Positions 1-37,818 of a stretch of 37,818 nt of DNA are shown here, one piece after another. Made by a program: the position numbers and the translations under genes. The notes below the pieces were generated by a model that saw nothing but the letters and a program-made list of their open reading frames with translations, searched no databases and was not told the DNA's origin. The DNA is from Candidatus Pacearchaeota archaeon CG10_big_fil_rev_8_21_14_0_10_34_76. GTDB taxonomy: Archaea; Nanobdellota; Nanobdellia; Pacearchaeales; GW2011-AR1. Every line of letters begins with the position of its first letter. Within the stretch, counting starts at the first letter, position 1. The stretch is taken from NCBI GenBank assembly GCA_002763075.1, contig PFDB01000004.1, forward strand, positions 24,084-61,901. Reading direction: 5' to 3'.

Positions 1-19
1 ATATACCTAATAGGTATAT
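1..19. repeat. Perfect inverted repeat ATATACCT-aat-AGGTATAT
   Basis: 8-bp arms with a 3-nt spacer, upstream of the RM locus; possible terminator or operator. Confidence 0.4.
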
Positions 20-104
20 AACCTATTTAAACCTTTAGGTTATTGAGTATATATGATTAAGTATATATCAAAAGGTTTATAAATAAAAGAGATATTAATT
101 TCTT

Positions 105-287
105 ATGACTGGAAAAAAAGAGAATGAAGAATTTGGTTATGATGTTTTCATTAAGGGAAATAAATGTTATCGTTGCGAACACGAATGGACTCAAAGAGAA
201 GAAGATAAACCTCGTATCTGTCCAAAATGTAAAAGTCCTTATTGGGACAAACCCAAAACTAAATTTAACAAAGGAGAGAAAAAATGA
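105..287 (+). CDS. Small zinc-ribbon protein
   Basis: 60 aa with CxxC...CxxC (CYRCEHEW...CPKCKSPYW); stop overlaps the methyltransferase start. Confidence 0.7.
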   Translation: MTGKKENEEFGYDVFIKGNKCYRCEHEWTQREEDKPRICPKCKSPYWDKPKTKFNKGEKK

Positions 288-1321
288 AAACTGAGCATAA
301 AATAATCTTTGGAGATGCCAGAGATATGAAACAAATAAAAAATGAAAGTGTTGATTTAATGATAACTTCCCCGCCCTATCCGATGATTCAGATGTGGGAT
401 GAGATGTTTGGAGAACAAAATCCAGAAATCACAAAAGCATTAAAAGCAGAAGATGGAGAAAAAGCATTTGAATTAATGCACAAAGAATTAGATAAAGTAT
501 GGGATGAAACTTTTAGGGTTTTAAAAAATGGGGGAATTGCTTGTATAAATATTGGGGATGCAACGAGAACACTAAAAGATGTTTTTCAAATTTACACGAG
601 CCACGCAAGAATTTTAAATCATTGTTTAAAATTAGGTTTTCACGCTTTACCAGAAATTCTTTGGGTTAAGGAAACGAATAAACCAGATAAATTTATGGGT
701 TCTGGTATGTTGCCCGTTGGTGCTTATGTTACTTTAGAACACGAACATATTTTAATTTTAAGAAAAGATGGAAAAAGGATTTTTAAAAAAGAGGATGAAA
801 AAGAATTGAGAAGAAAAAGTGCTTTTTTCTGGGAAGAAAGAAACCTTTGGTTTTCCGATAAGTGGAAAGATATTAATGGAGTTATACAAGGATTAAATAA
901 TAAAGATTTAAGAGCAAGAAGTGGGGCATATCCTTTAGAATTGGTTTATAGATTAATCAATATGTTCTCTATTCAAGGGGATGTAGTTTTAGACCCTTAT
1001 TTAGGAACAGGAACGACTACAATCGGAGCCATTGTATCTGGAAGAAGTAGTATAGGTTTTGAGATAGATAAAAATTTTAAAGAAAGTGTTGAGGAAAGAA
1101 TAATTGAAACTTCTAAAGTAGTTAATGATATAACTAATAAAAGAATAGAAAATCATAAAGAATTTGTTAAAAAGAGGACAGAAGAAAAAGGGGAATTAAA
1201 ATATATTAGTGAAAATTATGGTTTTCCAGTTATGACAAGACAGGAATTAAAAATAAAATTACCTATCTTAAAATATTTTAACCAAAAAGAAGAGGGGATA
1301 TTTGAGGCAGGATTTGATTAA
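284..1321 (+). CDS. Site-specific DNA methyltransferase (N4-cytosine/N6-adenine, beta-type motif order), MjaI-like
   Basis: TSPPYPMIQMWD (motif IV) precedes DPYLGTGTT (motif I); preceded by SD-like aaaggagag. Confidence 0.88.
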   Translation: MKTEHKIIFGDARDMKQIKNESVDLMITSPPYPMIQMWDEMFGEQNPEITKALKAEDGEKAFELMHKELDKVWDETFRVLKNGGIACINIGDATRTLKDVFQIYTSHARILNHCLKLGFHALPEILWVKETNKPDKFMGSGMLPVGAYVTLEHEHILILRKDGKRIFKKEDEKELRRKSAFFWEERNLWFSDKWKDINGVIQGLNNKDLRARSGAYPLELVYRLINMFSIQGDVVLDPYLGTGTTTIGAIVSGRSSIGFEIDKNFKESVEERIIETSKVVNDITNKRIENHKEFVKKRTEEKGELKYISENYGFPVMTRQELKIKLPILKYFNQKEEGIFEAGFD

Positions 1322-1902
1322 TTTTCTAATTCAGAAATATCCACATTAATACCATCTTTTTTCTTGTCATAGAAAATAAACTTCACTTCTATTTTCTCAC
1401 TTAACATATTTTTAGTTTTATATGTTATTGGCTTTATTGAAACTGGAACATCTCCAATAAATCCGTCTATTCCTTTGCTTTCTTCTTGAGGATTAGATAA
1501 TTTATAAGTTGTTTTCTTTAATTTGGCAACTCTCTTTAAAATTGCTTCTTGAAATTTTAAACCGATAAATGTTTTATCAATAACTAAGTCCTTAACCCAC
1601 TCTCTAACCATATTCTTATCAATTTGATTAATCGCTTTCTTTAATTCTTCAATCATAGGAAATATTTTATCTGTTGCGTTATCTATTGCCTTAGGTTGCT
1701 TCTGCAAATACCATTCTTTCCATTTAGAATACTCCTTATGAGGACATTCTTGTATAAGTTCTGATAGTTGCCCAACAACTTTTGGGCGCGTTCCTTGAGA
1801 GTTTTGATTAGCGAGATTAATTATTTGAGTTGTGTATTTTGGGAAGATTTTGGCTTCTCCAGAAATCTCTTTTATTAGCTCTGCATTTTTTATTTTAAAC
1901 AT
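1318..1902 (-). CDS. Type II restriction endonuclease, probable MjaI (CTAG) family
   Basis: N-terminal FPKYTTQIINLANQNSQGTRPKVVGQLSELIQE resembles MjaI-family REases; D-x(n)-SIK-like core GIDGFIGDVPVSIKP; convergent with the methyltransferase gene. Confidence 0.65.
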   Translation of the reverse strand: MFKIKNAELIKEISGEAKIFPKYTTQIINLANQNSQGTRPKVVGQLSELIQECPHKEYSKWKEWYLQKQPKAIDNATDKIFPMIEELKKAINQIDKNMVREWVKDLVIDKTFIGLKFQEAILKRVAKLKKTTYKLSNPQEESKGIDGFIGDVPVSIKPITYKTKNMLSEKIEVKFIFYDKKKDGINVDISELEN

Positions 1903-2005
1903 AAAAATAATATGTTTTGGAAACTTAAAAACTTATCCACCAACCTTTAAGGTAACAATGTATAATCATAGCAATGTTTATAAACTCAATTCAATGAAGT
2001 GCATT

Positions 2006-2242
2006 ATGGCTAACGGAATTGAGAGACCACTTGACTTACTAAATTCGTCAAAAGGCAAAGAAGTTATTGTTCAGTTAAAGAACGATAAGCAGTTTGTAGG
2101 AGTTCTACAGGCATTTGATATCCATATCAATGTTGTGTTGGACAATACAAAGGAAATGCAGAATGGCGAGGTTAGAAAGAATTTGGGCCTTACTTTTTTG
2201 AGAGGGGATACAATAATATTTATCTCTCCTTCTTCAACTTAA
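2006..2242 (+). CDS. LSm/Sm-like archaeal RNA-binding protein
   Basis: MANGIERPLDLLNSSKGKEVIVQLKNDKQFVGVLQAFD...LRGDTIIFISP carries Sm1 and Sm2 motifs; the track ORF start at 1832 is an over-extension. Confidence 0.88.
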   Translation: MANGIERPLDLLNSSKGKEVIVQLKNDKQFVGVLQAFDIHINVVLDNTKEMQNGEVRKNLGLTFLRGDTIIFISPSST

Positions 2243-2247
2243 GGATT

Positions 2248-3159
2248 TTAAATTTGAATTTTGTCAAAATCTTTTGCAATAAGAGTATTCTTAAAGATAT
2301 TTTTCGCTTCATCTAATAGTGGTTTTGGATCATGTTCATATCTTTCTGAGAGGTGGGTTAAGATGAGAGTTTTTACTTTTGATTTTTTTGCTAATGTCGC
2401 AGCATCTTTTGATGTCAAATGATTATGTTCCTTTGCTAGTTTTTCTCCCTCAGGAGAGTTTGCTAAAAATGTAGACTCACAAATCAAGATATCCGAGTTC
2501 TTTGATATTTTAAGAGCATTTGGATTCATCAATGTGTCTAAGACTAATGAAATCTTCTTGCCTTTTTCCATATATGTTAGAGATTTTGCCTTAATTTTTT
2601 TGCCTTCATGGATTATGTCTTTGCCTTGTGCTAATTTACTTATCAGGGGGGAGTTTGGAAGTTTTAGCTTTTTTAATTTTGATTTGTCCAATCTTAATTT
2701 ATCTGGGACAATGAATGAATAAGCATTTGTGGCAATTCCATGTGACATCGGGTGTGATTCTATTGAGAAACCATTTTCCTTAACTATTGTTCCTGAAGAA
2801 ACTTCATGTATCTGGATGGAAATATTGAATTTTCCATACACTTTTTCAAGCAGAGCTATTTTTTCCTTTGTATTCTTTGGGCCATAAATATGTAATGTCT
2901 TAGAATATTCTGACATCTCCAGACTTTCTAAAAGTCCTGGAAGACCGAGAACATGATCTCCATGCCAGTGAGTAAGGAAAATTCTAGTTAATTTGCAAGG
3001 ATTTTCTTTGGCTATCTTGAATTGTCTTTGGATGCCTTCTCCGCAATCAAAGAGTATGTTCTCTGCAGCATAACTAATCAATATTCCTGTGTGATTTCTT
3101 TTAGCAGAGGGCTTTGCTCCACTTGTTCCAAGAAAAGTGATATTTATTTTTTCTGCCAT
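2248..3159 (-). CDS. rnz: Ribonuclease Z (metallo-beta-lactamase fold)
   Basis: FLGTSGAKPSAKRNHTG, THWHGDHVLGLPGLL, LILTHLSERY. Confidence 0.92.
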   Translation of the reverse strand: MAEKINITFLGTSGAKPSAKRNHTGILISYAAENILFDCGEGIQRQFKIAKENPCKLTRIFLTHWHGDHVLGLPGLLESLEMSEYSKTLHIYGPKNTKEKIALLEKVYGKFNISIQIHEVSSGTIVKENGFSIESHPMSHGIATNAYSFIVPDKLRLDKSKLKKLKLPNSPLISKLAQGKDIIHEGKKIKAKSLTYMEKGKKISLVLDTLMNPNALKISKNSDILICESTFLANSPEGEKLAKEHNHLTSKDAATLAKKSKVKTLILTHLSERYEHDPKPLLDEAKNIFKNTLIAKDFDKIQI

Positions 3160-3240
3160 TTTTAGAGTAAGTTTGAGATGTTTAAATAAGTGTTGCTAAA
3201 TTTGAGCAAACTTTATAATGCATAACTGATATAGGATAGA

Positions 3241-4035
3241 ATGGGAAAAAGGAAGGTGATTCAGTTTTTTGTTTTATTGTTAGTCTTTGGTACTTTGTTG
3301 GCAATAATCCAATATAATCATTTCGGATCCTTTCCTGGAATAACGGGATTTAGCATTTCTGAAAAATATTCGGAAGTAGATGTATCGAATGGAATCTATA
3401 AGGGATTAATTTTTAATTCTGGAAAAATTATTTTTGAAGAAGGGTATTCTAAGGGAGAGTTTACTAGCGGGACAGAAGATATTGGGAGAATAGTTAGACT
3501 AAAAGAAATAGAATTAATGGGGGAGTTTCCTGAAAGAGTTAGAATGTATAAGGTTGAAAATTCTGTAGAAGTTTTAAGTTCTGATAATGATGGAGAGAGT
3601 TGGAGTCTAGTTCAAGATTCTGAAATAGTTCAAAGAGTATTGGGTGCTAGAACAAGAAGTCAATTGGTGGAAAAGATGGAATTTTCAATAAAAGTTTATG
3701 TTAGGGCTTGTGAGAAAATTGAATGTCAAAATGAATTTATTGAAGTTGATGATTTAACTGAGATAAACCTCAATGGAAGATATTTTCAGTATAAATTAGA
3801 AGTTTCAGGTAAAGAGGTTTCTATTGAAGGATTGAATGTAGTTTATCAGTTCCTTGAAGATGGAAAAGGCAATTCAGAAGAAAAATCTATTGATAACGGA
3901 GGAGAGATTGGAAAGGAGGCTAATGAAATTCAGTCTAATGAAGAACAAGAAGATAAGGATGGTTTTGAAACAGATGAGTTAAATTTTTCAGAAGAGTCAA
4001 AAACAAATTCTTCTTTAGGGGTGATCAATGCTTAA
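3241..4035 (+). CDS. Single-pass membrane-anchored extracellular protein
   Basis: N-terminal TM (VIQFFVLLLVFGTLLAIIQ) followed by an acidic extracellular-type domain; overlaps the next gene by 8 nt. Confidence 0.55.
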   Translation: MGKRKVIQFFVLLLVFGTLLAIIQYNHFGSFPGITGFSISEKYSEVDVSNGIYKGLIFNSGKIIFEEGYSKGEFTSGTEDIGRIVRLKEIELMGEFPERVRMYKVENSVEVLSSDNDGESWSLVQDSEIVQRVLGARTRSQLVEKMEFSIKVYVRACEKIECQNEFIEVDDLTEINLNGRYFQYKLEVSGKEVSIEGLNVVYQFLEDGKGNSEEKSIDNGGEIGKEANEIQSNEEQEDKDGFETDELNFSEESKTNSSLGVINA

Positions 4036-7000
4036 GGCAAGACTGATTTTTATTTTTTTAGGCATTTTATTAGTTGCTTGGGTTTCGGCTGCAGGTTTTC
4101 AGGATAGTTCTCAGGATGATTTTAATTTGGGAACTTATGATAACACCCATTATGATTTGCCAGGGAGTTTTGTAAGTTTGAACATTTCAGATAATTTGTT
4201 GATGGGAAGTTTTTTGAGTAGGGTTTTTGATGCGGGTGGCGTGGCTAATTGGGATAATATTACATTGGGACTTGGGACTTGTTATGGATGTGAATTGCCC
4301 AACAATCAGGAAAGTGAGTCTAATTATTTTAGAGATAATGTTTCAATGAGTAGTAATGTGCTTTTAATCCATCTAAATGAAAATTCTAATACAATAGTGG
4401 ATTATTCGGGCCAAGCTAATCATGGTGCAGGATTTGGAGGTGTTTCCTATGGAAATCCGGGCAGGTTTAATACATCTTTTGATTTCGATGGGAATAATGA
4501 TAGGGGTGATTTCGGTGATAAAACTGATTTTAATTCATTGAATGAAATCACAATTGAATCATGGGTAAATCCAAACAGGTATGATAACTTTGCAGGAAAT
4601 AATTTCCCCTCCATTGTTGACAAGAGATTTGATATGCAATATTCAATGTATTTCAATGTTTATGGTAATGTTGTTGTTGATTTAGAGACAAGCAATGGAC
4701 ATTTTGATTTGATCGGGAATAATAGCCAAGAAACTTCTCAATGGCACCATGTTGCATTTACCTATGATGGAAATGAGTTGAGGTTGTATGTTGATGGTAT
4801 TCTTGAAAATGCAACTGCTGCAAGTGGAATTCCTAGCTCTAATTCAAAAAATCTTCTTATTGGGGCCGGATGGGCTGGAAACTTAAGGTCTTATTATTTT
4901 GATGGAAGAATAGATGAGGTTGCATTATATCAAAGAGCTTTGTCTGCTAATGAAATATATGCAAGATATCAAAGGGGAGTGGCGAGTATTGATTTGAATG
5001 TTAGAAGTTGTGATGATCCAAATTGTTTTGGAGAAAGTTTCGTTGATTTTGGGGAAGAAGCCTTCCAGGACATCTCTGTTATTGATAATAGATATTTTCA
5101 ATATCTTTTTAATTTCACAAATGAGAATAACTTTACCAGCCCTGAATTGTATTTTTTTGAGGTAGAGTATGAGGTTCAAAACTCTGCTCCAAATGTTTCA
5201 TTGCTTTATCCAGAAAATTCTAGTTATGGGCAAGTTGTTAGCGAATTAAACTATTCTGTTAGTGATAGTGATGGAAATCTGGATTCTTGTTGGTATAGTC
5301 TGGATGGAGGAGTTACAAATATTAGCATCAATTGTGGTGAGAATGTTTCTGGAATAAGCTCTAATGAGGGAGCAAATTATTGGAACATTTGGGTGAATGA
5401 TAGTATTGGAGAGAAATCTTTTGACGATGTTGTTTTTTTTGTAGATTCTTTGGCTCCAGAGGTTGTAATAACCAATCCCGGAAATTTAACTTATGGAGAT
5501 TTTCCAATTGACTTTAATGTTTCGTTGAACGAAGTTGGAAATGTTGAGTTTAGCTTGGATGGAGGAGTTACAAATATTAGTATGGAAAGTAGTGATGGAA
5601 TAAACTTTGGATATTCTCAGGGTTCTCTTCCTGATGGAAGTTATCTTCTTGAAGTTTATGCACTAGATAGTTTTTCAAATTTGAATAACACTGAAATGAT
5701 TACTTTTTCTATATCTACCGATATTGAACCTCCTTTGTTTTCTAATTTTACTAGTAATGTGCCAAGTGGAAGTTCTTATTCTTATGGACAGAAATATGAG
5801 TTTAATGTCAGTGTCAGTGATAGTGAGGGTGTTAACGAAGTTGGAATAGAATTTGACGGGGTTAATTATAGTGTTTCAGAGGTCGGAGGAGTGTATAGGA
5901 TAGAATTTGATGGACTTTCTGCTGGAAATTATAACTATTATTGGTGGGCTAGTGATGTTAATGGTAATTTGAATTCAAGTAGTTTGATCTCTTATACTGT
6001 TAACAAGGCTTTGATTTCAGGAATTGTTTCTGGAAGTAACCCTATATTTTATGGAACTTCTGGAGATGTTGAAGGTACTGAAACAAATGGGGGTGATGGA
6101 GATGTTTTGTATAGTTTATTTAGGGAAGAGACGTTGGTGAGTAATCCAGATGTGGTTGTTTTGTCTGCTGGAAATTATTCTTATGATTATAATGCTAGTT
6201 CTGGAGAAAATTATAGTGCTAATCCTTTGCTCTCTGAATTTTTGCTCAATGTTGAAAGGGGAGCAAGTGAGGTTAACTTAACTCTTAATGGGGCTGAAGG
6301 CAATATTACAATTAATGAGAGTAGTTCAGTTTTGTTGACGGGAGAACTAATTAACGGAGATCCTGAATCTCTATTAGGACTTTATATTGATGAGAATCTC
6401 ATAAACCAAACTTCTTCGGAAGTTAGTGGTTTTGTTGTTTTTAATAGCATTGGTATTCATAATGTAAGTGTTATCTATGAAGAAAGTGAAAATTATAGTG
6501 CTAGTAGAGAGAGTTATTTTGTAGAGGTTATTGAGCAAAATAATAGGGCTCCTAATGTGTTTTTGGAAGCTCCCTTTAATAATACTAATCTTACCACGCG
6601 AAATGTGGAGTTGAACTTTAGTGTTTTCGATTCAGATGGAAACAATCTTAGTGTTTTTGTTTATGGAGATAATTTCCATTTGGAAAGCTTCTTTGAAGTC
6701 GAAAATGGAACTTCTGTGAGTTATAATTGGGAAAATATTAGTGATGGATTACATGTTTGGAAAGTCATTGCGTTTGATGGACAATATAATTCTTCTGAAG
6801 AAGGCCTACAATTTTTTGTTAATGATAGTATAAGTTATCCAGAGATAAATTTAAGTTATCCTAGTTATTCTTCTACATATGGAGATAATAGTTCAGTTCC
6901 ATTGAATTTTACCCTTAATTTCTATGAGGGCGTTATGTGTAAATATAGTTTGGATTTTGGATTAACTAATACTAGCTTGCCAAACTGTCAAAATACTCAG

Positions 7001-8548
7001 TTTTCTGTTGGCTCTGATGGAGGCTATAATCTTACCCTTTATGCTATTGAGGGTTATGCAGGTTTGGAAAGTCTTTATAGCGTGTTGTTCTTTGTAAGAG
7101 ACGCTAAGCCGAATATTCATTTAATTTCTCCCCAAACAGATTATTATTCAAATTCTAGTGAAATGACATTAGATTATATTCCTAGCTCTGATTTTATCAT
7201 TAACAGATGTGAGTTGTGGAGCGATGTCGAGGGAAGTTTCGGGTTGGATGAATCTGACCTTAGCATTAATTCGGGAGAGCTGAATAATTTTAATCTCACT
7301 AATCTAACAGAGGGAAGTTATATCTGGGCTGTTGGTTGTTTGGATGATGATGGAAATTACGCTCTGAGTGGCAATAGATCTTTGCATATAGATTATACTC
7401 CTCCAAATGTTAGTATTTTTGAACCAAATGGTTCTTACGATGGTGAGACTGTACCATTGACCTTTGAAGTTAATGATTCTAGTCCTATTGATTCATGTGC
7501 TTATAATTTGACTTATCTAACGAATGGTCAAAATTTGAATGTGTACATAGTTACTGCATGTCAAAATACACAGATTACTGTCCAGGGTGATGGAGATTAT
7601 AATTTAGATCTTTCTGCATTTGATGCGGCAAGTAATGAAGGAAAGAGCGATACTAGTTTTAGTGTGGCTTCCTCAGGCTCTTCTGGAGGTGGAGGCGGAG
7701 GAGGCGGAGGAGGCGGAGGAGGCGGAGGATCTGGCATTACTTCTCCTGGAGAACCTGCTCTAACCTATGCAGGATTTCCCGAGTTAACCTTGAAGAAGGG
7801 TAGGAGTACTATAGTAAGTTTTAGCGTTTTGAACTCTGGAACTTTATTTTTAAATAATTGTAAAATGATCCCAAGAGGAGCATTTTCAGATTTGATAGCT
7901 AGCAGCCAGGTAGAGGATTTGGCATTGGGACAGAAGGTGGACTTTGTGTTTGAGCTTGCAATTCCTCAACTTTTTGATGCTGGAACTTATGATATTGGGA
8001 TTGATGTAGTGTGTGAAGAGACAAGTGTGAATGTACCTCTAAAAGTGATTGTATTGCCAAGTAATTTTGATTTTAAAATCTTGAACACAGAAAGAGATGG
8101 GACTAAATTTCTGACAGAATATATCCTTGAAGAACTTACAGGCATAGACCAAAATATTGAGATGAGCTATTATTTGAGCACCCTTGATGGAAAGAACATT
8201 GTGGAGGGAAATGAAAGCATATTTCTTGCTGCGGGATCTTCTGAAACAAAAATATTAGAATTTGAACTTCCACAAAATGCATTTGGAGAACATAGATTGC
8301 ATATACATATGGAGTCAGATTCAGATTCTTATGATGTTGTACAGAGGGTTGTATTATCTTCAAGAGGGTTGACTGGATTGGCTATTTCAGATGCCAATGC
8401 AAGAACTCTCAGAATGGTTGGAATAATTCTATTTGCGTTGGTTTTACTGTTCTTTGCTGTAAAGTTCCTATACAAGCATAATAAGAGGATTGGCAGGTCT
8501 CATCATCAAAAAGGAAGGGGATTTATCAAAATAGATTTAAAAAGCTAA
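4028..8548 (+). CDS. Giant surface protein: signal peptide, LamG/ConA-like domain, Ig-like repeats, poly-Gly linker, C-terminal TM anchor
   Basis: LamG-like SFDFDGNNDRGDFG...WHHVAFTYDGNELRLYVDG...IDEVALYQRALS; repeated SLDGGVTNIS units; about 16-Gly run; C-terminal hydrophobic segment plus basic tail. Confidence 0.8.
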   Translation: MLKARLIFIFLGILLVAWVSAAGFQDSSQDDFNLGTYDNTHYDLPGSFVSLNISDNLLMGSFLSRVFDAGGVANWDNITLGLGTCYGCELPNNQESESNYFRDNVSMSSNVLLIHLNENSNTIVDYSGQANHGAGFGGVSYGNPGRFNTSFDFDGNNDRGDFGDKTDFNSLNEITIESWVNPNRYDNFAGNNFPSIVDKRFDMQYSMYFNVYGNVVVDLETSNGHFDLIGNNSQETSQWHHVAFTYDGNELRLYVDGILENATAASGIPSSNSKNLLIGAGWAGNLRSYYFDGRIDEVALYQRALSANEIYARYQRGVASIDLNVRSCDDPNCFGESFVDFGEEAFQDISVIDNRYFQYLFNFTNENNFTSPELYFFEVEYEVQNSAPNVSLLYPENSSYGQVVSELNYSVSDSDGNLDSCWYSLDGGVTNISINCGENVSGISSNEGANYWNIWVNDSIGEKSFDDVVFFVDSLAPEVVITNPGNLTYGDFPIDFNVSLNEVGNVEFSLDGGVTNISMESSDGINFGYSQGSLPDGSYLLEVYALDSFSNLNNTEMITFSISTDIEPPLFSNFTSNVPSGSSYSYGQKYEFNVSVSDSEGVNEVGIEFDGVNYSVSEVGGVYRIEFDGLSAGNYNYYWWASDVNGNLNSSSLISYTVNKALISGIVSGSNPIFYGTSGDVEGTETNGGDGDVLYSLFREETLVSNPDVVVLSAGNYSYDYNASSGENYSANPLLSEFLLNVERGASEVNLTLNGAEGNITINESSSVLLTGELINGDPESLLGLYIDENLINQTSSEVSGFVVFNSIGIHNVSVIYEESENYSASRESYFVEVIEQNNRAPNVFLEAPFNNTNLTTRNVELNFSVFDSDGNNLSVFVYGDNFHLESFFEVENGTSVSYNWENISDGLHVWKVIAFDGQYNSSEEGLQFFVNDSISYPEINLSYPSYSSTYGDNSSVPLNFTLNFYEGVMCKYSLDFGLTNTSLPNCQNTQFSVGSDGGYNLTLYAIEGYAGLESLYSVLFFVRDAKPNIHLISPQTDYYSNSSEMTLDYIPSSDFIINRCELWSDVEGSFGLDESDLSINSGELNNFNLTNLTEGSYIWAVGCLDDDGNYALSGNRSLHIDYTPPNVSIFEPNGSYDGETVPLTFEVNDSSPIDSCAYNLTYLTNGQNLNVYIVTACQNTQITVQGDGDYNLDLSAFDAASNEGKSDTSFSVASSGSSGGGGGGGGGGGGGGGSGITSPGEPALTYAGFPELTLKKGRSTIVSFSVLNSGTLFLNNCKMIPRGAFSDLIASSQVEDLALGQKVDFVFELAIPQLFDAGTYDIGIDVVCEETSVNVPLKVIVLPSNFDFKILNTERDGTKFLTEYILEELTGIDQNIEMSYYLSTLDGKNIVEGNESIFLAAGSSETKILEFELPQNAFGEHRLHIHMESDSDSYDVVQRVVLSSRGLTGLAISDANARTLRMVGIILFALVLLFFAVKFLYKHNKRIGRSHHQKGRGFIKIDLKS
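7691..7729 (+). repeat. 9-bp tandem repeat (GGAGGCGGA) x4 plus a partial copy, encoding poly-Gly
   Basis: Direct reading: ggaggcggaggaggcggaggaggcggaggaggcggagga. Confidence 0.9.
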
Positions 8549-8556
8549 GTAATAAC

Positions 8557-8566
8557 TTTTAAATAC
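8557..8566 (+). promoter_or_regulatory. TATA-like box (ttttaaatac) upstream of tRNA-Arg
   Basis: About 25-30 nt upstream of the tRNA 5' end. Confidence 0.45.
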
Positions 8567-8588
8567 GGATTTCTTTTGTTTTAATTAG

Positions 8589-8714
8589 GGCCCCGTAGCT
8601 CAGCCTGGATAGAGCATCAGACTTCTATCGTGAAGCAAGGCTTCCCGGAACTTTCGGGAGGTATTCTCCGCGAAAGTAATCTGAGGGTCGCAGGTTCAAA
8701 TCCTGTCGGGGCCG
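8589..8714 (+). tRNA. tRNA-Arg(TCT) with a 51-nt intron at canonical position 37/38 (about 8628-8678)
   Basis: Acceptor GGCCCCG/CGGGGCC; anticodon stem TCAGA/TCTGA; mature loop CTTCTAA; T-arm GCAGG-TTCAAAT-CCTGT; no encoded CCA. Confidence 0.9.
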
Positions 8715-9146
8715 TTAAAATCTTTTTGAAGCAGAAAGTCCTATTGAATCTTCAGTTATTTCTGATTTCATAGTCCAGTCTTCAAACTGGAATTTTGTCC
8801 ATTCTTCTATTTTATTGCCTATATGTTTTCCTGTTTGAACCGGTTGATAAAGAATGTCTTCTGGTTGGAGATTTTTGAAGTAATTTTCATCTACGAATTT
8901 AAATAATGTTTTTCCAGGATTTGGTGTTGGAAACTCACTGCCTAGAATATCTGAAAAGAATCGTCTATTTAAGTCAACTTCATGCGAGTATGTTGGAAGA
9001 TAATTTTCTGGATGTACTTCTTTAGGAGCTTTTCCAGTTAGTCTTTGTTTCATTTCATAACTAGTCAACTTATGTTGAGGAATTGCTGGAGTTGTACAGC
9101 CAATCATGACTACCAGAGGAGAAAATAAAACAAATCGTTTTAACAT
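8715..9146 (-). CDS. Putative lipoprotein of unknown function
   Basis: MLKRFVLFSPLVVMIGCTTPA resembles a lipoprotein signal with lipobox-like MIGC; stop codon abuts the tRNA-Arg 3' end. Confidence 0.55.
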   Translation of the reverse strand: MLKRFVLFSPLVVMIGCTTPAIPQHKLTSYEMKQRLTGKAPKEVHPENYLPTYSHEVDLNRRFFSDILGSEFPTPNPGKTLFKFVDENYFKNLQPEDILYQPVQTGKHIGNKIEEWTKFQFEDWTMKSEITEDSIGLSASKRF

Positions 9147-9190
9147 ATTGTTGTATAATTTAGGAAGTTTATGAATATTTGTGTCTGACT

Positions 9191-9203
9191 AAACGTTTAT
9201 AAG
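9191..9203 (+). promoter_or_regulatory. BRE/TATA-like promoter element (aaacgtttataag) of tRNA-Cys
   Basis: Archaeal BRE+TATA-like sequence about 25 nt upstream of the tRNA. Confidence 0.45.
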
Positions 9204-9226
9204 TTATTTCTTGTTTGATAAAAGAT

Positions 9227-9298
9227 GCGCGGGTAGCCAAGTGGTAAGGCAGAGGCCTGCAGAGCCTCCATGCGGGAGTTCGAATCTCTCTCCGCGCT
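9227..9298 (+). tRNA. tRNA-Cys(GCA)
   Basis: GCGCGGG/TCCGCGC acceptor; anticodon arm GAGGC-CTGCAGA-GCCTC; T-loop TTCGAAT; discriminator U. Confidence 0.92.
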
Positions 9299-9307
9299 TA
9301 ATTTGAC

Positions 9308-9532
9308 ATGACCAGTGGGAGAAATGAGGGTGGATTTATAGAATATATTCAAATGCATTTACAAAAGGTATATATGAATCTAATTGTAGCAGGTTCAAGA
9401 GAAGAGATGGCTTCTGAATTTGTAGGGATGAGAAGGGAGCAGTTGTGTAGGGCGATGAGTAGGGGAAATCTTCGTGAGAATGCTGGAGAGGTATATGACT
9501 GTTTTATGGAAATGTATTCAAGTAGTGCCTAA
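9308..9532 (+). CDS. Hypothetical small protein (74 aa)
   Basis: ORF beginning about 10 nt after tRNA-Cys; no recognised family. Confidence 0.45.
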   Translation: MTSGRNEGGFIEYIQMHLQKVYMNLIVAGSREEMASEFVGMRREQLCRAMSRGNLRENAGEVYDCFMEMYSSSA

Positions 9533-9564
9533 AGATTTATATAATTCTTTTGTGTAGTGGGTAT

Positions 9565-11334
9565 ATGGCATTTATAGTAAAGAAAAATATTTCTGGAAAG
9601 ACATATTATTATTTGAGAGAAAGTAAGAGGGTTGATGGAAAGGTGAAGGCAGTGACTTTGGGATATTTAGGCAAGACAAAGAAAGAAGCTGAGAAGAATG
9701 TTAACAGAGTTGAAAGGGAGTATAGGAAGAAGATAAAGGAAATGGATGAAAAACAGATAAAGGTTAAAAAGCCAGAATTCAAACAGAATGTCATGAACGA
9801 AAAAGAAAATATCAGAGATAATGGAGTTGAAAGCAAGGATTTTGCGAGTTTTGTTATAGAATCTGGATTGATTTGGGGACCTTCCCCTGAAATATATGGA
9901 GGAGTGGCTGGATTTTATACTTATGGCCCATTAGGAAAGTTGTTGAAAAACAAAGTTGAAGAAAGCGTTAGGAGGGTTTTTAACTCAAATGGTTTTAGAG
10001 AAATTGAAGGCCCAACTGTTTTGCCTGATGTTGTTTGGGAATCTTCAGGACATTTAGGAACATTCAGTGATAGGGTTATTAAGTGTGAAAAATGTGAGAG
10101 TGTTTTTAGAGCAGACAAATTAATTGAGGAAAAGCATGATATTTCTGCAGATGCTTTTTCAGATCAAAAAATACTTGATTTCATTTCTGATAAAGGAATT
10201 GTATGCCCTTCATGTTCTGGAAAGCTTGAAAACAAAATAGGGAGAGAGAGTTTAATGATGAAAACTAAAGTTGCAGGAAAAGATGCTAGTTTAAGGCCTG
10301 AAACTGCAACAGTGACTTATCTTCCTTTTTTGAGGACTTATAATTATTTTAGGAGGAAACTACCTTTCGGTGTTTATCAGATTGGAAAGGCGTATCGAAA
10401 TGAAATTTCTCCTAGGCAAAATGTTTTACGAGGAAGAGAATTTACACAAGCAGAAGGACAGATATTCGTGGACCCTGAAAAAAAGAATGATTGGGAAAAA
10501 TATGAAGAAATTAAAGATGAGTTTATGCCTTTTTGGACTTGGCAGGAACAAAAGGACGAGGTGAAAGAGGTTAAAGAAATTCCAATTGAAGAGGCTTTGA
10601 AGAAAGGTTTTGTTAAGAGTCAGGCATATGTCTGGTGTTTGTGGCTTGCATATATGCAATTTGTTAATTTTGGAATTCCTAGAGAGAAAATTAGATTAAG
10701 ACAACATTGGCCAGATGAAAAAGCGTTTTATGCAGATGATGCTTGGGATATAGAAGTTAATTTGAATAATTATGGTTGGACTGAGCTTGCGGGAGTGCAT
10801 GATAGGACAGATTATGATTTGAAGCAACATTCTAAAGGTTCTGGTGTGCAGTTGGAAGCTGTTCGTGAAGATGGGAAGAGGTTTTTTCCACATATTTTGG
10901 AAATTGCATTTGGTACAGATAGACCGACATATGCATTGATAGATTTGTTTTATGAAAAGAAGGATAGTGAAGAAGGGAAGACTGCGTTTAGAGTACCTTA
11001 TCATATGGCGCCCATTGATGTTTCGGTTTTTCCTTTGATGAAGAAACCCGAACTTGTGAACTTTGCAAAAGATGTTAAGAGTTTGTTGGAAATGGATTTT
11101 ATTGTCGATTATGATGTAAGTGGAAGTATAGGAAAACGATATCTTAGGAGTGCGAGTGCTGGAACTCCTTATGCTATCACTGTTGATTATGAGTCCTTAA
11201 CTGGGAAAGATGTTACAATTAGAGATAGAGATAGCGAAAAACAAGTTAGAGTTAAGATAAGTGAATTGAGGGATTTTCTGGAAAGATTGTTTGATGGTGA
11301 AGAGAGGATTGAGTCTGCTGGAAAAGGAGATTAG
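9565..11334 (+). CDS. glyS: Glycyl-tRNA synthetase (archaeal/eukaryotic type) with an N-terminal extension
   Basis: FVIESGLIWGPSPEIYGGVAGFYTYGPLG, zinc ribbon CEKCES...CPSCSGKL, LRPETATVTYLPF, YRNEISPRQNVLRGREFTQAE; true start is probably ATG at 9565 rather than TTG at 9550. Confidence 0.93.
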   Translation: MAFIVKKNISGKTYYYLRESKRVDGKVKAVTLGYLGKTKKEAEKNVNRVEREYRKKIKEMDEKQIKVKKPEFKQNVMNEKENIRDNGVESKDFASFVIESGLIWGPSPEIYGGVAGFYTYGPLGKLLKNKVEESVRRVFNSNGFREIEGPTVLPDVVWESSGHLGTFSDRVIKCEKCESVFRADKLIEEKHDISADAFSDQKILDFISDKGIVCPSCSGKLENKIGRESLMMKTKVAGKDASLRPETATVTYLPFLRTYNYFRRKLPFGVYQIGKAYRNEISPRQNVLRGREFTQAEGQIFVDPEKKNDWEKYEEIKDEFMPFWTWQEQKDEVKEVKEIPIEEALKKGFVKSQAYVWCLWLAYMQFVNFGIPREKIRLRQHWPDEKAFYADDAWDIEVNLNNYGWTELAGVHDRTDYDLKQHSKGSGVQLEAVREDGKRFFPHILEIAFGTDRPTYALIDLFYEKKDSEEGKTAFRVPYHMAPIDVSVFPLMKKPELVNFAKDVKSLLEMDFIVDYDVSGSIGKRYLRSASAGTPYAITVDYESLTGKDVTIRDRDSEKQVRVKISELRDFLERLFDGEERIESAGKGD

Positions 11335-11379
11335 GCTAAGTAATTTAGAAAACTTTTTAATGAATGAATTTTAGTTTTA

Positions 11380-11820
11380 TTGATGGCTAATGAAACTTTT
11401 GTTTTTAATGGAGCTCTTTATCTACTTTGCCAATGTCAGGGAGAATTGTTTGGAGCAATTCACTCAGTGAGTTGTGAATATGGGATAGATTATATTAATA
11501 CAACAATTAGATGGTTGGATAGAGGGATTGATCCAGAATTTTTAACTCCAGTTATAGGCATTCGTAAATATCAATTGCAGTTTTCTCAAAGAATTTCCCC
11601 TATCGCTGTTGTTGCCAGAGGATTAAGAGAGATTGCTGGTTTGGAAATGCTTAATTTCATGGAGTTTGATTTTCAGGCAGTAAACGAATGGATAGATAAT
11701 GCAGAAAAATGGGAGAAAAATCATATAATTATAACTCCCAAGGGTTTTAGAGAAAGTGGGAAGGCGGATGTTATAGATTTATTGAGTAACGCAAAAGAAG
11801 TTTCTCGGAGAGAAAGGTAG
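11380..11820 (+). CDS. Hypothetical protein
   Basis: 146 aa ORF with an upstream AT-rich promoter-like region; start ATG at 11383 (MANETF...) also possible. Confidence 0.5.
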   Translation: MMANETFVFNGALYLLCQCQGELFGAIHSVSCEYGIDYINTTIRWLDRGIDPEFLTPVIGIRKYQLQFSQRISPIAVVARGLREIAGLEMLNFMEFDFQAVNEWIDNAEKWEKNHIIITPKGFRESGKADVIDLLSNAKEVSRRER

Positions 11821-11860
11821 TTAGGAAAAGAGTTATAAATTAAAGATTTCTTTTTATTGT

Positions 11861-12106
11861 ATGGGGATGTTTGAGATTTTGTTCTGGCCTTTTACTGTAG
11901 CATTTGTAGGTCTAGCTATTTTGATTTCCATTATCGTCTTAGCTTTTTGGATATGGATGATTGTGGATTGTGCTCAAAGAAAATTCAAGAACGATGTTGA
12001 AAAGATACTTTGGCTGGTGATAATAGTTCTCGGACAATGGATTGGAGCTTTAGTGTATTTGATAGTTGTCAAGTTGTATAATTCTAAGGGATTGATGAAA
12101 AAATGA
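11861..12106 (+). CDS. Small membrane protein, PLDc_N-like
   Basis: FWIWMIVDCAQRKFKNDVEKILWLVIIVLGQWIGALVYLIVVK pattern. Confidence 0.7.
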   Translation: MGMFEILFWPFTVAFVGLAILISIIVLAFWIWMIVDCAQRKFKNDVEKILWLVIIVLGQWIGALVYLIVVKLYNSKGLMKK

Positions 12107-12150
12107 TGGGTTATGGGAATGTTTAAAATGGTTAATGAGCTTAAATTAAA

Positions 12151-12957
12151 ATGGGAGAGGTGATAGGAATTGTTTCTTTGAAGGGGGGTGTTGGAAAAAC
12201 CACTCTTTCTGCGGCACTTGCGTCTGAGCTTGCTGAGAAACATGACAAGAGAATATTGTTAGTTGATGCAAATTATTCTGCTCCAAATCTTGGGATACAT
12301 ATGGATATCATATCTCCTCAAGGAAGTGTGCAGGACGTGTTATCTGGAAAGAAACTATCTTCTGCAATTCATTCTAAATATGGGGTGGATGTCATTCCAG
12401 GGAATTTTCTTTTCAGGAAAGATTACAGTCCACTTAAGCTAAGAACAAAATTGGCTTATGCAAAAAAGAGTTATGATTTTATTATTCTTGATGCTTCTCC
12501 AAGTTTGAATGATGAAATACTTTCTGCGTTATTGGCTTCAGATAGAGCTTTTATTGTGACAACTCCTGATTATGCCTCCTTGAGTTGTGCTATGAAACTT
12601 GCTAAACTTGCAAGACAAAGAAATAGAAGTAGCAGTGGAATTATAGTCAATAGGGTTGTAGATAAAAAATTATCAGTTGGGCTTGAGGAAATACAAGAAT
12701 CTACTGGAATTCCAGTTATTGCAACAATAAAAGAGGAAAAGATTGTGCATGAGGGATTGTATCACAGAGTGCCAGCCAATCTTGTATGGAGAAGCTCTTC
12801 CTTTGGAAAGGAAATAAAAAAATTAGGGTATATACTATCTGGAAAGAAAGAACAGAGAGCGTTATGGAAGAAAGTAATGTTTTTGGACATGGATAAGGAA
12901 GAGGTTAATAGAGAGATGCTTAGGCAAGATTTTTATAAAAGTATGTTCAGGAGATGA
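12151..12957 (+). CDS. ParA/MinD family ATPase
   Basis: Deviant Walker A KGGVGKTT; LLVDANYSAPNLG; FIILDASPS. Confidence 0.88.
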   Translation: MGEVIGIVSLKGGVGKTTLSAALASELAEKHDKRILLVDANYSAPNLGIHMDIISPQGSVQDVLSGKKLSSAIHSKYGVDVIPGNFLFRKDYSPLKLRTKLAYAKKSYDFIILDASPSLNDEILSALLASDRAFIVTTPDYASLSCAMKLAKLARQRNRSSSGIIVNRVVDKKLSVGLEEIQESTGIPVIATIKEEKIVHEGLYHRVPANLVWRSSSFGKEIKKLGYILSGKKEQRALWKKVMFLDMDKEEVNREMLRQDFYKSMFRR

Positions 12958-13316
12958 GTATGGAAAAAAATAAAGATTGTATTTTTTGTAAAATTGTAAG
13001 AGGAGAGGTTGATTCTGATAAAGTTGGAGAGAGTGACAATTTCTTTGCATTTCTAGATGCTCATCCTAGGGCGGAAGGACACGTATTAATTGTGCCTAAG
13101 AAACACTATGTGACATTATTGGATATTCCAGAGAAACTTGGAAATGAGATGCTAGAATTCACAAAGAAAATGGCTTCTGAAATATTAGATAAAAAATTAG
13201 GAGATGGATTTAATATTGTTATGAATAATCTTGATGTTGCTGACCAGGTTGTGATGCATGCACATTTGCATATTATACCAAGAAAAGAAGGTGATAGATT
13301 GAGGATGATTTCTTAA
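12954..13316 (+). CDS. HIT family hydrolase
   Basis: CIFCKIVRGEV...HVLIVPKKHY...HAHLHIIPR histidine triad. Confidence 0.93.
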   Translation: MSMEKNKDCIFCKIVRGEVDSDKVGESDNFFAFLDAHPRAEGHVLIVPKKHYVTLLDIPEKLGNEMLEFTKKMASEILDKKLGDGFNIVMNNLDVADQVVMHAHLHIIPRKEGDRLRMIS

Positions 13317-13348
13317 TGTAAGCTCTTCCGATTTATGAGGTAAGATTA

Positions 13349-13420
13349 TGGCTGCGGGGAGAATTGAACTCCCGGCCTCCTGCTCATGAGACAGGCGTTC
13401 CACCACTGAACTACGCAGCC
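13349..13420 (-). tRNA. tRNA-Met(CAT), probably elongator
   Basis: Reverse complement GGCTGCGTAGTTCAG...CCTGT-CTCATGA-GCAGG...GGGAGTTCAATTCTCCCCGCAGCCA; lacks the initiator GGG:CCC anticodon stem; Ile2 (lysidine/agmatidine type) not excluded. Confidence 0.88.
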
Positions 13421-13490
13421 GGAATTAGGAAATGAAAAGCGTTTTTAAAAGTTGGGTTAGATTAATATATCTGAAATTCTTGTGATTAAT

Positions 13491-13712
13491 ATGGTGGGTG
13501 AAGTTATTAGCGTTCCGGCAGAGTTAATTTTTGAGCTTGGAAATTTAGGAAAGTGGATTCAGGCAGTTGGCTTGGTTGTTATAATCTGGATTATTTTTCA
13601 AGCAGTGACACTTTATTTTAATAGGAAGAGAAGAAAACTTATGGAGAAACTTGATAGGGATTTGGAAAGAGTTGAGAAAAAGTTAGATAAAATCCTTAAG
13701 AAGAAAATTTAA
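13491..13712 (+). CDS. Small membrane protein with a coiled-coil tail
   Basis: One TM followed by charged RKLMEKLDRDLERVEKKLDKILKKK. Confidence 0.5.
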   Translation: MVGEVISVPAELIFELGNLGKWIQAVGLVVIIWIIFQAVTLYFNRKRRKLMEKLDRDLERVEKKLDKILKKKI

Positions 13713-13745
13713 TTTTTTTTGTTACTTTTAGTTCTATTGGACTTT

Positions 13746-13773
13746 ACTTTCTCATTTTTTAGAAAGTTTTTTA
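13746..13773 (+). terminator. Hairpin plus T-run
   Basis: ACTTTCT-cattttttt-AGAAAGT followed by TTTTTTA, between convergent genes. Confidence 0.4.
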
Positions 13774-13968
13774 TTGATTTTGGCTAGTAGATTTTACCTT
13801 GGATAACCTTGATAGGTAACCTGCTATTTTATTTCTCATCTTCTTGCTCGGCATTGTGTCTGCGAGCATTTTTTTGTTATGCTCGAAGTCTGGCGTAAAA
13901 CTATCGCCTTTATGCTTTACTAGTTGATGTGCTGTTCTCTTCACTAGTGTGGATTTTATTCTTCCCAT
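13771..13968 (-). CDS. rps17e: 30S ribosomal protein S17e
   Basis: MGRIKSTLVKRTAHQLVKHKGDSFTPDFEHNKKMLADTMPSKKMRNKIAGYLSRL. Confidence 0.92.
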   Translation of the reverse strand: MGRIKSTLVKRTAHQLVKHKGDSFTPDFEHNKKMLADTMPSKKMRNKIAGYLSRLSKVKSTSQNQ

Positions 13969-14002
13969 AGATAGGCTTGATAAAATCAGTTTTTAAATGT
14001 TT

Positions 14003-14233
14003 TTATGAATCTAGATAGACTATTGGAATCTCGTACTTAGAAGCTAACCCTATTTCTCCTAAATATTCACGGATTATCTGCCACATTGGAGGCTCCATTC
14101 TTTTAGTTCTTAATTTTCTATTTATTTCACTTGCTTGGGCTAGTTCAATAATGTCGTTTATTCTATCTTCAGGGACTCCTCTTGCTAGGCGTTCTAATCG
14201 CCTTTCGGATGTTGGATGTCTGTAGTCTGTCAT
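14003..14233 (-). CDS. Hypothetical protein (MTDYRHPTSERR...)
   Basis: ORF overlapping the 3' end of the upstream gene; internal ATG gives MTDYRHPTSERRLERLARG. Confidence 0.55.
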   Translation of the reverse strand: MTDYRHPTSERRLERLARGVPEDRINDIIELAQASEINRKLRTKRMEPPMWQIIREYLGEIGLASKYEIPIVYLDS

Positions 14234-15249
14234 AATTTTAGTTTTTCGAATTTTATGAGGTTTTTCCATTCTTTCAGGTATTCCTTTGCGTTTTTGTCTA
14301 GTTCACCTGGAGCAACAAATAGTGCTGGCATCTTCTCTGATTGAGCTTTTTGAACAGCAATTGCTAGATCTTGCTCATTGACTTTCTTTTTTTCTTTTGC
14401 TATAAGGAGATATTCTTGTTTTCCGAAAAGAGTGTCAATTCGTATTTTAGATGTGAACTCTTTTTTCTTGTTTATTATCTCTTCAATAAATTCTATATCT
14501 TTTGCAGTCATATATTCTTTTATTTGAGAGGGAAATTCAAATTCTTTTTTTGGTTTTTGGGGTTTTTTGGAAATGAAGTTTTCTGTACTATTTTGTAAAG
14601 TTGGCGTTTCTTCTTTGGACTTTTCTTGTGGGATTTTTTGAGGAGGCTCTTTTTGTGTTTCTTTTATCTGAGTAGATACCAGGAAGGGATTTGGAATAGT
14701 GGCAGGCATAGGAGATTCTAGTTGAGAAGGAATTTCTTTTTTAATCTCTTGTTTAGTTTCAGGAATCTCTTGTTTTTTTTGATTATTGGGAGTTAGTTCA
14801 TGCTGAAGTTTTTGCCTAGCTATCTCATCAGATATTGTGAAATATTTCCAGAAGAGTTTAGTTTCATCTCCAAATTTTACATTTAGGGGAATTGCAAAAT
14901 CTTTTATTGAACGAAGAGCTACCCTTATTGCGGGTTCTTGAGATTCATCAGATAATACACCACTATCCTTTAGAATGTTAAATGCTTGTCTTTCTCTATG
15001 GTTGAGGAATTCTGAAAAATTTTCTAATTCTTTTTCTTGACCAGGGATAAGATATATTGGAGAGCTGCCAACTTTCATATTACTTAACTTGAGTCTTCTC
15101 TCTGAAAGTAGTTCAGAAAGCAAGGCAGAAACGAATAAAGGAGGAATACCTACCTCTCTAGAAATTCTTGCAGGGAAACTTGGGCCCTTTAACTTTACAG
15201 TTGAGACTATCCTCTCCTTATCAGCGTGAAGTTTTTGTAAATCAGGCAT
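14230..15249 (-). CDS. Hypothetical protein with N-terminal winged-helix-like region, Pro/Lys/Gln-rich linker and C-terminal restriction-endonuclease-fold-like domain
   Basis: ARISREVGIPPLFVSALLSELLSERRLKLS (wHTH-like); C-terminal RIDTLFGKQEYLLIAKEKKKVNEQDLAIAVQKAQSEKMPALFVAPG. Confidence 0.5.
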   Translation of the reverse strand: MPDLQKLHADKERIVSTVKLKGPSFPARISREVGIPPLFVSALLSELLSERRLKLSNMKVGSSPIYLIPGQEKELENFSEFLNHRERQAFNILKDSGVLSDESQEPAIRVALRSIKDFAIPLNVKFGDETKLFWKYFTISDEIARQKLQHELTPNNQKKQEIPETKQEIKKEIPSQLESPMPATIPNPFLVSTQIKETQKEPPQKIPQEKSKEETPTLQNSTENFISKKPQKPKKEFEFPSQIKEYMTAKDIEFIEEIINKKKEFTSKIRIDTLFGKQEYLLIAKEKKKVNEQDLAIAVQKAQSEKMPALFVAPGELDKNAKEYLKEWKNLIKFEKLKL

Positions 15250-15297
15250 AAGATGAATAAAACCAAGGTTATTATAAAGATTACTGAGGTGAATCTA

Positions 15298-15810
15298 TCA
15301 GGGTTTGAGCCATGCAACTTCATAGAATGTGACTGAATCTTCATCATCAACTATCCCTAGGAGGAGTTTCTTCTTTGTCGAATGAGCTACACGGTTTTTT
15401 GCTGAGAAGTCCTGCCATGAATTTGCTTCTGATTCTCTTACACAGAAAAGTATCCATAATGCATGATCTTGACCTGGCTTGAACCCTTTTTTATAGACTC
15501 TGAAATCTGCCCCGAATTTAAGCGCAGTTTTTAAGATGTAACCTCGTTTTCTTAAACTTGAAAAGACAGAGTATTTTACCTCTATTCTTTTGTCTATGCG
15601 TTTTGCTTTTTTTAGAAAATCATCAAATGAGATTTCATTTTTCCCTGAAAATACTTTTAGCCTGTTTGTCTCTACAAGGAATAGGGCTTCTGGGAGCGAG
15701 TATTCAATCTTATTTTGTCTTTTTTCACCAAAACGAGAGCGTTCATAAAGAGAAAAAGCTTCTTGGGAGTTAGAAGATATTTTTGTTGGGGAAAATTGTG
15801 CCTGAATCAT
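15298..15810 (-). CDS. endA: tRNA-splicing endonuclease
   Basis: GADFRVYKKGFKPGQDHALWILFCV...VAHSTKKKLLLGIVDDEDSVTFYEVAWLKP. Confidence 0.9.
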   Translation of the reverse strand: MIQAQFSPTKISSNSQEAFSLYERSRFGEKRQNKIEYSLPEALFLVETNRLKVFSGKNEISFDDFLKKAKRIDKRIEVKYSVFSSLRKRGYILKTALKFGADFRVYKKGFKPGQDHALWILFCVRESEANSWQDFSAKNRVAHSTKKKLLLGIVDDEDSVTFYEVAWLKP

Positions 15811-16136
15811 TTTAGGTCTCCCTCGTTAATCAATGGGTAAATATCAAATGCAACTTCTTCATAGGGGTGGGACTCTTTCATGGCAGCAATTACAGATTTA
15901 GCTTTATTCCTTGTACATGTAAATTCTATTCTTTCTTCTTCAACTTCTTCTAGTTCACCTATATTGCCTATAAATGGAGTAGCTCCCTTAAGAGGCTTGA
16001 ATCTTCCAATGCCCTTACTTGAAAAACTACAATCGCTATAATTACCAATTAATCCTGCTCCTGCATTTCCCATAGACTCTCTTACTTTGTTAGAGTGAGT
16101 AGAAGGTACAAAAACGACTATCTTTAAGGATTCCAT
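15807..16136 (-). CDS. Standalone NIF3/YqfO-type CutA-like domain protein
   Basis: KIVVFVPSTHSNKVRESMGNAGAGLIGNYSDCSFSSKGIGRFKPLKGATPFIG...ESHPYEEVAFDIYPL. Confidence 0.8.
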   Translation of the reverse strand: MESLKIVVFVPSTHSNKVRESMGNAGAGLIGNYSDCSFSSKGIGRFKPLKGATPFIGNIGELEEVEEERIEFTCTRNKAKSVIAAMKESHPYEEVAFDIYPLINEGDLK

Positions 16137-16187
16137 TTTAGTTATTAGGAAAGTATATTTTATAAATGCTTTTTTATTGTTAGATAC

Positions 16188-16859
16188 ATGGGTTTTGGCA
16201 AGATATTCAGTGAGAGTTGGGAAGATTATAAGAGAAATTTTAAGAGCATAGTTTTGATCATGCTGGTATATCTTCTGGGAACATTGGCCTTTGCAGGAAT
16301 ATCTATCTTTTCAGAATTGGATAGTGCTATTTCTTTCATATACATAATATTTCTTGCAGTATTTGGCTTTTTAGCGTATATATTTGCAACGGGGATGTTG
16401 GTCAATGCATCCGTAAAACATAAAAAATTCAGCTTTGAGCAAGCATTCAAGGATATGAAAAAAAGGTATTGGGGATATTTGCTTTTTAACGTCGTATTTG
16501 GGATATTTTTAATTGGGCTTTTCTTGTTATTGATTGTTCCAGGGATTATATTTTCTGTTTATTGGTGTGTTTCTTCTTATGTGTTTTTTGCCGAGAAGAA
16601 GGGAATAATAGCATCTCTTAAAAGAAGTTTTAATCTTGTAAAGGGCAGATGGTGGAAGGTTCTAGGGTATAGTCTTCTGTTCTTCTTGATATACTTTGCA
16701 ATATGGATACCATTTGGTATTGTAGCTGGAGTTTTTGAATTGTTACATGCAGAGTTAATTGCTCAAGTGATAGACAATGCATCGTTTTTTGTGACAATAC
16801 CTCTTTCCGTATTGTTCTATAAGAACTTGTATTTGGCTTTGAAAACTAAGAAGTTCTAA
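16188..16859 (+). CDS. Polytopic membrane protein
   Basis: Multiple TM segments; SLKRSFNLVKGRWWKVLGYSLLFFLIYF resembles the GPDPase membrane-domain/DUF975-like pattern. Confidence 0.65.
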   Translation: MGFGKIFSESWEDYKRNFKSIVLIMLVYLLGTLAFAGISIFSELDSAISFIYIIFLAVFGFLAYIFATGMLVNASVKHKKFSFEQAFKDMKKRYWGYLLFNVVFGIFLIGLFLLLIVPGIIFSVYWCVSSYVFFAEKKGIIASLKRSFNLVKGRWWKVLGYSLLFFLIYFAIWIPFGIVAGVFELLHAELIAQVIDNASFFVTIPLSVLFYKNLYLALKTKKF

Positions 16860-16897
16860 TTGGAAAGTTTTAAATTGATGTTTCTGATTATTAAGAT

Positions 16898-17503
16898 ATG
16901 GAAAAAATAATTCTTCTTGGAGGATCCCCCACTGCAGGAAAGAGCTATACTGCAAGGAAAATTGCAGAAAGTTTGAAAATGCCATGGATCTCTACAGATA
17001 CAGTGAGGGAACAGATGAGAGAAATAGTTAGAAGGGAAGATTATCCTTCTCTTTTTTTACATGCCAATGCTGATTCTAAAATGGCTTCTGAATTCTTAAA
17101 TCATAATAGTGCTAAGGAAATTGTTGATCATGTAAATAGAGAGAGTGAGGATGTTTGGAAGGGAGTTAGTGCAATTATCAACACAGACTATGTATGGAAA
17201 AATTATATTATTGAAGGAGTAGCTGTTCTGCCCAAATTTGTTAATAAATTAAAGACGAATAAAGAAGTCAGGGCAATATTCTTGATAGATGAAAATATTG
17301 ATAGGGTTAGACAGACAATTTTTACAAGAGGTTTGTGGGATGATGCTGATAAATATCCAAATGAAATTAAAGAAAAAGAGGTCGAATGGGTGATGGAATT
17401 TAATGAGTTTATCAAGAGGGAGGCAAGAAAGTATGGTTTCCCCGTTGTTAGTGTAGGTAATAGAAAAGATTATTTGGCCAGGATTAAAAAATTGGCATCT
17501 TGA
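16898..17503 (+). CDS. P-loop kinase (2-phosphoglycerate kinase/AAA_33-like)
   Basis: IILLGGSPTAGKSYTARKIAESLKMPWISTDTVREQMR. Confidence 0.75.
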   Translation: MEKIILLGGSPTAGKSYTARKIAESLKMPWISTDTVREQMREIVRREDYPSLFLHANADSKMASEFLNHNSAKEIVDHVNRESEDVWKGVSAIINTDYVWKNYIIEGVAVLPKFVNKLKTNKEVRAIFLIDENIDRVRQTIFTRGLWDDADKYPNEIKEKEVEWVMEFNEFIKREARKYGFPVVSVGNRKDYLARIKKLAS

Positions 17504-17548
17504 TTGTTGATTAGAAAAGCTCTTAAAAGCATTTGTTCTAAGTTTAAT

Positions 17549-20437
17549 ATGGCAGATAAAATAATCAATTTTTCCGCTATAGAGAAAAAATGGCAGAAGA
17601 AGTGGGAATCAGAAAAGGCGTTCTTGGCTAAGGACAATGTTAAAGGCAAGAAGAAATATTACATCTTAGAGATGTATCCTTATCCATCTGGGAGCGGGTT
17701 GCATATGGGACATGCATTTAATTATACTATAGGGGATGTTCAGGCAAGATTGAAGAGGATGCAAGGATATAATGTTCTTTATCCTATGGGGTATGACTCA
17801 TTTGGGTTGCCAGCAGAGAATGCTGCCATAAAAGCGAAGTCACATCCAAAGAAATTCACTGAAGAAGCCATAAAGAATTATATAAGGCAACAGAAAGAGC
17901 TTGGGCTTTCTTATGATTGGAGCAGGATGATTCAAAGCCATAAGCCAGAGTATTATCAATGGGATCAGTGGATATTCTTGAAGATGTTTGAGAGAGGTTT
18001 GGCATATAAGAAAAAAGCTCCTGTAAATTGGTGTGGGAAATGTAATACAGTTTTGGCTAATGAACAAGTAGTGAATGGGAAGTGCTGGAGGCATGAAGAT
18101 ACGGAAGTTGAAATAAAACATTTAGAACAATGGTTTTTGAAAATAACTGATTATGCTGATGAGCTTTATGAGGGCTTGAATAAACTTGATGGGTGGCCTG
18201 ATTTCATAAAGACATTGCAGAGAAACTGGATTGGAAAAAGTGAGGGAACAGAAGTTGACTTTTTAGTTGATGGAAATCCGTGGAGAGTGTTTACAACTCG
18301 TGTAGATACTCTTTTTGGAGTTACTTTTTTAGTTGTTTCTGCACAGCATCCAGAGTTGATGAGTTTAGTTACTAATGACAAAAAAAAGGAAGTTGAGAAC
18401 TTCTTGAAGAAAATTAGAAGCACTAAGGAAGAGGATATGGACAAGCTTTCTAAGGAAGGAGTTTTCACTGGTTCATACGCAATACATCCGTTGACTGGGA
18501 AAAAAATACCTGTATGGACAGGGAATTTTGTTGTTGCAGATTACGGAAGTGGGATGGTTATGGGGGTTCCTGCACATGATGAGAGAGATTTTGAGTTTGC
18601 TAAGAAATATGGATTGGAGATAAAGCAGGTAATTAGACAATCTTTTGGGGAGGCCAAGGAGGATGAAGAGAAACGTTTTACTATTTCAGCTGTTGTTCAA
18701 AGAAAATCAGATAAAAAATTTTTATATTTAAAATGGAAGGAGTTTGGATGGGTGGCTCCAGTTATTGGGGGAATAGATGGTAATGAAACTCCTGAAAGTG
18801 CGGCAGAAAGAGAGGTTTTTGAAGAGACTGGATATAAAGCAAAAGCAGTTGGGAAATTAGGTTTACCATTTGAAGCACATTTTTATGCAGATAATAAAAA
18901 GGTTTGGAGACATAGGATAGATCAGCCAATATTATTGGAACTTATTTCTGATAATCCTGAAAAATTGAATAAAGAAGAGTCTTCAATGCATGAGGTTAGT
19001 TGGTTAAGTAGGGAAGAGGTTGCAAAATTAACAACTCATAGTTATAATTTGATTGGAATTGAGAGATTTTTTGAGGGAGAGAAAGCATTTACAGGATTTG
19101 GTACGCTTGTGAATTCCGAAGGATTTGATGGTTTAAAGAGCTCTGAGGCTAAGGAGCATATTATCAATGCATTGGAAATGAAGAAACTTGGGAGGAAGAA
19201 GACTGCGTTTAGGATAAGGGATTGGCTTGTTTCTCGACAGAGGTTTTGGGGGTGTCCTATTCCAATAATATATTGTGACGAATGTGGGACTGTTCCTGTG
19301 CCTGAAAAGGATCTTCCTGTGAAGCTTCCTGATAATGTTAAATTTGAAGGTGTGGAGAGTCCTTTGAAGAAAGATGAAAAATTCTTGAAAGTTAAATGTC
19401 CTAAATGTGGGAAGAATGGGAAGAGAGAGACAAATACCCTTGATGGGTTTATGGATTCCTCATGGTATTTTTTAAGGTATTGTGATCCTAAGAATGATAA
19501 GAAAATATTTAATTCAAAAAAAGTAAAATATTGGGCTCCAGTTGATCAGTATATAGGGGGAAAAGAACATGCTACGGGACATTTGATATATTTCAGGTTC
19601 TTTACAAAGTTTTTGAGAGATATGGGATTGTTGGAATTTGATGAGCCTGTTTTGAATTTATTCAATCAAGGTATGTTGCATGCTTACGATGGTCAGAAAA
19701 TGAGCAAATCTAAGGGGAATGTTGTCTTGCCTGAGAGTGTTTCAAAGAAATTTGGAATTGATGCAGCAAGAATGTTTTTAGTTTCAGATGGATCTCCAGA
19801 CAAGGATTTTAATTGGAGTGATAAAGGAACTGAAGGAAGCTTGAGATTTATTTTGAAAGTGATTAATTTTGTTAGTACATTTAAGTCTGGGAAAATGGAC
19901 AAACTTAAAGAGAGCAAGTTGCACAAGATCATCAAAGAATATACTTCAAATTTAGATGATTTCAATTATAATATTGCTGTGATAAAAATTAGGGAATTAT
20001 TTGATGTGCTTGAAGAAGGATGTGATAGGAAGAGCTTGGAAATATTTTTGAAAATGCTTTCGCCAATATGCCCACATGTAGCTGAAGAGCTTTGGAGCAA
20101 GATTGGAAAGAAAGAATTTGTAAGTTTGGAGAAATGGCCAGAATATGATGGGAAAAAGATCGATATCGAGTTAGAGAAAAAAGCTGATGCGGTGGATAAG
20201 ACAATTGAAGATGTGAAGAACATATTAAAGATAATGAGAGAGAGAAATGGGGGAGAAGGAAAGAGGATTTACATTTATGTTCTTCCTAATGAAAAAGCTT
20301 TCTATGATGAGAAAAAATTGGGAGAGAGATTAGGAAGAGGAGTCTGGGTTTATGCTGTGAATGATCCTAAGAAGCATGATCCCGAAGGAAAGAGCAAGAA
20401 AGTCAAGCCAGGAAGACCAGGGATTTATATTGAATGA
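17549..20437 (+). CDS. leuS: Leucyl-tRNA synthetase, bacterial type, with an inserted Nudix domain
   Basis: YPYPSGSGLHMGH, GMVMGVPAHDERDFEFA, RDWLVSRQRFWGCPIPI, GQKMSKSKGN; true start is probably ATG at 17549. Confidence 0.95.
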   Translation: MADKIINFSAIEKKWQKKWESEKAFLAKDNVKGKKKYYILEMYPYPSGSGLHMGHAFNYTIGDVQARLKRMQGYNVLYPMGYDSFGLPAENAAIKAKSHPKKFTEEAIKNYIRQQKELGLSYDWSRMIQSHKPEYYQWDQWIFLKMFERGLAYKKKAPVNWCGKCNTVLANEQVVNGKCWRHEDTEVEIKHLEQWFLKITDYADELYEGLNKLDGWPDFIKTLQRNWIGKSEGTEVDFLVDGNPWRVFTTRVDTLFGVTFLVVSAQHPELMSLVTNDKKKEVENFLKKIRSTKEEDMDKLSKEGVFTGSYAIHPLTGKKIPVWTGNFVVADYGSGMVMGVPAHDERDFEFAKKYGLEIKQVIRQSFGEAKEDEEKRFTISAVVQRKSDKKFLYLKWKEFGWVAPVIGGIDGNETPESAAEREVFEETGYKAKAVGKLGLPFEAHFYADNKKVWRHRIDQPILLELISDNPEKLNKEESSMHEVSWLSREEVAKLTTHSYNLIGIERFFEGEKAFTGFGTLVNSEGFDGLKSSEAKEHIINALEMKKLGRKKTAFRIRDWLVSRQRFWGCPIPIIYCDECGTVPVPEKDLPVKLPDNVKFEGVESPLKKDEKFLKVKCPKCGKNGKRETNTLDGFMDSSWYFLRYCDPKNDKKIFNSKKVKYWAPVDQYIGGKEHATGHLIYFRFFTKFLRDMGLLEFDEPVLNLFNQGMLHAYDGQKMSKSKGNVVLPESVSKKFGIDAARMFLVSDGSPDKDFNWSDKGTEGSLRFILKVINFVSTFKSGKMDKLKESKLHKIIKEYTSNLDDFNYNIAVIKIRELFDVLEEGCDRKSLEIFLKMLSPICPHVAEELWSKIGKKEFVSLEKWPEYDGKKIDIELEKKADAVDKTIEDVKNILKIMRERNGGEGKRIYIYVLPNEKAFYDEKKLGERLGRGVWVYAVNDPKKHDPEGKSKKVKPGRPGIYIE
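18674..19072 (+). other. Nudix hydrolase domain inserted in LeuRS
   Basis: GGIDGNETPESAAEREVFEETGY matches Gx5Ex7REUxEExGU exactly (about 18767-18835). Confidence 0.9.
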
Positions 20438-20608
20438 TTAATTTTTACTCCTTAGATTTAGTAAGAAGAAGTCTGGATTTGGAGTGAAACTGCTTATAAA
20501 TCTATGTTTTATTTCTTGAAAGTGACTTGCTATATAAGAATAATGGGAGAGAAAAATAGCTTTTGAATTTTGATTTTATATATAAATAAACAGAGTGATT
20601 AGGATAGT

Positions 20609-20758
20609 ATGAAGCAAAAAAAAGCTAGAAATAGGAGGCAAGAGACCGTACAGAACTATATTGAGGATACATATTCCTCTTATGGTATAACTGAGTCTGA
20701 AAGGGAATTGCTGAGAGCTTTAAGGAGTCAGATTGCTCCTAAGAGAATGTTAGCTTAA
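20609..20758 (+). CDS. Small ORF, 49 aa
   Basis: MKQKKARNRRQETVQNYIEDTYSSYGITESERELLRALRSQIAPKRMLA; TATA-like tttatatataaataa about 25 nt upstream; below the track length cutoff. Confidence 0.4.
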   Translation: MKQKKARNRRQETVQNYIEDTYSSYGITESERELLRALRSQIAPKRMLA

Positions 20759-20788
20759 TTTTTATTTTTTTTCTTTTTTATTTATTAG
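20757..20788 (+). terminator. T-rich terminator-like tract
   Basis: aatttttattttttttcttttttatttatt after the small ORF. Confidence 0.4.
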
Positions 20789-20834
20789 TAATAGCTATAA
20801 TTAAATTTATTAACCATTTAACTCTTTACGAGTC

Positions 20835-21626
20835 ATGGCTCAAGGTGATTTGTTTGCAGCTCTAATATTAGCAATAGTACAGGGTTTTACAGAGTGGATT
20901 CCTGTTTCAAGTTCGGGACATTTAGTACTTCTTGAGAGATTACTTGGATTTTCAGGGGGTCTTGAATTTGAGGTTGCATTACATTTTGGAACTCTTATGG
21001 CTGTTTTTGTTTATTTTGGAAAAGATATTACAGATATATTACAAGATATTTTGCTTGGGAGATGGAGGAGCGAGAATGGGAAGTTGGGGTTGCTTTTGAT
21101 TGTTGGTACAATTCCTGCAGTTTTTGTAGGGTTTTTTGCAAGGAATCTTTTTGATAGCGTATTAAGTAATATGGTGGTTATTGCCATAGGATTTGGAATA
21201 ACTGGACTTTTTCTATTGATAGCTGCAACATATAGGGTGAAATTGGGAGAAGGAGTAAAAAATCTGGGATATGGGAAGGCATTTATTATAGGCATTGCAC
21301 AGGCGCTTTCAATAATCCCTGGGATTTCAAGGAGCGGAGCAACATTGTCTTCAGGAATTCTTTTTGGATTAAAGGAGAAGAGCGCAATGAAGTTTTCATT
21401 CTTACTTTCTATTCCAGTTATATTTGGAGCAAATATATTGATTGTGGGAAATAGCACACTTGCTCCTGAACTTATCTGGGCGAGTTTTGTGAGCTTTTTA
21501 GTCGGCTTGGCCACAATTCATGTTTTATTCAAATATATCTTGATACACAGGAAGAATCTTATATGGTTTGCAGCTTATTGTCTAATCCTCTCTGTGGGGC
21601 TTATAACTTGGATTATTCTTGGGTAA
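20835..21626 (+). CDS. uppP: Undecaprenyl-diphosphatase-like (BacA/UppP family)
   Basis: ILAIVQGFTEWIPVSSSGHLVLLERLLGF; IPGISRSGATLSSGILFGLKEKSAMKFSFLLSIP. Confidence 0.93.
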   Translation: MAQGDLFAALILAIVQGFTEWIPVSSSGHLVLLERLLGFSGGLEFEVALHFGTLMAVFVYFGKDITDILQDILLGRWRSENGKLGLLLIVGTIPAVFVGFFARNLFDSVLSNMVVIAIGFGITGLFLLIAATYRVKLGEGVKNLGYGKAFIIGIAQALSIIPGISRSGATLSSGILFGLKEKSAMKFSFLLSIPVIFGANILIVGNSTLAPELIWASFVSFLVGLATIHVLFKYILIHRKNLIWFAAYCLILSVGLITWIILG

Positions 21627-21670
21627 TTTTTAGCAGATAATTTTAAAAAATTTTAAATTATGAATTAGAT

Positions 21671-21931
21671 ATGAATAATGGGCTGTTGCGTGATGATATT
21701 GAACGACAGATTATAATTTATTTTGATAATCTAATGGTTGGTTCTCCAAGGAGTTCTGATGGTGTGTGGGGCTTTGTTCAAGGGCATTTGAGGCCGAGGG
21801 ATCTTAATGATGATGAAAGTTATAGTGCTTCAAGAGAACTTATTAAAGGAATTGATGCTTATAGGCCTGATGGTATCAGCAGGGAAGATTATATATTTGG
21901 AATTTTGAGGAGTTCAGGATTAGTTTTATAA
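21671..21931 (+). CDS. Hypothetical protein (86 aa)
   Basis: ORF only; no recognised family. Confidence 0.45.
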   Translation: MNNGLLRDDIERQIIIYFDNLMVGSPRSSDGVWGFVQGHLRPRDLNDDESYSASRELIKGIDAYRPDGISREDYIFGILRSSGLVL

Positions 21932-21986
21932 GGATAATCTAGATGGGATTCAAAGAACTACGAATAATCATCATATGATTGAGCAA

Positions 21987-24152
21987 TCATTCCACGATTG
22001 CTTTAATACGTCTTACACCTGCTGAAGAGGATTCTTCCTTTAGGATTTTGAATTTTCCAATTTCCTTTGTATTCTTTACATGAGGGCCTGTGCATATCTC
22101 TTTTGAAAACCATCTGCGATTGTCTGTTGAATCCTGGATTGTATAAACCGAAACTTTTTCAGGATATTTATGGCCAAATTCTGCTTGTGCTCCTTCTGCA
22201 AGAGCTTTCTTGAATGGAAGTTCCTGACTTTCAACTTTTAGAGAAGAGGATATTTTTTTATTTACAAGAGTTTCAACCTTTTTTATTTCTTCAGATGTGA
22301 GTTTTCTTGGGAAATTGAAGTCAAAGCGAAGCCTTTCAGGAGTTATGTTAGAACCTCTTTGCTTGATATCTGGACCAAGAACTTGTCTAAGAGATTCATT
22401 TAATAAATGGGTTGCTGTGTGAAGTCTTGTTGTTTTTTCCGAATTGTCTGCAAGACCTGATTTGAACATTCCTGAAGAGGCTGTTCTTGAAAGTTCTTGG
22501 TGTTTTTCAAATTCTTTCTGGAATTCTGATTTTTTCATCTTTATTCCTTTTTCTACACAAAGTTCCTCAGTCATTTCAATAGGAAATCCATAAGACTGGA
22601 AAAGCAAGAAAGTTTCTTTTCCAGAAAGATATTTTTTGTTTTTTATTAGTTTTTCAAATTCTGTAATTCCTTTTTCCAAGGTGTTTCTAAATTTGTTTTC
22701 TTCTTCATCAAGTTGTGAGAGTATGAAATTCTTATTTTTTTTCAGTTCTTCGTAGTCGGGATAGATTTTATGGATTGAATCAAAAAGTTTTGTTGTAAAA
22801 TTTTCTTTAATACCTAACATGAATCCATGTCTTACTGCACGTCTTATTAACCTTCTAATTATGTAACCTTGTTGAACATTTGATGGCTTAATTTGATGAG
22901 GGTCAGCGAGTATCATAGTTGATGCCTTGATATGGTCTGCAATTATTCTTATCGAGGCTTTTGTATCCCCATCAGAATCGTATCTTTTTTCAGAGATTCT
23001 TTCTATTTCTTTTACTATTGGCAGAAAGACTGGAGATAAATAATTGTCATTTAATCCATTTAGGATAGAAATTGTTCTTTCAACTCCACCTCCGAAATCT
23101 ATATTTTTTTGCTTTAATGGAATGAATGCATAGATGTTATCTGTGATAAATTTCTTTATTGAATTTATTCCATCATAATGTTTAGATAAAATCCCTAATT
23201 TTTTAGCAGTCTCAACATTTTTTTTATCATGATCAAAGTAGATAACTTCCTCTGGAACAAGATTAAATTGTTTTAATAAAGTTTCAAAATATTTAGGATC
23301 ATCCTTTTTTATTTTATGTTCTTCTAAGGAGAATGCTTCCCAGTTTGCAGGAAAATTCGTGCTCTTTACTAAATTTCTTCCTTCATCTCTAAACTTATTT
23401 ACTGCCAATAAATAATGTGTGTTAAAACTATGAAGAAAATTCAATAGTTCACTATTCAAGTCAAAGTCTTCATTATACAAACAATGCATTCCATCGACCA
23501 ATATTAATCTTTTATCTTTATTATATTGCATTAGAACGTTATTCCCTATTTCTACCCAGTTTTTGTCAGAGACATTAAATTTTTTTGGAGGAGGATTATT
23601 CTTTCCAGGATGATTCCAGTAGAATATCTCTGTATCAGGGCCGCATGGGCCTGTGTTTCCTGCAGGACCCCACCAATTATCTTTTTTACCCAGGAATGCT
23701 ATGTGTTCTTTTGGAATCTTGAGAGATTCCCAAATTTTTGCAGACTCTTCATCTTTGGGAGAATCTTTATCTCCTGTAAAGCATGAGACTGCTAACTTTT
23801 CTTTTGGAATCTTTAGTTCTTTTGTGAGAAATTCAAAACTCATTTCTATAGCTTCTTCTTTCCAGTAATCTCCAAGAGACCAATTACCAAGCATTTCGAA
23901 AAATGTGTGATGTGTGGAATCCCCGACCTCATCTATATCGTCCGTACGGAGACATTTTTGAACATTGACTAATCTTTTTCCTAAGGGATGTGATTGTCCT
24001 GTCAGATATGGAACAAGAGGGTGCATGCCTGCGGTTGTGAAGAGGACTGTAGGATCATTCGAAGGAATAAGTGAGGATGAAGGAATCTCTTTATGATTTT
24101 TCTTTTTGAAGAAATCAACATATTTTTTTATTAATAGCTCACGTGAGATCAT
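21987..24152 (-). CDS. alaS: Alanyl-tRNA synthetase with an inserted HAD-like domain and no C-Ala domain
   Basis: FTTAGMHPLVPYLTGQSHPLGKRLVNVQKCLRTDDIDEVGDSTHHTFFEMLGNWSLGDYWK; editing motifs HTATHLL and CTGPHV; true start is probably MISREL at 24152. Confidence 0.95.
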   Translation of the reverse strand: MISRELLIKKYVDFFKKKNHKEIPSSSLIPSNDPTVLFTTAGMHPLVPYLTGQSHPLGKRLVNVQKCLRTDDIDEVGDSTHHTFFEMLGNWSLGDYWKEEAIEMSFEFLTKELKIPKEKLAVSCFTGDKDSPKDEESAKIWESLKIPKEHIAFLGKKDNWWGPAGNTGPCGPDTEIFYWNHPGKNNPPPKKFNVSDKNWVEIGNNVLMQYNKDKRLILVDGMHCLYNEDFDLNSELLNFLHSFNTHYLLAVNKFRDEGRNLVKSTNFPANWEAFSLEEHKIKKDDPKYFETLLKQFNLVPEEVIYFDHDKKNVETAKKLGILSKHYDGINSIKKFITDNIYAFIPLKQKNIDFGGGVERTISILNGLNDNYLSPVFLPIVKEIERISEKRYDSDGDTKASIRIIADHIKASTMILADPHQIKPSNVQQGYIIRRLIRRAVRHGFMLGIKENFTTKLFDSIHKIYPDYEELKKNKNFILSQLDEEENKFRNTLEKGITEFEKLIKNKKYLSGKETFLLFQSYGFPIEMTEELCVEKGIKMKKSEFQKEFEKHQELSRTASSGMFKSGLADNSEKTTRLHTATHLLNESLRQVLGPDIKQRGSNITPERLRFDFNFPRKLTSEEIKKVETLVNKKISSSLKVESQELPFKKALAEGAQAEFGHKYPEKVSVYTIQDSTDNRRWFSKEICTGPHVKNTKEIGKFKILKEESSSAGVRRIKAIVE
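23136..23516 (-). other. HAD-superfamily-like domain inserted in AlaRS
   Basis: LILVDGMHCLYNEDFDLNSELLNFLHSF...EEHKIKKDDPKYFETLLKQFNLVPEEVIYFDHDKKNVETAKKLGI; absent from canonical AlaRS. Confidence 0.7.
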
Positions 24153-24183
24153 AAAAGAATCTAGAACATAGAGTTTTTTAAGG

Positions 24184-24507
24184 TTATTGTAATCTTGCAA
24201 GCTTTGCTTTTATCTCGTCCAGCTCATCTTCTAAATCATCTCTGCCTCGAGAATAACGTGCCCTAATTTTAGAAGTTTCTCTAATCTTATGAGATACTCT
24301 CGGCAGTAATGAATCTAAAATTTTTATTTCCTCTTTGAGTTTAGATATTTTCTTTTTTGCAAGAGATTTTAACTTGAATTCTTTTTCTCGGAGTTTTTGA
24401 AAGTTTTGATGTGCCTTTTTTATGTTTAGCATTTCTAACTGAGAATATAAAAGATTTTTTTTGGAGTACGTCTGTTCAGAGATATCAAGCTTTATGTATT
24501 CCATCAT
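24184..24507 (-). CDS. Coiled-coil protein of unknown function
   Basis: Charged heptad-like sequence; overlaps both neighbouring genes in the alaS operon. Confidence 0.5.
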   Translation of the reverse strand: MMEYIKLDISEQTYSKKNLLYSQLEMLNIKKAHQNFQKLREKEFKLKSLAKKKISKLKEEIKILDSLLPRVSHKIRETSKIRARYSRGRDDLEDELDEIKAKLARLQ

Positions 24508-25097
24508 ATATCTGCCCTTTCAAATATATCTGCAGTTAAATTTGTGAGGCGAGCTTTAACATTATCAATCTCTTTTTGCCAAGAAAGGAGTTCTTTATCC
24601 TCTTTCATTTTGACTTCCTTTATCTGTCTTAGAAGATCTTCTATCTCTCCTAAATCTGTTTTAATCTTTTCAAGAGATTCTCTTGCTTCCTGAAATTTTT
24701 CTAATTTTACAAATATTGGCTTGTTTTCAGCTAATTTTCTTGATGGAATAACTGGTGGAGGAGTAATCTGAGAATTCATCCCAGGTTCCCATTCTTCTAT
24801 TTCGCTTAATCTGTATTTATCTAAGTGGTCATCTTCTGGGAAATTTGGATATTCTGGAAGGGGTTCTTGGTTTTCTACCTCGCTTGTAGTAATTGCTTCT
24901 TTTATGGCTGTCTGACTAAATCCTTTTTTCATGGGAGAGTCTGGAAATGAAGGGAGGCCAGGTATTTCTTCTCTTTCTTCATGCATTTCAGGGTAATCTC
25001 TAAATGAAGGAGGGTTGTTTAAAATTGATGGTCTTGGCAGATCAGGAAGTTTTTTAGTATTATTTTTTTTATCCCACAACATGTATCCCCTTCTCAA
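24504..25097 (-). CDS. Pro-rich/coiled-coil protein of unknown function
   Basis: LPDLPRPSILNNPPSFRDYPEM... followed by a C-terminal coiled coil; 4-nt overlap with the downstream gene; true start may be MLWDKKN. Confidence 0.5.
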   Translation of the reverse strand: MRRGYMLWDKKNNTKKLPDLPRPSILNNPPSFRDYPEMHEEREEIPGLPSFPDSPMKKGFSQTAIKEAITTSEVENQEPLPEYPNFPEDDHLDKYRLSEIEEWEPGMNSQITPPPVIPSRKLAENKPIFVKLEKFQEARESLEKIKTDLGEIEDLLRQIKEVKMKEDKELLSWQKEIDNVKARLTNLTADIFERADI

Positions 25098-25201
25098 CTT
25101 TGATTTTTATAGGTTTATATAAATTATATAATGGTAACAAAACTATATGTTGGATTTTATGTGGCCGAAAGGTTTTTATTCCTGTTTTTTCAAGGGTGTA
25201 T

Positions 25202-26017
25202 ATGCAAATAAAATTTCTAAAAAATATTGTGGTAGCAATTGCAGGGTCTAATTCAGAAGGGCTTGTAGATATACTATATGGAAAGAAAAATGTGAATGAA
25301 TTTATCATCGCAAAAAGATTAAATCTCAATATAAATCAGGCCAGAAATATCTTGTATAGGCTCTCTGACGAAGGGCTTGTGAGCTTTATAAGGAAAAAGG
25401 ATAAGAAGAATGGAGGGTGGTATACTTATTTTTGGACCTTTGATGTGGGTAAATCATTATACAAATTAAGGGATGCTTTGATTTCTGAGATTAAAAGCCT
25501 TGAAGATCAGCTTCAGAGCAGACAAACAAAGAGATTTTATATTTGTCCGGAATGTGATATGGAAATGAGTGAAGAAAATGCCCTTATTCATGATTTTACA
25601 TGCCCTGAATGTGGAGAGGTTTTGTTGTTGAGAGAGAGTAAGGATCTTGTGGAAGATTTAGGGAAGAGATCAGAAAGGTTGAGAGTTGATCTTGATGTTG
25701 TAAATCGGGAAATTGAGGTAATAGAGAAAAAAGGAGAAAACGCAAGAAAGAGAAAGATGAAGACTGCAGAAAAGAAAAAATCTGCAGAGAGAGCTGCAAA
25801 GAGGGCTGTAAGGAAAAAAGAAAAACAGGCAGAAAAAGATGGTCAAAAAACAGATGATGCGAAACCTAAGATCAAGGGCAAGGCAAAAAAATCTCCAGCA
25901 AAAGTTAAGAGTGGTGTGAAGAAGCTAAAAAAAACCCCTAAGACTAAAGCTAAAAAAACTCCCATAAAGAAAAAGAGTAAGCGTTCTTCTCCAAAGGCAC
26001 ACACTCGGAGAAAATAA
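25202..26017 (+). CDS. tfe: Transcription factor E (TFE, TFIIE-alpha homologue) with a long basic C-terminal tail
   Basis: Winged helix (VNEFIIAKRLNLNINQARNILYRLSDEGLVSFIRKKDKKNGGWYTYFWTFD) plus zinc ribbon YICPECDMEMS...FTCPECGEVL. Confidence 0.92.
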   Translation: MQIKFLKNIVVAIAGSNSEGLVDILYGKKNVNEFIIAKRLNLNINQARNILYRLSDEGLVSFIRKKDKKNGGWYTYFWTFDVGKSLYKLRDALISEIKSLEDQLQSRQTKRFYICPECDMEMSEENALIHDFTCPECGEVLLLRESKDLVEDLGKRSERLRVDLDVVNREIEVIEKKGENARKRKMKTAEKKKSAERAAKRAVRKKEKQAEKDGQKTDDAKPKIKGKAKKSPAKVKSGVKKLKKTPKTKAKKTPIKKKSKRSSPKAHTRRK

Positions 26018-26023
26018 TCTAAG

Positions 26024-26851
26024 ATGGCCGTCTACAAAAGAAATTATGTTAAAAAGGTAAATAAGCGAAATTGGTTTAGTAATCTTAGTTTAACAAACTC
26101 TCTTATTATTTTAAATGTTGTAACTTATTTTATATCTCTATTAATTCTTACTATATACGGTGAAAAATTTTTTCTAGATAATATTGCATTAAGCCCTATG
26201 CTTGTTCTTTCTGGACAAACTATTTGGACATTTTTAACAAGTATGTTTTCTCATGTGATGTTCTTTCACCTTTTTGCCAATATGTTTTCTTTGTTCTTTG
26301 TGGGAAATTTTGTTGAGAAAATAATTGGTAGGAAAAGGATGTTGTGGTTTTACATCATTGCTGGAATTGTAGGAGGGGCATTTTTCGTTATAGGAGGAAT
26401 ATTGTTTAACAATGATATTCCAGGTATTGGTGCAAGTGGAGCTATATTCGGGCTTGTTGGAATATTGGCTGTTTTGATCCCATATTCAAGGATATATCTT
26501 ATAGCTGGGCCATTGATTGTGCTTTTAATACAGGCTATATTGTCCCAGGTTTTGTCTTCAAGTATTCTAGCTACATTTAATTTCATTTTCAATATTCTCG
26601 TAATTGTTATGATCTTTGCTATATTCTCATGGAACCCTTCCATTAGGAAACTTGCCGTTCCAATACAATTGCCTATGTGGCTATTGCCTATTGTCGCAAT
26701 TGTTCCATTGATAATCTTGGGTTATTTTGTTTCACTTCCAATTTCAAATAGCGCACATTTTGGAGGTCTTGTTGTTGGCCTTGCTTATGGATTTTATCTT
26801 AGAAAGAGATATAACAAAAAAGTCAAGATGCTTAGGAGAATGTATAAATGA
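26024..26851 (+). CDS. Rhomboid family intramembrane serine protease
   Basis: HVMFFHLFANMFSLFFVG; GIGASGAIFGLVG catalytic Ser; SAHFGGLVVGLAYG catalytic His. Confidence 0.92.
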   Translation: MAVYKRNYVKKVNKRNWFSNLSLTNSLIILNVVTYFISLLILTIYGEKFFLDNIALSPMLVLSGQTIWTFLTSMFSHVMFFHLFANMFSLFFVGNFVEKIIGRKRMLWFYIIAGIVGGAFFVIGGILFNNDIPGIGASGAIFGLVGILAVLIPYSRIYLIAGPLIVLLIQAILSQVLSSSILATFNFIFNILVIVMIFAIFSWNPSIRKLAVPIQLPMWLLPIVAIVPLIILGYFVSLPISNSAHFGGLVVGLAYGFYLRKRYNKKVKMLRRMYK

Positions 26852-27450
26852 GGAAAATAAAAAAGAGAGGAGTGAAAAAGAAAAATAATTTATTCAATGA
26901 ATCTATTGAATATATCAAAGAAAGTAGGATGTTTATATTGGCTGGGGTGATTATCTTCTTTGCAAGCTCATTATTGGGATTCATATTTTCCCCATATCTT
27001 GGAGGGATATTCAATAGTTTAATAGCAGATCTTATGTCTCAGATATCCGGACTTGGAACTTTTGATCTGATTGTATTTATTTTTAAGAATAATTTTTCAA
27101 GCTCTATAATCACAGTATTTTTAGGAGTATTTTTAGGAGTGTTTCCAATATTCAATGCGATTTTAAATGGTGCAATATTGGGGTATGTTGCAGCTATTGT
27201 GAGCAGTCAAGAGAGTTTCTTTGCATTATGGAGACTTCTGCCACATGGAATATTTGAACTTCCTGCTATATTCATCGCAATTGGTATTGGAATCAAGTTT
27301 GGATTTGCATTTTTTGCAGAAAAGGGAAAAGTCAAGAAAGAATTGTTATATAGGCTGGATAAAAGTTTGAAGGTTGTTGTGTTCATTATTCTTCCATTGC
27401 TTATTATTGCTGCAATTATTGAAGGGCTATTAATAGGGATAGGAAGTTAG
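26848..27450 (+). CDS. SpoIIM-like (stage II sporulation protein M) membrane protein
   Basis: IFNAILNGAILGYVAAIVSSQESFFALWRLLPHGIFELPAIFIAIGIGIKFG. Confidence 0.85.
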   Translation: MRKIKKRGVKKKNNLFNESIEYIKESRMFILAGVIIFFASSLLGFIFSPYLGGIFNSLIADLMSQISGLGTFDLIVFIFKNNFSSSIITVFLGVFLGVFPIFNAILNGAILGYVAAIVSSQESFFALWRLLPHGIFELPAIFIAIGIGIKFGFAFFAEKGKVKKELLYRLDKSLKVVVFIILPLLIIAAIIEGLLIGIGS

Positions 27451-27486
27451 CACATTGTTTAAAAATATGATTTGCTTGGAAAGTTT

Positions 27487-28011
27487 ATGGCAGAAGAAGA
27501 TTTTTCTAAAGAAAGTATAGAAGAGCAAGATAGTGCCAGAGAGAATGAAAATCTTAGGAAGGTTGAGGCTGCACTCTTTATATCTGGAAGATTCTTGTCT
27601 CTTAAGGAACTTATGGGGTTAACAGATATAAATCCTATATTGTTGAGAAAACTTCTTGATGATTTGATAGACAGATATTCTGGTTCTGCAATTGAGATTA
27701 TAAAAAAAGATGAGATGTGGAAGATGGATGTTTCTTCAGAATATACCGGAATGGTGAATAAGTTAGCTACAGGCACAAGTGAGTTTTCCAAGGCTGAACA
27801 GGAGACTCTTGCCATCATAGCGTATAAGCAGCCAATGAAGCAGAGTGTACTTGTGAATATAAGAGGTAATAAGGCGTATGACCATATAAAAAATTTTGTC
27901 TCAATGGGATTAGTTCAGAAGAAAAAGACTGGACATACCCATGAGTTGACACTAAGTGATGAATTCTATGATTACTTCCATCTAAAAAAAGGAGAGGGGT
28001 TCAAAGGGTAG
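27487..28011 (+). CDS. scpB: Segregation and condensation protein B
   Basis: VEAALFISGRFLSLKELM...FSKAEQETLAIIAYKQPMKQSVLVNIRGNKAYDHIKNFVSMGLV. Confidence 0.88.
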   Translation: MAEEDFSKESIEEQDSARENENLRKVEAALFISGRFLSLKELMGLTDINPILLRKLLDDLIDRYSGSAIEIIKKDEMWKMDVSSEYTGMVNKLATGTSEFSKAEQETLAIIAYKQPMKQSVLVNIRGNKAYDHIKNFVSMGLVQKKKTGHTHELTLSDEFYDYFHLKKGEGFKG

Positions 28012-29247
28012 ATGGTTAAGATTGTTGATTTCATTTTCTTTTTTTACATGTTTACTGGACTTTACATGCTTATCTTTTTTGTATTATTATATGTGAAGAA
28101 TAAGGATTTGTTATTTGAATATCCTCCTGGTAAGCCAGAACCTGTTAGTATTGTGATGCCTTGTTATAACGCTGAAAAGAATATTGGAAATGCAATTGAA
28201 TCATTACTAAATTTAGATTGGCCAAAAGAAATGATGGAGATTATAATTGTTGACGATGCCTCCAAGGATAATTCTGTAAATATAATTGAGAAATATGTTG
28301 CTAAGTATGATAATATTAGGTTAATAAAGCATGAAAAAAATTCAGGGTGTGCTGCTGCAACAACAAATACAGGAGTGAGAGCAGCTAAATATGATTATAT
28401 TGCTGTTGCAGATGATGATTCTACTCCTAAGAGGGATGCGCTAAGAAAGATGATTGGATTTTTGCAGAATGAAAAAGATGTTGCTGCTGTAACCTGCTCA
28501 ATTCTTGCTGAACATCCTGAGACATTCATGCAGAAGTTGCAGGGAATAGAGTATGCCATAATTGCATGGACAAGAAAACTTCTTGATTTTGTTGATTCCG
28601 TATATGTGACTCCAGGGCCATTTGCATTATATAAAAAGGAAAAACTAATTGAAGTTGGACTCTTCGATGTCAAGAACTTGACTCAGGATATAGAGATAGT
28701 ATGGAGACTTCTTTCTCATGGATACAAGGCAAGAATGTCTCTTGCAACTGGAGTGTATTCTGAAACTCCTAAAAAAATAGGGGCGTGGTGGAAGCAAAGA
28801 GTGAGGTGGACAATTGGAGGAATACAGACTTTGCTTAAATATAAGCATCTTCTTTTAAGGAAAGGAATGCTTGGGGTTTTCATAATCCCATTCTTTGCAT
28901 TTTCACTTTTTCTTGGAATGTTAGGACTTGGACTATTTGCTTATCTAATCACGCGAAGGCTTTTTATTTCCTATTTAGCCACAAGGTATTCTATATATGC
29001 AGATACAGCAATACTTACATTACAAGATGTTAGTTTTAATCCTTCTGTTCTAAACATGTTTGGGGCTATTCAACTTCTTCTTGGAGGAATATTCACCTTT
29101 TTTGGATTAGGTGTCATGAAGGGGCTGAAGAAGGGCAAGGACAACATTTTTAATATTCTATTCTATATGATAGTATATTTAACATTACTTCCGCTTGTAA
29201 TTATAACTTCATTTTACAAGTTGGCGAGGGGTAAATATTCATGGTAG
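28012..29247 (+). CDS. Family 2 membrane glycosyltransferase
   Basis: VSIVMPCYNAEKNIGNAIESLL; IIIVDDASKDNS; VADDDSTP; QRVRW motif. Confidence 0.9.
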   Translation: MVKIVDFIFFFYMFTGLYMLIFFVLLYVKNKDLLFEYPPGKPEPVSIVMPCYNAEKNIGNAIESLLNLDWPKEMMEIIIVDDASKDNSVNIIEKYVAKYDNIRLIKHEKNSGCAAATTNTGVRAAKYDYIAVADDDSTPKRDALRKMIGFLQNEKDVAAVTCSILAEHPETFMQKLQGIEYAIIAWTRKLLDFVDSVYVTPGPFALYKKEKLIEVGLFDVKNLTQDIEIVWRLLSHGYKARMSLATGVYSETPKKIGAWWKQRVRWTIGGIQTLLKYKHLLLRKGMLGVFIIPFFAFSLFLGMLGLGLFAYLITRRLFISYLATRYSIYADTAILTLQDVSFNPSVLNMFGAIQLLLGGIFTFFGLGVMKGLKKGKDNIFNILFYMIVYLTLLPLVIITSFYKLARGKYSW

Positions 29248-29900
29248 GGAACAAACATGTTTTTTGGCAGGCCTTAGTTTTTACGATAATTATATTTGTA
29301 ATAGGATTAATATTTGGGTTCTTTATTGAGTCTTATCTTGCAGGCCAGATAGAGTATAGTCTTGCAAAGTCAGAGATTAATCTTTTAGATGAGCAGGTGA
29401 GGATTAGAGCAATAGGAGGTTTTGATATAGATTGTGATAAATCAAAAAGAGGTTTGTTTGAGTTTGCAGATAGGATTTATTCGGAGGCATTAAAACTTGA
29501 AGAACAAAGCTCATCAAGTCAGTTTGATAAAGAAACTTTTGACCTTTTACATAAGAGATATGATTTGCTGAGGACTATGCTATGGGTAGAGAGTAATGAA
29601 ATAAAAGAATTATGTGGTGATAATTTTCATACGCTTACTTATTTGTATGAGTCTGAAACAACAAATACTGGGGTGAGGGCTAAACAACTTTATTTCTCAA
29701 GGCTTCTTGCGGAAATTAAAGATGAACATCCTGAAGATATACTTTTGATTCCTATTGCAATTGATACTGGACTATCTTCTTTGGAGATGATTATTGAGAA
29801 CTATGAAATAACAGATTTTCCAGTTGTGGTAATCAATGGGGAAATCAAAGTCAGCGAGGTAGTCACTAAATCTGAATTTGAGAAAATTGTGTTTGAGTGA
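29241..29900 (+). CDS. Membrane-anchored protein of unknown function, possibly thioredoxin-like at the C-terminus
   Basis: N-terminal TM; C-terminal ITDFPVVVINGEIKVSEVVTKSEFEKIV resembles thioredoxin-fold ends. Confidence 0.55.
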   Translation: MVGNKHVFWQALVFTIIIFVIGLIFGFFIESYLAGQIEYSLAKSEINLLDEQVRIRAIGGFDIDCDKSKRGLFEFADRIYSEALKLEEQSSSSQFDKETFDLLHKRYDLLRTMLWVESNEIKELCGDNFHTLTYLYESETTNTGVRAKQLYFSRLLAEIKDEHPEDILLIPIAIDTGLSSLEMIIENYEITDFPVVVINGEIKVSEVVTKSEFEKIVFE

Positions 29901-29939
29901 TTTCTAGGAAAACAGTTTAGTTGAAATTCATAGGAATAA

Positions 29940-30536
29940 ATGAACAATAAACAATTTAAAGGGGAAATATGTAGTTCTTTCATGTACGAGGACAATATAG
30001 TAGAAGCAATAAAGGATGGACAGATTGTAAAAGTTCCTAGAATGCAGGCTGAAGAGGAGGATTTATTTGTTTTGAGAAAACCTGGAATGATAGAGAGTGG
30101 GGGGTCTGTTGAAGAGAAATGGGTGGATTTAAGCTCTAAGAGGTTGCCTCAGACACATTATGGTGTTGATCTTAAGAACAAGGTTGCTAAGTCTTTGATA
30201 GATAATTTTCATTGGAAGATTATGAGGGTGAGAAGGGAAAAAGGATTAAATAGGAAGCAAGTTGCACAGGCAATTGGAGAGAGTGAGGAAAGTATAAAGA
30301 AAATAGAATATGGCGAGTTAATATCTGATGATTATATTCTTGTGACAAAGCTGGAAAATTATCTTAATATAAGTCTTAGGAAAGATAGTGAGGGATTTGA
30401 TTCTGCTAGGAAATTGATTGATGCCAAGAAGGTTGAAGAAAGAGTTGCCGAGGACAAGAAAAAATTTATTAGAAAAGTTGAAAATTCTGATGCTCAATCA
30501 TTGATAGGAAATGATATTGATCTTGAAGGTTTCTAG
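29940..30536 (+). CDS. HTH protein, MBF1-like without an obvious N-terminal zinc ribbon
   Basis: IMRVRREKGLNRKQVAQAIGESEESIKKIEYGELISDD. Confidence 0.65.
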   Translation: MNNKQFKGEICSSFMYEDNIVEAIKDGQIVKVPRMQAEEEDLFVLRKPGMIESGGSVEEKWVDLSSKRLPQTHYGVDLKNKVAKSLIDNFHWKIMRVRREKGLNRKQVAQAIGESEESIKKIEYGELISDDYILVTKLENYLNISLRKDSEGFDSARKLIDAKKVEERVAEDKKKFIRKVENSDAQSLIGNDIDLEGF

Positions 30537-30811
30537 ATAAAACTAACAAATCCTTTTGCTGTAAGAATTAAGGCAAGACTCCAGATTAGAAATGAGGGTA
30601 TTGTAAAAAATATCGCAACGATTAGTGTGAGGGAGGCTATAATGTCTATAGCACTTAGCAAGTCTCCTGTAATTATGAACATTCCCTTGAGGAAAAGAAG
30701 TCCTGCAGAGAAGAGAATTAACTGAGTGAATGGGCTTATTCCGAAAATTAACATTAAGAAAGTAGATGCTGCAATCAGATCTATGGCTCCTAAAATCCTT
30801 AAAATTAACAT
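30533..30811 (-). CDS. Small polytopic membrane protein
   Basis: 92 aa, highly hydrophobic; 4-nt convergent overlap with the HTH gene. Confidence 0.55.
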   Translation of the reverse strand: MLILRILGAIDLIAASTFLMLIFGISPFTQLILFSAGLLFLKGMFIITGDLLSAIDIIASLTLIVAIFFTIPSFLIWSLALILTAKGFVSFI

Positions 30812-30887
30812 GAAATTTTTTGTTTGGAAGAGTTAATAAGTTTGCTTGTTTTTTAGAGTTCTTAAAAAGATTTAAAAAGCCCTTTTC

Positions 30888-31157
30888 TTGATGAGTTATA
30901 TGGAAATTGTAATTTTGAATGAGCAAAAAGATGATATTGAAATGAAAATTGATAATCTTACTGTTGCAGAAATCTTAAGGGCTTATCTAAGTGAAACTTC
31001 AGGGGTAGATTTTGTAGCATGGAGAAGGGATCATATTTCTAAGCCTGCACTATTAAAGATTAAAAGTTCGGGAAAGACAGTAAAGAAAGCAATGAATGAA
31101 GCCATTGTTGCAATAATAAAAGATTCTGAGAAGGTAATGGCTGAACTGAAAAAGTAA
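30888..31157 (+). CDS. rpoL: RNA polymerase subunit L (Rpo11/RpoL)
   Basis: DNLTVAEILRAYLSETSGVDFVAWRRDHISKPALLKIKSSGKTVKKAMNEAI; start may be at MEIVIL (30900). Confidence 0.85.
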   Translation: MMSYMEIVILNEQKDDIEMKIDNLTVAEILRAYLSETSGVDFVAWRRDHISKPALLKIKSSGKTVKKAMNEAIVAIIKDSEKVMAELKK

Positions 31158-31226
31158 CGTTAGATTTATTAATGGTTTTTTGTATATTTATCTAGTTTAG
31201 ATTTTAAACTAAAAAGGAGGTGTTAA

Positions 31227-31448
31227 ATGAATTGTAATTGTAAGTGGACAGAAACTGTTTTAGCAGTTATTATTTTTGTGCTGGCTGTATGGCCTGAATT
31301 ATTGGGCGTGGTAGTATCAGCATGGGTAATTGCTATTGGAGCAATCTTGTTGTTAGTACATGCATGGAGTTGTAAGAGCTGTAAGGTCGAGAAGATAAAA
31401 CCTATGCCTGTTAGAAAAGCAAGAAGTGCAAAAAAAAGAAGGAGATAG
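31227..31448 (+). CDS. Small two-TM membrane protein
   Basis: Strong SD aaaaaggaggtg upstream; hydrophobic core; basic tail. Confidence 0.6.
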   Translation: MNCNCKWTETVLAVIIFVLAVWPELLGVVVSAWVIAIGAILLLVHAWSCKSCKVEKIKPMPVRKARSAKKRRR

Positions 31449-31508
31449 TTAGAATTTTATTTTTCTTTTTATAATTATCTTTATATATTTGATTTATTCT
31501 GCTGATAT

Positions 31509-32360
31509 ATGGCTACAACCTATACAGATTCTAAGGATATAGGTCAAGAGGAGTCTAAGGGTTCAGATGAGCAAAACAAGACAACTTCTCTGAACTCTAG
31601 AAGCTTGGGACAAAGAAAACTTTCAGCTGGAAGCTACGATTTGAATAGATGGCTTCATGGAGGATACGATTCTGACATAATCACGACGTTTTATGGAGGA
31701 CCTGGGAGTGGGAAAACTAATTTCTGCTTATGTGCTGCTGTTTCCCAAGCAAAGAAGGGGAATAAGGTTATATTCATAGATACGGAGGGAGGATTCTCTT
31801 CTGAAAGAGTTAAACAGCTTATAGGAGCCAATAATGGAAATGGAAATGGAGATTTGGATAAAGTGCTTGAGAACATATTATTATTGAAGCCTACAAATTT
31901 TAAAGAACAGAAAGAGGCATTTGATAAGCTTTTGAAATATCTGAATAATGAAGTTAGTTTGATAATTGTTGATGGTATGACCATGCTTTACAGGTTGGAG
32001 TTTGCTGATGCAAGAGAAAAGAGAATTGAGGAGGCGGAGAATGGAAATGTTGATAAGAAGAATGATATTCATCATATTCAAAAGGTCAATGCTGAGCTTA
32101 CAAGGCAGATGAGATTGATTGCAGAGATTGCTCGCAAGAGAGGAATTCCAGTGCTTGTGACAAATCAAGTTTATAATTGGGATAATGAAACAAAGATGGT
32201 TGGAGGAGATATCTTGAAGTATTGGAGCAAATGTCTTATTGAACTGGAGAATGATAGAGGAAGAAGGACTGCTTATCTCAGGAAGCATAGAAGCTTGGCA
32301 GAGAAGAGTTTTGGTTTTCAGATATATGATCTCGGAATAAGGAAGAAAGGATGGATTTGA
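31509..32360 (+). CDS. radB: DNA repair and recombination protein RadB (RecA-fold)
   Basis: FYGGPGSGKTNFCLCAAVSQAKKGNKVIFIDTEGGFSSERVKQL. Confidence 0.88.
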   Translation: MATTYTDSKDIGQEESKGSDEQNKTTSLNSRSLGQRKLSAGSYDLNRWLHGGYDSDIITTFYGGPGSGKTNFCLCAAVSQAKKGNKVIFIDTEGGFSSERVKQLIGANNGNGNGDLDKVLENILLLKPTNFKEQKEAFDKLLKYLNNEVSLIIVDGMTMLYRLEFADAREKRIEEAENGNVDKKNDIHHIQKVNAELTRQMRLIAEIARKRGIPVLVTNQVYNWDNETKMVGGDILKYWSKCLIELENDRGRRTAYLRKHRSLAEKSFGFQIYDLGIRKKGWI

Positions 32361-32426
32361 TTTTTCGTAAATCTTTATAAAGTTAGTCTTACCTTTATTT
32401 ACAATTTTATATTTAAATAAAAGAGA

Positions 32427-34547
32427 GTGATGAAGCGACAACAGAGGATTGACAGAAGAAATAAATTGGTTGCAATAGCTGGTGTTGTCGGAATTGTTAT
32501 TATCTCTTTAGGCATTTTAAGCTATATTAGTTCTCCACAATTTAGTCCGAGTTTGCAGAAGAACGCTGGTGGAAATCTTGGAGGAATAGGCTCTGGAGGA
32601 AATGACAAAAAAATTCAAGAACAAATTTATCCAGATACTTGGCCAGAGGATTCTAATCGGCTTCCAGATGGTCTCCCAATAGATTCTGATATTGCCTGTC
32701 AACTTCCATATATTGAAGTTTGGACAGCTGAAGATTTGAGTAATGTTCGAAACGATCTCGATGGCTGTTATATTCAGATGGCTGATATTGACTTGGCTGC
32801 AGCAGGGTATAATAATTGGGAACCAATAGGAGATTATGATTCTCCATTTATAGGAAATTATAATGGAAATCAATTTGAAATTAAGAATTTGAAAATTAAT
32901 CGCCCTGATGAGGATTATGTAGGCTTATTTGGAGCTAGTAGGGTTGCCATATTAAGGAATATTAAGATAATTGATTCTACCGTTTCAGGAAGAAGATATG
33001 TTGGAACTTTAGCCGGATATTTTTTCGGAGGGGAACTTTCTTCATCTTACGTTATTAATGGTTATCTAGCTGGCTATTCTACATCTGGGGGACTATTGGG
33101 ACAAATGGGTTCTGATAAATTTTCCGAAAATTTGATCAACAAGTCCTTTTTTGAGGGTTCATTAGAAGGAACTGAGTATATAGGAGGATTGGTCGGAAGG
33201 ACTGATAGATTTTTTAGAAATAAGGTTGAGAATTCCTTTTCCATCATAAATATTAGAACCCGGGCGTCAACAGGAGGATTAGTAGGAGGCCTTTTTTTGG
33301 GAAATGTTTTTAATAGTATGTCATTTGGAAACATTGAATCTTTTGGAGATGACTCGTCCTTTAGTTTAGGAGGTTTAGCAGGATTAGTAGGACCAGGTAT
33401 TATTTCTTCTTCCAGTTCTTCTGTTAAAATTACTTCATATGATTTACAAGGAGAAGAGGGTGGATTTTTTGGATTTAATGAAGGTAGAATTTCTGATTCT
33501 TATTCTTCTGGAAATTTAATTGCATATGGAAGGGGCGGATATCATTGGAATGCTATAGTAGGAGGTTTTGGGGGAGCAATTTGGATTCCAGAAGGATTTA
33601 TTAAAAATTCTTATTCTAGGGGATTTGTTGAAACTGACGGTTCTAGAATAGGGGGATTTTTAGGGGAATTAAAAGAAGGTTTTCAAATTTCTGATTCAAA
33701 ATTTGATATTCAAGCTTCTGGACAAAATAATTGTTATAAATATGGGAATTGTTCTGGGGCAGAAGGCCATCTAACAGCAGAAATGAAACAGCAATCAACG
33801 TATGAGAATTGGGATTTTGATAATACTTGGACAATGATAGAAGGAGAAACGTATCCTGTATTGAGGAGCCAGTTTGATGTTGGGCAATGGGCTCGCTGGC
33901 CGCTTGATTCAATCTATAATGAAAGCGGAAAGCAATATACTGAAGAGATTACTGACATGCAAAAGGAAGAAGCTCTTGTGAACGGAGCTATTGTAGCCAA
34001 TGGAAGAGTTGGAAATAGTTTGTTCTTTAAGAGAAGCGAGAAAGATTATGTTGATACTCAAAGTGATTTTGATTTGTACAATGCATTTTCTATATCAACT
34101 TGGATGAAATTACAGCAAACTCCTGCTCAAGGAGAGTATTATGTTGTAATGAGCAAAAATAATATGCCTGATGAAAAGAGTTATGCTATGTTTTTAGATT
34201 CTGCTAATAGGTTGTATTTTGTGTTTTATCCTGATGCAGATGGAAGCGGAGAGGTTCTTGTGTCTTCTGTATTAGACAATCCAACTACTATTTGGAATCA
34301 TGTTGCTGTTGTTTATGATGGGGAGCAGTTGAGATTATATATTAATGGAGAGAGAAAGAGTGTTAAGAATGCTGTTGATGTCAGACCTGCCGATATTCAG
34401 AGCAATTTGATAATTGGAGCTCAGACAAATGTTAACTCTGAAAGCGGATATAGTGATTATTATTGGGGCAGTATAGATGATGTTAGGATGTATCACAGGC
34501 CTTTGCTTGAAGATGAGATTATAGTTCTTGCTAATGGATTTGATTGA
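32427..34547 (+). CDS. Surface protein: N-terminal TM, GLUG-like repeats, C-terminal LamG domain
   Basis: GGLVGRT, TGGLVGGLFLGNVFNSMSFG and LGGLAGLVG repeats; NHVAVVYDGEQLRLYINGERK...IDDVRMYHRPL. Confidence 0.8.
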   Translation: MMKRQQRIDRRNKLVAIAGVVGIVIISLGILSYISSPQFSPSLQKNAGGNLGGIGSGGNDKKIQEQIYPDTWPEDSNRLPDGLPIDSDIACQLPYIEVWTAEDLSNVRNDLDGCYIQMADIDLAAAGYNNWEPIGDYDSPFIGNYNGNQFEIKNLKINRPDEDYVGLFGASRVAILRNIKIIDSTVSGRRYVGTLAGYFFGGELSSSYVINGYLAGYSTSGGLLGQMGSDKFSENLINKSFFEGSLEGTEYIGGLVGRTDRFFRNKVENSFSIINIRTRASTGGLVGGLFLGNVFNSMSFGNIESFGDDSSFSLGGLAGLVGPGIISSSSSSVKITSYDLQGEEGGFFGFNEGRISDSYSSGNLIAYGRGGYHWNAIVGGFGGAIWIPEGFIKNSYSRGFVETDGSRIGGFLGELKEGFQISDSKFDIQASGQNNCYKYGNCSGAEGHLTAEMKQQSTYENWDFDNTWTMIEGETYPVLRSQFDVGQWARWPLDSIYNESGKQYTEEITDMQKEEALVNGAIVANGRVGNSLFFKRSEKDYVDTQSDFDLYNAFSISTWMKLQQTPAQGEYYVVMSKNNMPDEKSYAMFLDSANRLYFVFYPDADGSGEVLVSSVLDNPTTIWNHVAVVYDGEQLRLYINGERKSVKNAVDVRPADIQSNLIIGAQTNVNSESGYSDYYWGSIDDVRMYHRPLLEDEIIVLANGFD

Positions 34548-34549
34548 TA

Positions 34550-34798
34550 TCAAATTCTATACGTTTGATCTCTTAATGACCTGTAGTAATTAACTGCTGT
34601 GTTTCCGAATAAGAAAGGAAGGCCAACTCCTGCCGCAGCAGATAATACTCCGTAACATATATCTGGAGCATCGGCTTCTATTATTCCGTGACCCATTAAG
34701 TAGAGTCCTGTTGGAAACAATACTGTCGAAGAGACTGCGGCAACAGAAAGTCCAGAAAACTTGATTATTTTTACTATATCGCTTTCTTTATTTCTCAT
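34550..34798 (-). CDS. Small membrane protein of unknown function
   Basis: 82 aa with two hydrophobic stretches. Confidence 0.45.
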   Translation of the reverse strand: MRNKESDIVKIIKFSGLSVAAVSSTVLFPTGLYLMGHGIIEADAPDICYGVLSAAAGVGLPFLFGNTAVNYYRSLRDQTYRI

Positions 34799-34928
34799 GA
34801 ATTATTTTTTATTTTTTCTCTTTTAAGTTTTTATATTCAGCAGAAGTTAAATAAGGTTTTTCTATAAAAAATATTGTGAATTTTGACAAATAGGTTATTT
34901 TTAAATAGCAAGAAACTTTTAATTGATT

Positions 34929-36647
34929 ATGAAATATTCTGAACTTGTTAAGGTGTATGATGCTTTGTCCGCAACTACAAAAAAGATAGAGAAGATAGAT
35001 ATTCTTGCTAAATTTTTACCAAGGCTGAAAGATCATCCCGAATGGATATATCTACTTAGGGGAAGAGTCTTGCCAGATTATGATGAAAGAGAGTTTGGCA
35101 TATCCACACAACTTGCTATAAAAGCCATTGCAAGGGCTGCAGCAGTAGACTCAAAAGAAGTTGTGAAGAAATTCCATAAGGTTGGAGATTTAGGAGATGT
35201 GGCTGCAGAGCTTATAGGAAAGAAGAGACAATCTACATTATTTTCTAAGGAGCTTGATGTTGCAAGGGTATTTGATAATTTAAGGAAGATTGTAGATATA
35301 ACTGGAAATGGTGCAGTGGATAGAAAACTTAGTTATGTTATCGAATTATTAAGTTCTGCAGCGGGAGATGGATCAGTATATATCATAAGGACTCTTCTTA
35401 ATGATTTGCGTGTAGGGGTTGCAGATGCTATTCTAAGAGATGGAATTGTTGTTGCGTTTTTTGGAGAGGATAGAGAGATGAGGGATAAGGTAGAAGAAAC
35501 TTATGATAAAGTGAATGATTTTGCGGAAGTTTTTGCAATGGCCTCCAAGGGAAAAAAGGGTCTTGATAGTGTAAGAATTGTTCCAGGAAGGCCGTTGAAG
35601 GTCATGTTACCTGTAAAAGTTACAGAAATTGACGAGGCATTCAGGATTTGTGGAGATAAAGTTGCTGTAGAACATAAATATGATGGATTTAGAGTTCTTA
35701 TAAACAAGGATTCAAGGGGAAATGTAAGTCTTTTTACTAGAAGGTTAGATAATGTTACAAATCAATTTCCTGATGTCGTGAAGATTGTGAAGGAAAGGAT
35801 ACATGGGAATGATTTTATTCTTGATTCAGAGGTTGTGGGGTATGATCCCGAAAAAATGAGATATAGGCCATTTGAAGCAATTAGTCAAAGGATTAGGAGA
35901 AAACATGAAATAGAAAGGCTAATGAAAAAATTACCTGTAGAAATAAATGTATTTGATGTAATCTATTTAAATGGCGAGAGCAAAATTGATATGCCATTTA
36001 TAGAAAGGAGAAAGGTTATAGAGAAGATAGTAAACCATGAGCCTTGGAAGATAAGACTTTCAAAGCAAATAATAACTAGTGATAAAAAGGAAGTTTTGAA
36101 ATTTTATAAGGAAGCTTTGAAAATAGGTGAGGAGGGAGTTATGGTAAAGAGGTTAGATTCTCCGTATAGACCTGGAAGAAGAGTGGGTTATATTGTCAAG
36201 ATGAAGCCAGAAGCAAAAGACTTAGATTTGGTAATTGTCGGGGCGGAATATGGAAGAGGAAAGAGGGCTGGGGGATTAACTAGCTTTATTCTTGCGTGCA
36301 GGAAAAATGCTGGAAGCAGAGAGCTTGTTGAAGTTGGAAAAGCATCTTCTGGATTGAAAGAGAAAGAGGGAAGTGATGGAACTACATACAAGGAGATAAA
36401 TGATATTTTACAGCCTCTTATAATCAAAGAAGAAAAAGGTTATGTTCAAGTGAAGCCTAATGTCGTTGTTTCTGTGACTTATCAAAACGTTCAACCAAGC
36501 CCTACTTATAATTCAGGGTATGCCATGAGATTTCCGAGAATAACCCATTACCGTCCTGAAAGGGGAAAGCATGATATTGCTACTCTAGATGACATAAAGA
36601 AAGAATTTCTCAGGATGCAGAAACGACGGAAAGGCGGTTTAGGATAA
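34929..36647 (+). CDS. lig: ATP-dependent DNA ligase (archaeal type)
   Basis: VEHKYDGFRVLI nucleotidyl-Lys motif; ILDSEVVGYD; GEEGVMVKRLDSPYRPGRR; true start is probably ATG at 34929. Confidence 0.94.
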   Translation: MKYSELVKVYDALSATTKKIEKIDILAKFLPRLKDHPEWIYLLRGRVLPDYDEREFGISTQLAIKAIARAAAVDSKEVVKKFHKVGDLGDVAAELIGKKRQSTLFSKELDVARVFDNLRKIVDITGNGAVDRKLSYVIELLSSAAGDGSVYIIRTLLNDLRVGVADAILRDGIVVAFFGEDREMRDKVEETYDKVNDFAEVFAMASKGKKGLDSVRIVPGRPLKVMLPVKVTEIDEAFRICGDKVAVEHKYDGFRVLINKDSRGNVSLFTRRLDNVTNQFPDVVKIVKERIHGNDFILDSEVVGYDPEKMRYRPFEAISQRIRRKHEIERLMKKLPVEINVFDVIYLNGESKIDMPFIERRKVIEKIVNHEPWKIRLSKQIITSDKKEVLKFYKEALKIGEEGVMVKRLDSPYRPGRRVGYIVKMKPEAKDLDLVIVGAEYGRGKRAGGLTSFILACRKNAGSRELVEVGKASSGLKEKEGSDGTTYKEINDILQPLIIKEEKGYVQVKPNVVVSVTYQNVQPSPTYNSGYAMRFPRITHYRPERGKHDIATLDDIKKEFLRMQKRRKGGLG

Positions 36648-36677
36648 ATTTTTAAACTAAGTTTTTTCTGAACATTT

Positions 36678-36992
36678 ATGGTAATATACGATAGTGAACG
36701 TCCGTATAGGTTAAGTTTAACTGTAGGAAATCGGCTTGGCATTCATGCAAGGCCATCTACCGATATACAGACTATTGCATTGGATTTTCAGGGAAAGATA
36801 TATTATTGCAAGGAGGGTAATGACCCTGTGGATGCAACCTCTGTAATTCAGGTTCTGATTCAAGGTTCTTTATATGGAGACAATGTTCACTTTGAAATCT
36901 TTCCTGAAGAGGCGGTCTCAACCGATAATCCAAGATTAAGGGAGACAATTGCAAAATTAGAGAATATAGTCCGTCACGATGACGATAAATAG
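36678..36992 (+). CDS. HPr-like phosphocarrier family protein
   Basis: LGIHARPSTDIQTIALDFQGKIYYCKEGNDPVDATSVIQVLIQGSLYGDNVHFEI resembles the HPr His-15 motif GLHARP and Ser-46 region. Confidence 0.82.
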   Translation: MVIYDSERPYRLSLTVGNRLGIHARPSTDIQTIALDFQGKIYYCKEGNDPVDATSVIQVLIQGSLYGDNVHFEIFPEEAVSTDNPRLRETIAKLENIVRHDDDK

Positions 36993-37049
36993 TTTATTGT
37001 CGGAAGCTTTATAAAGGATTTTCGTTTATAAATAATATCTAATTCAATT

Positions 37050-37622
37050 ATGGCAAGTAAAAAATCTGATCTTAAGGTGCAAAACATTGTTGCGACTAGT
37101 TCTTTAGGGAAACCAGTTTCATTAACTAAGCTTGCTAGAAGCCAGAGCAATACAGAATATAATCCTGAACAGTTTCCAGGACTTGTGTTACGAGTAAAGG
37201 AACCTAAGTCTGCTGTTTTGGTGTTCTCTTCCGGGAATCTTGTGTGCACCGGAACAAAAAGTGTTGCACAAGTAAAAGAGGTGATTGAGCAGGTCATAAA
37301 ACAACTTGCTAAGATTGGGGTTAAGATAACTGATAAACCAAAGATAACTGTGCAAAACATTGTTGCTTCGGGTAATATCAATGTGGATCTTAACCTCAAT
37401 ATTCTTGCTTTAGAGCTGGAGAATACGGAATATGAACCTGAACAGTTCCCAGGACTCGTCTATAAATTAGACAAGCCTACAACTACATTTTTGCTGTTTT
37501 CAAATGGGAAGCTTGTGTGTACTGGGACAAAAAGCAAGCAAGAACTTGACGCTGCCATGGAGCAGTTGAATAAGAACATTAAAGAAGTTTTGAAGAGAAT
37601 AGAAAGCAAGAAGAGAAAGTGA
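37050..37622 (+). CDS. tbp: TATA-box-binding protein
   Basis: Two TBP repeats: YNPEQFPGLVLRVKEPKSAVLVFSSGNLVCTGTKS and YEPEQFPGLVYKLDKPTTTFLLFSNGKLVCTGTKS. Confidence 0.96.
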   Translation: MASKKSDLKVQNIVATSSLGKPVSLTKLARSQSNTEYNPEQFPGLVLRVKEPKSAVLVFSSGNLVCTGTKSVAQVKEVIEQVIKQLAKIGVKITDKPKITVQNIVASGNINVDLNLNILALELENTEYEPEQFPGLVYKLDKPTTTFLLFSNGKLVCTGTKSKQELDAAMEQLNKNIKEVLKRIESKKRK

Positions 37623-37652
37623 TTTTTAAATGATTTTAGTCGGTGAGAATTT

Positions 37653-37763
37653 ATGTTTATAGAAGATTATAATGACTTTCTGAGGAATTTGAAAGTAGAA
37701 ACTATGTCTAATCTTGCACTTCTTAATCCTTCCGCAAGAAATCCTTGGCTTTCAAGCCAATGA
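37653..37763 (+). pseudogene. Possible 5' gene fragment (MFIEDYNDFLRNLKVETMSNLALLNP...) truncated by an IS200/IS605-like end
   Basis: TATA-like tttttaaa about 25 nt upstream of the ATG; the ORF runs into the hairpin and stops. Confidence 0.35.
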
Positions 37764-37774
37764 ATGAATTGCGG
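37732..37774 (-). mobile_element. IS200/IS605-like (TnpB-type) element terminal hairpin
   Basis: On the minus strand CCGCAATTCATTCATTGGCTTGAAAGCCAAGGATTTCTTGCGG; outer stem CCGCAA/TTGCGG, inner stem TTGGCTT/AAGCCAA. Confidence 0.5.
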
Positions 37775-37818
37775 TAATTATTTCTATTAAAATAAATATA
37801 AAACAGGGAGAGTTTGTT

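Follow-up and report, generated by a model that had tools for sequence, protein, structure and literature searches.

A putatively active Nudix domain nested in the editing domain of an archaeal leucyl-tRNA synthetase, with a history probably separate from that of the synthetase

Aminoacyl-tRNA synthetases are regarded as conservative markers and as drug targets. The locus described here raises the question of how one of them came to carry a second enzyme inside its proofreading domain, and what that second enzyme does. It lies in the window, by which we mean the whole 37,818-nucleotide stretch of DNA that was analysed (contig PFDB01000004.1, positions 24,084 to 61,901), from Candidatus Pacearchaeota archaeon CG10_big_fil_rev_8_21_14_0_10_34_76. 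This host is an archaeon that we class as DPANN-type from its gene content and its genome of 0.9 Mb. The original prediction, made from the sequence alone, was that the leucyl-tRNA synthetase (LeuRS) encoded here holds a complete Nudix hydrolase domain in its CP1 editing domain, where canonical LeuRS has a short loop. The window also encodes a tRNA-intron endonuclease (Pfam) and, from a reading of the translations, RadA-like and archaeal-DNA-ligase-like genes.

The leuS gene occupies positions 17549..20437 of the forward strand. Its frame is open from 17504 to 20437 (977 codons) and has its first methionine at 17549, the likely ATG start, from which 962 codons are counted. The product is a bacterial-type LeuRS: it scored 898.6 against the NCBIfam model TIGR00396 (leuS_bact; cut-off 548.4), whereas the archaeal model, leuS_arch, gave 241.8, below its cut-off of 648.5. 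For the CP1 editing domain, the N-terminal part matched PF13603 at residues 240–391 (18221..18676, forward strand) with 205 bits. This family was found in 168 of 279 genomes of the host phylum and in none of four archaeal control genomes, so a bacterial-type LeuRS is not unusual for this phylum. The HIGH motif (here HMGH, 17702..17713), the T-rich editing-site motif TTRVDT (residues 264–269, 18293..18310), the Asp motif of the editing site, HDERD (residues 358–362, 18575..18589), and KMSKS (19697..19711) are all present on the forward strand, both editing motifs intact. All four showed near-complete conservation in an alignment of 60 LeuRS sequences (TTRxDT in 59 and HDxRD in all 60). An AF2 model of the whole enzyme reached a pLDDT of 90.5 and a pTM of 0.82, and its best PDB matches in Foldseek were the LeuRS structures 1h3n and 2bte (TM 0.77–0.78 on the target). 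Thus, the enzyme shares domain order, HIGH, KMSKS, CP1 editing motifs and fold with Thermus thermophilus LeuRS (TIGR00396; 1h3n/2bte). It differs in having an archaeal host and in carrying a Nudix domain of ~140 residues in place of Thermus residues 365–373. Because the editing motifs are intact, we ruled out that the Nudix domain substitutes for a lost editing function. Each of 16 genomes examined (16/16) had one strong LeuRS match, which indicates that the composite protein must work; a non-essential duplicate LeuRS was seen in none of the 16.

The boundaries set by an insert-free LeuRS profile place the inserted domain at residues ~385–524, in the loop that we call site C of CP1 (18656..19075, forward strand), close to the 18674–19072 that had been proposed. 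The alignment to 1h3n ends at query residue 379 (1h3n residue 364) and restarts at query residue 526 (1h3n residue 374), so that ~146 residues of the window LeuRS replace nine in the Thermus loop. In an 831-residue LeuRS of the same family as the host (L022), the loop is empty and reads KKVVEADKLPFSGYGVLVNSEGFDGL.

The HMM search suggested in the original prediction matched the Pfam family NUDIX (PF00293) to LeuRS residues 396–510 with 44.6 bits, against a cut-off of 21.1. The Nudix box had been called perfect, and it is: GGIDGNETPESAAEREVFEETGY (residues 422–444, 18767..18835, forward strand) matches GX5EX7REUXEEXGU exactly. Modelled alone by AF2, the insert had a pLDDT of 95.1 and a pTM of 0.88; modelled within the whole enzyme, it had a pLDDT of about 90–96 per ten-residue block. 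Foldseek matched it to the MutT/Nudix protein 2azw (E 2e-10, TM 0.81). Together, the Pfam match, the AF2 model and Foldseek exclude a chance Nudix-like string or an ordinary CP1 fold. The insert shares the box and the fold (TM 0.71–0.81) with 2azw, the Ap4A hydrolase 3i7u and the Ap6A hydrolase Ndx1 (1vc8), all of the PF00293 superfamily, but it is only 20–25% identical to them and is embedded in another enzyme. LeuRS inserts form a Nudix subfamily of their own, with a conserved WK(x3)W before the box and K..NR after it.

Loss of the catalytic glutamates in relatives would have argued against enzymatic activity; instead, the three Glu columns were kept in 106/106, 104/106 and 105/106 related Nudix domains. 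In ten close pairs with finite dS, the dN/dS of the insert was 0.03–0.28, the same order as in the core, although several dS values exceed 1 and these ratios are rough. The retained glutamates and the purifying selection in close pairs lead us to predict that the insert is very probably a catalytically competent Nudix enzyme. The third-position GC content (GC3) of the insert was 0.20, lower than in all 543 equal-sized stretches of the LeuRS core (minimum 0.286).

The same insert, in the same loop, was found in 12 of 371 genomes of the host phylum (3%). The original prediction carried an impression of similar insertions in Patescibacteria, which was borne out: about 53 of 380 patescibacterial genomes (about 14%) had the domain in a long frame, and 29 of 30 fetched loci proved to be LeuRS, the exception (L175) being a free-standing relative. 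Named carriers include Kaiser-, Taylor-, Magasanik-, Moran-, Berkel-, Buchanan-, Gracili- and Saccharibacteria; the Nudix domain is also present in the LeuRS of several Bacilli/Mycoplasmatota MAGs. Among 245 sampled Bacillota genomes, a long frame with the insert occurred only in the genome at the centre of the sample, which confines it to a few Bacilli-type lineages. An insert-bearing LeuRS is usually the sole LeuRS of its genome. Occurring in 12 of 371 phylum genomes and in many bacteria, the insert can be put down neither to chance nor to faulty assembly, and the many independent genomes that carry it exclude an assembly chimera. An intein was rejected as well: no intein-type Pfam family was found in the window LeuRS or in other insert-bearing LeuRS, and the window insert ends without Cys/Ser...His-Asn. 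The relative L175 (187 aa) and a similar protein, L055 (189 aa), are free-standing Nudix proteins of the LeuRS-insert subfamily, and might be source or escape forms.

We compared the history of the insert with that of the LeuRS core, using a core tree of 168 rows from which all inserts had been removed. The archaeal rows formed a single clade (support 100) that excluded Patescibacteria, a result that refuses the idea that the insert was brought in with a patescibacterial LeuRS gene. Insert-bearing LeuRS were scattered among insert-free sisters, and the Nudix state of site C changed 32 times on this tree. In the Nudix tree, which rests on ~142 columns and leaves many forks unresolved, the window insert belonged to a clade (support 100/100) whose inserts are archaeal in five cases and patescibacterial in four. 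AU tests (p<1e-12) rejected a single clade of archaeal inserts (delta lnL 240) and, on the core tree, a clade of the six tested cores that bear the window subtype (delta lnL 912, p 2e-73) and one of six cores that bear the subtype of L016. L010 and L016 come from one genus and have sister cores with different Nudix subtypes, and their identity falls sharply at the edges of the insert. In the window gene, the outlying GC3 of the insert agrees with a separate history. Within their family, f12, the loop that is filled in the window holds the window-type Nudix (L010), the other Nudix subtype (L016) or a serine hydrolase (L281 and L284).

These data bear on vertical inheritance with loss, whereby an ancestral LeuRS had the Nudix domain, most lineages lost it and the incongruence is tree noise. 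The identical site C of most copies, the shortness of the domain and its weak deep forks would fit this account, but the strong AU rejections in both directions, the two subtypes on sister cores in one genus and the serine hydrolase at the same loop within f12 make it highly improbable. The insert-coding segment has very probably moved horizontally apart from the LeuRS core, and the simplest account of the two trees would be its transfer between LeuRS genes, including across the boundary between Bacteria and Archaea. What is new here, as far as such trees can tell, is that insert and core have separate histories. The insertion had been proposed as a mark of cross-domain transfer; this stands for the insert, whose archaeal copies lie among patescibacterial ones, but not for the LeuRS gene, since the archaeal cores form a clade of their own.

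Site C is one of several LeuRS loops that accept foreign domains. Insertions cluster at profile positions ~213, 242, 371, 443, 486, 519 and 645 and comprise, besides Nudix, RBBP9-like serine hydrolase, HAD, Ham1/ITPase, ASCH, NTase-like and unclassified domains; Nudix is by far the most frequent family at site C. L177 and its sister L263 differ at one and the same loop, with a Nudix domain in the former and a serine hydrolase in the latter. One patescibacterial LeuRS of 1735 aa (L038) contains three Nudix domains, one serine hydrolase and one HAD domain, and another of 1795 aa (L254) contains HAD, Ham1, Nudix, an unclassified segment and NTase.

Further insertions were observed along the way. 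Two to five inserted enzyme domains, drawn from Nudix, HAD, Ham1, serine hydrolase, ASCH-like and NTase domains, occur in the patescibacterial LeuRS L254, L038, L034 (1360 aa) and L255 (1221 aa). Archaea and Patescibacteria have in common a site-C domain (L242 2341–2697, L248 1932–2291, L257 2230–2601) that had no Pfam match in the two examples examined, L242 and L257; the site-C inserts of L256 and L258 resemble it by eye. An insert of 178 residues near LeuRS profile position 519 (L260 2841–3374, and L233) had no Pfam match. Two IleRS-like synthetases of Patescibacteria (L145 410–4228 and L146 219–3896, both on the reverse strand) contain an inserted histidine phosphatase (PF00300, 134 and 109 bits).

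The window itself provides another case. Shortly downstream of leuS lies alaS (21987..24200, reverse strand; PF01411, 434.7 bits), which encodes an alanyl-tRNA synthetase (AlaRS) with a HAD-like insert of its own (23127..23519, reverse strand). By phmmer, this insert is homologous to the LeuRS site-B inserts L246 and L250; the match to L246, from a genome of the same family, had an E value of 1.4e-20 and 37% identity. The domain also occurs in AlaRS frames of six other sampled genomes, in LeuRS frames and as free-standing relatives of ~135 aa, one of them in the host's own genome (C19:5135–5515). In this HAD-like domain, the DxD motif typical of HAD seems to lack its second acidic residue (VDGM / VDAV). 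The window AlaRS is a second instance of enzyme-domain insertion into a synthetase.

One possible explanation for this patchwork is a selfish or neutral process, in which domain DNA spreads by entering an essential gene at a loop that tolerates it, from where it is not easily lost, any activity being incidental. The patchy distribution, with repeated gain, loss and swapping, and the occupation of the same loops by several unrelated families would be expected from it. Against it stand the purifying selection on the catalytic residues and on the whole sequence and the failure to find a mobility gene, and we regard it as distinctly improbable. We think it more likely than not that LeuRS, and partly AlaRS and IleRS, in Patescibacteria and DPANN-type archaea are a docking platform for interchangeable active hydrolase domains (Nudix, RBBP9-like serine hydrolase, HAD, Ham1/ITPase, ASCH, NTase and histidine phosphatase), which would spread horizontally as in-frame cassettes between synthetase genes, across Bacteria and Archaea and independently of the synthetase. 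A curated precedent is the NCBIfam entry NF040702 (ileS_w_GNAT), a class I synthetase (IleRS) with a foreign enzyme domain; here both the synthetase and the domain, an N-acetyltransferase, are different, and the entry as listed mentions neither interchange nor cross-domain spread. Jumbo phages have a Nudix domain fused to an NMN adenylyltransferase of the HIGH superfamily (PMC7824862). This protein likewise pairs Nudix with a HIGH-superfamily nucleotidyltransferase, but it is a non-synthetase of NAD metabolism and a fusion, with no insertion into an editing domain.

The best overall explanation, to which we assign a probability of roughly 0.6, is that a normal LeuRS houses an active passenger Nudix domain drawn from an interchangeable, horizontally spread set. 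The LeuRS would charge and proofread tRNA-Leu normally, and an independently folded, putatively active Nudix pyrophosphohydrolase would occupy a loop of the editing domain that permits insertion, making 'two enzymes in one essential gene'. The passenger would perform ordinary nucleotide clean-up, by cleaving a dinucleoside polyphosphate, a damaged nucleotide or another compound of the NDP-X kind, and would take no part in a leucine-editing step. In Patescibacteria with small genomes, archaea of the DPANN type and some Bacilli, its in-frame DNA segment, like those of the other small-enzyme domains in the set, would have passed from one synthetase gene to another through recombination at the few loops that tolerate insertion. 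Against such movement, a non-systematic look saw no hallmark of a mobile element (nuclease, repeats). We infer the passenger role from two observations: unrelated families take the place of Nudix, and the editing site is untouched; between passenger clean-up and a LeuRS-specific role, the balance is about even.

Aminoacyl-tRNA synthetases synthesise Ap4A, and Nudix enzymes hydrolyse NDP-X compounds, Ap4A included. The domain might therefore sit where it does because it destroys by-products of LeuRS, namely Ap4A, other ApnN or misactivated aminoacyl-adenylates. Consistent with this idea, site C is dominated by Nudix, the ApnA hydrolases 3i7u, 1vc8, 4mpo and 9cxx are among the nearest folds and the Ap4A hydrolase 1f3y is among the profile matches (E 2e-6). 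ApnA hydrolases have an aromatic residue ~16–18 positions after the Nudix box, and ~100 of 106 domains have F or Y, which interchange, at +16 and +17. By contrast, the nearest structures mix MutT, ApnA and RppH types, with ApnA hydrolases at Foldseek ranks 3, 8, 18 and 19 amid MutT, RppH and others, and ADP-ribose enzymes rank equally. None of the NCBIfam Nudix equivalogs reached its cut-off with the insert (best ~24 bits). In close relatives the same loop is empty or is occupied by something else (a serine hydrolase, a nucleotidyltransferase, unknown domains); the Ham1, HAD, serine hydrolase and ASCH inserts have no evident link to Ap4A, and the host genome has further Nudix genes. ApnA hydrolysis is plausible but singled out by neither profile, fold nor motif. 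We consider it doubtful that ApnA is the main substrate, and similarly doubtful that clean-up of LeuRS by-products explains the site. What the original prediction proposed specifically, a connection with Ap4A, Leu-AMP or editing, is possible but unsupported, the editing motifs being intact beside the insert.

Five proteins from Bacilli/Clostridia MAGs contain an intact Nudix domain within a decayed LeuRS editing domain that lacks TTRxDT (L031 3210–4055, L033 3219–4061, L036 3195–4049, L046 3138–4040 and L041 1–468). Four are 281–301 aa long, and the fifth is cut by a contig end. In the Nudix tree they form one clade (support 99) nested among LeuRS inserts, and thus probably derive from LeuRS. 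The genome of L031 (G377) also encodes a 944-aa LeuRS, and a LeuRS with the Nudix domain, L089, is in the same MAG. These free-standing proteins could mean that CP1 and Nudix cooperate, contrary to a mere passenger role. Their persistence after the loss of TTRxDT would also suit a regulatory or sensing function: a nucleotide signal bound in the Nudix pocket would act through CP1, which is mobile and rotates in the course of the LeuRS cycle, to adjust editing or aminoacylation by LeuRS. We find such a function improbable, since the metal-binding Glu set is nearly invariant, beyond the needs of mere binding, and the editing motifs show no correlated change.

We found no description of a LeuRS or other synthetase with a Nudix insertion, in Patescibacteria, CPR and DPANN included, in open-licence PMC papers; absence elsewhere is unproven, and the original prediction that the insertion is functionally undescribed agrees with this search. 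An essential synthetase appears repeatedly to take whole foreign enzymes into its proofreading domain and, to judge from the fact that no other LeuRS accompanies it, to stay functional. The inserts would have moved between bacterial and archaeal LeuRS genes with the cores staying in place, a natural domain-level horizontal transfer in an essential gene. LeuRS phylogenies in which inserts are retained can mislead, and the LeuRS loops may offer ready-made insertion sites for protein engineering. The need for local clean-up of synthetase by-products becomes a testable question.
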